Below are positions 1 to 56,878 of a stretch of DNA of 56,878 nt, piece by piece; positions within the stretch are counted from its first letter, which is position 1, and the number at the start of each line of letters is the position of its first letter. Source of the stretch: Nitrospiria bacterium (lineage in GTDB: Bacteria > Nitrospirota > UBA9217); contig CAKKRC010000043.1 in assembly GCA_919902495.1 (NCBI GenBank), positions 1 to 56,878 on the forward strand. The letters are read 5' to 3'. Made by a program: the position numbers and the translations under genes. The notes under the pieces were generated by a model. That model ran no database searches. It was not told the DNA's origin and was given only the letters and a program-made list of their open reading frames with translations.

Positions 1-127
1 TTGCCCGGCAGGCATGACAGCAGAAGGTATTGCGGCCCGCGGGATAGTCATCGTGCACCGCATCCTGCACGGTAACCGGCAGAAGGCAATGGTCACAGTT
101 CACTGAATGAGCCGCCTGCGTCGCCAT
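1..127 (-). CDS. ccoI: Heavy-metal P-type ATPase, CcoI-like, N-terminal fragment
   Basis: The 42 codons seen start with ATG at 125-127, one base after the ccoG stop, and run off the window edge. The fragment has a CDHC motif at residues 11-14 and an FCCHAC motif at residues 35-40. This paired-cysteine metal-binding domain is typical of the N terminus of CcoI/FixI copper ATPases, which supply copper to the cbb3 oxidase. Position directly after ccoG in the oxidase operon supports that role. The transport domain lies outside the window, so a general copper exporter cannot be excluded. Confidence 0.75.
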   Translation of the reverse strand, partial: MATQAAHSVNCDHCLLPVTVQDAVHDDYPAGRNTFCCHACRA

Positions 128-128
128 A

Positions 129-1379
129 TCAGATATCAACTCCCTTGTCCGAACGTTCGGGATAGATGAACGGAGCCTCCTGGCCTATCCTGATCTCTTT
201 CGATAGGGCATTGGTAAGGGTGAAGCGCAGCCGTGTCGTGCGCACGGAAAGATTCTGTCTCTTGGCGAACACATAGACCCGCAAAGAAACGGAGCTGTTC
301 GGTGGAATGCGGAACGGGTTCTGGGTAATGACCAGATCCGCATCCTTGATGCCTGTTATGCTGAGCTGATAGATCCCCGGCGACAGGCTCCGGTTCTCGA
401 TCAACAGGCTGTATGCGTTCAATATATTCCCTTGCACGCCGATCTGGTGATAACTTTGCCTTTCGTCCCGGACAACCCAGAAGTCAACAGGCACCCGGAT
501 ATATATCTGATACAGGAACAGGACCGCAATGGTGGAGAACAGGAGCGAAAGCAACAGTACGCGCGGCCGGGGCTTTGCCTGACCGGCATGATCCCCGTAT
601 CCTCTCTGGTAGTTCACCAGCGATCCCTTCGCGTACCGGTCCCTTTGGCGGGAGCACGCATCGACGCACTCGGCGCAATTGATGCACTCCACCTGGAGGC
701 CCTTCCGGATATCGATCCCCGCGGGACAGGTCCTCACGCAGGCCTCACACCCCATGCATTCACCGGAACGCGATGTATCGAACGCTATGGTCAGTGAGCT
801 TTGGTCAAAGAACGCGCTTTGAAAGCGCGCGTACGGACAGACCGAAGCACAGAACCGCTGCCGCACAAATGCCAGATTCAGGTAGATAAGGGTCGAGAAC
901 AAGGCCCACGACCAGAAGGTCCAGGGTCCTACCGACCGTGACCGGACATCGGCCAGGAGATCATAGGGTGAAACGAAATAGGCGATGAGATCAACGGCGA
1001 CAATTGCTGAAAAGACCGCGAGCAGCGTGTGGGAGATCGCTACCCGGAAGATACGGTGGCCGCTGAACCATGCGGCTATCCTTTCGATGGACCGCGAAAA
1101 GTCCGAGAGGATGGTCTGGGGACACATCCAGCCGCACCAGATACGACCATAGAGCACGGTGAACAGCATGACCCCGATGGTGAACAGGAGGAGAACAAGA
1201 AGGAAGAAATAGGCCTCGCTGACCCAAATGACCGAACCGAAGAAGTACAGTTTGATCGTGGGGACATCGAATCGAAGGGCGCTTTCGCCCCCTACACGGA
1301 CAAAAGGCAGTCCCACCATCAGGACTGCCTGCGTCCACGCTGCCGCCGTGCGCCAGGCGCGGAAAGTGAATCGTCCCAT
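129..1379 (-). CDS. ccoG: Cytochrome c oxidase accessory protein CcoG (FixG/RdxA)
   Basis: This 416-residue membrane ferredoxin matches CcoG, the cupric reductase that helps assemble cbb3 oxidase copper. Predicted membrane segments lie near residues 13-28, 57-78, 115-137, 155-172 and 274-292. A WCGWMCP motif sits at residues 81-87. Two [4Fe-4S] motifs follow: C208, C211, C214, C218 and C232, C235, C238, C242. The C-terminal part, about 300-416, is the Ig-like FixG domain. Length is a little under the usual 450-480. The start lies seven bases after the ccoP stop, and the gene belongs to the oxidase operon. Confidence 0.93.
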   Translation of the reverse strand: MGRFTFRAWRTAAAWTQAVLMVGLPFVRVGGESALRFDVPTIKLYFFGSVIWVSEAYFFLLVLLLFTIGVMLFTVLYGRIWCGWMCPQTILSDFSRSIERIAAWFSGHRIFRVAISHTLLAVFSAIVAVDLIAYFVSPYDLLADVRSRSVGPWTFWSWALFSTLIYLNLAFVRQRFCASVCPYARFQSAFFDQSSLTIAFDTSRSGECMGCEACVRTCPAGIDIRKGLQVECINCAECVDACSRQRDRYAKGSLVNYQRGYGDHAGQAKPRPRVLLLSLLFSTIAVLFLYQIYIRVPVDFWVVRDERQSYHQIGVQGNILNAYSLLIENRSLSPGIYQLSITGIKDADLVITQNPFRIPPNSSVSLRVYVFAKRQNLSVRTTRLRFTLTNALSKEIRIGQEAPFIYPERSDKGVDI

Positions 1380-1385
1380 ACCGGC

Positions 1386-1865
1386 CTACTTGGTATGTCG
1401 GAAGAAGACGTAATGAGCCACGGCGCGTACCTTCTCCGCGCCGAGCTGTTTCCCGAAGCCGGGCATGCCGTTCTGTGTCCCGTCCGTTACGACGCGAACA
1501 TGGTCGGCAAGGGTACTGCCATAGATGAACTTGGGGCCCGTGAGCGCCGGACCGATGCCGCCTTCGAGATTCTCGCCGTGGCACATGGCGCAATCGGACT
1601 TGTAGATATCAGGACCCTTGTCCGCCTTGCCCCCTTCAGACGCACCTGATGCCACTTCCTTCACCTCATGGGTGATGACCGCCTTCTTGTGCAACTCCAT
1701 TTTGCGTTCGTATTGTCCGGCCTGGGTCCACCCCGTTGTCTGCGGCATATACCGATACAGATAGATAAGGCCGAAAAGGATCAGCACCATGAAAAGGACC
1801 GCCATGCCAAGAGGCATTTTGTTTTTCCCCTCTTCCCGTTCCTTGATCCCGTCGAATTCTCCCAT
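1386..1865 (-). CDS. ccoP: cbb3 oxidase subunit III, monoheme CcoP-like cytochrome c
   Basis: The 159-residue protein has a cytoplasmic N terminus, one membrane segment at about residues 18-39 and a periplasmic c-type cytochrome domain. The single heme site is CAMCH at residues 92-96, with a likely methionine ligand at M134. It would carry electrons to the CcoN/CcoO core. CcoP is usually diheme and about 300 residues, so this is a half-size, monoheme version. AGGAG lies seven bases before the ATG. A 189-bp gap holding an intergenic repeat separates it from ccoQ upstream. Confidence 0.88.
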   Translation of the reverse strand: MGEFDGIKEREEGKNKMPLGMAVLFMVLILFGLIYLYRYMPQTTGWTQAGQYERKMELHKKAVITHEVKEVASGASEGGKADKGPDIYKSDCAMCHGENLEGGIGPALTGPKFIYGSTLADHVRVVTDGTQNGMPGFGKQLGAEKVRAVAHYVFFRHTK

Positions 1866-1942
1866 GACAGTTCTCCTGTTGAGGCGGTAGCAGACGTTCT
1901 TATTACCAGCTGGTTGTTAAAAGCATCTCTTTCAGCCTAACT

Positions 1943-2015
1943 CGTCATCCCCGTGAAAACGGGGATCCAGTAACAGTAATGAGATACCTGGATTCCCGCC
2001 TGCGCGGGAATGACG
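1943..2015. repeat. Intergenic hairpin repeat, copy 1
   Basis: The arms CCCCGTGAAAACGGGG and TTCCCGCCTGCGCGGGAA are each small hairpins, bounded by GTCATCC on one side and its near-complement GGAATGACG on the other. A second copy lies at 53239-53309. It sits inside the cco operon between ccoQ and ccoP, in the region that would be transcribed. Similar repeats are common between genes in proteobacteria and environmental genomes. Confidence 0.85.
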
Positions 2016-2054
2016 AAAAAGGAAACGGAGAATAATTTTTCAACTGCTTGTTAC

Positions 2055-2195
2055 TTAATCGTCATCCAGCATGCGGTACTTCGGCGACTCAACGCGGTCC
2101 TTGCGTTTGCTGCGGAAGAAATAGACCATGACAGCGGCAAGTACCAGTGCCAGGATCGCGGTGAAGCCGAAATAGAGCCAGGCCTTGAATGTCAT
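2055..2195 (-). CDS. ccoQ: CcoQ/FixQ-like small cbb3 oxidase subunit
   Basis: This 46-codon ORF starts with ATG at 2193-2195, one base after the ccoO stop. It has a single hydrophobic segment at about residues 4-26, followed by a basic, then acidic tail ending in DDD. Size, topology and the place between ccoO and ccoP match CcoQ, a small membrane protein that stabilises the oxidase. Sequence conservation in this family is weak, so the call rests mostly on context. Confidence 0.8.
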   Translation of the reverse strand: MTFKAWLYFGFTAILALVLAAVMVYFFRSKRKDRVESPKYRMLDDD

Positions 2196-2196
2196 A

Positions 2197-2769
2197 TTAC
2201 GGTTTCAGCTCCCTGCCCAGGCGCATGAGGTAAGCAACCAGAGCGTCCATTTCCGTCTTGCCCTCAAGCACCTTGATATCGTCGGTCGTATAAGGATATC
2301 CCAGGACCTTCATCTTCTTCTCCGCGTAGCGCCTGTCCAACTTGGCGTCTGCAAGCCATGCGTACGCCGGCATGTTCGATTGCGGGTATATGCTCTGGGG
2401 GTTCTTCATGTGCTGGTAGTGCCAGGCAGCGGGATACTTCCTGCCGACCCGTGCCAGGTCCGGCCCCGTTCTCTTTGACCCCCAGAGATGCGGCCGGTCA
2501 ATGGCCGACTCTGCCAGCGTCGAAGGCGGGCCATACCGGGCCGTTTCGAAGGGAAGCGGACGGACGATCTGGGAATGACAGTTATTGCACCCTTCCCGGA
2601 TATAGATGTCCCTTCCCTCAACCTCAAGCGGCTTGTACGGAATGACCTTGTCCGTGTCAGGAACAACGGTCCCGACAAAGAGCGGAATGAAGGTTGTCAG
2701 CAGCGTACCCACCATGATCGCCAGGACTGCCAGAAGCATGAAGGTTACCGGTTTTTTATCGATGCTCAT
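2197..2769 (-). CDS. ccoO: cbb3 oxidase subunit II, monoheme cytochrome CcoO
   Basis: The 190-residue protein has one N-terminal membrane anchor at about residues 9-33 and a periplasmic heme domain. The heme c site is CNNCH at residues 61-65, with the family motif HSQIVRP right after it. A methionine ligand is probable in the SNMPAY segment near residue 155. CcoO relays electrons from CcoP or soluble cytochromes to CcoN. AGGAG lies six bases before the ATG, and ccoN lies 30 bases upstream. Confidence 0.95.
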   Translation of the reverse strand: MSIDKKPVTFMLLAVLAIMVGTLLTTFIPLFVGTVVPDTDKVIPYKPLEVEGRDIYIREGCNNCHSQIVRPLPFETARYGPPSTLAESAIDRPHLWGSKRTGPDLARVGRKYPAAWHYQHMKNPQSIYPQSNMPAYAWLADAKLDRRYAEKKMKVLGYPYTTDDIKVLEGKTEMDALVAYLMRLGRELKP

Positions 2770-2799
2770 CGTCGTCTCCTACGTATTGATCAGCCCTTG

Positions 2800-4197
2800 T
2801 CAGGCACGCTGTGCGGCAGGGGCGTTGCGAATGGTCTGCAGGATGTTGTACACGAACACCAGGAAGCCGGCAAAGAAAATGACGCCTCCCAGCGTCCGCA
2901 TGTTCCAAAAGGGATAATTGGGCGTCAGGGTCTGGATGAAGTTCGCATAGACCAGGCCTCCATCTGTATCCACGGCCTGCCACATGGCGCCCTGCCGGAT
3001 GCCCGTGATCCACATGGTCACGGAGTAGATCAACTGGCCTACCAGGACGAGCCAGAAATGCAGGTTTGCGAGCTTGATGCTGTAGATCTCGGTGTTATAG
3101 ATCCGCGGCAGCATGTAGTAGAATCCCGCGGACACGGTCATGGTCACCCATCCCATGGTGCCCATGTGCACATGACCCGGGACCCAATCCGTATAATGGA
3201 TGAGCGCGCTGAACGCGCGGATCGCCTGACTGGGCCCCTGAATGGTCTGGAGGCCGTAGAACGTTATCCCCAGAACAATGAACTTCACGAGATAGTTGCT
3301 CCGCATCTGCTCCCACTGCCCGTTCAGGGTCCCATACCCGTTGATCACCGAAGCCCAGGACGGCGCAATAAGGAAAATGCTGAAGGCGATGGCGACGGTC
3401 TGGATCCAGTCGGGCAGCGGGGTGTATACGAGGTGGTGCGCGCCGGTCCAGAGGTAAGCGAATACCAGCGACCAGAAGCCGACGATGGAAAGCCGGTGGC
3501 TGTAGAGCGGCGCTCCGGACGATTTTGGAAGAATGTAATAGAAAACGGCGAGGGGGATGGTGGTGAACACGAACGCAACGGCATTGTGACCGAACCACCA
3601 CTGCACATTGGCATCATTGGCGCCTGCGTATGCAGAATAGGATTTGAACAGGGACACCGGGACCGCAATGTTGTTGCCGATATAGACGATCGCCACGCCG
3701 ACCACGGTAGCCAGGATATACCAGAGCGACACATACATCTGCTCTTCCTTCCGTTTCATGATCGTAGCTATGATGTTGATCGAGAACAGGACCCAGAGGA
3801 TAACAACGCCTATGTCCAGCGGCCACTCAAGCTCGGAATATTCCTTGCTCTGGCTCATGCCGGCGAACAGGGACAATGCCGCGAGAACGATGGCGATGTT
3901 GAAGATGTAGAGCGTGAACCTCGCCAGTCCGGGATAGGCCAGCGGGACCCGCCCCAGGCGCTGAACGAGATAGAAAAAAAGGCTGAAGGCCGCAGGGACC
4001 GTGAATCCGTAGATCAACGCGTTCGTATGGATCGGACGCAGTCTGCCGTAGGTCAACCATGAGGTGAGATTGAACTGGGGATAAACGAGCTGGATAGATA
4101 TGAGGATACCGACGAGCAATCCTACGATCGCCCAGAAGAGAGATGAAAGAGCAAATCCTTTTACAGCATCGTATTCATACCCGATCTCGTTCGCCAT
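2800..4197 (-). CDS. ccoN: cbb3 cytochrome c oxidase catalytic subunit I CcoN
   Basis: The 465-residue, roughly 12-helix heme-copper oxidase subunit reduces oxygen to water at a heme b3-CuB centre, working well at low oxygen. Conserved histidines are visible: H57 for low-spin heme, H204 plus H254/H255 as likely CuB ligands, and H342/H344 for the two hemes. Length is normal. GAGGA lies eight bases before the ATG. The gene follows rrf2 by 46 bases, so oxidase transcription is probably under that regulator. Confidence 0.97.
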   Translation of the reverse strand: MANEIGYEYDAVKGFALSSLFWAIVGLLVGILISIQLVYPQFNLTSWLTYGRLRPIHTNALIYGFTVPAAFSLFFYLVQRLGRVPLAYPGLARFTLYIFNIAIVLAALSLFAGMSQSKEYSELEWPLDIGVVILWVLFSINIIATIMKRKEEQMYVSLWYILATVVGVAIVYIGNNIAVPVSLFKSYSAYAGANDANVQWWFGHNAVAFVFTTIPLAVFYYILPKSSGAPLYSHRLSIVGFWSLVFAYLWTGAHHLVYTPLPDWIQTVAIAFSIFLIAPSWASVINGYGTLNGQWEQMRSNYLVKFIVLGITFYGLQTIQGPSQAIRAFSALIHYTDWVPGHVHMGTMGWVTMTVSAGFYYMLPRIYNTEIYSIKLANLHFWLVLVGQLIYSVTMWITGIRQGAMWQAVDTDGGLVYANFIQTLTPNYPFWNMRTLGGVIFFAGFLVFVYNILQTIRNAPAAQRA

Positions 4198-4243
4198 ATG
4201 CTGGTTCCTCGTTACGGTGAGATGAATGGAGCGTCAAATGGGT

Positions 4244-4651
4244 TCAAGTTTTCTGACGGGAAAGTTCCTCGAAGTTGGACTTTTTCAGGACCTCGATGAC
4301 CTTTGACTGCACGCTGGCCCAAACCGAATGGACCGGGCAATTCCGGGAAAAATCGCATTTCTTTTTATCGGACAGGCACAGGTTCATGGCCATCCTGCCT
4401 TCAATGGCCTCCAGGACATCAAGAACGGAGATGTCCTTCGCCTGGCGGGCAAGTGAAAATCCGCCCTTTACTCCCCGATAGGACCGGACGATCTTCGCTT
4501 TGACCAGTTTTTGGAGTATCTTTGCGAGAAAACTGCGGGGGATCTTGTATTGCTCTGAGATCTCGGTGACAAAACTGATCTTTTTGTAGGGCTGCCGCGC
4601 GAGGTACAGAACGCTGCGGATGCCGTAATCGCCTTCCCGGGTGAGTTGCAT
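4244..4651 (-). CDS. Rrf2-family transcriptional regulator with Fe-S cysteines
   Basis: This 135-residue winged-helix regulator has the Rrf2 N terminus (MQLTREGDYGIR) and three cysteines at C92, C99 and C105. Such a triad binds an Fe-S cluster in IscR, NsrR and RsrR, sensing cluster supply, NO or redox state. It is the first gene of the cco operon, which suggests that it controls oxidase expression in response to oxygen, NO or Fe-S status. The start codon has no Shine-Dalgarno sequence; a good promoter ends six bases upstream, so the mRNA is probably leaderless. Confidence 0.9.
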   Translation of the reverse strand: MQLTREGDYGIRSVLYLARQPYKKISFVTEISEQYKIPRSFLAKILQKLVKAKIVRSYRGVKGGFSLARQAKDISVLDVLEAIEGRMAMNLCLSDKKKCDFSRNCPVHSVWASVQSKVIEVLKKSNFEELSRQKT

Positions 4652-4657
4652 GGTTAA

Positions 4658-4685
4658 ACTATAGCAAACCCCGCGGTATTGTCAA
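4658..4685 (-). promoter_or_regulatory. Sigma-70 promoter of rrf2-cco operon
   Basis: TTGACA at 4680-4685 and TATAGT at 4658-4663 are separated by 16 bases. The -10 box ends six bases before the rrf2 ATG, so transcription should start at or next to the start codon. Confidence 0.75.
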
Positions 4686-4731
4686 GTGAATATACGGGAC
4701 TACATTTATCCGATAAGAGATACCTCGCAGG

Positions 4732-4761
4732 ATGACCGCGGCGGTTATTTTATGCTATACT
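4732..4761 (+). promoter_or_regulatory. Extended -10 promoter of the 4790 lipoprotein gene
   Basis: TGCTATACT at 4753-4761 gives an extended -10 box. ATGACC at 4732-4737 is a weak -35 at 18 bases. A GGGAGGT Shine-Dalgarno sequence follows before the ATG at 4790, so this gene has an ordinary leader. Confidence 0.55.
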
Positions 4762-4789
4762 GATGCCTATTCTGAACCGGGAGGTAACC

Positions 4790-5707
4790 ATGCGTCCTAT
4801 CATCGTCGTCTGCTGTTCGATCGCACTGCTTGTTTCGCTGACCGCCTGTCCCACAAAAAAAGAAGGAGCGATAGAAGGTGTGGTCGTCCCGCCATCCGCA
4901 GGGGTCCGCATTGCGGTGATGCAGCAAGGCAAGGCCATTACATCGGTGGAGGTGAACGCGCAGGACGGGAAGTTCAGGACATCACTGCCGGCAGGGACCT
5001 ATGATATCAAGGTGACCGCGCCCTCCTCCCCTTTTCCCCTGGCTCTTCCCGGCATCGTCGTGAAGCCCTCGGAAACGACAGTACTATCGCCGATCACACT
5101 GGCCCCCTCGAAGGGATCTGCGGTGATAACCGGCAAGATCAAGGCAACTGCCGCGGGAACACGCGTAGCACTCCTCGCCGAAGGTGTTGAACGGGCCTCT
5201 GTCAACGCCTCCAGCGAGGGCAGGTATGAGTTCGAGGGGATCCCGGCAGGACGCTATACCCTGCAGGTCAGCTCTCCGGGATACGCCAATGATTCCGCTG
5301 CGATCGGCATCTCGGATGACCAGCGGGTGACCAAGGATATGCGCCTTCTGTATATCACCGCGATCGAAGGCATTGACTGGAGCGCCGGAAAGATCCGGTC
5401 GCGAGGGATCGGTCTTCCTCCCAAACAAGCGCCCACGCCGACCGTGAAGCGGGAAATGGCAAAACGGGCCGCTGTCGCCGACGCCGAACGCAATCTGCTC
5501 AGGATCATCGAGTTGATCAATGTCGGACCGGACCAGAAGTTCATCGAAGCGCTCGGAGAAAAGACCTATACGCAGAAGCTCCAGGGTTATCTGCAGGGGT
5601 ACCGGATCGCCACCGAGCGGGACATGGATGGCGGTAAGATCGAGGTCGAACTGGAGCTGCCGCTTACCGGACCGGACGGTTTGTCATCTTATCTTCAACC
5701 GTACTAG
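4790..5707 (+). CDS. Lipoprotein with two regulatory-type beta domains and an LPP20-like domain
   Basis: The start is ATG 4790, with GGGAGGT four bases upstream. The protein has 305 residues with a lipobox LTAC, acylated at C20. Two carboxypeptidase-regulatory-like beta-sandwich repeats lie at about 25-105 and 110-187; each ends in a PAG(T/R)Y motif. The C-terminal module at about 195-292 begins IDW-S-x-G and has GIGLPP, then an RAA-x4-A-x-RNLL helix and a DGGKIEV strand. The same pattern occurs in the two exported proteins at 12023 and 15826. Function is unknown; it should sit in the outer or inner membrane facing the periplasm. Confidence 0.8.
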   Translation: MRPIIVVCCSIALLVSLTACPTKKEGAIEGVVVPPSAGVRIAVMQQGKAITSVEVNAQDGKFRTSLPAGTYDIKVTAPSSPFPLALPGIVVKPSETTVLSPITLAPSKGSAVITGKIKATAAGTRVALLAEGVERASVNASSEGRYEFEGIPAGRYTLQVSSPGYANDSAAIGISDDQRVTKDMRLLYITAIEGIDWSAGKIRSRGIGLPPKQAPTPTVKREMAKRAAVADAERNLLRIIELINVGPDQKFIEALGEKTYTQKLQGYLQGYRIATERDMDGGKIEVELELPLTGPDGLSSYLQPY

Positions 5708-5714
5708 ATCCGCT

Positions 5715-6257
5715 ATGGGCAAACTCCGTCCTCCGAAACCCGTCAAGCTTTTCCTCGGCATGATCGCCCGTGAGCCGGAGTTGTTCACGGAGTGTACCCG
5801 GTTGTTCGCTCAGGAATTCGGGCCTGTTGACCTCGTGAGCAGTATTCTGTCTTGGGACCACTCGGAATATTATCGGGAAGAGATGGGGACGGGACTGCTC
5901 AGGATGTTCATCTTCTTCGAGCCTCTTGTCGATCCCGAGCTGCTTGCCGCAGCAAAACACCATTCCATCAGGATCGAAGCCTCATTTTCTGAACCAGCAG
6001 CTGCGGCAGTTCGGCGGAGGATCAACCTGGACCCGGTGTATCTGACCGAAGCGAAGGTTGTCCTTGCTACGACAAAGGACTTTCCCCACCGGATATACAT
6101 CGGGAAAAACATCTACGCAGAATCGACCCTCCATTATCACAAGGTCGGCAGAAGTTTCCAGGCAGTCGAGCATACCTATCCAGATTTCCGAACAGAAACA
6201 TGCCTGAAATTATTCAATGAGGCGAGAAATATATTGCGGGCCAAGTTGTTCCAATGA
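5715..6257 (+). CDS. DUF4416 family protein
   Basis: The 180-residue soluble protein starts seven bases after the lipoprotein stop, so the two are probably co-transcribed. The N-terminal VKLFLGMIA motif, the central SWDHSEYYREEMG segment and the HYHKVGRSFQAVEHTYPDF region match the DUF4416 family as I remember it, found in Nitrospirota and deltaproteobacterial groups. No catalytic function is established for the family. No signal peptide or membrane segment is seen. Confidence 0.8.
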   Translation: MGKLRPPKPVKLFLGMIAREPELFTECTRLFAQEFGPVDLVSSILSWDHSEYYREEMGTGLLRMFIFFEPLVDPELLAAAKHHSIRIEASFSEPAAAAVRRRINLDPVYLTEAKVVLATTKDFPHRIYIGKNIYAESTLHYHKVGRSFQAVEHTYPDFRTETCLKLFNEARNILRAKLFQ

Positions 6258-6289
6258 ACGAGGGATAAGAACGATATCAGGCTTTTCCT

Positions 6290-6811
6290 TCAACCAACCG
6301 CTTGCGTTTTAACCGGATGGCCGACAACATTCGCCAGGCCCGCAACAAAGACCAGGGTGGAATTGATGATATCGGCGGGAATGAACTCATAGACCGGCAG
6401 ATGGATCGTGTCAAAAGGCTTTACATCCTTTGCTACAAAATTGAAGTCGAGCGGGTTCCAGCCGCTGAAATCCTTGATCGCCCTCCGGATCTGCTCCTGA
6501 ACCATTGTTTCGATTATCGGGAACGTGACCTTTCCGGTCTTGAGAAGAAGCGTACCAACCGGAGTGTGGGGGCCGGTCATCTGCTGTTTCAGCACATCCA
6601 GCAGTTCAGCATCGGTCAGCACTGCCTGTTCTACCAGTAGATCGCCGATGGCACGCGTATAAGGGGAAAAGGCCAGAAGGATCCTGCCCTCATGAAAGAA
6701 CAGGGATCCGATATTATTCCCTGATTCAACGACCAGTTCTCCCGTTCGCCCTTCCAGTCCTATCAGGAGAAGAGCATCGTACAGGTTAAAGCCCGATGAA
6801 TTTGCTTTCAT
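6290..6811 (-). CDS. DUF4388 (PATAN-like) domain protein
   Basis: The 173-residue protein has the DUF4388/PATAN pattern: an N-terminal helix, then TGELVVESGN, GSLFFHEGRILLAFSP, GDLLVEQAVLTDAEL and a C-terminal helical part with PVGTLLLKTGKV. PATAN domains often occur with response regulators and type IV pili or gliding systems. A response regulator gene lies 103 bases upstream on the same strand, so the two may act together. The tail beyond residue 150 is hydrophobic and may pack on a partner. The start has only a weak ribosome site. Confidence 0.78.
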   Translation of the reverse strand: MKANSSGFNLYDALLLIGLEGRTGELVVESGNNIGSLFFHEGRILLAFSPYTRAIGDLLVEQAVLTDAELLDVLKQQMTGPHTPVGTLLLKTGKVTFPIIETMVQEQIRRAIKDFSGWNPLDFNFVAKDVKPFDTIHLPVYEFIPADIINSTLVFVAGLANVVGHPVKTQAVG

Positions 6812-6914
6812 AGTGCACCAATTACCATCATAGATTTTTTATCAGCGGGAAGAAGTAAATTTGCGATATGCCAAGGACCTGTCCAGCGGCCGCAGGGAGC
6901 TCTATTCACCTTGT

Positions 6915-7319
6915 CTAACTATTCGCAGATATATCTACCGGTGGATTGCTCCGTTCTGACGAGTCGATCGCTGCCTGTACGACCCTTCCCAGTTCTTTTG
7001 CCTTGATCGGCTTGTTGATATATTCATACACGCCGAGGCTGAGTGATTTCAGGTAAGATTCGACCGCGCCATAGGCCGTCAGAACGATGACCGGCACTGT
7101 CGCGTCCATCTGTCTCAACGCGTTCAGGAATTCGAGCCCATCCATGCCCGGCATCCGATAATCGGTGATCACAAGGTCGATCTTTGCACCATCACGGACA
7201 ACGGAAAGAGCGGCCTGGGCCTCCGTTCTGGCAATAACGGTATATCCAAACCTGTTCAGTATCTCTCCCAGGCTTTTTAATATCTCCAGTTCATCATCTA
7301 CGAGAAGTATCGTTCTCAT
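6915..7319 (-). CDS. Single-domain response regulator
   Basis: The 134-residue protein is a complete CheY-like receiver with no output domain. The acidic pair is D8/D9, the phosphoacceptor is D53, the switch threonine is T81 and the lysine is K103 followed by Pro. All catalytic residues are present, so it should be phosphorylated by a histidine kinase; none is in the window. It may pass the signal to the DUF4388 protein downstream or to another partner. A promoter lies at 7415-7442. Confidence 0.92.
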   Translation of the reverse strand: MRTILLVDDELEILKSLGEILNRFGYTVIARTEAQAALSVVRDGAKIDLVITDYRMPGMDGLEFLNALRQMDATVPVIVLTAYGAVESYLKSLSLGVYEYINKPIKAKELGRVVQAAIDSSERSNPPVDISANS

Positions 7320-7414
7320 GGGACTGTGCCTTCATCCTGAATATGGCCTGATCTTCGTGAGGAATGACATATCTCGAAACAATAGGTATGATCCTGGTGC
7401 TGGGCAACGAGTTA

Positions 7415-7442
7415 AGTATACCCGAGCCGCACGTATTGTCAA
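7415..7442 (-). promoter_or_regulatory. Sigma-70 promoter of response regulator gene
   Basis: TTGACA at 7437-7442 and TATACT at 7415-7420 are 16 bases apart. The predicted leader is about 90 bases. Confidence 0.7.
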
Positions 7443-7577
7443 GATTTGTCGATGATTGTATCAAGGTTTAATTGATCGCTGTTCAAACTGAGCGCGTAGC
7501 AGGTAATCGAGGCAACTTATTCGCATGACAGAGAAAGAAGCATTTACTTCGATGGCCTGTAATAAACCCTGGCTTTA

Positions 7578-7742
7578 TTACTTTGAAACCATACCGCCGG
7601 GCAGCCGCACCGAGATCGCTGCCTCGATTCTCATCCTGTCGTGTTCGCTCAGAACTTCCACTGCCTGCTGAAAAAGCCCGAAGTCACCCCGGAACCCGAG
7701 CATTCCATCAAGATAAGCCAGTGCCGCCTGTTCCCTGCTCAT
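7578..7742 (-). CDS. Small hypothetical protein, 54 residues
   Basis: The ORF starts with ATG at 7740-7742, with AGAGGT seven bases upstream. It lies 68 bases after the dtxR-like gene on the same strand. The product has 54 residues, is helical and soluble in appearance, has no cysteine and ends with a VRLPGGMVSK segment. I do not recognise a family. It does not resemble FeoC. The ribosome site and the protein-like composition support it as a real gene of the fur-feoB-dtxR operon. Confidence 0.5.
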   Translation of the reverse strand: MSREQAALAYLDGMLGFRGDFGLFQQAVEVLSEHDRMRIEAAISVRLPGGMVSK

Positions 7743-7810
7743 TCCGATACCTCTTTTCTTTTGGACCGAGTCAACCGCGCCGGTGTTGCCTTGGCGCCGA
7801 TGATATCAAT

Positions 7811-8518
7811 CTAAACCTTCTTCACGAATATTTCCTTCGTAATGTCCTTGTCAACAGCGATCATGGTCTCACCAAGTTGGATGACATACGACGGTTTCTT
7901 CTGATGCAACTTTACCACGCTACCCGGGACCACACCCATTGCGGAAAGCCGGTCGAGGCGTGAGTGTGATCCGGGAGTGATGAATACGATCTTCGCCTGG
8001 TCTCCCGGTGTCAGATCGGCAAGCGGTGCTACGAGGGGCCTCATCTCCTGACGGAACATGGCACAGCACTCTCCGCGAGGGATGGGTTTGCCGTCGGGTG
8101 AGTTCGGCGGATGGCCCAGCAGGGTGCATACACTGTCAGTAACTTCGGGAGATAGAATGTGCTCGAACTTGCACGCCTCAGCTTCTGCGCCATCCAGGGC
8201 GAACAGATCGTAGAACATCCGGAGCGACAGCCGATGTCGCCGTACAAGTTCCTTCGCCCTTTTCTCGCCTTTCGGCAGCAATTCTACGGCCTGGTCCTTT
8301 ATATCGATCCATCCATTCTTCGAAAGATCCTTCAGGATCTTCTCGCACTCCGCCAACGTGCAACTCTGGATGATCTGTTCCAGGGTAAGTCTGCCGTCTT
8401 CCCTCAGGGTCCAGATGACCTCAAAAAGCTCGTCTTCCTTCTCGATCTCCGGCAGCACACATAGTGCGGGATGGCCTGCCTGTCCCTCAACACCGATCAT
8501 CTTTTTGATATCAGCCAT
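7811..8518 (-). CDS. DtxR/MntR-family metal-dependent regulator with FeoA-like C-terminal domain
   Basis: The 235-residue protein has an N-terminal winged helix (about 25-90), a DtxR dimerisation and metal-binding part (about 90-150, with H95, C117, E119 and H120 as candidate ligands) and a FeoA/SH3-like domain at about 160-235, including the GSHSRLDRLSAMGVVPG loop. DtxR proteins repress metal uptake when Fe or Mn is plentiful. It sits 43 bases after feoB, and no separate feoA is present, so the fused domain may serve locally. GGGGGAGG precedes the ATG. Confidence 0.85.
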   Translation of the reverse strand: MADIKKMIGVEGQAGHPALCVLPEIEKEDELFEVIWTLREDGRLTLEQIIQSCTLAECEKILKDLSKNGWIDIKDQAVELLPKGEKRAKELVRRHRLSLRMFYDLFALDGAEAEACKFEHILSPEVTDSVCTLLGHPPNSPDGKPIPRGECCAMFRQEMRPLVAPLADLTPGDQAKIVFITPGSHSRLDRLSAMGVVPGSVVKLHQKKPSYVIQLGETMIAVDKDITKEIFVKKV

Positions 8519-8561
8519 ATTGCAACCTCCCCCATCCTCAATGTCCGGCCATACAATCCCT

Positions 8562-10547
8562 TTAGAGCGATACGTTGAATGTCCTGAGCAGCCAGTTCAA
8601 AGCCCCCCCTACTAAAAAGGCAAAAGGGAATATGAATGCCGCCATGTACAATGCGGTCTTCATTCCCTGTTCCTTCACCATCATAAAAAAGTTCGCGATG
8701 CAGGGAATGAAAAGCGTCATCACCGTCAGGCTCACGACGATCTGGACCGGATCGAGGAGCCCTTCCTTGGCAAGCATAAAGAGCCCGGCAGCGCCGTAAT
8801 CCCGCCTCAGGAACCCGATGACGAAAGCTTCGGATGCCCTGCTGGGCAAACCGAGGAATCCGACAACGATCGGGTCCGTCAGCTTTTGAATGGCTTCAAG
8901 CGCTCCCACCTTGTGTCCGATAAAAAGGATGAAGGTGCCGAGAATAAAAAGCGGCACTGCTTCTTTCAAATACCACTGAACACGCGCAGCGGTCTTCACC
9001 AGGATGTTCGATAATTGCGGTACGCGGATCGGTGGGAGTTCGAGAACAAAGTCCGATGGCTCGCCAGGGATGATCTTAGATGCGAGATACCCAACGAGAA
9101 GCATCATGGCTAACAGTGTGCCGAGCCAGATGAATGTGGCCAGACCCGAGAGGCCCGCGACCAGGCCGAGGATCACTCCCAGCTGGGCGGAACAGGGTAC
9201 GCCGAGGGCGAGAAGAAGCGTCACGAGGATGCGCTCTTTCTTGGTTTCAAGAATGCGCGTAGTCAGCGTAGCCATGGTGTCGCATCCCAATCCGAGGATC
9301 ATGGGCAACACGGCCTTCCCGTTCAGTCCCATGATCTTGAAAACCTTGTTCACCATGACCGCAAGACGGGGCAGGTAACCCGAGTCTTCCAAAAGACTGA
9401 AAGCGATAAAGAAGAATCCCACGATCGGCAGAACAATTGCGATGGCATACGTGAGCGCCATAGTAACCAGTCCGTAATCCCCAATGATCAGTTCCTGCAA
9501 GAACGGAGCGGGTACGACAGCGTTGACGATCTTGGTTACCCAGGGATTCAGATATTCTCCGAAGACCGTATTTTCGAAAAAGTTGACGGCAACACCCGCA
9601 CCAAAGACACCGACGAACTGGTACACGATATAAAGCACCGCTAATAGTATGGGAATGCCGTAGACCGGGTGCATCGACCATTTCCCGATATTGAACGCCA
9701 GCGCAGATCCCTTCCCGGCCTCATTCAAGCTGAGCACCTGACCCAGGATCTCGTCGGCCTTTTTCATCCTGCGCTGGTTAATGAGGTACCCCAGGGAATT
9801 ATTGAACTTGGACTGCGTTACCTCACGGATCTTCTCTATATCCGCGATGATATGGTCCTGCACGTTCGCGTGGAGCCATCCCTTGAGGCTCTCATCGCCC
9901 GAAAGGACCATGAGCGCGAGTGCCCGTCGGGAGATGAACGCCTTGGGAAGAAGCGCGGTAACGTCCCTGACACCGCCCTCGATTGCGTCATCGTAGCGGA
10001 CCTGAACCGGGGATGGTCGGGGCTGTTGAATGCCCTTGAGCAGTTTATCGATCCCGCTCTTGCGAATAGCAACGGTTTTGACGACCTCGATCCCCAGGAG
10101 TTGAGAAAGCGCATCCTGATCGATCAGTATGCCGCGGCTCTTCGCTTCGTCATCCATGTTCAGGTCGAGTACGAAAGGAACCCTCATCTCGGCAAGCTGG
10201 AGGGTGATCAGCAGTCCGCGTCGAAGGTTCTTTGTGTCGGCGACCTGCACCACGACCCCGGCCCTGTCCGACAGGAGTATATCCCGGGTCACTTTCTCGT
10301 CTTCGGACATGGGCACAAGACTGTTCACGCCCGGGGTGTCGATCACGATCGTACGCACCTTGTTCAGTACGGCATTTCCGTACGTCACTTCCACGGTTGT
10401 CCCTGGATAGTTCGATACAGTCACATATTTTCCCGTGAGCAGACCGAAGAGCGCGCTCTTACCGACATTCGGATTTCCGATGAGGAGCACCTTGTTCAGG
10501 CTGGAATCAGGATAAATCGCTCGGTCTTTGGAACCATGGTCATGCAT
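8562..10547 (-). CDS. feoB: Ferrous iron transporter FeoB
   Basis: The 661-residue protein joins an N-terminal G domain to a membrane permease for Fe(II) uptake. The P-loop GNPNVGKS is at about residues 24-31, the G2 region contains NYPGTTVE and the G3 motif is DTPG. A GDI-like helical linker follows, then two Gate repeats; the first contains GLGCDT. AGAGG lies seven bases before ATG 10547; the TTG just before it is less likely. The gene is 36 bases after fur, so fur-feoB-dtxR form one iron operon. Confidence 0.96.
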   Translation of the reverse strand: MHDHGSKDRAIYPDSSLNKVLLIGNPNVGKSALFGLLTGKYVTVSNYPGTTVEVTYGNAVLNKVRTIVIDTPGVNSLVPMSEDEKVTRDILLSDRAGVVVQVADTKNLRRGLLITLQLAEMRVPFVLDLNMDDEAKSRGILIDQDALSQLLGIEVVKTVAIRKSGIDKLLKGIQQPRPSPVQVRYDDAIEGGVRDVTALLPKAFISRRALALMVLSGDESLKGWLHANVQDHIIADIEKIREVTQSKFNNSLGYLINQRRMKKADEILGQVLSLNEAGKGSALAFNIGKWSMHPVYGIPILLAVLYIVYQFVGVFGAGVAVNFFENTVFGEYLNPWVTKIVNAVVPAPFLQELIIGDYGLVTMALTYAIAIVLPIVGFFFIAFSLLEDSGYLPRLAVMVNKVFKIMGLNGKAVLPMILGLGCDTMATLTTRILETKKERILVTLLLALGVPCSAQLGVILGLVAGLSGLATFIWLGTLLAMMLLVGYLASKIIPGEPSDFVLELPPIRVPQLSNILVKTAARVQWYLKEAVPLFILGTFILFIGHKVGALEAIQKLTDPIVVGFLGLPSRASEAFVIGFLRRDYGAAGLFMLAKEGLLDPVQIVVSLTVMTLFIPCIANFFMMVKEQGMKTALYMAAFIFPFAFLVGGALNWLLRTFNVSL

Positions 10548-10583
10548 CAAACATCCTCTCCCTAATAAAGCATTTGTTTTCTG

Positions 10584-11042
10584 CTATCTGACATCGGGGG
10601 TCGATTTTCGTTTACCCCGGCAGTTGCTGCACAGGCCGTAAAGCTCCAGTTTGTGACTTTGTACGAGAAATCGGTTTTTTTTCGCCACGCTCTGCTGAAG
10701 CGCCTCTATCTGTTCGTTCTCGAACTCGATGATCCGGCCGCAGCGGGTGCAGATGAGATGGTCGTGGTGTCCCTCGGAGGCATTGTATTCGAAACGGGTT
10801 ACGCCGTCCTCAAAACGCCGCTCATGGGCCAACCCGGCCTCGGAAAGAAGTTTCATCGTCCGGTAGACCGTGGCATACCCGATGCCCGCATCGGTCTTCT
10901 TGACAAGAAGCGTCAGTTCTTCGGCGCTGAGGTGCCGCCCTGCCGATACAAATACGGACAGTATCCTGTTCCTCTGTCTTGTGGATTTCAGGCCCTGACC
11001 TGCCAGGAATTCAGACAGCTGTTCGTTCGCTTTGTTCTTCAT
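10584..11042 (-). CDS. fur: Ferric uptake regulator family protein Fur
   Basis: The 152-residue protein has an N-terminal winged helix (about 1-85), then an HHDH motif at residues 92-95. Two CXXC pairs, C98/C101 and C138/C141, form the structural zinc site. This matches the Fur family; the feoB neighbour favours iron over peroxide or zinc sensing. A promoter at 11082-11110 and a Fur-box-like site in the leader suggest autoregulation and iron control of the whole operon. The ATG has no clear Shine-Dalgarno sequence. Confidence 0.92.
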   Translation of the reverse strand: MKNKANEQLSEFLAGQGLKSTRQRNRILSVFVSAGRHLSAEELTLLVKKTDAGIGYATVYRTMKLLSEAGLAHERRFEDGVTRFEYNASEGHHDHLICTRCGRIIEFENEQIEALQQSVAKKNRFLVQSHKLELYGLCSNCRGKRKSTPDVR

Positions 11043-11055
11043 GGCTGCATGATTT

Positions 11056-11070
11056 TGATATCCATTTTCA
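11056..11070. promoter_or_regulatory. Fur-box-like operator in fur leader
   Basis: TGATATCCATTTTCA matches the 7-1-7 Fur box TGATAATnATTATCA at 11 of 14 positions. It lies between the promoter at 11082-11110 and the fur start, where a bound repressor would block transcription. Confidence 0.5.
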
Positions 11071-11081
11071 ATTGCAATGTT

Positions 11082-11110
11082 TTATACCATGCGGGTCGAA
11101 CGGTTGTCAA
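11082..11110 (-). promoter_or_regulatory. Sigma-70 promoter of fur-feoB-dtxR
   Basis: TTGACA at 11105-11110 and GTATAA at 11082-11087 are 17 bases apart (TATAAA would give 18). The leader is about 35 bases. Confidence 0.7.
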
Positions 11111-11123
11111 GACCATTCTGAAC

Positions 11124-11160
11124 AAAAAAAGCCGTTCCGGCTGGTGCCGGAACGGCTTTA
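11124..11160 (-). terminator. Intrinsic terminator after the FecR-domain gene
   Basis: The 14-bp perfect stem AAAGCCGTTCCGGC has a four-base loop and is followed on the minus strand by a run of seven T. It closes the transcript of the gene at 11186 and stands just upstream of the fur promoter. Confidence 0.9.
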
Positions 11161-11185
11161 GAACAGCGTGAACCAGCTTTCAGCG

Positions 11186-11947
11186 TTACAGGCTCAGTTG
11201 TTTATCCCGTTCCTGGTTCCACTGCACCCAATCATCCATGTCCTGCTGAGGGGTAAAATCCTGCGGTTTGGATGCCACGCCCTGGGGCGATACGGTGATC
11301 TGCTGCATCGATTTGACGATCACCGTCCACTCCTCCATCGAAACCTCATGGTAGGGCGGCGGGACCGGTGTCGGACCAGCGACCGGCACCGGGGCCGTGA
11401 ACTGTCCCGCAGGTTTGGCCGCTTCTTTCGGAACGCCCGCCACTGCTACCGTTCCGTCATAGACCTTCACCATGGCGCTGTTGTCCGCCTCGACGTTAAC
11501 ACGATATACCGTACCTCTGACACCTGCTACGGCATTCACGGTCTTCACCTCGACCTTGGAATCAGAAGTGACCAGTTTCTTCACATTCGCCCAGAGCTTC
11601 CCCCCTCCCAGGTCGACCTTCACTTTTTTGCTCTGTGTCTTGCTATCGTAGGTAATGTCGTCGATCTTGATGGTAGACCGCTCTGCGAACCGCATGACCG
11701 TCCCGTCAGGGTACTTCAGCTCGATTCGCGATTTTTCCCCCACTTTCACTTCCTGCCCTTTAATGAGCTTGTCATTCTTCCTGATTGGTGTCCCTGTCTT
11801 TCCCCCCTTGGTGAAAACGGAGGCGTTGCCGTCGAGCCTGGTCACGACGGCAGCGGAATCGTCCGCAAGAACGGACGCTGCAGGAATTCCTATGAGCAAC
11901 ATTGCCGCGACGGCGATGTACCCGATTTTTCTCATGCTCGATCTCAT
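11186..11947 (-). CDS. Exported FecR-domain protein
   Basis: The start is ATG 11947, with GGAGGT five bases upstream; a TTG just before is too close to it. The 253-residue product has a signal peptide ending near ASVLA (about residue 28). A FecR-type beta domain covers about 33-150, with the motifs RKNDKLIKGQEVKVG, IELKYPDGTVMRF and TVNAVAGVRGTVYRV. A proline-rich linker at about 180-200 and a charged tail follow. No sigma factor or TonB receptor is nearby, so this is not an iron-citrate type signalling protein; stand-alone periplasmic FecR proteins are of unknown role. It ends the envelope cluster. Confidence 0.82.
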   Translation of the reverse strand: MRSSMRKIGYIAVAAMLLIGIPAASVLADDSAAVVTRLDGNASVFTKGGKTGTPIRKNDKLIKGQEVKVGEKSRIELKYPDGTVMRFAERSTIKIDDITYDSKTQSKKVKVDLGGGKLWANVKKLVTSDSKVEVKTVNAVAGVRGTVYRVNVEADNSAMVKVYDGTVAVAGVPKEAAKPAGQFTAPVPVAGPTPVPPPYHEVSMEEWTVIVKSMQQITVSPQGVASKPQDFTPQQDMDDWVQWNQERDKQLSL

Positions 11948-12022
11948 CAAATACCTCCTGTACGACCTTGATAAGTATTTCCGTAAATGACGTCACCGAT
12001 CGACATCATTCACGAATAACGC

Positions 12023-13081
12023 TCAATAAACAATAATGACCCTGCAATACTGGAGAAAATCTCCCTTCTTGCCCAGATCTCGCAGCATCTGGGAATCGGG
12101 TTGACTGAGCATGATGTCGGTTCGCGCAGCACCTGAGGCGCGGACCCCCTTGATGACCGCCGGATTATCGGTGACCCGGAAGTTATTGGCGGCAGCGTTA
12201 ACATCCTTGGCATATCCTGCCACGCCCTGCTCGACCGCGTTGGTCCTCGCCACCACCTGTCCCACGTAGATCTCCTGGCCTTGGGGGTCAATGATCTTCG
12301 GCAGCAGCGCAGGCTTCAAGCCGAGACCTCTCCCGTCGATCACCACGCCGGTTGCCTTCCCGCCCTTGAACTGTGTCGTGGACTGGTCGGGCACCATGAC
12401 GGGGGTCTGTTGGGCCGGTTCCGGCTTCTTCTCGGGCTGTGGTTGTTGGGGCTGCACGACCTTCGGCGGCTCCGGCTTTTTTTCCGGCTGCTGCGGAGCC
12501 GGCCTGGCCGGTTCCACCCGCGTCGGTTCAGGCCGCTTCTCCGGTGCTTGGGGGACGGGAGCAGGCCGCTGGGGCGCCGGGACCGATGGCGCGGGACGCA
12601 ACGGCGGAGGCGGGAGCGCTGCGCTGCCAAAGCTTTCAGGCACGACAGCGTCAAGCAAGGCGCCTCTCATGGGCATGGAGACCAAGACCTCCACGGAACC
12701 ATCGGACAGATATTGGGTCTTTACGATCATGGCGCCTTTCACGATACCATCAACACGGGTCTTGATAATATCGCTCCTGGTCATGAAGTTCTCGACCACC
12801 GTCTCTGAGTCTACGCGCACACCCTTGACGATCTCCAGCAGGTTCCGGTAGGCGACCACCTGGGCCGCACGCACGGCCATGGCTCGGGCCTGCGCCGGGT
12901 TCACCGCGCTTGGCGGTGGAGCGCCGATGCCTGTTGCGTACACAACACCCGACGTCCAATTGATCGTTCCCTGCCCCACATTCTCGAGGGCATCGGACGG
13001 ATTAGCGGTCTGCGCGTGAATCATGGCCACGGGCAGCAGCAGACTCATCAGCGTTAAGGAGAACAACAGGCGGTTACGCAT
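12023..13081 (-). CDS. Exported LPP20-like protein with proline-rich linker (paralogue B)
   Basis: The 352-residue protein has a signal peptide ending at HAQ (residue 24). An LPP20-like module follows at about 40-140, with INW-T-S-G, GIGAPP, the RAA-QVVAYRNLLE helix and DGSVEV. A Pro/Glu/Lys/Gln-rich linker covers about 155-232. The last 110 residues begin GVVIDGRGLGLKPALLPK. Both folded modules match the protein at 15826, from which it differs mainly by the linker. The linker could span peptidoglycan. Function is unknown. Confidence 0.8.
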   Translation of the reverse strand: MRNRLLFSLTLMSLLLPVAMIHAQTANPSDALENVGQGTINWTSGVVYATGIGAPPPSAVNPAQARAMAVRAAQVVAYRNLLEIVKGVRVDSETVVENFMTRSDIIKTRVDGIVKGAMIVKTQYLSDGSVEVLVSMPMRGALLDAVVPESFGSAALPPPPLRPAPSVPAPQRPAPVPQAPEKRPEPTRVEPARPAPQQPEKKPEPPKVVQPQQPQPEKKPEPAQQTPVMVPDQSTTQFKGGKATGVVIDGRGLGLKPALLPKIIDPQGQEIYVGQVVARTNAVEQGVAGYAKDVNAAANNFRVTDNPAVIKGVRASGAARTDIMLSQPDSQMLRDLGKKGDFLQYCRVIIVY

Positions 13082-13143
13082 TATTCACTCCATTCCCTTC
13101 CAGATAACGACAGGAATATGATTACGGACAGAGATCTGGCCGC

Positions 13144-14526
13144 TTATTTAACGACAAAATCCTGCACGCTCTCTTTAGCGGCCTCTACCGCTACTTGATG
13201 AGACACGTTCTTTTCTCCGACCATGACCGAAACCTTGTATTGGCCCGGCGTCAGGCCTTCGATCCGGTAGGTGCCATCCCGATCGACAGGTACGCCAAAA
13301 CTGGTATTTCCGTCACGGTAGAACACATCCCCCTCCGGGATGACCTTTCCCATGCCATCGACGACCTTGCCCTTGATCACTCCGCCGGAAGCAAGTGTAA
13401 AGTCCTTTCGATAGACCTTGCCCTGTTCGATCTGGACCTCGTACGATGCCTTGGCAAACCCGGAACCCTTTACCTCGATACGGTATTTCCCGGCATTGGA
13501 CACCGCAATAGTATACCGCCCGTCATTGAACGGGTGTTGCGCCCCCCGCCCGTCCTTCCAGAGGACCGCGATACCCTTCGCGACCGGTTTGCCCGATGCA
13601 TCGTTCACGGTGCCGGAAACAAGCGCTGAGGACTGCCGCTCGTTCATCCTTCGGCCAAGTCGTTTCTGCTTGGGAAGCGTGAGTTCGTCCACCATGACCG
13701 TCCGGTCCTCTTCCTGGAAGATCGTGAAAAAGGTGGCCTTATCGACGTCGAGGTATCCTCCCTTGTACACACCGGGCATCTCTATCCCGTCGAGGCGGAG
13801 TATGATGTGGAAGGGATCCACAAAATGGTGGGAATGTTCCGCGTCAGTAAAGACCCAGCCCGTATCAGGATAATAGATCTCCAGATATGCGTGAAAACCG
13901 CCGTCATTGACCTTGACACCCCAGTAATCCTTGGAGAAACCCCATTCATATCCCGGAGGCAGATATCCATGCGCCACCCGCGCCGGGATGCCCGCGGCCC
14001 TGAGCATGGCCACGGCAAGGTTGGAATACCCGACGCAGTATGCCTTTCGGTATTTGAGCGCGGAGTACGCATCGGAGGGAACGGTAATGCTGGAGTCAAA
14101 GGTCAGGTTATCGGCGATCCAGGTCAGAATAGCGTTTGCCGCCTCGTGGGTATATCTGCTGCCTTGGACCAGCTCACGAGCAAGTTTGACGATAGATGGG
14201 TCGCCGGACTGCCGGTCCCGTTCGGGCAGAAGATACTGCTGGAGCGTCCCGGCTACCTTGCCGGTAGGAACCGGATACGGGACACGTGTCTTCATGGGGG
14301 CCATTTTGGATGTTACCTGGACCCGTTTGCTGAACTCGTCCTGGCTGATGACCTTCTGGACAAATGACTCGTTCGCGTAATCCGGAATGAATGCGACCCC
14401 GCGGGGATTTACGATATCATACGTGACCGTGTGTTCGCCCTCAAGCACCGTAAGACCGGCCTGGGAGCTTGGCGCAATGATAAGAATGAAAAGAATGATG
14501 AAAAGGGAATAATATAGTTTAGGCAT
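13144..14526 (-). CDS. Exported transglutaminase-like protein with two regulatory-type beta domains
   Basis: The 460-residue protein has a signal peptide at about 1-23. A transglutaminase/cysteine-protease core shows the probable triad C164 (in AYCVGYSNL), H212 (in FHAYLEIYY) and D228 (in WVFTD). Two carboxypeptidase-regulatory-like domains follow at about 305-375 and 383-458. It may cleave or crosslink peptides or peptidoglycan stems in the periplasm. Its ATG lies seven bases after a strong terminator hairpin and has no Shine-Dalgarno sequence, so expression must depend on read-through or an unseen promoter. Confidence 0.83.
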   Translation of the reverse strand: MPKLYYSLFIILFILIIAPSSQAGLTVLEGEHTVTYDIVNPRGVAFIPDYANESFVQKVISQDEFSKRVQVTSKMAPMKTRVPYPVPTGKVAGTLQQYLLPERDRQSGDPSIVKLARELVQGSRYTHEAANAILTWIADNLTFDSSITVPSDAYSALKYRKAYCVGYSNLAVAMLRAAGIPARVAHGYLPPGYEWGFSKDYWGVKVNDGGFHAYLEIYYPDTGWVFTDAEHSHHFVDPFHIILRLDGIEMPGVYKGGYLDVDKATFFTIFQEEDRTVMVDELTLPKQKRLGRRMNERQSSALVSGTVNDASGKPVAKGIAVLWKDGRGAQHPFNDGRYTIAVSNAGKYRIEVKGSGFAKASYEVQIEQGKVYRKDFTLASGGVIKGKVVDGMGKVIPEGDVFYRDGNTSFGVPVDRDGTYRIEGLTPGQYKVSVMVGEKNVSHQVAVEAAKESVQDFVVK

Positions 14527-14532
14527 AGGAAG

Positions 14533-14564
14533 AAAAAGTCCCGCCCCATTACAGGGGCGGGACT
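14533..14564 (-). terminator. Intrinsic terminator after the TPR-SLH lipoprotein gene
   Basis: An 11-bp stem, AGTCCCGCCCC, is followed on the minus strand by TTTTTC. It lies between the genes at 14577 and 13144 and nearly touches the start codon of the latter. Confidence 0.88.
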
Positions 14565-14576
14565 GGTCGAATGGGA

Positions 14577-15734
14577 TCAGAATTTCAGCTGGTTCTTGAA
14601 CTCACGGATGGACAGCAGTGCATCGGCGCCCGACACCGGATCGCCTGGCTTGAACTCGCCCGTCGCCTTGTCCGCCTCAAGGAAATTTCTCGTGGTCACG
14701 GTCATGGCCGCACTGAAGAAATACTGGTCGTTCCGGATATCGGGGAACGGCGAGGTAGCGCCGAGGAACTTGGTGGCAAGTTTCTCATCGCCCGACACCT
14801 TGATCAGTATATCCTCGAGCATGACGGCAAATTCGCCCTTGGTGATGTCCTTGTCGGGATCGAACTTGTGGCTCGGGCCTGCCTCAAGTCCGCGCACCTG
14901 AAGTTTCAGGATCGTTTCGATGCTCGGCTTGAGCCAGTGGTCCTTGATATCTGTTGCAGGATCCATCTTCACGGTCGTCTCCGGTGAGAAGCGGGTCGAC
15001 GACTCTGTCGGCGCCTTGAAGCCCGTATCGTAGGTCTTGGTGCCTCGCTTGGTGAAGAGCTTTTCCAGGTTCATTTCCTGGTCGAAGAGCGCGCACACAT
15101 CCGCCCGGTCGATCTTGTCGATAAGGGCGATCTTCTTGCCGATCTCGGTGCCCGGCGCAGCGCGCTGGATCTTCTGGATCACGGCCCATTCTGCGTTGGC
15201 CTCACCCGTAAAGTCCTTGTTCAGATCAAGGACCACGCGGAACATGCTCGCAGCCTTGTCGAAATCCAGTGCCGATTTATACGCCATACCCATGAAATAG
15301 TGAAGCCGGGCGCTGCTCGGCTCTTTTTCATTGGCGGTCTTGAACTCGCTCTCGCATTCCTTTATGAAGTTCTTGCCGCGCTGCAGGCTATGGAGCCGGA
15401 TCATCCCGATCCGTGCCTCGATCCCCTTGTTTTCCAGGTCCTTGCCCTTTTCCATGTTGTCGAACGCCGGCTTGAACTCGCCCTTCTTGCCGAACGCAAG
15501 TCCTCTGCCGATAAAGCCGAGCGGCGATTTAGGATCGAGCGCAACGGCCCGGTCAAAAGACTTCATCGCATCATCGATCTGGTTCTTGTCGAGGTATTTC
15601 AACCCCTGCTGATAATGGTACTCTGGGGTGTCCAGCACCGACGTCGAAGGCGCAGCCTTGGGTCCGCATCCCATAGCGACCAGCGCAACGATCACGAGCA
15701 TCAGCACCGTGAGACGCTTCATGTTGGTAACCAT
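14577..15734 (-). CDS. TPR lipoprotein with C-terminal S-layer-homology-like region
   Basis: The start is ATG 15734, with GGAGG close upstream. The 385-residue product has a lipobox VAMGC, acylated at C23. Tetratricopeptide repeats cover about residues 40-175 (for example DDAMKSFDRAVALDPKSPLGF). The last 120 residues hold two SLH-like units, about 265-310 and 325-380, with D-I-K-D-H-W, FDPDKDITKGEFA and FKPGDPVSGADAL. SLH units bind cell-wall polymers, so the protein could tie the outer membrane to peptidoglycan. It lies between paralogue A and a terminator. Confidence 0.83.
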   Translation of the reverse strand: MVTNMKRLTVLMLVIVALVAMGCGPKAAPSTSVLDTPEYHYQQGLKYLDKNQIDDAMKSFDRAVALDPKSPLGFIGRGLAFGKKGEFKPAFDNMEKGKDLENKGIEARIGMIRLHSLQRGKNFIKECESEFKTANEKEPSSARLHYFMGMAYKSALDFDKAASMFRVVLDLNKDFTGEANAEWAVIQKIQRAAPGTEIGKKIALIDKIDRADVCALFDQEMNLEKLFTKRGTKTYDTGFKAPTESSTRFSPETTVKMDPATDIKDHWLKPSIETILKLQVRGLEAGPSHKFDPDKDITKGEFAVMLEDILIKVSGDEKLATKFLGATSPFPDIRNDQYFFSAAMTVTTRNFLEADKATGEFKPGDPVSGADALLSIREFKNQLKF

Positions 15735-15763
15735 TCCTAACCTCCGATCCATTCATAATGTAT

Positions 15764-15784
15764 ACCGGCAACCGTGTTGCCGGT
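15764..15784. other. Perfect hairpin between paralogue A and the TPR-SLH gene
   Basis: ACCGGCAAC and GTTGCCGGT form a 9-bp perfect stem with a three-base loop in the 91-bp intergenic region. No T run follows, so it is more likely an mRNA stability or processing element than a terminator. Confidence 0.55.
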
Positions 15785-15825
15785 CTTCCCGCCTGCAGGC
15801 CGGGAGACGATCCGAATCTGATGCG

Positions 15826-16680
15826 CTAATCCACGAGAATAATGACCTTGCACTTTTCCAGGAAGCTCAGGTTCTGCGTGGCGCCGTGGATCATTGAAGC
15901 GTCGGCGTTGGAGATCACTACGTCCACACGTGCGTCGCCCGAGGCCTTGATGGCCTTCACCAGGAGCGGCTTATCGGTCACACGGGGGTTCTGCTGCGCC
16001 TGCAACGGGTCCTTCAGATAGCCCGCCATGCCCTCGCGGACAGCCCACTCCCTGTTGATCCAGGCCGAACCGTAGACTTCCTTGCCATCTTCGTTCAGGA
16101 CCTTCGGGGCCATTGCCGGTCTGATGCCAAGACCGCGTGCGTCAACGATGAGACCGGTGAATGTCTGTCCGGCAACGCCCGGCGTCGTAACGATACCCGT
16201 GGGCTGCGCCGGCGGGGTCTTGGGAAGGAGCGAATCAGCAAGCGCACCGGTCAGTTTCATGCCGACGGTGACCTCCACGGACCCGTCGGACATGTATTTC
16301 TTGTCCATGACCATGGCGCCCTGTACGAATCCGCTGACCTGCGTGCGGATGACATCGCTCGTGACCATGAAATTCTCGACGGTCGTCGTTGAATCAAGAC
16401 GAACGCCTTTCACCGCTTCGAGCAGGTTCCGATAGGCCACGACCTGCGCTGCACGCTCTGCCATGGCCCGTGCCTGCGCCGCGTTCGCCGGCTGCGCAGG
16501 CGGAGCACCGATGCCGACCGCGGTGATCACTCCCGTGGTCCAGTCGACCTTGCCTGACGATCCGACGGATGTTTCCACGTCCTTTATCGTGCCCACGAGC
16601 TGGGCGAACGCACTGCCGCCCATAAATGCCAGGAGGGCTACTACTGATAGAACCACTAGAACTCTTCTTCCACTGCGCAT
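15826..16680 (-). CDS. Exported LPP20-like protein (paralogue A)
   Basis: The start is ATG 16680, with AAGGAGGT six bases upstream. The 284-residue protein has a signal peptide ending at AFAQ (residue 27). The LPP20-like module at about 45-145 has VDW-T-T-G, GIGAPP, RAAQVVAYRNLLE and SDGSVEV. The second module, about 170-284, begins GLIVDARGLGIRPAM and ends CKVIILVD. The two modules are shared with the protein at 12023, without its proline-rich linker. It is the first gene of the envelope cluster, with a promoter 233 bases upstream. Confidence 0.82.
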   Translation of the reverse strand: MRSGRRVLVVLSVVALLAFMGGSAFAQLVGTIKDVETSVGSSGKVDWTTGVITAVGIGAPPAQPANAAQARAMAERAAQVVAYRNLLEAVKGVRLDSTTTVENFMVTSDVIRTQVSGFVQGAMVMDKKYMSDGSVEVTVGMKLTGALADSLLPKTPPAQPTGIVTTPGVAGQTFTGLIVDARGLGIRPAMAPKVLNEDGKEVYGSAWINREWAVREGMAGYLKDPLQAQQNPRVTDKPLLVKAIKASGDARVDVVISNADASMIHGATQNLSFLEKCKVIILVD

Positions 16681-17010
16681 GTTATACCTCCTTTGAGAAT
16701 AACGGATATTTAGATTAGATATCAGTACTTTCATATTTCATTGTGTACGATCTCGATAGTAGAGGTTTCACCTCCCTCATCAATGATTGAAGATGTTCAC
16801 CTGTTCAGAATTCCATAGGAGCCTGGATAAGTCAAGGTACTTTTCACTTTGATGCCGTTCCGACCAAGTAGATCATCACCTGATGACAACGACGTGCTGA
16901 GGTAGAGAATCGAATATACCCGAGACAATCGATATTGTCAAGGTAATCAACGGGATACCGCTGCCTGGAAAACATGAGCCTCCTGACAGGATTTCGTGAG
17001 GTCAATGCGA
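16681..17010. other. Intergenic region, long leader of the envelope cluster
   Basis: The region holds the promoter at 16913-16941 and a leader of about 225 bases for the gene at 15826. A small hairpin, GAGGT-GAA-ACCTC, lies at 16762-16774. I see no match to a cobalamin or GEMM-type riboswitch. No ORF with a ribosome site is seen. Confidence 0.5.
16913..16941 (-). promoter_or_regulatory. Sigma-70 promoter of the envelope cluster
   Basis: TTGACA at 16936-16941 and TATATT at 16913-16918 are 17 bases apart. Confidence 0.72.
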
Positions 17011-17544
17011 TCAGAAATCTATGCCTTTCTGGGCGGGAATGCCGTCTTCATCATAAGGGTGTTTAACCAGCCGCATCTCCGTGACTAGATCGGCCATCGC
17101 GATCAGTTCATCATGCGCATCGCGGCCGGTCAGGACCACATGCAGGTTCTTCGGTTTTTTTCTGAGCAGATCAAGGACCCTGGTGATATCAAGGAGCCCC
17201 AGCTTGACGGCGACGTTGATTTCGTCAAGAATGACCACATCCCAGTATCCGGAGAGGACCCGTTGCTGCGCCAGGATAAAAGCGTTCTCTGCCGCCTGTT
17301 TATGTTCCGGGAGCGGGACCGTATGCCCCGGGATGTTCACAAATCCCTTTCCCGTCGTTATCAGTTCGAACTCAGGTTTCAGGCGCTCAGCGGCGCGCTC
17401 CTCACCGCTGTCCGTGGGGCTTTTTACGAACTGCACCATGGACACGTACAAAGCATGTCCGCTGGCACGCAGGGCGAGCCCCAGAGCAGCGCTCGTTTTC
17501 CCTTTCCCGTCCCCGGTATAGACTATGATCAGGCCTTTCCGCAT
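17011..17544 (-). CDS. cobO: Cob(I)alamin adenosyltransferase, CobO/BtuR type
   Basis: The start is ATG 17544, which overlaps the sodB stop (ATGA). The 177-residue ATP-binding protein has the P-loop GDGKGKTS at residues 11-18, VILDEIN at about 104-110 and the LTGRDAHDELI motif near 145. It transfers the adenosyl group of ATP to Co(I) corrinoids, making adenosylcobalamin. No other cobalamin gene is in the window, and the coupling to sodB is odd. No Shine-Dalgarno sequence is seen, in keeping with translational coupling. Confidence 0.93.
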   Translation of the reverse strand: MRKGLIIVYTGDGKGKTSAALGLALRASGHALYVSMVQFVKSPTDSGEERAAERLKPEFELITTGKGFVNIPGHTVPLPEHKQAAENAFILAQQRVLSGYWDVVILDEINVAVKLGLLDITRVLDLLRKKPKNLHVVLTGRDAHDELIAMADLVTEMRLVKHPYDEDGIPAQKGIDF

Positions 17545-18122
17545 CACGTAAGTCTGGATGCCGCGACCTGCCAGTTGATATTTGCGAAGAAAGCCTCGAT
17601 ATAATCGGCCCGTTTCAACTGATAATCGGTGAAATAGGCATGTTCGAAAACATCCATGATAAGGATCGGCGAACACCCTGCAAGGTGTGCCACGTCATGT
17701 TCATTGATCCACGAATTGAAAAGGCGGTCCCCCACGGCATCATGATACAGCACCACCCATCCGATGCCCCGCATCGTGCCGCAGGCCTTGAAATCCTTTT
17801 CCCAGAGTTCCACCCCTCCAAAGTCCTTCTCCATCTTTCCCGCCAGCTTTCCCGCCTTGTCGATGCCGCCGGAACCCTTGAGGTTCTCAAAATAAAGTTC
17901 GTGAAGCCTCATCCCGTTGAACTCCCAACCAAAGCGACGTTTCAGCTCCGCGAACTCAGGGGTTCCCGTTTTCACATCTTTCAGCATTTGCGCCAGCGTA
18001 TCCGCCACCTTGTTCGTGTTCGTTACGTACCCCTGATACAAGGTGAAATGGTTCTTGAGGAGCGTATCGCTGAATCCTTTCAGACCGATCAATGAACTGT
18101 AGTCCTTGGCATTGTACGGCAT
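17544..18122 (-). CDS. sodB: Superoxide dismutase, Fe/Mn type
   Basis: The 192-residue cytoplasmic enzyme turns superoxide into oxygen and hydrogen peroxide. The metal ligands are visible as H25, H74, D157 (in LIMDVFEHAYF) and H161. No signal peptide is present. The metal, iron or manganese, cannot be told safely by eye. GGAGGG lies close before the ATG. A promoter lies at 18176-18204. The stop overlaps the cobO start by four bases. Confidence 0.95.
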   Translation of the reverse strand: MPYNAKDYSSLIGLKGFSDTLLKNHFTLYQGYVTNTNKVADTLAQMLKDVKTGTPEFAELKRRFGWEFNGMRLHELYFENLKGSGGIDKAGKLAGKMEKDFGGVELWEKDFKACGTMRGIGWVVLYHDAVGDRLFNSWINEHDVAHLAGCSPILIMDVFEHAYFTDYQLKRADYIEAFFANINWQVAASRLT

Positions 18123-18175
18123 ATGACCCTCCTGTTTCTCGCTTTATGAAATTGTTTGTGTTCGCGCGTGAGTTA

Positions 18176-18204
18176 ATAATAGCATCTACTCCGACAAATC
18201 TCAA
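18176..18204 (-). promoter_or_regulatory. Sigma-70 promoter of sodB-cobO
   Basis: TTGAGA at 18199-18204 and TATTAT at 18176-18181 are 17 bases apart, with a leader of about 50 bases. Confidence 0.7.
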
Positions 18205-18255
18205 GGCATCTCTTGTGCGATCCTGCATCTTGAGCACTACCGCATGTTCACCATT

Positions 18256-18284
18256 TTGCTTTTCATGCATCAACATTGTATAAT
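18256..18284 (+). promoter_or_regulatory. Sigma-70 promoter touching the PBP1A start
   Basis: TTGCTT at 18256-18261 and TATAAT at 18279-18284 are 17 bases apart. The -10 box ends seven bases before the ATG at 18292, predicting a leaderless mRNA. Confidence 0.65.
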
Positions 18285-18291
18285 GGACCGC

Positions 18292-20301
18292 ATGACAGGC
18301 AGGACGATCATAATATATGCGGCACTCCTCCTCGCGACGGTCCTGATCGGCAGCTCTGTAGGGTTCATTCTTTATTCGGCCTGGGACCTTCCCGAGGTTC
18401 AGGCGCTCGAAAGCTATAAACCGAGCATCACCAGCCGCGTCTACTCGGACACAAATCAGCTTCTTGCTGAATTCTTTGTTGAGAACCGCACGCCCGTGGT
18501 CCTCACCGACGTCCCCGAAGCGCTGATCAAGGCGCTGGTCGCGACCGAAGACACCCGGTTCTATTCCCATCGCGGCCTTGACTACCGCGGTATTGCACGT
18601 GCCCTGTACAGGAACGTCCGCGCTCGCAGGATTTTGGAGGGCGGCAGTACGCTGACCCAGCAGCTCGCGAAAGTCCTTTTCCTCACTCCCGAACGAAGTT
18701 ATCTGCGGAAGATCAAGGAAATGGCACTTGCGCTCAAGATCGAGCAGCGGTACACCAAACAGGAGATCATGACCCTCTACCTGAACCAGATCTATTTCGG
18801 CAGCGGGGCATACGGCGTGGAGGCCGCTGCGCAAACCTACTTCGGCAAGCAGGCAAAGGAGCTGTCCCTGGCCGAATGCGCGCTCCTCGCGGGCATACCT
18901 CGCGCTCCCAAGTATTATTCGCCCTTCAAATCGCGCGAAAGCGCTTTCAGCAGGCGGGCGCATGTTCTCAATCGTCTGGTCGCAACGGGGACCATCACGG
19001 GAGATCAGGCCAGGGAAGCGTCCCGCGTTCCCCTTCCCGTCCAGCAGACCGTCCAGCACAAGGGGCCCTCGCCCGCACCTTACTTCGTCGAGTATATCCG
19101 CCAGAAGGTCGAGGAGCGTTTCGGTTCCAGCATCCTCTATTCCGGAGGACTGAACATCTACACCAGCATCAATACTACTCTCCAAGGTCACGCTGAACTG
19201 GCCCTGATCACCGGTTTGGCCAAGCTAGAACCAAAGCTGGACCGGAGGCACAGACACCTGCAGCCGCTCCAGGCGGCCATAATTGTCCTGGACCCCGCCA
19301 CGAGCCATATCCTCGCCATGGTGGGAGGACGCGATTTCAGCAAGAGCCAGTTCAACCGGGCATGGCAGGCACTGCGCCAGCCGGGATCTGCTTTTAAGCC
19401 CATTGTGTATGCCACGGCGGTCGAGCGTGGATTCAGCGCGACAGACATCCTGAGCGACACCCCACTGAGCATCAAGATCGATCCGAAGAAGACCTGGACC
19501 CCGGAAAACTTCACGCGAACGTATCAGGGCGACGTGACACTTCGCAAGGCACTGGCGCAATCCCTCAATATTCCCACGGTCCGTCTGATCTCCAAGATCG
19601 GGATCGAAGAGACCATCCGTTATGCCCGCGCGCTGGGCATAAAAAGCCCGCTGAAGGCCGTCTTTCCGCTTGCGCTGGGAAGTTCTGACGTTACGCTCCT
19701 GGAGCTCACCTCGGCGTATTCCGTGTTCGCGAACGGCGGCGTCAGGCTCGACCCGGTCGCCATCCTCTCGATCACCGACAGCAGCGGACGGGTGCTCTCA
19801 AGCAGTTATCCACTGCCCGTACAGGCGATGAAGCCGGAAACCGCCTATATCGTCACCAATATGCTCAAAGGAGTCATTGAGCGTGGTACCGGCTGGAAAG
19901 CGCGGGAGCTCGGCAGGCCGGTTGCCGGCAAGACCGGGACGACGAACGACTATCGGGACGCCTGGTTCATCGGTTATACACCATCCCTCGTCGCGGGTGT
20001 ATGGGTAGGTTTTGATGACCAGCGAAGTCTGGGCCCCAAAGCAACGGGCTCCCGTGCCGCACTGCCTGTCTGGCTCGATTTTATGAAGCAAGCCCATCAG
20101 AACCAGGAACCCACGGACTTTAGCATACCGAACGGCATCCTTTTTAAGAACGTCGATCCCCGTACAGGCCTCTTGAGCACCGAGCACTGCAAACTATCGC
20201 TCCGCGAGGCATTCCTCCCCGGGACCGAACCGCGCAGATTCTGCGAAGAAACGTTGCCCGCCGAGGAGGAAATAACGATCCAGGATGAAGCCCCTGAATA
20301 A
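18292..20301 (+). CDS. mrcA: Class A penicillin-binding protein 1A
   Basis: The 669-residue inner-membrane enzyme polymerises and crosslinks peptidoglycan. A membrane anchor lies at about residues 5-28. The GT51 glycosyltransferase domain (about 50-225) has the catalytic E86 in ATEDTRFY and the GGSTLTQQL motif at 118-126. The transpeptidase domain (about 325-620) has SxxK at S366-K369, an SLN motif and KTGTT. No Shine-Dalgarno sequence precedes ATG 18283 or ATG 18292; I chose 18292 because the promoter points to it. It is monocistronic in appearance. Confidence 0.94.
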   Translation: MTGRTIIIYAALLLATVLIGSSVGFILYSAWDLPEVQALESYKPSITSRVYSDTNQLLAEFFVENRTPVVLTDVPEALIKALVATEDTRFYSHRGLDYRGIARALYRNVRARRILEGGSTLTQQLAKVLFLTPERSYLRKIKEMALALKIEQRYTKQEIMTLYLNQIYFGSGAYGVEAAAQTYFGKQAKELSLAECALLAGIPRAPKYYSPFKSRESAFSRRAHVLNRLVATGTITGDQAREASRVPLPVQQTVQHKGPSPAPYFVEYIRQKVEERFGSSILYSGGLNIYTSINTTLQGHAELALITGLAKLEPKLDRRHRHLQPLQAAIIVLDPATSHILAMVGGRDFSKSQFNRAWQALRQPGSAFKPIVYATAVERGFSATDILSDTPLSIKIDPKKTWTPENFTRTYQGDVTLRKALAQSLNIPTVRLISKIGIEETIRYARALGIKSPLKAVFPLALGSSDVTLLELTSAYSVFANGGVRLDPVAILSITDSSGRVLSSSYPLPVQAMKPETAYIVTNMLKGVIERGTGWKARELGRPVAGKTGTTNDYRDAWFIGYTPSLVAGVWVGFDDQRSLGPKATGSRAALPVWLDFMKQAHQNQEPTDFSIPNGILFKNVDPRTGLLSTEHCKLSLREAFLPGTEPRRFCEETLPAEEEITIQDEAPE

Positions 20302-20311
20302 TAAGATTTAT

Positions 20312-20340
20312 TTGACAAGAACTCGAATATTTGTTACTCT
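20312..20340 (+). promoter_or_regulatory. Sigma-70 promoter touching the GGDEF gene start
   Basis: TTGACA at 20312-20317 and TACTCT at 20335-20340 are 17 bases apart. Six bases separate the -10 box from the GTG start, predicting a leaderless mRNA. Confidence 0.7.
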
Positions 20341-20346
20341 TTACCC

Positions 20347-21750
20347 GTGAACTTTAGAATCTCCAGGCTTACCGATTTCATCCCGTCAGCACTCCTCGAA
20401 AAACTTATCCCGAAGGAGCTTTTTGCCAGGCTGGACATTGCGAGCAAAATGCTGCTCGGCTATATGATCCTGGTGCTGCTGACAATGGTGGTGATCATCT
20501 ACGCGCTGGTAAGTCTCCAGCGCCTCAACAGCCTCAATAGCAGGATCGTGACGGTCGATGTCCCCGTCCAGGCTACGGCGGAGAAGATGCGCGAAGCGAT
20601 CATAGGCCAGGACAACTACGAAAAACGGTACATCATCCTGAACAGTCCGGATATGCGCACCCTCTTCTATAAGCGCGGCGAAGAGTTCCAGCAAGGGATG
20701 GATGTTTTGCAGAAACTGCCGGATAACCGCCATCTCGCGCTTGCGCAGATCATCGTTCTGTATCAAGAGTATAATGATCTCTTTGCAAAGGAAGTAAAAA
20801 TGATGAGGTCCGGCAATCGAGAGGGAGCGTCCCGCATATCGAACGGGCTAATCAAGAAAAAGTCCGAAAAGATCACGGAAATACTCCTCCAGATGTCGGC
20901 CTCGGCAAATAAGGCGCGCGACGATAAAATGCAGCGGATCAGCTTCATTGGAAAATCAGCGTTTTGGATGACCTCCCTGTTGTCCATCCTGAGCGTGATA
21001 CTTGGCGTCATCGGCAGCCTGGTAGTGACCTACCATATTTCATCGTCCATCAAGAAACTGAGCGTCGCCACGGGGCAGATCGCCGTGGGGAACTTTGATT
21101 ACGATCCGCAGATCAAGAGCAATGACGAGATCGGGGCGCTGGCGACGGCATTCGTTGAGATGGGCAAGCGTCTGAGGAAACTTGAGGAAATGTATCTCGA
21201 TGCAAGTCCCCTTACCCGCCTCCCAGGAGGGATCGCCATCGAGAATGTCATGAAAAAACGCCTGGAAACGAGACAACCGTTAGCTTTTTGCATGCTCGAT
21301 CTGGACAATTTCAAGTCCTACAATGACCGGTATGGATACGCACAGGGAAGCGAACTGCTCAAAGAGACGGCGCAGATCATCGAAAGCGCTCTGAAGGTAA
21401 AAGGGAGTCCCGACGACTTTATCGGCCATATCGGCGGTGATGACTTTGTGGTGATCACGGTGCCTGACCGTATGAGGGTCCTCGGTGAGGAGATCATCGC
21501 CCGATTCGATCGCCGCATCCCCGATTTCTACGATGAAACGGACAAAAAAAATGGATATATCATGGGAAAGTCGCGCCAGGGCGTCGAGATGAAGTTTCCC
21601 CTGATAACGATATCCATCGCGATCGTGACGAATGAACTCCGCGCCATATCCAGCCCACTGGAGGCATCGGAGATCGCTGCCGAGCTCAAGGACTACGCCA
21701 AGACAATTCCCAAGAGCGTCTTTGTCATCGACAAGCGGAGAAACGTATGA
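20347..21750 (+). CDS. Membrane HAMP-GGDEF cyclase, Hypr-like (probable cGAMP or c-di-GMP synthase)
   Basis: The 467-residue protein has membrane segments at about 36-57 and 206-228 that enclose a periplasmic sensor of about 145 residues. HAMP follows (about 229-282), then a GGDEF domain (about 287-440) with a GGDDF signature at 363-367 and no RxxD inhibitory site before it. N326, which should contact guanine, is kept. The usual Asp of the GHxxGD motif is S335 (in YAQGSELL). Serine at this place marks Hypr enzymes such as Geobacter GacA, which make 3',3'-cGAMP. The GTG start fits the leaderless promoter; no Shine-Dalgarno sequence is seen. It overlaps the next gene by four bases. Confidence 0.88.
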   Translation: MNFRISRLTDFIPSALLEKLIPKELFARLDIASKMLLGYMILVLLTMVVIIYALVSLQRLNSLNSRIVTVDVPVQATAEKMREAIIGQDNYEKRYIILNSPDMRTLFYKRGEEFQQGMDVLQKLPDNRHLALAQIIVLYQEYNDLFAKEVKMMRSGNREGASRISNGLIKKKSEKITEILLQMSASANKARDDKMQRISFIGKSAFWMTSLLSILSVILGVIGSLVVTYHISSSIKKLSVATGQIAVGNFDYDPQIKSNDEIGALATAFVEMGKRLRKLEEMYLDASPLTRLPGGIAIENVMKKRLETRQPLAFCMLDLDNFKSYNDRYGYAQGSELLKETAQIIESALKVKGSPDDFIGHIGGDDFVVITVPDRMRVLGEEIIARFDRRIPDFYDETDKKNGYIMGKSRQGVEMKFPLITISIAIVTNELRAISSPLEASEIAAELKDYAKTIPKSVFVIDKRRNV

Positions 21751-22208
21751 TGCGTTATTTGTCCATGCTCATGTTCATTGCATTTCTTGCCGGTGGTTGT
21801 GCCGGTTTGTTTCCCAGTGGCCAGGATGATCTGACGGCCCCGGGGGTAATGAGTGCTGAAGCGAAAAAAATGCTGAATGAATACAAATACCCGGAAGCCG
21901 TAGCGGCATACCAGAAGATCATCCAGGCATATCCAAACTCGGAGTGGGCGGCGAACGCGATCTTCAACATTGCAACGGCCTTCGTTTCCGTGCAAAACCC
22001 CCAAAAGGACTATGCTCAGGCCCTGACACACTTCGAAGATTTCCTCTATCAGTATCCTCAACACGAGCGTGCAGCAGACGCCAAGAACTGGCGCCAGGCC
22101 ATCAAGGTGGTCCTCGATGCGAAGAAGGAGAACGAACGTCTCCTCAAGAACATCGAACAGTTGAAACAGCTGGATATGAGGCAGGAACAGAAGCGGCTGG
22201 GTAAATAG
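21747..22208 (+). CDS. Small lipoprotein with TPR/BamD-like repeats
   Basis: The start ATG overlaps the GGDEF stop (ATGA), which implies translational coupling. The 153-residue protein has a lipobox AGGC, acylated at C18. Two TPR-like units lie at about 45-75 (YPEAVAAYQKIIQAYPNSEWA) and 85-115 (YAQALTHFEDFLYQYPQHERA). A charged coiled-coil tail follows at about 120-153. It resembles the repeat part of BamD or YbgF without being either. The coupling suggests it works with the cyclase, perhaps on its periplasmic sensor. Confidence 0.82.
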   Translation: MMRYLSMLMFIAFLAGGCAGLFPSGQDDLTAPGVMSAEAKKMLNEYKYPEAVAAYQKIIQAYPNSEWAANAIFNIATAFVSVQNPQKDYAQALTHFEDFLYQYPQHERAADAKNWRQAIKVVLDAKKENERLLKNIEQLKQLDMRQEQKRLGK

Positions 22209-22211
22209 CGG

Positions 22212-23081
22212 TTACTTCTTCCGGTGAGGCATCAACTCGCGTTCGGTAGTGCTTTTTACGGAGCCCGATGGATCGAGGTAGAATGTTCCTCCGTACGGGT
22301 CTTCTGGTACTTTCTGAATAATCCCCTTTGCAACTAATGCTTCAAAGCTATGCGGCTTGACGTGATAACGCTTTTGGTAGTGCGCCACCGCCTGTTCCAA
22401 CAGCAGGATCCCGCGAAGTGCCTCGATCCTTTTCCTGAAACGCTGCTTTGACAGGTCATCATCCGTTCTTTGCAGCATTTCCTCAAGGAACTGGATCGAC
22501 GTCTCGGTCTTTTTTTCCTTGAACGCAAGCTTCGATGCTATGCTGGCAAGCATGGGGTCGGCATCCGGTCTTCGTGATGCCTCCATGAGGAACTCAGCCG
22601 CTTTTTCGTTCTCCTGCAGAAAAAAGAAATAGTTAAAACCCGTAAAGAACGGCAGCATCCAGTCCCACGTGCGATGCCTGCTTCCCTTTGCCAGGAGGTC
22701 GTTCGCCTCCCGGATCATGCCGGCCTCCCAGGTGAAGACCGCGTTCCCGAACAGATAGGGGTCAAGAAAGTACGGGTCGAGGTCCGCAGAGGCGGACAGT
22801 GTTTTATCGAGCCATTGCCACTCCCACTCTTTCAACCTCGGCCGTTCCTCCCGGTTCAAGGTCCCGCCATAAAAAGCGATCGAATCAAGGAACAAGACAT
22901 CGGAAACAAGGCCCTTGAATTCAAGGGCTGCTATCTTCAAAAGAGCCGACGGGAGGACGATTGCGCTTCCTTCCCCCCGGGGAAGCTGTTTCCGTGCCTC
23001 CGTCGATCTGCCAAGGGCGATCACATGAAGGGACGCGAGGATGAGCAGGAATGCTGCGATGGCGATGGTCCTTCGTATCAC
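22212..23081 (-). CDS. Membrane-anchored helical-repeat protein with pseudopilin-like C terminus
   Basis: The start is GTG 23081, overlapping the permease stop (GTGA), with GGAG five bases upstream. The 289-residue protein has one N-terminal membrane segment at about 4-23. A helical TPR-like body follows (about 50-215). The last 65 residues, with YHVKPHSFEALVAKGII, then PEDPYGGTFYLDPSG, resemble the C-terminal domain of GspG-type pseudopilins, but the protein has no pilin N terminus. It is co-transcribed with the ABC exporter. I do not recognise a named family. Confidence 0.75.
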   Translation of the reverse strand: MIRRTIAIAAFLLILASLHVIALGRSTEARKQLPRGEGSAIVLPSALLKIAALEFKGLVSDVLFLDSIAFYGGTLNREERPRLKEWEWQWLDKTLSASADLDPYFLDPYLFGNAVFTWEAGMIREANDLLAKGSRHRTWDWMLPFFTGFNYFFFLQENEKAAEFLMEASRRPDADPMLASIASKLAFKEKKTETSIQFLEEMLQRTDDDLSKQRFRKRIEALRGILLLEQAVAHYQKRYHVKPHSFEALVAKGIIQKVPEDPYGGTFYLDPSGSVKSTTERELMPHRKK

Positions 23082-23893
23082 GGAAACTCCTTCTTCCGGA
23101 AGATGATCGCGGCCAGCGTGATCGATATGACTATGTAGACAAGACCATACAGGACGGTCCACAGAATGAAGGACGGAGATACGGCAAGGGCGTGGGCTGC
23201 CTGCAGTTTGATATCGAAGAGGGACAGATTGGGAAAGAGATAATAGGCCGCCGTCACCACTTTGACGGTCACCGGCGACACGCTGAAACCGATCTCATAG
23301 GACGGCGCTTCCAGCAGTGACTTGACGCCGCTCAGCGACTGGCCGATGATATAGGTGATGATGGTCAGGACCAGCGTAATGAACGACGAGGAAGTAAACG
23401 AGGCAAAAAGAAAACTGATCGCCGAGAGCACGATGAGCATGAGCACGGTCAAACCATCCGCAAGGATGATGGTCTGCCAGGAAAACCGCGTGAAATAGCC
23501 TGCGTGTATGTTCTTGAGCATAACGATCGCGGTGATCGCCAGCAAGCTTAATATCGACATCGTCACCGTGATGAGCAGGATCATTCCAAGGAATTTTCCA
23601 ATGATATACTGGGACCGGGATATGGGTCGCGACAGAACGGTGTAGATCGTTCGCTTGTCCAGGTCCTTTGCCATGAGGTTGATCCCCACGAAAAGGACGA
23701 TGAGCAGGCCGGCGAATGAGATCGTGGAAAGCGCCATATCAACGGCAACTTTCCCCACCTCGCGGGGGACCATGGTTGCGACCAGGGCTGTTGCTCCGAA
23801 CAGCATCAATGCAACGAGCGTGATCCCGTAAATGGCCCTGTTCCTGATGCCTTCTTTGAAGGTGATGAGCGCGATCGGCCAGAATGTTGTCAT
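23078..23893 (-). CDS. ABC-2 type transporter permease
   Basis: The 271-residue protein has about six membrane segments (near 18-40, 55-75, 100-128, 143-165, 168-190 and 240-262). The loop DLDKRTIYTVLSRPISRSQYIIGKF is typical of NosY-like and ABC-2 permeases. It pairs with the ATPase encoded just upstream, which it overlaps by four bases. The substrate is unknown. Confidence 0.9.
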   Translation of the reverse strand: MTTFWPIALITFKEGIRNRAIYGITLVALMLFGATALVATMVPREVGKVAVDMALSTISFAGLLIVLFVGINLMAKDLDKRTIYTVLSRPISRSQYIIGKFLGMILLITVTMSILSLLAITAIVMLKNIHAGYFTRFSWQTIILADGLTVLMLIVLSAISFLFASFTSSSFITLVLTIITYIIGQSLSGVKSLLEAPSYEIGFSVSPVTVKVVTAAYYLFPNLSLFDIKLQAAHALAVSPSFILWTVLYGLVYIVISITLAAIIFRKKEFP

Positions 23894-24633
23894 CCTGCGG
23901 TCCCTCCTTCCGCCAATGCAACTTCGCTCATGAACACATCCTCGAGGTTCTTCCCTCCGGAAAGCAGGTTCTGCAGCGTATCGACGCGCTTCAGCTTGCC
24001 GCCGATAATGATCCCTGCCCGGTCGCTGAACCGCTCTATGTCGTTCAAGATATGAGAAGAGAAGAACACCGTCTTCCCCTGCCCCTTCAGTTCGATAAGC
24101 AGATCGCCGACCATCTTGCGGCCGATCGGATCAAGCCCGCTCATGGGTTCGTCCAGAATGACAACGTCCGGGTCATGGATCAGCGCCATGGCCAATCCTG
24201 CCCGTTGGACCATTCCTTTTGAATAGGTCCTGAGCGGTCGTTTCCTGGCGTTCTGCAAATTGACCTGTTGTACGAGAAGATCTGATCGCTCACGGATGCT
24301 GTTCGAGTCCATTCCCGCTGTCCGTCCTCCGAACCACAGCAGTTCGTCGGTCGTCAGATAGTCGTAAAAATAAGGATTCTCAGGAAGATAGCCGACGATC
24401 CTTCGTGCCTCCGGGTCCCGAACGTCTTTGCCACCTATTTCCGCTTTCCCGCTGTTGGGAAAGATGAGGTTCATGAGGATCTTGATGGCCGTTGACTTCC
24501 CGGCGCCGTTCGGCCCGAGAAATCCGAACACTTCACCCTGCTTGATCTCAAGTTCAAGGTTCTCAAGGGCCTTGACGCACTTGCCGGTAATTCCTTCTTT
24601 GAATTCTTTTGATATGCCGTTGATAGTGATCAT
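23890..24633 (-). CDS. ABC transporter ATP-binding protein
   Basis: The 247-residue ATPase has Walker A GPNGAGKST at about residues 39-47, the signature TYSKGMVQR near 138, Walker B VVILDEPMSGLD near 158 and a switch histidine in SSHILND. Closest in type to CcmA/NosF-like and ABC-2 drug or polysaccharide exporters. It is the first gene of a three-gene operon. The promoter at 24704-24732 gives a leader of about 60-65 bases. No good Shine-Dalgarno sequence precedes the ATG. Confidence 0.93.
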   Translation of the reverse strand: MITINGISKEFKEGITGKCVKALENLELEIKQGEVFGFLGPNGAGKSTAIKILMNLIFPNSGKAEIGGKDVRDPEARRIVGYLPENPYFYDYLTTDELLWFGGRTAGMDSNSIRERSDLLVQQVNLQNARKRPLRTYSKGMVQRAGLAMALIHDPDVVILDEPMSGLDPIGRKMVGDLLIELKGQGKTVFFSSHILNDIERFSDRAGIIIGGKLKRVDTLQNLLSGGKNLEDVFMSEVALAEGGTAG

Positions 24634-24703
24634 ACGTTAATGGGGGATCGTGGTTTCAGAATTATCGAATGTATAAGGTCCTGCAGAATTATGAAACGCG
24701 TTA

Positions 24704-24732
24704 AGTATATCTGTTGCAAATGAGAGTGTCAA
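24704..24732 (-). promoter_or_regulatory. Sigma-70 promoter of the ABC exporter operon
   Basis: TTGACA at 24727-24732 and TATACT at 24704-24709 are 17 bases apart. The -35 box directly follows the T run of the pilA terminator. Confidence 0.75.
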
Positions 24733-24733
24733 G

Positions 24734-24757
24734 AAAAAGGCCGGGGATTACCCGGCC
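24734..24757 (-). terminator. Intrinsic terminator of pilA
   Basis: GGCCGGG and CCCGGCC form a stem followed on the minus strand by TTTTTC. It separates pilA from the downstream exporter operon. Confidence 0.85.
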
Positions 24758-24789
24758 TGTAGTATTACTATAGATAACGTTGCTGAAGG

Positions 24790-25395
24790 TTAGAGAGCGG
24801 CCCAAACGGTAGTCGCTGGTGCAGGACCGTTACAGGGGGCAGCGCCAGTAGCACCTGCTACTTCCGATACCGTCGCACTGGCTAAGGCGAGCGGTATACC
24901 ACCAGTAAGCATTGGAGAACCAACAGGACCATTAACCCAATAGATAGGAGTAAAATCTGAATCCATTCCAAAACATCTGTCACCAGCAGCGTTCTTGGCT
25001 CCACCGGTGAAACTGCCGCCGTTGGCGGAGGTAGTCAGCACAAGGCCCACGTTCTGAGAAACACCCGTGTTGAATGTGGTTGCAGCGCTCGGTGAAGTTA
25101 ATGCAACAATGGCAAACTGTCCGACAGTAACCTGCGGGACTGGTGTGGTATTCGTAAGCACAGCGCCTGCACCTGGTCCACCTGTAGCAAGAATGCTCGA
25201 CGCATATACCTGCCAGTCGGAGAAGAAGGCCTCTTCCGCCGTACGGGCGTTCCGAAGGTCAGCGGTCGCGGCCGAGTTATAACCACGTATACGATAGGAG
25301 CTGAACTGCGGGATGGCGATGGCGGCCAGAATGGCGATGATTGCCACCACGATGAGGAGTTCGATAAGCGTAAAACCTTTTTTATTCATTTTCAT
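24790..25395 (-). CDS. pilA: Type IV pilin, PilA-like
   Basis: The 201-residue prepilin has a short basic leader and the cleavage site at G7/F8 (KKGFTLIE), with the conserved Glu at position 5 of the mature chain. A hydrophobic helix covers about 8-30. The globular part is Gly/Ala/Thr-rich and has two cysteines (in DRCFGM and APCNGP) that may form the D-loop disulfide. It is far longer than the roughly 60-residue Geobacter PilA. GGGAGGT lies eight bases upstream. No pil assembly gene is in the window. A sigma-54-type promoter lies upstream. Confidence 0.92.
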   Translation of the reverse strand: MKMNKKGFTLIELLIVVAIIAILAAIAIPQFSSYRIRGYNSAATADLRNARTAEEAFFSDWQVYASSILATGGPGAGAVLTNTTPVPQVTVGQFAIVALTSPSAATTFNTGVSQNVGLVLTTSANGGSFTGGAKNAAGDRCFGMDSDFTPIYWVNGPVGSPMLTGGIPLALASATVSEVAGATGAAPCNGPAPATTVWAAL

Positions 25396-25457
25396 TTGTA
25401 GTACCTCCCATAACGATTTAGAGATTGAGTTTCATGATGCTTCGCTGTCTTTAAGTT

Positions 25458-25503
25458 GCTTAAGGCCTTTATGGGATACTTCACCTCCTCTCGGACCTTA
25501 AGC
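25458..25503. other. Long-range inverted repeat in the pilA leader
   Basis: GCTTAAGG at 25458-25465 pairs perfectly with CCTTAAGC at 25496-25503 across a 30-base loop. It lies in the predicted transcript leader of pilA and encloses an AGGAGGT sequence. Confidence 0.45.
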
Positions 25504-25531
25504 TCTATGTATGTTCTATGCTATTCTTTAC

Positions 25532-25547
25532 TGCATCTTGTATGCCA
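25532..25547 (-). promoter_or_regulatory. Sigma-54-type promoter of pilA
   Basis: The minus strand reads TGGCATACAAGATGCA: the GG and GC pairs are 10 bases apart, as the -24/-12 consensus TGGCACG-N4-TTGCA requires, and 9 of 12 consensus positions match. The predicted leader is about 125 bases. pilA is RpoN/PilR-dependent in many bacteria. Confidence 0.6.
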
Positions 25548-25619
25548 GTAGATATGGTATTAATATCATATAGTTAGCATGCTACTATCTGCCCTTCCGC
25601 ACATATCCTGTCATCCAAA

Positions 25620-25636
25620 GTGACATTATTTGTCAC
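25620..25636. promoter_or_regulatory. Inverted repeat between pilA and the amidohydrolase gene
   Basis: GTGACA-N5-TGTCAC is a perfect 6-bp inverted repeat. It is 73 bases upstream of the -24/-12 element, a usual place for an enhancer-binding activator site, and 12 bases upstream of the -35 box of the divergent gene. Confidence 0.45.
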
Positions 25637-25648
25637 TCACGGCCATGG

Positions 25649-25677
25649 TTGACAGCCATCGGATGTCATGGTACTGT
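25649..25677 (+). promoter_or_regulatory. Sigma-70 promoter close to the amidohydrolase start
   Basis: TTGACA at 25649-25654 and TACTGT at 25672-25677 are 17 bases apart. The -10 box ends nine bases before ATG 25687, so the leader would be only two or three bases. Confidence 0.65.
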
Positions 25678-25686
25678 GTGCAAACG

Positions 25687-26931
25687 ATGATCATCCACGC
25701 TGATAGGCTCATTACAAGGCTGGACCATGCTCCCCTTGTTGCCGGTGCCGTCGTCATAAACCATGGACGGATCCATGCTGTCGGCACGGCATGCGCAATG
25801 ATGAGGAAATATCCAGGCCATCGTATCATCCGCCTGGCACAGGCGGTCATCATGCCGGGCCTTGTCAATGTCCATACCCATCTCGAATTACCCCTCCTGC
25901 TTGACGATATACGTGCACAAAACTACACTGATTGGGTATTCAACCTCCTCGCATCGAAAAAACACCTTACCCGGCGTGACTATGCTGCCGCGTCGCAGAG
26001 GAACATCGAAGCGCTCATCCGATCAGGCACGACCACCGTCGCGGAGATAAGCACTCATGGGGTCAGTCCTCTTGTGCTCAGGAAGAGCGGTTTGCGATCG
26101 GTCGTGTATCACGAGATCATCTTCATGGGGGAGGACGTCAGCCGCCTGATCTTTCCGGGCCGTGGTCCAGTTTACCGGCTCGTGAACTACGGGATCTCTC
26201 CCCACTCACCTCACACGGTCTCGGGACCCGCCCTGCGAACGATCCATCATATCTCATCCAGAAGACATCTCCGCCTCTGTATGCACGTTGCGGAAACACG
26301 CGAAGAGACGCTTCTGCTTCAGAGAAAGAAGAACACTTTGGAGCTTCTGTACGCCGCTGCAGGATGGGACCTGAGTGGTGCACCGGTAGCCCGTTCTTCA
26401 TTCGCGTACCTTCATCGCCTCGGAGTACTTGGGCCCTCTTTTCTGGCAGTACATGCTGTGCATGTCGACAACGCGGATATCGGCATCATGAAAAGATCGG
26501 GATCAGGGGTCGCGCATTGCCCGCGGAGCAACCATGAGATCGGCGTCGGTACCATGCAGCTAAGGAAACTCCTGGATGCGCGCATTTCCGTGGGGCTCGG
26601 CACCGACAGCCTGGCCAGTGTTCCCTCACTCAATCTCTGGGATGAGATGCGGTATGCGTATCAGGTCCACCGGCGTTCCGGCGTAACCCCGCAGGACATC
26701 TTCCATATAGCCACGCTGGGCGGCGCCGGGGCCCTCGGTATGGGCCGGGAGATCGGCAGTCTTGAGCCCGGGAAAAAGGCTGACCTCATCGCCATATCCC
26801 TGCCGAGGAAAAACACGGGGGACCTGTATTCCGACTTGCTCAGGGAAACGAAAACTTGTACTATGAGCATGGTTAACGGTCATGTTGTGTTCGGTGGAGA
26901 GACAGACATGAACAGACTGTTGAATAACTAA
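25687..26931 (+). CDS. Amidohydrolase, probable aminofutalosine deaminase
   Basis: The 414-residue protein belongs to the TRZ/ATZ-type metal-dependent deaminases. The metal ligands are H63 and H65 (VNVHTHLE), H200 (MHVAETREE), H256 or H259, and D307 (GLGTDSL). In bacteria that make 6-amino-6-deoxyfutalosine with MqnE, a deaminase of this superfamily turns it into futalosine. mqnE and mqnC lie just downstream, so that role is likely; S-adenosylhomocysteine or methylthioadenosine deaminase remain possible. The start lacks a Shine-Dalgarno sequence and is next to a promoter. Confidence 0.8.
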   Translation: MIIHADRLITRLDHAPLVAGAVVINHGRIHAVGTACAMMRKYPGHRIIRLAQAVIMPGLVNVHTHLELPLLLDDIRAQNYTDWVFNLLASKKHLTRRDYAAASQRNIEALIRSGTTTVAEISTHGVSPLVLRKSGLRSVVYHEIIFMGEDVSRLIFPGRGPVYRLVNYGISPHSPHTVSGPALRTIHHISSRRHLRLCMHVAETREETLLLQRKKNTLELLYAAAGWDLSGAPVARSSFAYLHRLGVLGPSFLAVHAVHVDNADIGIMKRSGSGVAHCPRSNHEIGVGTMQLRKLLDARISVGLGTDSLASVPSLNLWDEMRYAYQVHRRSGVTPQDIFHIATLGGAGALGMGREIGSLEPGKKADLIAISLPRKNTGDLYSDLLRETKTCTMSMVNGHVVFGGETDMNRLLNN

Positions 26932-26934
26932 TTA

Positions 26935-26993
26935 CGCAGGTTAAAGCCTGCGGCTACCAAACCGTAACGCATTGATTTTATAATTGGTAGCCG
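26935..26993. repeat. Double-hairpin intergenic element
   Basis: CGCAGG-TTAAAG-CCTGCG is one perfect hairpin. It overlaps the left arm of a second: CGGCTACCAA at 26951-26960 pairs perfectly with TTGGTAGCCG at 26984-26993. The two stems share bases and so are alternatives. It starts four bases after the amidohydrolase stop. Confidence 0.75.
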
Positions 26994-27095
26994 TACCCTT
27001 CAGTGTGCGCTTTGACGTTACAACAAGCCTTTTTCAACAACCTGTGAAGACTTTAAATCCATCTTTTTTCCCCGCCATACCTTTATGGAGACCCC

Positions 27096-27401
27096 ATGAA
27101 ACTGATCCATGCAGAATTTACCATGCTGGTGGTTTCCTTGCTAGTGATTTCATCCTGTTCCGACGACAAAAACCCTGTCCAGCAGTACGGCAACACGATG
27201 ACGCAATCATACAAGAGCGCCCAGAAGCTTGACAGTAAGGTGAACATCCTGGAGGTCCGGAAATCCATCCAGGAATTCCACTCTGCCAACGGCAGGTATC
27301 CTGCGGACCTGAACGAGCTCTCGGGATTCAACGGGATCATCCTGAAGAGCGACAAGTTCGAATACGATCCTGCGACCGGAATCCTGATGGAGAAACAATA
27401 G
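27096..27401 (+). CDS. Small lipoprotein with pseudopilin-like C-terminal segment
   Basis: The 101-residue product has a lipobox ISSC, acylated at C21; GGAG lies shortly before the ATG. After a short linker, residues 50-100 read VRKSIQEFHSANGRYPADL, then SDKFEYDPATGIL. This pattern of a helix, NGRYP, NEL and a YDPATG strand is that of the globular part of GspG/pilin-like proteins, without the pilin helix. Function is unknown. It lies between the predicted deaminase and mqnE, and may be in their operon. Confidence 0.75.
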   Translation: MKLIHAEFTMLVVSLLVISSCSDDKNPVQQYGNTMTQSYKSAQKLDSKVNILEVRKSIQEFHSANGRYPADLNELSGFNGIILKSDKFEYDPATGILMEKQ

Positions 27402-27444
27402 CACTGCATTTCGTCCGACGTAAGCACAATCGCATTGAAAAATA

Positions 27445-28511
<1,067 letters not shown>

Positions 28512-28521
<10 letters not shown>

Positions 28522-29579
28522 GAACGATCGAGCGAACGATCGAGGGCGGCGGCAGGATCAGCCCGGAGGAAGGCCTCACCCTCCTTCGTGAAGCTGACCT
28601 GTTGACCATGGGTGAGCTTGCCGGATCGGTCAGGAAGCGGCTGCATCCAGAACGGATCGTGACCTTCATCGTGGACCGGAACATCAACTACACGAATATC
28701 TGCGTGAACAAATGCAAGTTCTGCGCGTTCTACCGGGAGGCGGACAGCCCCGAAGCCTATGTCCTCTCGAATGAGGAAATATATCGGAAGATCGAGGAGA
28801 CCATCGCCCTGGGCGGCACCCAGATCCTCATGCAGGGCGGCGTCCACCCTGACCTCGGCATCGATTACTTCGAGGAACTCTTCTCCTCCATCAAGTCACG
28901 TTTCTCGATCCAGGTCCATTCCCTTTCACCGTCCGAGATAACCTATGTTGCCCGTAAGGCAAAGATCAGCATCGCCGACGCGTTAAAGCGCCTCAAGGCC
29001 TCAGGCCTGGACTCCATTCCCGGAGGGGGTGCGGAGATCCTCGTTGACCGTGTCCGCGAACAGGTCAGCCCCAATAAGATCCGCTGGCGCGACTGGATGG
29101 AGGTCATGAAGGAGGCTCACCGTCTGGCGATGCCCACAACGGCCACCATGATGTTCGGCAGCCTCGAGACCAGGGAGGATATCGTCCAGCACCTGGTGAG
29201 GCTTCGGGACCTTCAGGATGAGACAAGAGGGTTTACGGCATTCATCCCCTGGACCTATCAGCCGGGAAACACCGAACTGGGAGGACGCTCAGCGACGGCA
29301 GTGGAATATTTGAAGGTTTTGGCCCTCTCCCGGATCATGCTCGACAATTTCGCGAACATCCAGGCCTCCTGGGTGACGCAGGGCGCCAAGATAGCCCAGG
29401 TTGCCCTTGAGTTCGGAGCAAATGACTTCGGAAGTACCATGATCGAGGAAAATGTTGTTGCTGCGGCAGGGATAAGCTTCAGGATGACCCGGCAGGAGAT
29501 CGTGAATATCATTCAGGATGCCGGCTACATTGCCGCGCAGAGGGATACTCGATACAACATTCTGACGAAAGAAAAATAA
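28512..29579 (+). CDS. mqnC: Cyclic dehypoxanthinyl futalosine synthase MqnC
   Basis: The 355-residue radical SAM enzyme cyclises dehypoxanthinyl futalosine, a late step in the futalosine menaquinone pathway. The cluster cysteines are C64, C68, C71 (CVNKCKFC), at the same positions as in MqnE. MQGGVHPDLGIDYFEELF and FIPWTYQPGNTELGG are family features. MqnA, MqnB and MqnD are not in the window. After the stop there are 250 bases with no gene or clear terminator. Confidence 0.95.
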
Positions 29580-29829
29580 TTGTAACTTTACATCATCTGG
29601 CAGGGATTTCTGATAACGGCTCCCTGACCTTCGCCTCTATGAATCATTGACAACACACGTGCACACAGCAAAAGAAGAATTAGATATGACAAAGCCGGAG
29701 GTTATGGACCCTTTACACAGTAAGTGTGAACAAGTTGTTGGTAATCCTGTGGAAACCATTTTTATCGATGCTTTAAGAGCACATGAAGTGCAATTTGCAT
29801 ATTAATTAGGCACTATTAACACTAATATA

Positions 29830-31101
29830 TCAATTGCTTACCACTGCACTGCCTAATACCTCGCTCTCTCGAACTTCATTGATCACAACGTGGACTTCCC
29901 TCCTGAAATCGCCTCTTTTCACCCCTGAAACGGTCACGCGAATATAGTTATCGGTCAAACCTGAACCTTCCCCTTCGATAGCCCGTGATGACTCTTCAAG
30001 CACAACATTAAGGACGCTTCCTTTGAACCTTTTCCTGAATTCAAGGTTTTTCTTGAGCCCAAGGTCCCTCAGCTCCTCGTTTCTCGTCTTTTTTATCGAA
30101 TTGGGTACCTGCCCCTTCATCATTGCTGCAGCTGTCCCAGGCCGGGGAGAATAACTGAAGACATGTAGATGCGTAAGAGGCAGTTCCTGGATCATCTTGA
30201 ACGTATTGAGGAAGGAATTCTCGTCCTCCCCGGGAAAACCAACCATCACATCAGCACCGATCGCCACACCGGGGACCTTGTGGGCAATGGTCTCAACCAG
30301 TTTCCGATAGAATGCTGCCGTATATTGGCGATTCATGGAACGTAAGACCGCATCATCACCGCTTTGGAGGGGAACATGGAAATGCCGACATAACCCCCGG
30401 CCGGTCAGATCGATCATTTCATTCGTGATCTCATGGGGCTCAATGGAACTTAGACGGATACGCGCATGTTTCCTTCTGGCAAGCAGGTCCGTTACGAGAC
30501 CTGTTAATGAAATCCGTGGCTCAAGGTCGCTGCCATATCGCCCAATATGGATCCCGCTCAGCACGACCTCGGGACAACCCGCATCAACCGCCTGGACGAA
30601 CTGTTCTACGACCTCATCCCGCGGCACGCTCCGCGATCCGCCGCGCGCCAGTGGAACAATGCAGTAGGAGCACCTGCTGTCACATCCGTCCTGTATCTTG
30701 AGAACTCCCCGGGTCCGCGCTCTCGGAGAATCGTGATCGCCTGAGGTACGGGCCATTTCGACATGCCCCGGATCGGATACATAGCGGGCGATGTTCGCTT
30801 TTTCGCCGTTCCCCAGGACCAGCGAAACGCCCGGTATGCTCCTGACCTCCTGGGGCCGCGTTTCCGCATAACAGCCGGTCACGATGATCTTCGCCCCTTC
30901 CCTGCGGTGGACCGCCGCCCGGATCGTCTGCCGGCACTGGTAGTCGCTCTTTGCGGTGACGGAGCACGTGTTGATTATATACACGTCCGCTTCGCTCTCA
31001 AAAGGAACAATGTCATTCCCCTCCAAAGCCGCGGCCTTCCGCATGGTGTCGGTCTCATACTGGTTGATCTTGCAGCCCAACGTAGTGAACGCTATTCGCA
31101 T
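29830..31101 (-). CDS. mtaB: tRNA t6A37 methylthiotransferase MtaB
   Basis: The 423-residue radical SAM enzyme adds a methylthio group to t6A at tRNA position 37. The N-terminal UPF0004 domain holds three cluster cysteines, C10, C46 and C77. The radical SAM cluster is C141, C145, C148 (CDSRCSYC). A TRAM-like domain ends the protein. The TLGCKINQYE start is the MtaB form, in contrast to MiaB. It overlaps the upstream miaB by ten bases. Confidence 0.93.
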   Translation of the reverse strand: MRIAFTTLGCKINQYETDTMRKAAALEGNDIVPFESEADVYIINTCSVTAKSDYQCRQTIRAAVHRREGAKIIVTGCYAETRPQEVRSIPGVSLVLGNGEKANIARYVSDPGHVEMARTSGDHDSPRARTRGVLKIQDGCDSRCSYCIVPLARGGSRSVPRDEVVEQFVQAVDAGCPEVVLSGIHIGRYGSDLEPRISLTGLVTDLLARRKHARIRLSSIEPHEITNEMIDLTGRGLCRHFHVPLQSGDDAVLRSMNRQYTAAFYRKLVETIAHKVPGVAIGADVMVGFPGEDENSFLNTFKMIQELPLTHLHVFSYSPRPGTAAAMMKGQVPNSIKKTRNEELRDLGLKKNLEFRKRFKGSVLNVVLEESSRAIEGEGSGLTDNYIRVTVSGVKRGDFRREVHVVINEVRESEVLGSAVVSN

Positions 31102-32405
31102 AGCTCTCCGGAAAGTGAGTTGGGGCCTGCCGCGGTGATCCGGACCTTCACGAGCGAGCCCTTCAGATGACGGGTCCCCGCGAAATTCACTGCCATGTTT
31201 CCCCGTGTTCGGCCGGTAAGGGTGCCGCCTTTCCTGCTTTCCCCTTCTACCAGCACTTCCTGAAGAGTGCCGACATGCCGGCGGTTCTTCAGGAGGGTAA
31301 TGTCCTTCTGGAGAGAAAAGACCTGCTCGAGACGTTCTTCCTTGACCTTTTCCGGGACATGTTTCGGGAGGTCCAGCGCTCTTGTATTGGGCCGTTTTGA
31401 GTACTTGAAAGCGAAGATCGTATCGAACTGCACGTCCTGAAGGATCTGGAGGGTCATAGCAAAGTCCTCATCTCCCTCGCCCGGGAAGCCGACGATGATA
31501 TCCGTCGTAAGGGACACGGAAGGAACAACGTTCCTCAGCCTCTGCACCTTATCACGATACTCGTCCGACGTGTACCGCCGGTTCATGGAGGCAAGAACAC
31601 GGTCGGATCCGCTCTGGACGGGGAGATGGATCGATTCACAGACCTTGGGAAGATCGCGGATGGCGCTGATAAGCCCTTCCGAGAGGTCGCGGGGATGGGA
31701 GGTCACGAAACGGATCCGTTCGATGCCGTCGACCTCCTGCGCCAGACGAAGAAGTGCCGGGAATGAACAGGCGCTTTCGAGACCCTTTCCATATGAATTA
31801 ACGTTCTGACCGAGGAACGTGATCTCCCGGTATCCGCGGTCTGCCAGGCCCTGTATCTCGGCTACGATGTCCCTGGGCAGCCGGGAGCGTTCCCTGCCCC
31901 GGAGATAGGGCACAACGCAGTATGTGCAGAAGTTGTCGCATCCGTACATGATGGACACCCAGGCCTTCAGGCCGTCGGTCCGCGCAACGGGGACCGGTTT
32001 GTGATGGTACTCCGGGTCTCCGCCGGTCTCGACGACCGGCCTGCCGCCGTCCTTTTGCTGTGCGACCATATCGGACAGGCGAGCGATGTCAGAGGGCCCG
32101 ATCACCAGGTCGACGGATGGCGTGCGGGAAAGAAGCTTTTTCCCTTCTTGCTGCGCAATGCACCCGGCAACCGCGATCGTGATGCGCTTTCCGTCCCGTC
32201 CCTTGAGATGTGCGAGCCTGCCCAGTTCGCTGTAGAACTTCTGCTCCGCCTTTTCACGTATGCTGCAGGTGTTCAAGATCACCATCTCTGCGTCATCTAC
32301 CGTGGCAGCAGGAACGAGACCCTGCGACTGAAGGATGCCCGACATGCGCTCTGAATCGTGCTCGTTCATTTGGCAGCCGAAGGTTATGATATGGAATGAC
32401 TTCAT
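31092..32405 (-). CDS. miaB: tRNA i6A37 methylthiotransferase MiaB
   Basis: The 437-residue radical SAM enzyme turns i6A37 into ms2i6A37 in tRNA. Auxiliary cluster cysteines are C11, C47 and C82; the radical SAM cluster is C156, C160, C163 (CDNFCTYC), followed by VVPYLRGRE. The C-terminal TRAM domain is present. Two ATGs, 32414 and 32405, lack a Shine-Dalgarno sequence. The ATG at 32405 is seven bases after a TATAAT box and gives the usual N terminus, so I chose it. Confidence 0.94.
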   Translation of the reverse strand: MKSFHIITFGCQMNEHDSERMSGILQSQGLVPAATVDDAEMVILNTCSIREKAEQKFYSELGRLAHLKGRDGKRITIAVAGCIAQQEGKKLLSRTPSVDLVIGPSDIARLSDMVAQQKDGGRPVVETGGDPEYHHKPVPVARTDGLKAWVSIMYGCDNFCTYCVVPYLRGRERSRLPRDIVAEIQGLADRGYREITFLGQNVNSYGKGLESACSFPALLRLAQEVDGIERIRFVTSHPRDLSEGLISAIRDLPKVCESIHLPVQSGSDRVLASMNRRYTSDEYRDKVQRLRNVVPSVSLTTDIIVGFPGEGDEDFAMTLQILQDVQFDTIFAFKYSKRPNTRALDLPKHVPEKVKEERLEQVFSLQKDITLLKNRRHVGTLQEVLVEGESRKGGTLTGRTRGNMAVNFAGTRHLKGSLVKVRITAAGPNSLSGELCE

Positions 32406-32412
32406 GGGGGGC

Positions 32413-32441
32413 ATTATAATACCCGGAGGGGTCGGAGACAA
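32413..32441 (-). promoter_or_regulatory. Sigma-70 promoter touching the miaB start
   Basis: TTGTCT at 32436-32441 and TATAAT at 32413-32418 are 17 bases apart. Seven bases, GCCCCCC, separate the -10 box from ATG 32405, predicting a leaderless mRNA. Confidence 0.7.
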
Positions 32442-32468
32442 CACAGAACTTGCCTGATTGCGGGAATA

Positions 32469-33278
32469 TCAGGCAGCAGGATGGAGCGTCAGCCGCACGA
32501 CCTCGCCGCGCTTGATGGCAAGGGTCGTGCGGGCGTTCTGGCGGAACAGGAATATCTCAAGGTTGCCCGAGCTGTTGATGATCGCTGCCGGTTCACCCGG
32601 CGCCGCCTCGGCGTAGAACTTTCGCAGGCCCTTGATCTCTTTTCCCATCACAGTGACCGCGACCTGCCCCATCTGGGCTCCCTCGGGGATGAGGGACTGG
32701 AGGTCCTTGTAGTTGATGTTCGTGATCACATTCCCAAACCGGTCGGCATGTACCACATGTCCGTCAATGCTGTTCTCGCTCCGTTTGGGGACCGGAACGT
32801 TCAGCTTTACGAAATCCGTTATCTCGTCCCCAAAATTCCCTGAAGGAACGCCTTTGGTAAGCGAGGCCGCAACGGGAGCGAAGATGTCCCGTCCATGGAA
32901 CGTGGGACCCGGGTTGGCGATGAAATAGTGACCCGCGGTGATATGATGGACCCTGACCCGTTCCGAATCTCGATAGATCAGGCTGAATATCCCGTTGTCC
33001 GGACCGACGAAGTAGTAGCCCTCCGTGACAACGATGATCGGCCTGCGTCCGCTCCCGACGCCGGGGTCGACGACCGCGAGATGTATCGTTCCCTTGGGGA
33101 ACTGGGCGTAGGCGCTTTTCAAGGTATACGCCGCCTCCCAGATATCCTGGGGTGCTATCTCATGGGTAATGTCGAATATCTGCGCCTGGGGATTTGTCTT
33201 GAGGATGATCCCCTTCATGCTCGCCACGAAGGCATCCCGGGTCCCGTAATCAGTTGTAAGGGTTATGATGTTGGACAT
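32469..33278 (-). CDS. S-adenosylmethionine hydrolase (hydroxide adenosyltransferase, DUF62)
   Basis: The 269-residue protein belongs to the fluorinase/chlorinase fold family. Family marks are TLTTDYGTRDAFV at the N terminus, the VVDPGVGSGRRP segment near 70, VGPDNGIFSL near 93 and DRFGNVITNI near 178. Most bacterial members split SAM with water to adenosine and methionine; none of the visible signs point to halogen use. GGAG lies close before the ATG. The promoter at 33321-33349 serves it. Confidence 0.9.
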   Translation of the reverse strand: MSNIITLTTDYGTRDAFVASMKGIILKTNPQAQIFDITHEIAPQDIWEAAYTLKSAYAQFPKGTIHLAVVDPGVGSGRRPIIVVTEGYYFVGPDNGIFSLIYRDSERVRVHHITAGHYFIANPGPTFHGRDIFAPVAASLTKGVPSGNFGDEITDFVKLNVPVPKRSENSIDGHVVHADRFGNVITNINYKDLQSLIPEGAQMGQVAVTVMGKEIKGLRKFYAEAAPGEPAAIINSSGNLEIFLFRQNARTTLAIKRGEVVRLTLHPAA

Positions 33279-33320
33279 CGCACTCCTCGTGCGGAAAGGC
33301 TGATCGAAACGCGTATTCAG

Positions 33321-33349
33321 ATAATATCAGCACGGGCATTCTTTGTCAA
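33321..33349 (-). promoter_or_regulatory. Sigma-70 promoter of the SAM hydrolase gene
   Basis: TTGACA at 33344-33349 and TATTAT at 33321-33326 are 17 bases apart, with a leader of about 36 bases. Confidence 0.78.
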
Positions 33350-33535
33350 TAACGTACGGGCGGACAACATTGTTTTCTCACCGCTCATCGGCGTATGGGT
33401 GAGCGCGTAGCGAAGACACGGTCAGCGGATATATCACCCGGATGAGCACAACACGAACATGGCCCTGCCCGGGGGCGGATGTACGATCAGGCATATCCTC
33501 CGATCCGCGCCGTCATTAACAGGATGCGCCCATCC

Positions 33536-34144
33536 TCAGGGATTGCTTTTTTGTCCGATCTTCGGTTCGGTCCCTGCAAGCAACCGCTTGATATTGTCAC
33601 GATGCCGGTAGTACATCAGACCAAAAATAAAAAGGGACAGCATGCTCAGGGACCGGGAATCCCCGTGGAAGGCAAAGGTGATCAAGGGATAGATCGCAAA
33701 TGCTATAAGGGCAGATAGCGATGAATACCGCCAGACCGCCGCGGCAGCGGCCCAGGTGAGCAGGCAGACGAGACCGGTCCATGGCGCCACGGCAAGCACC
33801 ACACCAAAGCTGGTGGCCACCCCCTTGCCCCCCTTGAACCGGAGATACACGGGGAAATTGTGTCCGGCGATGGCGGCGATCCCGCACAACGCAGTGACCG
33901 TATCATCGGAAAATATCCGGGCTGCGAGCAGAACGGGAATGAGTCCCTTGAGAGCGTCGGCCAGGAGCGTCAAGAGCGCTGCCGTCTTTCCGGCACCGCG
34001 CAGGACATTCGTAGCGCCGATATTCCCGCTCCCCACGGTGCGAACATCCACACCGCCCATGCTCTTCCCGAAAAAGAGGCCGAACGGAATGGATCCAACC
34101 AAATAGGAGACGATAAGGAATGCCGCGGCAGGGAAGTTGTCCAT
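33536..34144 (-). CDS. plsY: Glycerol-3-phosphate acyltransferase PlsY
   Basis: The 202-residue inner-membrane protein moves the acyl group of acyl-phosphate to glycerol 3-phosphate, the first step of phospholipid synthesis. Family motifs are seen: GSIPFGLFFGK near 15, GSGNIGATNVLR near 37 and RFKGGKGVATSFG near 105. About five membrane segments are present. It starts two bases after the pgsA stop, so it ends the LPS and lipid run. Confidence 0.94.
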   Translation of the reverse strand: MDNFPAAAFLIVSYLVGSIPFGLFFGKSMGGVDVRTVGSGNIGATNVLRGAGKTAALLTLLADALKGLIPVLLAARIFSDDTVTALCGIAAIAGHNFPVYLRFKGGKGVATSFGVVLAVAPWTGLVCLLTWAAAAAVWRYSSLSALIAFAIYPLITFAFHGDSRSLSMLSLFIFGLMYYRHRDNIKRLLAGTEPKIGQKSNP

Positions 34145-34146
34145 AG

Positions 34147-34680
34147 CTACCCCGCTTTTTTCCAATAGTTTACGATGTACTGTATACCCGAATAGACGGC
34201 AAGGACCATGGCGATCCAGAGCGCAAGTCTGCCGACATCGCTTATCCAATCCGTCCCCAGATGATAGTCGAGGACCAAACAGAGTACCGCCGTGATCTGG
34301 GCGCCGACCTTATACTTCCCCATGTTCTCTGCCGGAATGACGATCCCCTCCGCAGCGGCCATCGAGCGGAGGCCGGTAATGGCGAACTCCCGGCCGACGA
34401 TGACGATGGCGATCCATGAAGGTATCCTCGCTATGTCCACCAGCATGATCAGCGCAGAGGCCATCAGGATCTTGTCCGCGACCGGATCGAGCAATTTGCC
34501 GATCTTCGTCACCTGCCCCCATTTCCGGGCCAGATAGCCGTCGAGCCAATCCGTGGCCGAAGCGATGGAAAATACGATGCCGGCAAGCAGGGCGCGCAAC
34601 GGCGTCGGCTCCAGCATGAGCACGACGAAGACCGGTACGGCGAGGATCCTGCTGATGGAGAGCAAATTCGGTACGTTCAT
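34147..34680 (-). CDS. pgsA: CDP-diacylglycerol-glycerol-3-phosphate 3-phosphatidyltransferase PgsA
   Basis: The 177-residue membrane enzyme makes phosphatidylglycerol phosphate. The CDP-alcohol transferase signature D-x2-D-G-x2-A-R-x8-G-x3-D-x3-D is present: DWLDGYLARKWGQVTKIGKL, then LDPVADK. The start at ATG 34680 overlaps the acyltransferase stop (ATGA). Confidence 0.95.
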   Translation of the reverse strand: MNVPNLLSISRILAVPVFVVLMLEPTPLRALLAGIVFSIASATDWLDGYLARKWGQVTKIGKLLDPVADKILMASALIMLVDIARIPSWIAIVIVGREFAITGLRSMAAAEGIVIPAENMGKYKVGAQITAVLCLVLDYHLGTDWISDVGRLALWIAMVLAVYSGIQYIVNYWKKAG

Positions 34681-35576
34681 GGCTGTCTTCTCCATCGACG
34701 GTGCATCCAGACCCATTGTTCCGGATTCTGGAGAATAGCGGTCTCTATCAATTTCGTGAACATGGCGGTATTGGTCCTGATATCCTCTGCATCATTGCCG
34801 GTCCTGATCAATTCCAGGGGGCCTTCGATGGTTATCGTATGCCGGTTATCGCTGCCGCGCTGCACATACCCGAACAGGACAGGTGCTCCGAACTTGATGG
34901 CCATCTGAGCGGCCGCCGTCGGCGTCCAGGCGGGTCTTCCCATGAAGTCCACGAAGGCGCCTTCCACATCGGTATCCTGGTCGATCAGGATTCCCAGGAT
35001 ACGGTTCTCCCGGAACACGCGGATAAGCTCTTTTGCGGCGCCTGCCCTGCTCCGGAGGATCGTACGCACGCCCATGCGTGCCCGCAATCCAACGATCATG
35101 TCGTTGACCGGTTCCGGCTCTATGGGTGCAGCGACAACGCTCAGGGAATGCCTCGCTGCTACCGCATGCCCCATGAGCTCCCAGTTCCCGATATGGCCTG
35201 TCACGAACACCACGCCCTTGCCCTGCACCACTGCCGCATCAAGGTGTTCGGATCCCCTGAACGTAACGTCTGATCGGAGCCTCCGGGGATCCACGGTCAT
35301 CGTTTCCAGGAGTGATTTGCCGAGATGGATGAAGGTACGGTGGGCAATCTGTCTCACCCATACCGCTCGCCGCTCCGGAAAGACCGAAGAAAGATGCGCA
35401 ATAGCCCGGTGCCGCTCCCGGGAAAGCAGGTAGTACGCAGCGTAACCAAGCATACCGCCTGATGCGACGGCGACCCGGTAGGACAGCAGGCGGGCACAGG
35501 AACTAATGCACCGCGTGAACAGCACGAGAAATCGGCGGCTCAGTCCTTTTCGCGTTCTGGTGGTCCAGGAACTCAT
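34677..35576 (-). CDS. lpxL: Lipid A biosynthesis acyltransferase, LpxL/HtrB family
   Basis: The 299-residue inner-membrane enzyme adds a secondary acyl chain to Kdo-lipid A. The HX4(D/E) catalytic motif is in GHIGNWELMG. A membrane-associated segment lies near residues 15-50. Further family motifs are LIDQDTDVEGAFVDFMG and EQWVWMHRRWR at the end. It overlaps kdsC and pgsA by four bases on either side. The exact acyl chain cannot be told. Confidence 0.9.
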   Translation of the reverse strand: MSSWTTRTRKGLSRRFLVLFTRCISSCARLLSYRVAVASGGMLGYAAYYLLSRERHRAIAHLSSVFPERRAVWVRQIAHRTFIHLGKSLLETMTVDPRRLRSDVTFRGSEHLDAAVVQGKGVVFVTGHIGNWELMGHAVAARHSLSVVAAPIEPEPVNDMIVGLRARMGVRTILRSRAGAAKELIRVFRENRILGILIDQDTDVEGAFVDFMGRPAWTPTAAAQMAIKFGAPVLFGYVQRGSDNRHTITIEGPLELIRTGNDAEDIRTNTAMFTKLIETAILQNPEQWVWMHRRWRRQP

Positions 35577-36091
35577 GGAACGGGCGGCTTGCCCTGGGTC
35601 TTCAGCAGGAAGTTGATGACCTCGCGCACCGCTCCCCGACCGCCATCGGTCTTGGTGACCATGTCCACGTACGGACGCACGGAAGGATCGCTGTCGGCAA
35701 CACAGACCGCGAGGCCCACCCGCTTGAGGATGGCAGCGTCGACAATGTCGTCGCCGATGAAGGCGACCTCCTCGTCACGGAGCCGATACTTTCCAAGGAT
35801 TGACTCGTACACCCTGATCTTCTCCAGCGCCCCCTGGTGAACTTCCTCGATACCCAGTTCCCGCGCTCGCACGGCCACGACCTCGGCCCTTCTGCCGGTG
35901 ATGATCCCGATCGTGATCCCCGCGCGCTGGGCCATCTTGATGCCGTGCCCGTCACGGACATGAAAGGCCTTGAGCTCATTGCCCTGGTTGTCCAGGATGA
36001 TCCTGCCGTCGGACAGCACACCGTCCACATCGAGCAGCAGCATCTTGATCTTCTTTGCTTTCGCCTTCAAGCTTTGCAGGGTCTTTTTCAT
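35573..36091 (-). CDS. kdsC: Kdo-8-phosphate phosphatase KdsC
   Basis: The 172-residue HAD-family phosphatase removes phosphate from Kdo 8-phosphate. The nucleophile motif is LLLDVDGVLSDG, with the first Asp of DVD at about residue 20. The lysine and GDD motifs (AFIGDDIVD) are present, and it lacks a cap domain, as usual. It follows kdsD by 40 bases. Confidence 0.94.
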   Translation of the reverse strand: MKKTLQSLKAKAKKIKMLLLDVDGVLSDGRIILDNQGNELKAFHVRDGHGIKMAQRAGITIGIITGRRAEVVAVRARELGIEEVHQGALEKIRVYESILGKYRLRDEEVAFIGDDIVDAAILKRVGLAVCVADSDPSVRPYVDMVTKTDGGRGAVREVINFLLKTQGKPPVP

Positions 36092-36131
36092 GTTTATCGT
36101 TGAACCTTGAACATTGAACGTTGAATGTTCT

Positions 36132-37103
36132 TCATACCACTCCCGCCTTCAAGAGGTCGTGCAAGTGTATCACCCCTTCCGGCCGTCTGTTGGCGTCGAG
36201 GATCATGAGGCAGGTGATAGAACTGTTCTCCATGATCGCCATGGCCTCCGCGGCCAGGGCGTCCTTGGAGATCACTTTGGGATCAGGGGTCATGATGTCT
36301 CCGGCCTTTTTGGCCAGGAGGTTCTCACCTGTCCTTTCCGTCTTTTCCATCCAGCGCCGCAGATCGCCGTCGGAGATCACCCCGAGGAGCTTCCCGGCCG
36401 GATCGAGGACCGACGTGACCCCCATTTTCTTCGACGAGATCTCGTAGATCGCGTCCTTGATCAGCGTATCGACGGAGACCTTCGGAACGGCATCGCCGGT
36501 GTGCATGATGTCCCGGACGCGCAGCAGCAGTCGTTTGCCCAGGCTGCCTCCGGGATGGAAACATGCGAAATCCTCCTCCCGGAATCCCCTGCTGTTCAGA
36601 AGCACGACTGCCAGGGCGTCTCCCATGGCCAGGGTCGCAGTGGTACTTGCGGTCGGCGCGAGGCCCAGCGGGCAGGCCTCTTCCTTCACGCCTACATAGA
36701 TGACCACATCGCTGTTCCTCGCGAGGGTTGATTCAAGATTGCCGGTGAGCGCGATGATCTTGATGCCGATCCGCTTCAGGGACGGCAGCATGCGGCTCAG
36801 CTCTTCGGTCTCACCGCTGTTCGAAAGGGCGATGACGAGGTCCCCCTTCGTGACCATACCGAGGTCCCCGTGGATCCCTTCGGCGGGATGGAGGAACAAC
36901 GCAGGCGTTCCTGTTGATGCCAGCGTAGCTGCGATCTTGTTGCCGATATGACCGGACTTTCCCATGCCGGTCACGACCACGCGTCCCTTGCAGCTCATGA
37001 TCAGGTCCACGGCCCGGACAAAATTCTCATCGAGGTGGTCGATAAGACGCGCGATCGCATCCGCCTCGATCCTGAGCACCCTCTTTGCCTGTTCAATGCT
37101 CAT
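36132..37103 (-). CDS. kdsD: Arabinose-5-phosphate isomerase KdsD (KpsF/GutQ family)
   Basis: The 323-residue protein converts ribulose 5-phosphate to arabinose 5-phosphate, the entry step to Kdo. A SIS domain (about 35-175) has [20 protein letters not shown] and [11 protein letters not shown]. Two CBS domains follow at about 205-260 and 270-322. It overlaps kdsA by four bases. Confidence 0.95.
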
Positions 37104-37921
37104 CGTTTCACGATCCGGTCAATCTCCTGCGCCTGCCGGAGGAGATCAGGAAGTTCGTCAAGGCTCAGCATGTTCGGACCATCGCAGAGCGCTTTGTCAG
37201 GACAGGCATGGACCTCCATGAACAGGGCATCCACGCCTACGGCGACCGCCGCGCGCGTCAAGTGGGCAACATACTGACGGTCCCCCGACGACGCGGTCCC
37301 GGCCCCGCCCGGGAGCTGGACCGAATGGGTCGCATCGAACACGACGGGATACCCCAGTCCCCGCATCATCGGCAGGGACCGGAAATCCACGACCAGATTA
37401 TTATACCCGAATGAAACACCGCGCTCGGTGATGAGGATGTTCCTGTTCCCCGTCGATTCCGCCTTCTCGATGGCGTTCTTGATGTCCCAGGGGGCAAGGA
37501 ACTGGCCCTTCTTGATGTTCACGACCCTGCCGCTCTTCGCCACCGCTACCAGCAGGTCTGTCTGGCGGGAAAGGAATGCCGGGATCTGGATCACGTCGAG
37601 CACCTCGGCTGCCGGCGCGATCTCCTCGAACCGGTGAATGTCTGACAGGATCGGAAGACCAAGCTCGCGCTTCACCCGGGCAAGGACCTTCAACCCTTCG
37701 CGGAGGCCCGGACCCCGATAGGACCGTACCGAGCTGCGGTTGGCCTTGTCGTAGGACGACTTGAAGATGAACGGAACGCCGAGATCTGCAGTGATCTTTT
37801 TGAGCCGCTCCGCCGTTTCCAGCGTGGCTGATTCTGATTCGATGACACAGGGACCCGCGATCAGGGCAAGGGGGTTCGTACCGCCGATCTTGACGTTGCC
37901 GATGGTGATCTCACGCGTCAC
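37100..37921 (-). CDS. kdsA: Kdo-8-phosphate synthase KdsA
   Basis: The 273-residue enzyme joins phosphoenolpyruvate and arabinose 5-phosphate to Kdo 8-phosphate. Family motifs are [11 protein letters not shown] near 20, [12 protein letters not shown] near 53, [13 protein letters not shown] near 115 and [11 protein letters not shown] near 200. It overlaps pyrG and kdsD by four bases each. The metal-dependent form would have a Cys near residue 24: C26 is present, which favours the metal-dependent type. Confidence 0.95.
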
Positions 37922-39579
37922 TGTTTCATCCTCTGTTCACGGTTCCTGAACGATGCCGCGATGAACGCCGTGAAAAGCGGGTGCGGATTGCGCGGGGTGG
38001 ACTTGAACTCGGGATGGAACTGGCAGCCCAGGAACCAGGGATGGTCCTTGAGTTCGACGATCTCAACCAGTTCGCCATCCGGTGACAGACCGCTGATCAC
38101 CAGCCCCGCTTTCTTCAGTTGGTCGAGATACTTATTGTTGAACTCATACCGGTGACGGTGCCGCTCGGCGATCTCTTCTTTCCCGTACGCTTCGAGGGCC
38201 AGCGATCCTTTCGTCAGCTTGCAGGGATACGCGCCGAGCCGCATGCTCCCGCCCTTGTCGGAGGCAAGGTCACGCTTCTGGACCGTCCCGGTGCGGTGGT
38301 CATACCACTGTTCGATGAGGTAAATGACCGGATGGGGCGTCTTCGCTTCGAACTCCGAACTATTGGCGCCGGCGAGACCTGCCAGATTCCGCGCCGTTTC
38401 GATAACGGCACACTGCATTCCCAGGCAGATCCCGAAGTACGGGATCTTGCTCTCCCGTGCGTATTTCACAGCCGCGATCTTTCCCTCCACGCCCCGTATC
38501 CCGAATCCCCCGGGAACAAGGATGCCGTCCATCCCCTTCAGCATGACTTCCGCGCCCTTGGCCTCGATCTCCTCGGAATCGACCCAGCAGAGCGACACCT
38601 TTGCATCATTGGCGATGCCGCCGTGGGTCAGGGCCTCGCAGAGGCTTTTGTACGACTCCTTCAGGTCCACATATTTCCCGACGAGGGCGATGGTCACGTT
38701 CTTGAGCGGCTGTTTGACCCGCTTGACGATCGTCTCCCAGACCGAAAGGTCGCCCCGCTGGGCCTTGAGGTCCAGCATTTCGACGATCCGGTCGTCCAGC
38801 CCTTCTTCGTGCAGATGGAGCGGAACTTCATAGATAGTATCGACGTCCTGGGCCGTTATGACCGCGTTCTCCTCGACGTTGCAGAACAGCGCGATCTTGC
38901 GCTTCATCTCCCTGGGGAGCGGACGGTCGCTTCGGCACAGCAGGATGTTCGGCTGAATACCGATGGACTGCAGTTCCTTTACGCTGTGCTGCGTCGGTTT
39001 GGTCTTCAGCTCATCAGCGGCCTTGATATAGGGGACCAGGGTCAGATGGATGTACAGGTAGTTCCCCTTTCCCAGGGTGTAGCGCATCTGACGGATGGCC
39101 TCGAGGAACGGCAGGCTCTCGATGTCGCCGATGGTTCCGCCGATCTCCACGATGACCACATCCTCATCCGTGGCGAGGTCGGTGATCGCCCGTTTTATCT
39201 CGTCGGTGATATGCGGCACGACCTGGACCGTCCCGCCGAGATAATCGCCGCGGCGTTCCTTGGAGATCACGTTGTAGTAGATCTTCCCCGACGTATAGTT
39301 GCTCTTCCGGCTGGTGGTCACGTTGCAGTAGCGCTCATAATGGCCGAGATCGAGGTCGGTCTCCGCTCCGTCATCGGTCACAAACACTTCACCGTGCTGG
39401 AACGGGCTCATCGTACCGGGATCCACGTTGATATAGGGATCGAGCTTCAGGAACGTCACCTTGATTCCCCGTGCCTCGAGGAGCGCGCCCATCGAGGATG
39501 CGGCGAGCCCCTTTCCCAGTGACGATACGACGCCGCCGGTCACGAAGATATACTTGGTCTTAGCTTTTTTCTCAGCCAT
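37918..39579 (-). CDS. pyrG: CTP synthase PyrG
   Basis: The 553-residue enzyme aminates UTP to CTP using glutamine. The N-terminal synthetase domain begins with [18 protein letters not shown]. The C-terminal class I glutaminase domain has its Cys in YFGICLGMQ and the final catalytic HPEF (in FHPEFKS). The start is ATG 39579, one base after the kdsB stop. Placement between kdsB and kdsA is common and fits the CTP demand of KdsB. Confidence 0.97.
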
Positions 39580-39580
39580 G

Positions 39581-40381
39581 TCAGTGCCCACCTTCATCGA
39601 GACGCTGCAGTATTTTACTCAAATCACCCGGGATGTCAACTCCAAAGGACTCATGGTCCGTGATCACCACTTTGATCTTGTGGCCATTCTCCAGGGCGCG
39701 CAGCTGCTCGAGCTTCTCGGTCGCCTCAAGGGACGTCTGCGGCATCGAGGAGTAGGCCAGCAGGAAATCCCTGCGGTACACATAGAGCCCGATGTGCTTA
39801 TAGCGTGGCCCATCGAGCGTCAGAGCGGCCAGGTCGGTCCTGCCTGCCCAGTGATCGCGGTCCCAGGGAATGGGTGCCCGGGAGAAATACAGGGCATACC
39901 CGTTCCGGTCCATGACCACTTTCACCACGTTCGGGTCGACCGCTTCCGTTGGATCGGTGATCTGTTTCGCGAGCGTTCCCATGGGGATCGAGGGGTCCCC
40001 GGCGAGCGGCCGTACCGCCTCGTCGATCATCCGCGGGTCGATGAGCGGCTCATCGCCCTGCACGTTCACGACGATGGCGCAGTCGATCTTTTCCGCCACT
40101 TCGGCGATACGGTCCGTGCCCGTAGCGTGCGCCTCCGAGGTCATCACCGCTTCCCCGCCAAATGCCGTGACGGCATCGAGGATCCGGCGGTCGTCGGTAG
40201 CCACAATGACCCGGTCCAGCAGCGTTGACCGCCTTGTCCTCTCATAGACCCACTGGACCATCGGCTTGTCCCTGATGAGGGCAAGGGACTTCCCCGGGAA
40301 CCGGGTCGAGCCGTATCGGGCGGGGATGACCGCAATGATGACAGGCTTGACGTTCTTCATGGAAACTGAGGTGCTTGTCAC
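39581..40381 (-). CDS. kdsB: CMP-Kdo synthetase KdsB
   Basis: The enzyme activates Kdo with CTP to CMP-Kdo. [15 protein letters not shown] near 20 is the nucleotide-binding motif; [11 protein letters not shown] near 105 is also typical. The longest reading starts with GTG at 40381, directly after the upstream stop, giving 266 residues; ATG 40360 would remove seven residues. Neither has a clear ribosome site, so the start is open. Confidence 0.94.
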
Positions 40382-41314
40382 TTACCGCGCAAGTTCCTTC
40401 CGGAAATAGTCGATCGTCGTTCTGAAACCTTCATCAACAGAGACCTTCGGCTGCCAGCCCAGCTTCAGCTTCGCCAGACCGATAGCGGGCTGCCGCCGGG
40501 TCGGATCGTCCGACGGGAGCGTCTTGAACACGATCTTGGACCGTGACCCGGTCATGGCAATGATCTTCTGTGCCAGCGTAAGGATCGTGAACTCTTCGGG
40601 ATTCCCCAGGTTGACCGGTCCCGTAAAGTCCTCCGATCCCATCATGCGGACCAGTCCGTCAATAAGATCGTCGACATAGCAGAACGAGCGGGTCTGCGAC
40701 CCGTCGCCGTAGACCGTGATGTCCTCGCCCTTGAGCGCCTGGACGATGAAGTTGCTGACCACTCGCCCGTCGTCAGGGAGCATGCGCGGTCCATACGTAT
40801 TGAAGATGCGGACGATCTTGATGTCCACCCGGTTCTGCCGGTGATAGTCCATGGCGAAGGTCTCCGCCACACGCTTCCCCTCGTCGTAACAGCTCCGTAT
40901 CCCGATGGGGTTCACATTGCCCCAGTAGTCCTCGGTCTGGGGATGGACCTTCGGATCGCCATAGACCTCGGACGTCGACGCCAGCAGGAACCGCGCCCTG
41001 GTGCGTTTTGCGAGGCCGAGCATATTATGCGTGCCCAGCACATTCGTCTTGATGGTCTTGACCGGATTGTACTGATAATGCACCGGCGAAGCCGGGCAGG
41101 CCAGGTGATAGATCCGGTCCACCTCCAGCAGGAGGGGCTCGACGACATCATGACGGAGCAGTTCAAAGTTCGGCTCTGCAAGATAGGCATGGATATTCTT
41201 TCTCCTGCCGGTGAAAAAGTTGTCCAGGCAGACGACCTCGTTACCTTCCCGGAGCAGCCGTTCGCACAGGTGCGACCCCAGGAATCCCGCGCCGCCGGTA
41301 ACCAGTATTCTCAT
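40382..41314 (-). CDS. uxs: UDP-glucuronate decarboxylase (UDP-xylose synthase)
   Basis: The 310-residue short-chain dehydrogenase fold enzyme turns UDP-glucuronate into UDP-xylose. The NAD site is [17 protein letters not shown]; the catalytic YxxxK is in [11 protein letters not shown], and [10 protein letters not shown] follows. These are UXS marks rather than RmlB or GalE. I chose ATG 41314, seven bases after GGGAG; ATG 41320 is close by. Together with ugd it gives a two-step route from UDP-glucose. Confidence 0.92.
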
Positions 41315-41500
41315 GTGCATTCTCCCGCCTCTTGCCTTTCCTTCGATCTCATCGCTTCCCAGCATGTTATTTCTTTATCATACCGTGACATGGCCGCGCG
41401 AGTGATAGCGTTCCTCGTCGTTCGGTTACGGTAATGAGGCCCGTTTCGTCCATACTGGCTACGTCGTTCGGCCGAATCCTTTGCGTTACCGTTCGACGAT

Positions 41501-41520
41501 TTACGATACGGGCATCGTAA
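41501..41520. other. Hairpin between ugd and uxs
   Basis: TTACGAT-ACGGGC-ATCGTAA is a perfect 7-bp stem in the 243-bp gap between the two genes. No T run follows. The gap has several CGTTCG and GTTACG words, but no coding ORF that I trust. Confidence 0.5.
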
Positions 41521-41557
41521 CCGTTTGACCAAACCCTTGATTGCGTCGGAGGCCGCG

Positions 41558-42889
41558 CTATGTTCTTCCCATGCCGTAATAGGTGAAACCCATCTTTCGG
41601 AGCTCTTCCCGGCTGAAGATGTTCCTGCCGTCGAAGATGACCGGCGATCGCATCAGCTTCTTCATGCGCTGGAAATCCGGCGTACGAAACTCGTTCCACT
41701 CCGTGACGACCGCCAGGGCATCGGCCCCCCTGAGAGCATCGTAGCTGTCCTCTGCCAGTATGACGCGGTCCTTGAAGATCTTGTATGCTTCGTTCATAGC
41801 CACCGGATCGTGTGCGGTGACCTTCGCGCCTGCCCGGAGCAGACTATGGATGATCACCACCGACGGCGCCTCGCGCATGTCATCGGTCCGCGGCTTGAAG
41901 GAGAGGCCCCAGATCGCGATCTTCCTGCCGGCAAGCGGCTTCGCTCCTCGTGAACCCGCTCCCGACCTTGTCTTGAAATGGGACACGATCTTCTGGAAGA
42001 TGACCTTCTTCTGTGATTCGTTCACTTCCTCGACCGCCTTGAGCACCCGTGCATCTACCTGGTGTTCCCGTGCGGTCTGGACCAGGGCCTTCACGTCCTT
42101 GGGAAAGCAGGAACCGCCGTAGCCGACACCGGGGAACAGGAATTCGAAGCCGATCCGTTTATCATAGCCCATCCCCTTCCGGACGCTGTCGATGTCCGCG
42201 CCGAGACTGCCGCAGATGTTCGCCATCTCGTTGATGAACGATATCTTGGTGGCAAGCATGGCGTTCGAGGCGTACTTGGTCATCTCCGCGCTCTTGATGT
42301 CCATGATGAGGATCGGTTTTCCCGTCCGGACGAAAGGCGCGTACAGCTCGTTCATCAGTTCCATGGCCTTCGGCTTCTCCGCGCCGATCACGACCCGGTC
42401 GGGCTTCATGAAATCCTCGATGGCCGCCCCCTCCTTCAGGAACTCCGGGTTCGAGACCACGTCGAACTTGTGTTTCGTCCTTGATGCCACCGCCGCCCGG
42501 ACCTTGTCGCCGGTCCCGACGGGTACCGTGCTCTTGTTCACCACGACCTTGTAGCCGTTCATGTATTTCCCGATATCCCGCGCAACGCCCAGAACGTATT
42601 TCAGGTCGGCCGAGCCGTCCTCTCCCGGCGGCGTACCGACGGCGATGAAAATGATCTCGCCATGACGGACCGCCGCTTTCATGTCGGTGGTAAAGGAAAG
42701 CCTGCCGTGGGAGGTATTGTGACCGATGAGCTCCTCAAGCCCCGGTTCGTAGATCGGCGTCTTGCCGGCGTTCAGCATCCCGATCTTCACGTCATCGATG
42801 TCCATGCAGACCACCTGGTTGCCGCTCTCGGCGAGACAGGTGCCGGTCACAAGCCCGACATATCCGGTTCCAATGACTGCTATTTTCAT
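41558..42889 (-). CDS. ugd: UDP-glucose 6-dehydrogenase
   Basis: The 443-residue enzyme oxidises UDP-glucose to UDP-glucuronate with two NAD. The N terminus has IAVIGTGYVGLVTGTCLAES; the catalytic cysteine is in GYGGSCFPKDV near 262. Length is typical of the TuaD/Ugd family. A GGGGAT site lies just before the ATG. The gene supplies uxs downstream. Confidence 0.96.
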   Translation of the reverse strand: MKIAVIGTGYVGLVTGTCLAESGNQVVCMDIDDVKIGMLNAGKTPIYEPGLEELIGHNTSHGRLSFTTDMKAAVRHGEIIFIAVGTPPGEDGSADLKYVLGVARDIGKYMNGYKVVVNKSTVPVGTGDKVRAAVASRTKHKFDVVSNPEFLKEGAAIEDFMKPDRVVIGAEKPKAMELMNELYAPFVRTGKPILIMDIKSAEMTKYASNAMLATKISFINEMANICGSLGADIDSVRKGMGYDKRIGFEFLFPGVGYGGSCFPKDVKALVQTAREHQVDARVLKAVEEVNESQKKVIFQKIVSHFKTRSGAGSRGAKPLAGRKIAIWGLSFKPRTDDMREAPSVVIIHSLLRAGAKVTAHDPVAMNEAYKIFKDRVILAEDSYDALRGADALAVVTEWNEFRTPDFQRMKKLMRSPVIFDGRNIFSREELRKMGFTYYGMGRT

Positions 42890-42955
42890 TCGTATCCCCT
42901 GTTCCTGTTAGTTACTAAAGAACCAGATTCTTCTCAATATGGCAAGAACATTTCT

Positions 42956-43255
42956 GCCACGAAGGCGCTAAGACACAAAGTACAGCCTAAATCTAATCTC
43001 AATGAAGCTCCCCGCAGCAAGCTGACGGGGTATCTTGTTATTTATTCTTCCCCTCCCTACGATGGGAGGGGATCAAGGGGAGGGTGATGCGTCCGACATT
43101 CCCCTACTTTACCCTCACCTAACCTCTCCCATCAAGGGAGAGGAACCTAATAAGGTGACCCTGTAGCAAGCTACAGGGAATTGCAAGTTCAATACTCTTC
43201 GTTGTTCTTCGTGACCTCGCTTAGAAGCGCCTACTTTTGGTCGAGCCTTCGTGGC
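42956..43255. repeat. Nested intergenic repeat element
   Basis: GCCACGAAGGC at 42956-42966 and GCCTTCGTGGC at 43245-43255 are perfect 11-bp inverted ends. Inside lie a pair of related hairpins at 43010-43030 (CCCCGCAGC..GCTGACGGGG) and 43159-43178 (CCCTGTAGC..GCTACAGGG). Inside those lies another pair at 43050-43071 (CCCCTCCC..GGGAGGGG) and 43123-43143 (CCTCTCCC..GGGAGAGG). The layers are mirrored about the centre. It fills most of the 391-bp gap between rfbB and ugd, and holds no gene. Confidence 0.75.
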
Positions 43256-43280
43256 AACTTTTGGTTCTGGTTTGTCCGGG

Positions 43281-44429
43281 TCATGAGGTTCGTCCTGCAT
43301 AATTGCGGTCGATCCATTTCTGATAATCGCCGCTCCTGACACTTCCCACCCAGGCCGCGTTCCGGAGATACCAGGAGATCGTGGCCCGAAGACCCGCGGA
43401 AAAATCGAAACGCTGCTTCCATCCCAGTTCCCGTTTGATCTTGTCGCAGTTGATGGCATAGCGCCGGTCATGTCCCGGACGGTCGACGACGTAAGTGATC
43501 AGGTCCTGGTACCGGCTGATGCCGGCCCTGTCCTTCACGCGGGGATTCTCCGCGACCGGTGCAAACTCGTCCAGAACGGCGCAGATATCCCTGACGACCT
43601 CGATGTTCCGCTTCTCGCACTCCCCGCCGACATTGTAGGTCTCTCCGGTCGTCCCTTTATGCAATATTTGCCAGACCGCGTCACCATGATCGTCCACATA
43701 GAGCCAGTCCCGTACGTTCATCCCGTCTCCGTACACGGGAAGGGCCTTGCCCTCCAGCGCGTTCAGGACCACCAGCGGGATGAGCTTCTCCGGGAACTGA
43801 TAGGGCCCATAATTGTTCGAACAGTTCGACAGCGTTACCGGCAGTCCGTAGGTGTGAAAATATGCGCGCACCAGGTGGTCTGAAGCGGCCTTCGACGCTG
43901 AATACGGGCTTCGGGGGTCATAAGGTGTCGTTTCGAAAAACGTTCCGGTCTCTCCGAGCGATCCGTACACCTCGTCGGTGCTCACGTGGTGGAACCGGAC
44001 ATCCCGACGCGCCTGCCATGCGCCGCGCGCCGCTTCCAGCAGACGGAAGGTTCCGTTGATGTTGGTCTCGATAAAGTCCGCCGGCCCGTGAATGGAGCGG
44101 TCCACATGGCTTTCCGCGGCGAAATGGACGATGATCGGTATCGAATACTTCCGGATGACGTCCTCGACCCGGCGGGGATCGCAGATATCGCCGCGCTCGA
44201 AGAAATACCGTTTCCCCCCGAACGTCCGGTCAATGTCCTCGAGGCTTGCCAGGTTCCCGGCGTACGTAAGCTTATCGAAGTTCACGATCGATCCGCGAAA
44301 CCCTGTAGCCGTCAGCAGGTAGCGGATGAAATTCGACCCGATGAACCCGGCGCCGCCGGTCACCAGGATCGTGGTCTTGTCGTTCTCAAGGGCCTGTCGT
44401 ATATCGCCGCTGGCCGGTTCGCTGTTCAT
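43281..44429 (-). CDS. rfbB: dTDP-glucose 4,6-dehydratase RfbB
   Basis: The 382-residue enzyme is the second step of dTDP-rhamnose synthesis. The NAD site is [17 protein letters not shown]; the YxxxK motif is in [12 protein letters not shown], and [10 protein letters not shown] and the DHGDAVW segment are RmlB marks. The C-terminal tail is a little longer than usual. It overlaps rfbD by four bases. Confidence 0.95.
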
Positions 44430-45280
44430 GAACGGTTCTCCTGACCCAGGAATCGATCGACCGCCTCTTCCCAGGCCGGTATCGTGATACTCAGCCTATC
44501 CGTGATCGTTCTGTTGCTCATCGCCGAGAACTTCGGCCTCTTCGCGGGTAAATTAAAGGAGTCCATGGGAACAGGCCGAATGAACTTGTCGATCCCTTTC
44601 CTCCGCAAAATTGCCTTCGCCCATTCGTAGCGTGAGCAGTAGCCGCCGTTCGTGAGATGGTAGAGACCGCCCACGCCCTGTTCGAGGCTGTTCAGCGTGA
44701 CATCAACGACGGTCTCCGTCCACGTCGGTACCGAGAACTCATCGCAGGCGATCCGGAGATATTCCTGCGCGGCGGACCATTCCAGGAGCTTTGCGATGAA
44801 GTTCTGCTTCCCTCCGCCAAAGACCCAGCTCAGGCGGAACACCAGCGACCGGTCACCCAGGACCTCCCTGACGGCCTGCTCCCCGGCCAGTTTGCTCCCG
44901 CCGTACTGATTCAGGGGATTGGCGGCATCGCCCTCACCATACAGGGCGGTTTCCTTGCGCCCGTCGAACACATAGTCCGAACTGTAATGGACGAGCACCG
45001 CATGGTGTTTATGCGCTGCGACAGCCAGGTTGCGGGGGCCTGTTTCATTCACGCTGAAAGCGCGATGAGGCTCCTGCTCGGCCTTGTCCACAAGGTTGTA
45101 GGCCGCGCAATTCAGGATGATATCGGGCCGTGCGGAGGCCACGCATGCGTCGGTCTTGTGGGCGTCGGTGATGTCCAGCAGCGATTCGTCGGGAGCGAAG
45201 AACTCAATGGACCGCGACTCGAACCGCCTGATAAAGGCGGCAGCCAGTTGGCCGTTCCTGCCGGTGATGAGATAGTTCAT
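44426..45280 (-). CDS. rfbD: dTDP-4-dehydrorhamnose reductase RfbD
   Basis: The 284-residue enzyme does the last step of dTDP-L-rhamnose synthesis. The NAD(P) site is [13 protein letters not shown], and the YxxxK motif is in [22 protein letters not shown] is typical of RmlD. It overlaps rfbC and rfbB by four bases each. Confidence 0.94.
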
Positions 45281-45837
45281 GGGACGTACCGGAAATTGTT
45301 CTCGGCCTTGAGCAGGACCGGAAGCAGTCCGTCCTTGGCCGAAAGAAGCGGGGCCGTCACGCCCCAGGCGATGTTGATGTCCGGGTCGTTCCAGATGATG
45401 CCCCGGTCGTCGACCGGAGAGTATTCAGCCGTGCACTTGTAAAGCACCTCGGCGGTCTCGCTGAGGGTCAGGAATCCATGGGCGAATCCGGCAGGGACGT
45501 ACAGCATCAGGTTGTTCTCGCTTGACAGTTCCATCCCCATCCATCGCGCGTAGGTAGGAGAACCCCTCCGGATATCCACGGCCACATCGAAGATGCTTCC
45601 CCGAAGACAGGACACGAGCTTGCCCTGCGACCTGGGCTGCAGCTGGTAATGGAGCCCCCGCAATACGCCCCGGACGGAGCGGGAGTAGTTGTCCTGCACG
45701 AAGTGCTCCGGGATCCCCCCCCGGACGAAATCCGAGTGTTTGTAGGTCTCGCGGAACTGTCCCCGTTCGTCGCCGAAGGACCTCGGTGCGACCAGAATGA
45801 GGTCCGCGATCTCCAGCCGGGTGAACTCAAAGGGCAC
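45277..45837 (-). CDS. rfbC: dTDP-4-dehydrorhamnose 3,5-epimerase RfbC
   Basis: The start is GTG 45837, inside the end of rfbA (11-base overlap), with a GGGGG ribosome site upstream. Longer readings run antisense-like through rfbA and are not protein-like. The 186-residue cupin enzyme has the catalytic His in RGLHYQLQP and the active-site Tyr region in [19 protein letters not shown]. Confidence 0.93.
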
Positions 45838-46723
45838 CGGGGACCCCCTGTTCGGCGACAAGCCGGAGATACTCTCCGTAGGCGTTCTTGCTGTGGTCGG
45901 CGGCAGCGCGCAGCAGCTGTTCCCGGGAGATATAACCGAGCTTGAAGGCGATCTCCTCGATACAGGACAACTTGAGCCCTTGCCGCCGCTCGATGGTCGC
46001 GATGAACTCGCCCGCCTCAAGCAGGCTCTCGTGGGTGCCGGTATCGAGCCATGCATATCCCCTGCCCATCAGCTCGACCCGCAATTTGTTCCGGTCAAGA
46101 TATTCCCTGTTCACATCGGTGATCTCGAGCTCGCCCCGTCCCGACGGTTTGATGCCCTTCGCGATGCGGACCACCTCATTGTCATAGAAGTACAGGCCCG
46201 TGACCGCATAACGGGACCTCGGTTTCGCGGGCTTTTCCTCGATGGACAGGACGGAGCCGTTCGTATCGAACTCAACGATGCCGTACCGCTCAGGGTCCTT
46301 GACATAGTAGCCGAAGACCGTTGCGCCGCCGCCCGTTGAAACATCGCTCACCGCCTTGGTAAGAAGCCCGGTCAGGCCATGGCCGTAAAAGATATTATCG
46401 CCCAGGACGAGGCATACCGGGTCCTTTCCGATGAACTTCTCCCCGATCAGGAACGCCTCTGCCAGGCCGTTCGGCCTGGGCTGCTCGGCGTAGGAGAACC
46501 GGAGACCCAGATCGCTTCCGTCACGGAACACTTCGCGGAAGCGGGGAAGATCAAGGGGGGTCGAGATGATCAGGATGTCCCGGATGCCCGCCAGCATCAG
46601 CACGGACAGCGGGTAATAGATCATGGGCTTGTCATAGATCGGAAGGAGCTGTTTGCAGACACCCCGCGTGATGGGGTAGAGCCGCGTACCGCTGCCGCCT
46701 GCGAGAATGATGCCTTTCATCAT
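45827..46723 (-). CDS. rfbA: Glucose-1-phosphate thymidylyltransferase RfbA
   Basis: The 298-residue enzyme makes dTDP-glucose, the first step of the rhamnose route. The signature [16 protein letters not shown] is at the N terminus, followed by [18 protein letters not shown]. Two tandem ATG codons are possible starts (46723 and 46720). It overlaps hldE by four bases. Confidence 0.96.
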
Positions 46724-47727
46724 GCCTGCCCCTTCTGTTCCGTAAGGTGCTGTTTCAGCTGTTCTGTCGACACGGTTGCCGTTCCCACCACGCCGACGAC
46801 GATCCCTGCCGCGTGGTTCGAGATCAGTGCGGCATCGCTTACCTTCGCCCCCGCAGCCATCGACAGGGTCAGTGCGCTTATGACCGTATCGCCGGCGCCG
46901 GTCACATCGAAAACCTCCCGCGCCACCGTCGGAATATGCGTAATGCGCCCGCTCTTCTCGAACAGGCTCATGCCCTGCTCGCTGCGCGTAATGAGCACCG
47001 CGTCGCAGGAAAGGCGCTTGAGCAGACCCCTCCCGGCGCGGAGCAGGCTCTCGTCATTGGTGATATCGATGCGCGCGCCGAGGGACGCCTCCTTGGTATT
47101 GGGGGTCAGGATCGTGACCCCGCGGTAAATGCCGAAATGGCTCACCTTCGGGTCCACGGCAACGATGATCCCGCGTTTTCTCGCGAGACGGACGATGTCC
47201 CGGACAAGGTCCCGCGTCACGACGCCCTTGCAATAGTCCGAGATGACGATGGCGTCTATGCCTTCGTCAGCCTTCTCCCTGACGCGCTCGAAGATCTTCT
47301 GATGCGTTTCCCGCGAGATGCCTTCCCGCGTCTCCCGGTCAAAGCGCACGACCTGCTGGTGGTGCGCGATAACGCGGGTCTTGATTGTCGTGGACCTTCC
47401 CGGCTCCATGATCAGGCCGTCCGTGGGCACGCCCCGGGTGTGCAGCAGGTGCTGAAGCTGCCTGCCGGCATCATCATGTCCGATGACCCCGCAGATCCCC
47501 GCCTGACCGCCGAGGGAACGGATATTGTTCACCACGTTCGCCGCTCCTCCCGGAAGCATCGTCTCCCGCGTCACGTTCACCACCGGGACCGGCGCCTCGG
47601 GCGAGATGCGCGAAACGCTGCCCCAGACAAAGTGATCCATCATCACGTCTCCAACGACGAGGACGCGTGTCGCGGGAAAACGGTCGATGATCTTCACCAG
47701 CCTCCTGGTCGCTGCTGTTGCGGTCAT
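46720..47727 (-). CDS. hldA: D-glycero-beta-D-manno-heptose-7-phosphate kinase (RfaE domain I)
   Basis: The 335-residue PfkB-family kinase has the N-terminal [15 protein letters not shown] motif, a [17 protein letters not shown] substrate site and the C-terminal [15 protein letters not shown] anion hole with the catalytic Asp. It phosphorylates heptose 7-phosphate at C1 for LPS inner core. The nucleotidyltransferase domain of full HldE is absent, so a separate HldC should be elsewhere. It overlaps both neighbours by four bases. Confidence 0.93.
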
Positions 47728-48551
47728 GGCGTCTCGTCCCCCAGTTTCATTTCCGTGAGCGAGGAAACAATGGACCCGATGGTGATGGTGCTCTTCATGA
47801 GCACCGGTACCTTCCGGTCGTCATCGGTGAACCAGATGAAGATCTCGCCCTTGTGCATGAAGACCCCTTCATATTTCGGATAGGTCTTGACCTTGATCGT
47901 ATCGAACTCCCCGACGGGCGTCTTGAGCCTTTCCCTGCCGAGGACATGGACCTCAACGGACCAGTTCTTGCCGCCGTCGTGGATGTCGAAGACGATCGGC
48001 GTTCCCACGATAAAATCCCTTTTGGTCCGAAGGTAGTAGAGCGATGAAAGCGCGTCCTGTGTATGTCGCGTAATGGCTATGGTCTCTTTCTTGTTGTTCT
48101 CGGTGAACGAAACGGTCCCCGCAGGATGATCGAAGACCATTTCGCGCTGTTTCTTCCGCTTGCCATGGCTCTGGTCCAGAGTGTAGGACAGGCTTTCCAT
48201 GGTCCGTGCGTCGAAGAGGCTCTGCACCGTATCGCGCACCGGATAGACTCTGTCCGCCATGCCGATCGTCCGTGCCGTTGAGATGAACCGGAAGAGCTCC
48301 CTGCCGCCCTCGACGGTTTCTTTTCTTACTTCCATGACCGCGGTCCCCGCCGAGATCAGTTTCGACCAGCTGATGGTATAGGTTAGCCTTTCTCCGGGAT
48401 TGAACGGGTGATGCGGCCTTGCCGGCGATTGGGCAAGGGACTCAGAAGCGAAGACGGTACCGGACGGGAGCATCAGGATGATGCCCAGTAAGCACCTGCA
48501 AGCAAAGAGACGCATCTCCGCAGAAAACAAGAACAAATTCCAATATTTCAT
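47724..48551 (-). CDS. Exported DUF3108 family protein
   Basis: The 275-residue protein has a signal peptide (about 13-36). The mature beta-rich part has FNPGERLTYTISWSKLISAG near 50 and EVHVLGRERLKTPVGEFDTIKV near 200, which match DUF3108. The family has no firmly known role; it is found near cell-envelope genes. It is the first gene of the LPS run and overlaps hldA by four bases. ATG 48551 lies eight bases after a -10 box, although GGAG is also present. Confidence 0.82.
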   Translation of the reverse strand: MKYWNLFLFSAEMRLFACRCLLGIILMLPSGTVFASESLAQSPARPHHPFNPGERLTYTISWSKLISAGTAVMEVRKETVEGGRELFRFISTARTIGMADRVYPVRDTVQSLFDARTMESLSYTLDQSHGKRKKQREMVFDHPAGTVSFTENNKKETIAITRHTQDALSSLYYLRTKRDFIVGTPIVFDIHDGGKNWSVEVHVLGRERLKTPVGEFDTIKVKTYPKYEGVFMHKGEIFIWFTDDDRKVPVLMKSTITIGSIVSSLTEMKLGDETP

Positions 48552-48876
48552 TGGTCTCCATAATAGGGGAAAGAGGCCTTTTTGTAAAGTGAATTTTCAG
48601 CAGCACATCATGGGGGAATGCGTTCGCTCCGGGAAACTAAATACCCTGGGCGGCGGCGTTTCCGGTTGCAGTCCTATCCAATTTATACTATCATCCTGAT
48701 CACAACCTTTGACACGGATCAGATCTGATGAGAACCGGATAGGAGCGGATTTTTCATAGGAGGGAACTTCACTTTGCTGGTGAGTGTTTCATGCTCGATC
48801 TTATCCGCCCTTATCAGCCGTTAATCCGATCTTTCCGTGTCTAAATACTTTTCTTTGGATAATCTTCTCATACCCA
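48552..48876. other. Divergent intergenic region between the DUF3108 and heptosyltransferase genes
   Basis: It holds the promoter at 48560-48588. A 12-bp perfect palindrome, ATCAGATCTGAT, lies at 48718-48729 and could be an operator. I find no convincing promoter or Shine-Dalgarno sequence for the plus-strand gene. Confidence 0.45.
48560..48588 (-). promoter_or_regulatory. Sigma-70 promoter close to the DUF3108 start
   Basis: TTTACA at 48583-48588 and TATTAT at 48560-48565 are 17 bases apart. Eight bases separate the -10 box from the ATG, so the leader would be one or two bases. Confidence 0.65.
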
Positions 48877-49881
48877 ATGCAGAAATCTCTCACACCCTAT
48901 AAAAACATCCTTATCATCAAGCCCGGCGCCGTCGGCGATCTTCTCCAGATGACCCCGGTCATCCGGGCGCTGAAAGCATATTCTCCGGACACAAAGATCA
49001 GCATGCTGGTGGGATCGGAGATCACCGCCGCCCTGTTCCGGAACGATCCCCGGATCTCCGAGACCGTCATCTTCGAACGTGACGGCAGGCATCGCTCCCT
49101 GTCATCCCGGCTCGCCCTCTGGAAACACCTCCACAAGCAAGGCTATGACCTCGTCCTGAACTGCCAGAGAAGCAACCTCAAGACCTGGTTTCTGGCGTCG
49201 GCGGCGTTTCCCTGCCGGGTTCTTGTCTACCATAAGGCGAAGAACAGGACCGTCCATGCCGTCGTGAACTACCTCGAGACGCTGATGCCTCTCGGCATCA
49301 CTCCCGCAGACCTTGACCTTGAGCTCGTTCTCGATGACGGAGCCCGCGCCTATGCACGGGAGCTCTTCTCGTCACTGGGTCTTGAAGGCAAGACCGTCAT
49401 CGCCCTGAATCCCGGCGCTACCCATGCGGTGAACCGCTGGCCCATAAGCCGTTTCGCCGGGCTTGCGGACCGCATAACCGAACAGATGCATGCCTGTCCC
49501 CTGATCATCGGCGGACCCGATGACATACCGCTCGCCGATGAGATCGTGGCGCGCTCCCGCACAAAACCGGTCTCTATCGCCGGCAGGACATCCCTGCTGC
49601 AGCTCGGCGCGGTCCTGGAACGGTGCGTTTTGCTGGTGAGCGGAGACACCGGACCCCTCCATCTGGCAACCGCCGTTGGCACGAAGGCCATCGGACTCTT
49701 CGGCGCAGCTGACCCGGCACGCACCGGCCCCGTCGGGAAAGGCCACCGTGTCATACAGGCCGCTGGTGTTGCCTGCGTGCCCTGCAAAAGCCGCCGCTGC
49801 AGCAATCAAAGATATTTGGAGTGTATGGAGAGCATCACCGTACGCGATGTCGCCGACGTAGCTGCCGGAATGCTCGGGTAA
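48877..49881 (+). CDS. Glycosyltransferase family 9, heptosyltransferase-like
   Basis: The 334-residue protein begins ILIIKPGAVGDLLQMTPVIRAL, the GT9 start. The C-terminal part has VSGDTGPLHLATAVGTKAIGLFG, the nucleotide-sugar site of the WaaC/WaaF/RfaQ group. It should transfer heptose from ADP-heptose to the LPS core. Four cysteines near the C terminus (VACVPCKSRRCSNQRYLEC) are usual in this group. I chose ATG 48877; the upstream reading is not protein-like. There is no Shine-Dalgarno sequence. Confidence 0.9.
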   Translation: MQKSLTPYKNILIIKPGAVGDLLQMTPVIRALKAYSPDTKISMLVGSEITAALFRNDPRISETVIFERDGRHRSLSSRLALWKHLHKQGYDLVLNCQRSNLKTWFLASAAFPCRVLVYHKAKNRTVHAVVNYLETLMPLGITPADLDLELVLDDGARAYARELFSSLGLEGKTVIALNPGATHAVNRWPISRFAGLADRITEQMHACPLIIGGPDDIPLADEIVARSRTKPVSIAGRTSLLQLGAVLERCVLLVSGDTGPLHLATAVGTKAIGLFGAADPARTGPVGKGHRVIQAAGVACVPCKSRRCSNQRYLECMESITVRDVADVAAGMLG

Positions 49882-49958
49882 ACTTGATCCATTCTTTTTC
49901 CACTGATGTGATATGATTTACATCATGGAACAACGCATGCCATTGCGATAGATTGGCC

Positions 49959-49987
49959 TTGCAACTTACGCCCCGATTGGGTACTAT
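49959..49987 (+). promoter_or_regulatory. Sigma-70 promoter of the ferredoxin gene
   Basis: TTGCAA at 49959-49964 and TACTAT at 49982-49987 are 17 bases apart, with a leader of about 28 bases carrying AAAGGAC. Confidence 0.68.
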
Positions 49988-50021
49988 GCTTTTCGACAAC
50001 CCACAGAAAGGACGGTCAAAT

Positions 50022-50204
50022 ATGGCAACGCCGGTTGTGGATATGGAACTCTGTATCGGATGCGGACTGTGCTCGGAAATGTGTCCCAAGGTCTACGAGC
50101 TGAAGGACGACAAAGCATGGGTGATTAACGGCAACGCGTGCGACTCCTGTGACTGCCAGGCGACCGTGGACAGCTGCCCGGTGCAGGCCATCAAGATGGA
50201 ATAG
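50022..50204 (+). CDS. Small [4Fe-4S] ferredoxin
   Basis: The 60-residue protein has the motif CIGCGLCSEMCP (C11, C14, C17, C21) and a C-terminal SCPVQAI. It resembles the single-cluster Thermotoga/Desulfovibrio-type ferredoxins, in which the first three cysteines and the last bind the cluster. The second half also has C40, C43 and C45 (ACDSCDC), more cysteines than usual. The start is ATG 50022 with AAAGGAC upstream. A terminator follows directly. Confidence 0.92.
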   Translation: MATPVVDMELCIGCGLCSEMCPKVYELKDDKAWVINGNACDSCDCQATVDSCPVQAIKME

Positions 50205-50226
50205 GAACGTGCTGAGGAACGATCAA

Positions 50227-50262
50227 GGGAGGATCGGAATGATACCGGTCCTCCCCTTTTTT
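50227..50262 (+). terminator. Intrinsic terminator of the ferredoxin gene
   Basis: An 11-bp stem, GGGAGGATCGG with CCGGTCCTCCC (one G-T pair), is followed by TTTTTT. The loop holds an in-frame ATG (50239) with an apparent ribosome site formed by the stem; this is a decoy. Confidence 0.85.
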
Positions 50263-50277
50263 ATGAGGTCGCGTGAA

Positions 50278-50592
50278 ATGAAGGTCGGAGCACTTGCGCT
50301 TGGCGCTTTCCTGTCAGGCATCCTGTTCATTGTGCTCGCCGGTTGCGAATCCAAGGGCGATAGGCTTTTCTGGAACAACCGTTGCAAGGAATGCCATACC
50401 ATCAATGGGAAAGGCGGCTCCTCCGGACCCAACCTAACGTACGTCGGCGGCAAACGGTCCCGTGACTACATCGTCCAGCAGATCAAGGACCCCAAGTCCC
50501 ATAATCCCAATACCGATATGCCCTCCTTCCGTGACAAGCTTTCAGATCAGGAGATCAACGACTTGGCCGATTATCTCTCCGGTCTCAAGTGA
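50278..50592 (+). CDS. Monoheme c-type cytochrome lipoprotein
   Basis: The start is ATG 50278, with GAGGT eight bases upstream. The 104-residue product has a lipobox LAGC, acylated at C23. The heme site is CKECH at residues 36-40, with M81 (DMPSF) as the likely sixth ligand. It looks like a class I cytochrome c anchored to a membrane, able to pass electrons in the periplasm. It may be read from the ferredoxin promoter by read-through of the terminator, or from its own promoter, which I do not see. Confidence 0.9.
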   Translation: MKVGALALGAFLSGILFIVLAGCESKGDRLFWNNRCKECHTINGKGGSSGPNLTYVGGKRSRDYIVQQIKDPKSHNPNTDMPSFRDKLSDQEINDLADYLSGLK

Positions 50593-50623
50593 TCGCCGTC
50601 CGCTCGCCCCACCGACATTTTTC

Positions 50624-50652
50624 TTGACAAAGTCCGCGCTTTCCATGATTAT
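50624..50652 (+). promoter_or_regulatory. Sigma-70 promoter of tRNA-Leu
   Basis: TTGACA at 50624-50629 and GATTAT at 50647-50652 are 17 bases apart. Transcription would start about ten bases before the tRNA. Confidence 0.78.
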
Positions 50653-50669
50653 TTGTGCCAGCACACAGG

Positions 50670-50758
50670 GCCGCTGTGGCGAAATTGGCAGACGCAAGGG
50701 ACTTAAAATCCCTCGACGGGAAACCGTCATCCCGGTTCGATCCCGGGCAGCGGCACCA
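50670..50758 (+). tRNA. tRNA-Leu (anticodon UAA)
   Basis: The 89 bases fold with a GCCGCTG/CAGCGGC acceptor stem and an encoded ACCA end. The anticodon loop is CTTAAAA, with anticodon TAA between GGGA and TCCC. A long variable arm (about 12 bases, with CGACGGGAAACCGTC) marks the class II type. The T arm has GTTCGAT. It has its own promoter and terminator. Confidence 0.97.
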
Positions 50759-50766
50759 ACATACCA

Positions 50767-50800
50767 AAAGGACCGGATTTTCTCCGGTCCTTCTTCATTT
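50767..50800 (+). terminator. Intrinsic terminator of tRNA-Leu
   Basis: AGGACCGGA and TCCGGTCCT form a 9-bp stem with a five-base loop, followed by TCTTCATTT. Confidence 0.8.
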
Positions 50801-50826
50801 CATGATCCAGTTATAAGTCCAATCCG

Positions 50827-50904
50827 ACACGAAACCACGGAGATCACAAAGAAAATCTTTAATAGGTTCAATGTGCTTTTCTTCGTGCCTTTGTGGCTTC
50901 GTGT
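50827..50904. repeat. MITE-like element with imperfect inverted ends
   Basis: The left arm, 50827-50855 (ACACGAAACCACGGAGATCA..), and the right arm, 50877-50904 (..TTTGTGGCTTCGTGT), are near-perfect inverted copies of about 28 bases around a 21-base centre. It has the CACGAAG word also found at the ends of the element at 42956-43255. No gene is inside. Confidence 0.6.
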
Positions 50905-50971
50905 GAAAATATTAGTTCTTACGACTGTATCATATTTCTATTTTTCGTATTCCACCTGCAACGGTCCATCA

Positions 50972-51748
50972 TCAATCCATGGGCGCGTCCGGCGCTATCC
51001 CCTCCATCAGTTCCTGTTTGATGAAGTCCTTAAGGAACTCCCGCTCCTGATCGTTCATCTTCAGGAACTTCACCGCCATACCCGGCAGTTTCCGCTTGTA
51101 CGCGCCGGCGTGAGCATACAGGACCTGCCCTTCGATGCGAAAGAACCAGCCGGGCGCGTTCGGCAGATGGAAGGTGAAGGGAAGGATGGTCCCCTGCTCC
51201 AGCGGCGAGTTCGTGCTGACGAACATCCCCTGCTCGGAGATGGCGACGATGAGGTCCTGACGTGCGGTGCTCATCGCCCGGGCGTCCCCCACAACGACGT
51301 CCAGTGCCGTGGAGAGCCGCACGAATTTCCGGGGTTTTACTTGTGTAGTCTTCTGGATAGCAGAGTACAATCCTTCCAGGTTGGAGGGATGGTACAGGAA
51401 CGCCGAGCACCCGGCCGCCTCACAGGTACTGCGGACCGTAAGGTCCCGGTTGGCCGTATAGACAATGTACGGAACGTTCCGGGTGCGGTGGTCCTGCCGC
51501 ATACTCTTCAGGAGTTCAAGCCCGCTAACGTCGGGAAGGTCATGGTCGGCGACGACGGCCCGCGGCACGGTCAGGCCCAGGAAAAGCCGGGCGTCCTCGG
51601 CCGTCTTCGCCATGATGACCTGGTACTTAAGCCTCTGTAGAAAGATGCTTGTGTAGAACTGCCGCAGAGGCCGTGCGTCAACGACCATGATGATCTGCTG
51701 GTTCGCGGCATCGTCCTGCCCGGTGTCTGGTAATGGTGTTTCGTTCAT
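50972..51748 (-). CDS. Receiver-PilZ two-domain protein
   Basis: The 258-residue protein has an N-terminal receiver (about 18-130) and a C-terminal PilZ domain (about 138-245). The receiver keeps the phosphoacceptor Asp (ADHDLPD) and the switch Thr (IVYTAN), but the acidic pair is VD and the usual Lys is replaced by His (LYHPSN), so phosphorylation may be weak or lost. The PilZ part has RKFVR (RxxxR); the (D/N)xSxxG motif is AISEQG, missing the first residue. It may bind c-di-GMP poorly or another ligand. No ribosome site is clear. Confidence 0.85.
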   Translation of the reverse strand: MNETPLPDTGQDDAANQQIIMVVDARPLRQFYTSIFLQRLKYQVIMAKTAEDARLFLGLTVPRAVVADHDLPDVSGLELLKSMRQDHRTRNVPYIVYTANRDLTVRSTCEAAGCSAFLYHPSNLEGLYSAIQKTTQVKPRKFVRLSTALDVVVGDARAMSTARQDLIVAISEQGMFVSTNSPLEQGTILPFTFHLPNAPGWFFRIEGQVLYAHAGAYKRKLPGMAVKFLKMNDQEREFLKDFIKQELMEGIAPDAPMD

Positions 51749-52089
51749 AAGCAGGCTGGTATCTCAGGGTATGAGGTTGCACCCATGTCGTCTCTATCGC
51801 ATTGCCGGTATGTAGTTCGAAGAACTCCATCCAGTCATCGACCTTCGGCTTCTTTATCATCTGATTTCAGTCGACTTTACTACAGATAATTGCAGAGGGC
51901 AAGCGGTTCGATGGGGTATTTTCAGGGTATGGTGATAAACGTACGGCATTCTACCGGGGATGCCTGAAGCAGTAATAGCCACCCCTTTCAGAAATGATAG
52001 CCATTAAAACAATAAAGAACGAATATCTTCCTGGTGGGAGAGGATATCAGGAAACATCCCCTTTCTGACAGGGCTTTCCCAAAACTTCC

Positions 52090-52118
52090 TTGACTTTAGT
52101 GAACCGATATCCGATAAT
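52090..52118 (+). promoter_or_regulatory. Sigma-70 promoter of accA
   Basis: TTGACT at 52090-52095 and GATAAT at 52113-52118 are 17 bases apart, with a leader of about 80 bases. Confidence 0.7.
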
Positions 52119-52133
52119 AAAGCTACTTAATCG

Positions 52134-52165
52134 ATACCGGAGCCGGGAAACCGCTCCGGTATTTT
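52134..52165 (+). promoter_or_regulatory. Attenuator-like hairpin in the accA leader
   Basis: ATACCGGAGC and GCTCCGGTAT form a perfect 10-bp stem with a nine-base loop, followed by TTTTG. It lies between the accA promoter and start and looks like a weak intrinsic terminator. Confidence 0.6.
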
Positions 52166-52206
52166 GCCTCATACACACCACAGGACCGTCTCATCAGGAG
52201 CAGGAT

Positions 52207-53166
52207 TTGGCACAGGAATATCTGGAATTCGAAAAACCCATTGCCGAGCTGGAAAAGAAGATCGAAGAGCTTACCCTCTTCACGTCCAACGGCGACATCA
52301 ACCTGGAAGAGGAGATCCTCAAGCTCCACAAAAAATCCGACCAGCTCAGGGCCGAGATCTATTCCCGGATCACCCCCTGGCAGAAGGCCCAGATATCCCG
52401 CCATCCTAATCGCCCCTACACCCTTGATTACATCGAGGCCATGATGACCGACTTTGTCGAAATGCACGGCGACCGGGCATTTGCCGACGACCCGGCCATC
52501 GTTTCGGGCATGGCGAAGCTGGACGGCATGCCACTTACGATCATCGGTCACCAAAAGGGCCGGACGACCAAGGAAAAGATATTCCGCAACTTCGGCATGC
52601 CGAATCCCGAGGGCTATCGGAAGGCGCTGCGCGTAATGCGCTTCGCCGAAAGGTTCCGCAAGCCTCTGCTCACCTTCATCGACACCCCGGGTGCGTATCC
52701 CGGTATCGGCGCTGAAGAACGGGGCCAGGGAGAGTCGATCGCGCGGAACCTCTCGGTCATGTCCCAGTTAAAGACCCCCATCCTCACGGTGGTCATCGGC
52801 GAGGGCGGGAGCGGCGGCGCGCTGGCCCTGGGCGTTGCGGACCGCATCCTGATGCTTGAGCACTCGACCTACTCCGTCATCTCGCCTGAAGGGTGCGCGG
52901 CGATCCTGTGGAACAACGGGGCCAAGGCAAGCGAGGCCGCCGAACTGCTCAAGATCACCGCCCAGGACCTGTTCCAGATGAAGGTCGTCGACGAGGTCGT
53001 GGAAGAACCCATCGGCGGGGCCCATCGCGACCCCCGGCGTGCGGCGGAACTCCTCAAAGAAGCGGTGACCAGGAACCTTGCGGAGATCAGGAATGTTCCC
53101 TTCGATGACCTGTTAAAACAGCGATACGAGAAGTTTCGCCGGATCGGCATGTTCGACGAGATATAA
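52207..53166 (+). CDS. accA: Acetyl-CoA carboxylase carboxyltransferase subunit alpha
   Basis: The start is probably TTG 52207, with AGGAG upstream; it gives 319 residues beginning LAQEYLEFEKPIAELEKKI, the usual AccA N terminus. Motifs of the CoA-binding site include HQKGRTTKEKIFRNFGMP and FIDTPGAYPGIGAEERGQ. With AccD it transfers carboxyl from biotin to acetyl-CoA for fatty acid synthesis. accD is not in the window. Expression may be set by the leader hairpin and the weak TTG start. Confidence 0.95.
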   Translation: MAQEYLEFEKPIAELEKKIEELTLFTSNGDINLEEEILKLHKKSDQLRAEIYSRITPWQKAQISRHPNRPYTLDYIEAMMTDFVEMHGDRAFADDPAIVSGMAKLDGMPLTIIGHQKGRTTKEKIFRNFGMPNPEGYRKALRVMRFAERFRKPLLTFIDTPGAYPGIGAEERGQGESIARNLSVMSQLKTPILTVVIGEGGSGGALALGVADRILMLEHSTYSVISPEGCAAILWNNGAKASEAAELLKITAQDLFQMKVVDEVVEEPIGGAHRDPRRAAELLKEAVTRNLAEIRNVPFDDLLKQRYEKFRRIGMFDEI

Positions 53167-53238
53167 CCCCTCCAGCACATTTCCCAGCACTTCCGAAAAG
53201 TAGCAGCATCATCAATAAAGCCTCTTTCAACGTATCAG

Positions 53239-53309
53239 GTCATCCCCGTGAAAACGGGGATCTTAAAATATCCTGAAAATCCTGGACTCCCGCCTGCGCG
53301 GGAATGACG
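53239..53309. repeat. Intergenic hairpin repeat, copy 2
   Basis: The outer parts (GTCATCCCCGTGAAAACGGG and CCCGCCTGCGCGGGAATGAC) are the same as in the copy at 1943-2015; the middle differs. It lies 73 bases after accA. No gene overlaps it. Confidence 0.85.
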
Positions 53310-53453
53310 GTTCAGGGTGCTAAAGTATTATTTGCACCTGTTCATGGATCTCCATTAGGAAGAGGACGTACCTTCCCTGCCTGTCCGAACTGCAGAACTG
53401 CGGGCGATATTCGTGTAGTTCGTGATAAAGGATTTTATCTGTTTCAGGAAGGA

Positions 53454-53807
53454 CTAATCAATGTCTTTTTTGAGGAGTTCGATGGACTTCATCATTTCCG
53501 CCATTGCCTGCCGTATGTCCGAATAGGATGACATGAACAGGATCAAACAGTAATCCTTCCCCACCGGCGCGATCAACTCGTTGCCTTCATCCAAAGAGAA
53601 CAGCACGGCCTGCACCGAGCCCAAACCCAGCTGGGCGGTGATCTCTTTTATCCGGTCGAGGTGTATCTCTTTCCAGGCACCGAGAAGCCTGATGTCCCTC
53701 TGGGCGTCCCCGGCCTGGACAATGGCCTCTCCATCGCCGTCTACGAATATTGCCGCAGAGGCACCCTTCACGGTGCTGATGAGATCGCTTAATATATTGT
53801 CCAGCAC
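53454..53807 (-). CDS. Roadblock/LC7 domain protein
   Basis: The 117-residue protein starts with GTG 53807, GGAG five bases upstream. It shows the Roadblock fold pattern: an N-terminal helix, GASAAIFVDGDGEAIVQAG, a second helix and a beta strand pair with NELIAPVGKDYCLILFM. Such proteins (MglB and relatives) regulate small GTPases in polarity and motility. No GTPase gene is nearby. It lies 75 bases after dgkA on the same strand. Confidence 0.87.
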   Translation of the reverse strand: MLDNILSDLISTVKGASAAIFVDGDGEAIVQAGDAQRDIRLLGAWKEIHLDRIKEITAQLGLGSVQAVLFSLDEGNELIAPVGKDYCLILFMSSYSDIRQAMAEMMKSIELLKKDID

Positions 53808-53882
53808 ATCCGCTCCTTACGAATGACCATGCGCTCGCAGCGCTCGCTCCCGGCATGCACCGTGCGTCGGCCGCGTCCCCTT

Positions 53883-54590
53883 CTATCTCTGTCCGAACAG
53901 CAGAAACAGCAGCAAGGTCAGACCTGAGCCCAGGAACGCGCCGGCGAATACTTCCCTTGGCCGGTGCACACCTGACGACCATCGGCTCCAGCTCACCAAG
54001 GCGGCAAGCATAAAGGTCAGCGCTGTCAGGGGCAGCGATCCGGTCAGGTATATGGTCGCGATCCAGAGGGAGAACGAAACTGCCGCATGACCGCTCGGCA
54101 TCCCCCCTCGAAGAGGCTCCCCGGTCCCCAGCACAGCCTTGACGATGACCACGACGATAACGACAACCGCGAACGCAACAAACGCAATAACGTCATTGGG
54201 TACCTTCCGGATCCGCCAGGATCCCGTGGCCACGGCCTCACGGATCGCCGGATACAGGATAAGGTACGCAAGGATCAGCGCCCCGATCGAGGCCATCAGC
54301 ACCACACCTGCGGCGATGTCCTTGGCGATCTTAGCCTTGGGATGATACTCTTCGGAGATCATATCCACGGCCACCTCGATGGCCGTGTTCAGCATTTCCG
54401 TGACCAGGACGAGGATGATGGCCAGGGACAACAGGATGAATTCCGTCCGGGTGATGCTCACCATGAGGCTCAACAGGAGCACACCGAGAGCGGCAACGAG
54501 GTGATACCGCATATGCCGCTGCGTCCTGACGGAGTAGATGATGCCTTCGATGGCGACGTTCGCCTTGTCAAGCAAGCGTGTTGGTTTCAC
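53883..54590 (-). CDS. Diacylglycerol kinase (DgkA family)-PAP2 phosphatase fusion
   Basis: The 235-residue membrane protein joins two enzymes. Residues 1-115 are a DgkA-type lipid kinase with the ETLNTAIE-like motif (TEMLNTAIEVAVD) and three helices. Residues 130-235 are a PAP2-type phosphatase with PSGHAAVSF and SRWSSGVHRPRE, where the last acid is Glu instead of Asp. It could phosphorylate undecaprenol or diacylglycerol and dephosphorylate undecaprenyl pyrophosphate. It overlaps ybeY by four bases. Confidence 0.88.
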   Translation of the reverse strand: MKPTRLLDKANVAIEGIIYSVRTQRHMRYHLVAALGVLLLSLMVSITRTEFILLSLAIILVLVTEMLNTAIEVAVDMISEEYHPKAKIAKDIAAGVVLMASIGALILAYLILYPAIREAVATGSWRIRKVPNDVIAFVAFAVVVIVVVIVKAVLGTGEPLRGGMPSGHAAVSFSLWIATIYLTGSLPLTALTFMLAALVSWSRWSSGVHRPREVFAGAFLGSGLTLLLFLLFGQR

Positions 54591-55024
54591 CGGTGGAGCG
54601 CTTCCCGCAGGCGTCGTTCACGGCCATCCATGCGTCTGGCCTCGGCCCGGCTTCTCTCATGGTCATAGCCCAGAAGGTGCAGATACCCGTGCACCAGCAG
54701 ACGTTCGATCTCTCGCTGGCAGGGTTCGCCTGCCGCCTTTGCCTGCCGTCTCGCTGCCGGCAGGGAGAGCACGATATCTCCCAGGACCTGAGGCTGGATC
54801 CGGCCGAAGCGCCCTTCCCGCAGGGGGAACGAGAGGACATCCGTGGTCCGGTCCTTGCCCCGGTAGTGACGGTTCAGGGAGCGCATGGCCGTGTCGCCGA
54901 CAAGCAGAACGCTCACCTCGGCGTTCCGCTGTCCGGTAAGCGACAGCAGTTTCCGCAGGCTAGCCCTTATGCCCGCCACCGGCGGCTTTTGCTTCCTCAA
55001 CGTGCTTTTTATCAGAATGGTCAC
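54587..55024 (-). CDS. ybeY: Endoribonuclease YbeY
   Basis: The 145-residue zinc enzyme helps 16S rRNA 3' end maturation and ribosome quality control. The zinc motif is HGYLHLLGYDHE near residue 112, and YRGKDRTTDVLSFPL near 55 is typical. GTG 55024 is the likely start; it lies 65 bases inside the end of pgpH. It has the usual N-terminal strand, TILIKST. The gene order phoH-pgpH-ybeY-dgkA is conserved. Confidence 0.9.
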   Translation of the reverse strand: MTILIKSTLRKQKPPVAGIRASLRKLLSLTGQRNAEVSVLLVGDTAMRSLNRHYRGKDRTTDVLSFPLREGRFGRIQPQVLGDIVLSLPAARRQAKAAGEPCQREIERLLVHGYLHLLGYDHERSRAEARRMDGRERRLREALHR

Positions 55025-56717
55025 TGCGCTTTTTCGTTCCGCCGAAATCTGTCCCGGGATAGTCGATGCGATGGTGATAGATGCCGGCAAGTATCATGTT
55101 GAAGCTCTTGGCGATCTCCCGCAGGTCCTTGAGCGTGAGGTCGCACATGCTGAGCTGATCGTCCAGGAAAATGCGGGTTATGACACTGTTGGTGAGACCC
55201 TGAATACGCTGGGGTGACGGGTCCCCCAGGGTCCGCGAGGCCGCTTCGACGGCATCCGCCAGCATGACGATGGCGGCGATCTTGGTCCGCGGCCGGGGAC
55301 CGGGATAGCGAAAATCCTGCTCCGCAAGCGGAGTAACGGGCTGGAGTTCCTTGGCCTTCTGATAAAAAAAGCTGATGAGCGATGTACCATGATGCTGCCG
55401 GATGATGTCCACGATGACCGAAGGGAGTTTCTGTTGACGAGCCATTTCCGCCCCTTCTTTGACATGGGACGTGATGATGAGACTGCTCATGGAGGGGCTC
55501 AGGTGATCATGCTTGTTCTCATTCACCCGCTGGTTCTCGATGAAATATTCCGGCTTCTGGGACTTCCCGATGTCGTGATAGTACGCGCCGACGCGTGCCA
55601 GGAGGGCGTTCTCATTGATCGCCTCGGCGGCGGCCTCCGCCAGGTTCCCGATGACGATGCTGTGGTGATAAGTGCCGGGGCTCTTATAGACCATTTCCTT
55701 GAGCAGCGGCTGGTTCGGGTCCATGAGCTCAAGGAGCTTGATGTCCGTGGCGATATCAAACACGGCCTCGAAGAACGGCAGGGTCACGGAGACAAGCGTC
55801 GCGGTGATCGCCGCACCGATAAGACCGGCACCCAGGTCGAACAGTCCCCTGGTAAATAGCTCGCCGTGGTACAAGTCGATGCCTATGATGGCGACAAAGC
55901 TCACGAGCGCCGTCATGCCCCCTGCGCGAATGACGGCCGTGCGTTTCTTGCAGCGGATCACATGCAAGGCCGCCATGATGCTGGTCGTGAAGTAGAAGAT
56001 CGGCATGAAGGGATCGCCGGGGAACAGCATGCCCAGGAGCAGGCTCACGATGAAGGAGAACGCAAGTGCCAGGTGAAAATCCAGGAGCAGGCTCACCAGC
56101 ATGGCGCCAGACGCGACGGGCAGCGCGAATCCGACGGTGGCGGCATCGAGCGCAAAGGCGTCTGCGATAAGAAGCATGATCGTTCGGGAGAACTGGGCGA
56201 CGATGACGGTCACCAGGAGCAGGAACGCCAGCAGGATGATCTTCCGGCCGTCAGAGGTAAGGGCCGGCCGGTACCGTTTTACATCTCGATAGAACAGATA
56301 AAAGACCAGAAGGATAATGAGCGTGAGGCCGCCATACGCATACAGCCGGTCACCGACCCCTTCGCGTTTTGCCATCTCGGCGATGATGGCCTCCGCTTTT
56401 TCAGATACCCGTCGTCCCGCTTCAACGACGACCTCGCCGCGGTTGACGCGCGTGAACAGCGTCGTCTGGTCCGGCCCCTGATATTCCACATAGAGCGACG
56501 CGGGTGCAATGATATCCTTGGCCGCGATGTCGCCCTTCTTCAGATGCGGGAGCCGCGGCAGCAGCACAAAGGCCAGGATCAATGCCGTCGCCAGTGCAAG
56601 CGAATAGATCAGCAACCGCGGTTTCCGATGGCCGCCGGCAGTCCCCTCGTCGCGCTCCTGGTCAGGACGCGACAACTTGGGCAAAAGCCTTGCTATGGTC
56701 TCATTCCTGCTGGCCAT
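54960..56717 (-). CDS. pgpH: 7TM-HD phosphohydrolase, PgpH-like (c-di-AMP phosphodiesterase family)
   Basis: The 585-residue membrane protein has one N-terminal helix (about 34-52), a short extracytoplasmic domain (about 55-120), about seven membrane helices (to about 325) and a cytoplasmic HD domain. The HD motifs are YHHSIV near 350 and YYHDIGK near 380, with further His in RQHHGTS. In Listeria and Bacillus PgpH cleaves c-di-AMP to pApA. The extracellular part is much shorter than in Firmicute members. The start overlaps phoH by 17 bases, with GAGGG upstream. Confidence 0.9.
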   Translation of the reverse strand: MASRNETIARLLPKLSRPDQERDEGTAGGHRKPRLLIYSLALATALILAFVLLPRLPHLKKGDIAAKDIIAPASLYVEYQGPDQTTLFTRVNRGEVVVEAGRRVSEKAEAIIAEMAKREGVGDRLYAYGGLTLIILLVFYLFYRDVKRYRPALTSDGRKIILLAFLLLVTVIVAQFSRTIMLLIADAFALDAATVGFALPVASGAMLVSLLLDFHLALAFSFIVSLLLGMLFPGDPFMPIFYFTTSIMAALHVIRCKKRTAVIRAGGMTALVSFVAIIGIDLYHGELFTRGLFDLGAGLIGAAITATLVSVTLPFFEAVFDIATDIKLLELMDPNQPLLKEMVYKSPGTYHHSIVIGNLAEAAAEAINENALLARVGAYYHDIGKSQKPEYFIENQRVNENKHDHLSPSMSSLIITSHVKEGAEMARQQKLPSVIVDIIRQHHGTSLISFFYQKAKELQPVTPLAEQDFRYPGPRPRTKIAAIVMLADAVEAASRTLGDPSPQRIQGLTNSVITRIFLDDQLSMCDLTLKDLREIAKSFNMILAGIYHHRIDYPGTDFGGTKKRSDHSDKKHVEEAKAAGGGHKG

Positions 56718-56878
56718 TCTGTCCCTCGTATTGCTCGTACGCCTTGATGATCTGCTGCACCAGCTTGTGGCGCACTACATCCCGGTTCGTGAAATACATG
56801 AACCGGATGCCCTCGATGCCTTCGAGGATTTTTTGAACTTCGATGACTGCAATCGGGTCCACGCCGCTGAAAGGTTCA
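56701..56878 (-). CDS. phoH: PhoH-like protein, C-terminal fragment
   Basis: The gene runs in from the window edge; the last 58 residues are seen, ending in GQNGQQE. The segment IRFMYFTNRDVVRHKLVQQI, then KAYEQYE, is the PhoH C terminus. The ATPase core lies outside. PhoH/YbeZ proteins work with YbeY, encoded two genes downstream. It overlaps pgpH by 17 bases. Confidence 0.9.
   Translation of the reverse strand, partial: EPFSGVDPIAVIEVQKILEGIEGIRFMYFTNRDVVRHKLVQQIIKAYEQYEGQNGQQE

Follow-up and report, generated by a model that had tools for sequence, protein, structure and literature searches.

The analysis of the window, a stretch of 56,878 nucleotides from a Nitrospiria bacterium (GenBank assembly GCA_919902495.1, contig CAKKRC010000043.1), revealed a forward-strand gene (positions 20347 to 21750, GTG start, 467 amino acids) whose product is probably a synthase of 3′,3′-cyclic AMP-GMP (cGAMP), more precisely a hybrid promiscuous (Hypr) GGDDF enzyme of the same type as GSU1937 from Geobacter sulfurreducens. 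This assignment is based on the open reading frame, Pfam and homologue searches, structure matches and a phylogenetic tree, and the reaction product is predicted from the active-site residues and the kinship with GSU1937. The preliminary description had already proposed a Hypr-type cGAMP synthase, which is still the best reading, and had noted that a cGAMP branch outside the known genera would be of interest. A probable enzyme of this kind is indeed present in Nitrospirota, for which our literature search gave no report of cGAMP, but the GGDDF Hypr branch itself was already published (PMC8835794). What is new is the occurrence of a GSU1937-type enzyme of this branch in Nitrospirota and its conserved association with a lipoprotein.

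The N-terminal part of the cyclase comprises transmembrane helices and a periplasmic four-helix sensor (about residues 31-229, positions 20437 to 21033, forward strand), delineated from the helices of the structural model and from profile matches to 9m08 and to QseE of Escherichia coli. A periplasmic sensor had been announced in the preliminary description, and the four-helix structure predicted ahead of HAMP agrees with it. It is followed by a HAMP domain (residues 228-277, positions 21028 to 21177, forward strand; PF00672, 43.6 bits, above the Pfam cut-off) and by a GGDEF-fold domain (residues 289-467, positions 21211 to 21747, forward strand) that carries a GGDDF motif at residues 363-367. 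The Pfam GGDEF profile (PF00990) is above its cut-off (54.7 bits) and covers residues 289-371, which is only the first half of the domain. The predicted structure (mean pLDDT 84.8, pTM 0.44) combines an elongated sensor of four helices with a complete GGDEF fold, and the structure search matched it over about 150-160 residues to each of three whole GGDEF domains: 5llw (Z 20.8), 6d9m, the GGDEF domain of Geobacter GacA (Z 19.7), and PleD 2v0n (Z 19.6). A CHASE3-like similarity of residues 68-190 lies under the Pfam cut-off, and no other output domain was detected by Pfam. Upstream of the gene, a promoter-like TTGACA - 17 nt - TACTCT (positions 20312 to 20340, forward strand), identified by reading the DNA letters only, places a potential transcription start beside the GTG codon (20312-20347), where no ribosome-binding site was seen; because of this location, the cyclase mRNA may be leaderless.

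Ser335 (codon at positions 21349 to 21351, forward strand) occupies the Hypr selectivity site, which corresponds to D344 of PleD and to S347/S348 of GacA and which holds Ser or Thr in Hypr enzymes. As first described, it falls on the Asp of the GHxxGD motif: the phmmer alignments to 8qj3 and 5euh are gap-free. Ser is also invariant at this site in an alignment of 13 full-length relatives. A local misalignment was considered and is ruled out by the ungapped alignment and by this invariance in the clade. By PleD numbering, the residues N326, D318, K323, D365, D366 and K452 are all in place. The Asn partner, N326, is thus kept as initially reported, and is replaced by Ser in some close relatives. 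Equally in agreement with the first description, the GGDDF signature comes without any RxxD inhibitory site, the Arg being replaced by S354 while D357 remains; without this site, no GacA-like inhibition is expected.

A survey of Hypr enzymes established that a Ser at the selectivity site requires GGD at the metal position (Goldilocks rule) and that cGAMP is favoured when the cross-dimer residue is not an Arg (Hallberg et al. 2019, PMC6456294). The third motif residue of the cyclase is Asp (D365), as this rule demands, and its cross-dimer residue (Y304 in GacA) is G295, as judged from the motif register only (LT.LPGGI versus LTGL.NRR). The fourth residue is Asp (D366) and not Glu, and so differs from the GGDE[F/Y] of the 2019 survey. 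This difference no longer excludes Hypr membership since GSU1937, which has the same GGDDF, is active (PMC8835794). A Ser at the base-reading site is found in at least three GGDEF proteins of the window's genome. Two GGDEF proteins of this genome whose N-terminal part is GAF-like in appearance, L016 (G000:C47:18448-18930) and L021 (G000:C10:44535-45023), combine it with a Tyr in NYR (a GacA-like cross-dimer residue) and with a GGEEF motif; the association of Ser with GGEEF is predicted by the Goldilocks rule to be inactive and absent in nature (PMC6456294).

GSU1937, which associates a HAMP domain with the Hypr Ser and a GGDDF motif, has been reported as a second Hypr enzyme in G. sulfurreducens (PMC8835794). 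Its deletion decreases the signal of a cGAMP reporter by ~25% on fumarate and by ~70% on Fe(III) citrate. When its domain is grafted into GacA, the resulting chimera produces both cGAMP and c-di-GMP in E. coli, an activity that is lost upon the change to GADDF; wild-type GSU1937 and three of the four chimeras were inactive in this host. The same work mentions a GGDDF Hypr branch with "many homologues within Deltaproteobacteria" (PMC8835794). Like GSU1937, the cyclase associates HAMP, GGDDF and the Hypr Ser and has no other catalytic domain. Exactly one homologue per genome was found in 51 of the 76 Geobacteraceae genomes. Nearly all these homologues are full length and co-linear with residues about 21-30 to 461-464 of the cyclase (sensor, HAMP and GGDDF); they share only 34-39% identity with it, and the cyclase belongs to a different phylum, Nitrospirota. 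All those that were read (30/30) carry the Ser together with GGDDF/Y, and their C-terminus is of the GSNY/F type. GSU1937 is tied to this Geobacteraceae group through peptides encoded by its deletion primers (PMC8835794) and not through its own sequence: their translation gives VQKLIAS and STPGSNY, two peptides compatible with the termini of the group, and VQKLIASF is present in the homologues L177 and L185. A pattern search with a deletion primer in the 76 Geobacteraceae genomes gave no match. Within the GTDB family of the window's genome, the orthologues of the cyclase (56-91% identity) all have Ser and GGDDF.

In a tree of 92 GGDDF domains, the difference between Asp and Ser corresponds to one change. 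The Ser clade (45 rows, support 99/90) gathers Nitrospirota, Thermodesulfobacteriota and other former Deltaproteobacteria. Nearly all its members carry the sensor, whereas the Asp side consists almost entirely of short proteins devoid of it. Deep placements in this tree are unsure because it is built from single domains and includes several long branches. Since Ser is shared by the 13 full-length relatives and by the 30 Geobacteraceae homologues, and since a single change accounts for it on the tree, Ser335 is not a chance substitution. Asn arises three times inside the Ser clade, once in a paralogue from the window's genome (L030, G000:C45:126672-128000, forward strand), which is 46% identical to the cyclase over its full length, has Asn at the selectivity site and lacks the lipoprotein motif gene behind it. 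In an RpoB tree, the window's genome falls within Nitrospirota, the families of its phylum joining the named Nitrospirota genomes with full support.

The preliminary description had taken GacA (GSU1658/Gmet_1914; 6d9m) as the reference, but GSU1937 fits better. GacA shares with the cyclase the base-site Ser, the metal-site Asp, a non-Arg cross-dimer residue and the fold; however, it has a Rec input, a GGDEF motif with Glu in fourth position and an I-site (R393), whereas the cyclase combines a membrane sensor with GGDDF and lacks the RxxD site. These differences in input domain, motif and I-site led us to reject GacA as the nearest characterized relative.

The gene located directly downstream (positions 21747 to 22208, forward strand) overlaps the stop codon of the cyclase gene by its start (ATGA). 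It encodes a lipoprotein of 153 amino acids with a lipobox (Cys18), two TPR-like repeats and a C-terminal helix of 44 residues (109-152) that carries a conserved motif, KKENERLLKNIEQLKQLDMRQEQKR. A lipoprotein with this motif is encoded directly after 52 of the 58 Ser-type sensor cyclase genes versus none of the 42 short Asp-type genes. This count relies on a leave-one-out score of the 23-residue C-terminal motif and concerns the Ser-type genes with at least 480 bases downstream; the 58 genes are not 58 independent events because many of them are near relatives. The pairing spans Nitrospirota, Geobacteraceae, where the gene lies directly behind the GSU1937-type homologues as it does in the window, Syntrophales and other groups. 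Among the six exceptions, four belong to a single Nitrospirota clade of Ser-type cyclases (L072-L074 and L080). Our literature search, which covered few subscription journals, gave no report of this pairing; as far as this search reached, a lipoprotein partner conserved across two phyla is undescribed. A type IV pilin-like gene is found ~2.6 kb beyond the lipoprotein gene (positions 24790-25395, reverse strand).

The chances that this lipoprotein controls the cyclase appear about even. A less probable, though serious, alternative is a generic BamD/YbgF-like TPR lipoprotein that belongs to the same operon and plays no role in the control of the cyclase. Its TPR part does match BamD and YbgF by sequence and by fold, fold searches returned generic TPR proteins, QseG not being among the listed matches, and the resemblance to QseG is not significant (see below). 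However, a generic lipoprotein fits poorly with the specificity of the pairing for Ser-type sensor cyclases and with a conservation that is strongest in the C-terminal helix, where L139 is the sole invariant residue of a 16-sequence alignment. Furthermore, at L061 (G020:C71), where a histidine kinase carries a related sensor, a lipoprotein gene is also adjacent, as in qseEGF, with a weaker motif score (21.9).

Profile comparisons indicate that the sensor of the cyclase is detectably related to that of the histidine kinase QseE. Searched against the PDB, the sensor profile matched QseE of 9m08 (chain C) with an E value of 7.1e-6 over profile positions 8-204, before HAMP. It scored 25.1 bits on E. 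coli QseE compared to a maximum of 8.6 in 2000 shuffles of the first 170 residues of this protein; these shuffles and the PDB served as controls. Chemoreceptors rank above QseE in the PDB search, largely through their HAMP domains. The outer-membrane lipoprotein QseG activates QseE by direct binding through its C-terminal region, and R70 and R73 of QseE are located at the interface (PMC12691602). These two residues align with N90 and K93 of the cyclase, whose EKR at 92-94 sits at Arg73 of QseE, and position 90 is an Arg in Geobacteraceae members. As in the QseE-QseG system (GlrK and its accessory lipoprotein; PMC12691602), a four-helix sensor precedes HAMP, the lipoprotein gene is located directly downstream and the conserved part of the lipoprotein is a C-terminal helix. 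The two systems differ by their output (histidine kinase versus cyclase) and by the TPR repeats of the cyclase-locus lipoprotein, whose likeness to QseG is not significant: the QseG window that best fits its motif is the QseG binding helix, but 1699 of 5000 shuffles equal or exceed this score. By analogy, the arrangement looks as if it worked like QseE/QseG, although the lipoprotein is not established as a QseG family member. Another outer-membrane lipoprotein that controls an inner-membrane HAMP-GGDEF enzyme, as proposed here, is known in the YfiBNR system. There, YfiB sequesters YfiR, a periplasmic repressor, and YfiN makes c-di-GMP; unlike in this system, no YfiR-type gene is adjacent to the cyclase gene.

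Altogether, the protein would be an inner-membrane cyclase that senses the envelope, in which a HAMP-driven dimer would join two GGDDF domains to condense GTP and ATP. Ser335, in place of Asp, would let either purine bind, Asp365 would keep the metal at the distance imposed by Ser, and the cross-dimer base would be Asp366, yielding 3′,3′-cGAMP and some c-di-GMP. The periplasmic four-helix sensor would set this activity. The lipoprotein encoded in the operon may mediate this control, its C-terminal helix contacting the sensor in the way that QseG contacts QseE. We tentatively propose that a QseE-type sensor and its lipoprotein are wired to a cGAMP synthase in Geobacteraceae (GSU1937) and Nitrospirota alike, the lipoprotein crossing the periplasm, binding the sensor and switching the synthesis; both this binding and the sign of its effect are inferred. 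The literature search found no described input for GSU1937. The lipoprotein, whose gene is located behind the enzyme gene almost everywhere, is a concrete and testable candidate for this role and, if the proposed switch is real, would supply the input that has been missing for GSU1937 in metal respiration. Should the lipoprotein indeed control the cyclase, events at the outer membrane could feed directly into the second messenger by which Geobacter regulates its respiration of extracellular metals.

Several points were counted against this reading: the divergence between Nitrospirota and Geobacteraceae members (about 62-66% of the sequence), the inactivity of wild-type GSU1937 and of three chimeras in E. 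coli, the c-di-GMP also made by the active one, the loose co-occurrence with A20 riboswitches (see below) and the lack of significant likeness between QseG and the lipoprotein. With these taken into account, cGAMP synthesis is still the probable activity. That the enzyme is in practice a diguanylate cyclase, in which Ser only costs selectivity, with c-di-GMP as the main cellular product, is unlikely. The GSU1937 chimera does produce c-di-GMP at a level comparable to that of GacA (PMC8835794), and the window's genome carries ~30 GGDEF genes as well as G20-type GEMM-I riboswitches. However, the deletion of GSU1937 strongly lowers the cGAMP reporter on Fe(III) citrate (PMC8835794), the Asp is lost and the Ser kept over the whole clade, and the Arg that favours c-di-GMP is absent according to the motif register (rule of PMC6456294). 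Even more improbable is a degenerate, non-catalytic GGDEF domain that would bind nucleotides or a partner, the sensor and lipoprotein signalling by protein contact: the Pfam match is weak and of half length, GGDDF replaces GGDEF and degenerate motifs are often inactive (discussed in PMC8835794), but the whole clade retains the residues that bind the metal, the base and the phosphate, the GGDDF domain of GSU1937 is active unless changed to GADDF (PMC8835794) and the cyclase is devoid of any other output domain.

The cGAMP made by this enzyme would act via A20-type GEMM-I riboswitches. The genome search called for by the preliminary description found three GEMM-I matches in the window's genome, of which two exceed the gathering score and the third falls slightly short of it. 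One of those above this score, L032 (G000:C94:9916-10023, reverse strand), is an aptamer with A at position 20 (the eleventh base of the match) and lies ahead of a gene for a small lipoprotein. Next to the aptamer comes a strong terminator, in which the 5′ arm overlaps with the 3′ strand of P1; this layout points to an ON switch. A second A20 class, 87% identical (67/77 positions) to a Geobacteraceae aptamer, was found in the sister genome G001 and in the relatives G006 and G010 and was not found in the window's genome. Overall, A20 riboswitches are present in 9 of the 14 genomes of the GTDB family, some of them without any detected Ser-type gene, and some genomes with a Ser-type gene show none; this co-occurrence is loose and is therefore not used as proof. 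The aptamer type of L032 also recurs in many Nitrospirota families, including beyond the genomes that encode a Ser enzyme. Position 20 is described in the literature as a selectivity factor and not as a hard filter, and from their sequence the A20 riboswitches would have cGAMP as ligand. This work would extend Hypr cGAMP signalling to Nitrospirota, whose genomes also hold A20-type riboswitches.

The riboswitches of the second A20 class (L310, G001:C76:223500-227100, L311 and L312) are in tandem in G001 and G006 and precede a lipoprotein-like gene with CxxCH haem-binding motifs. For another Rfam family, c-di-GMP-I-GGC, the literature search found no statement about the ligand; a match to this family (L031, G000:C74:28490-28567, forward strand) is located in the window's genome before a gene whose product starts with a CxxCH-rich, cytochrome-like stretch.
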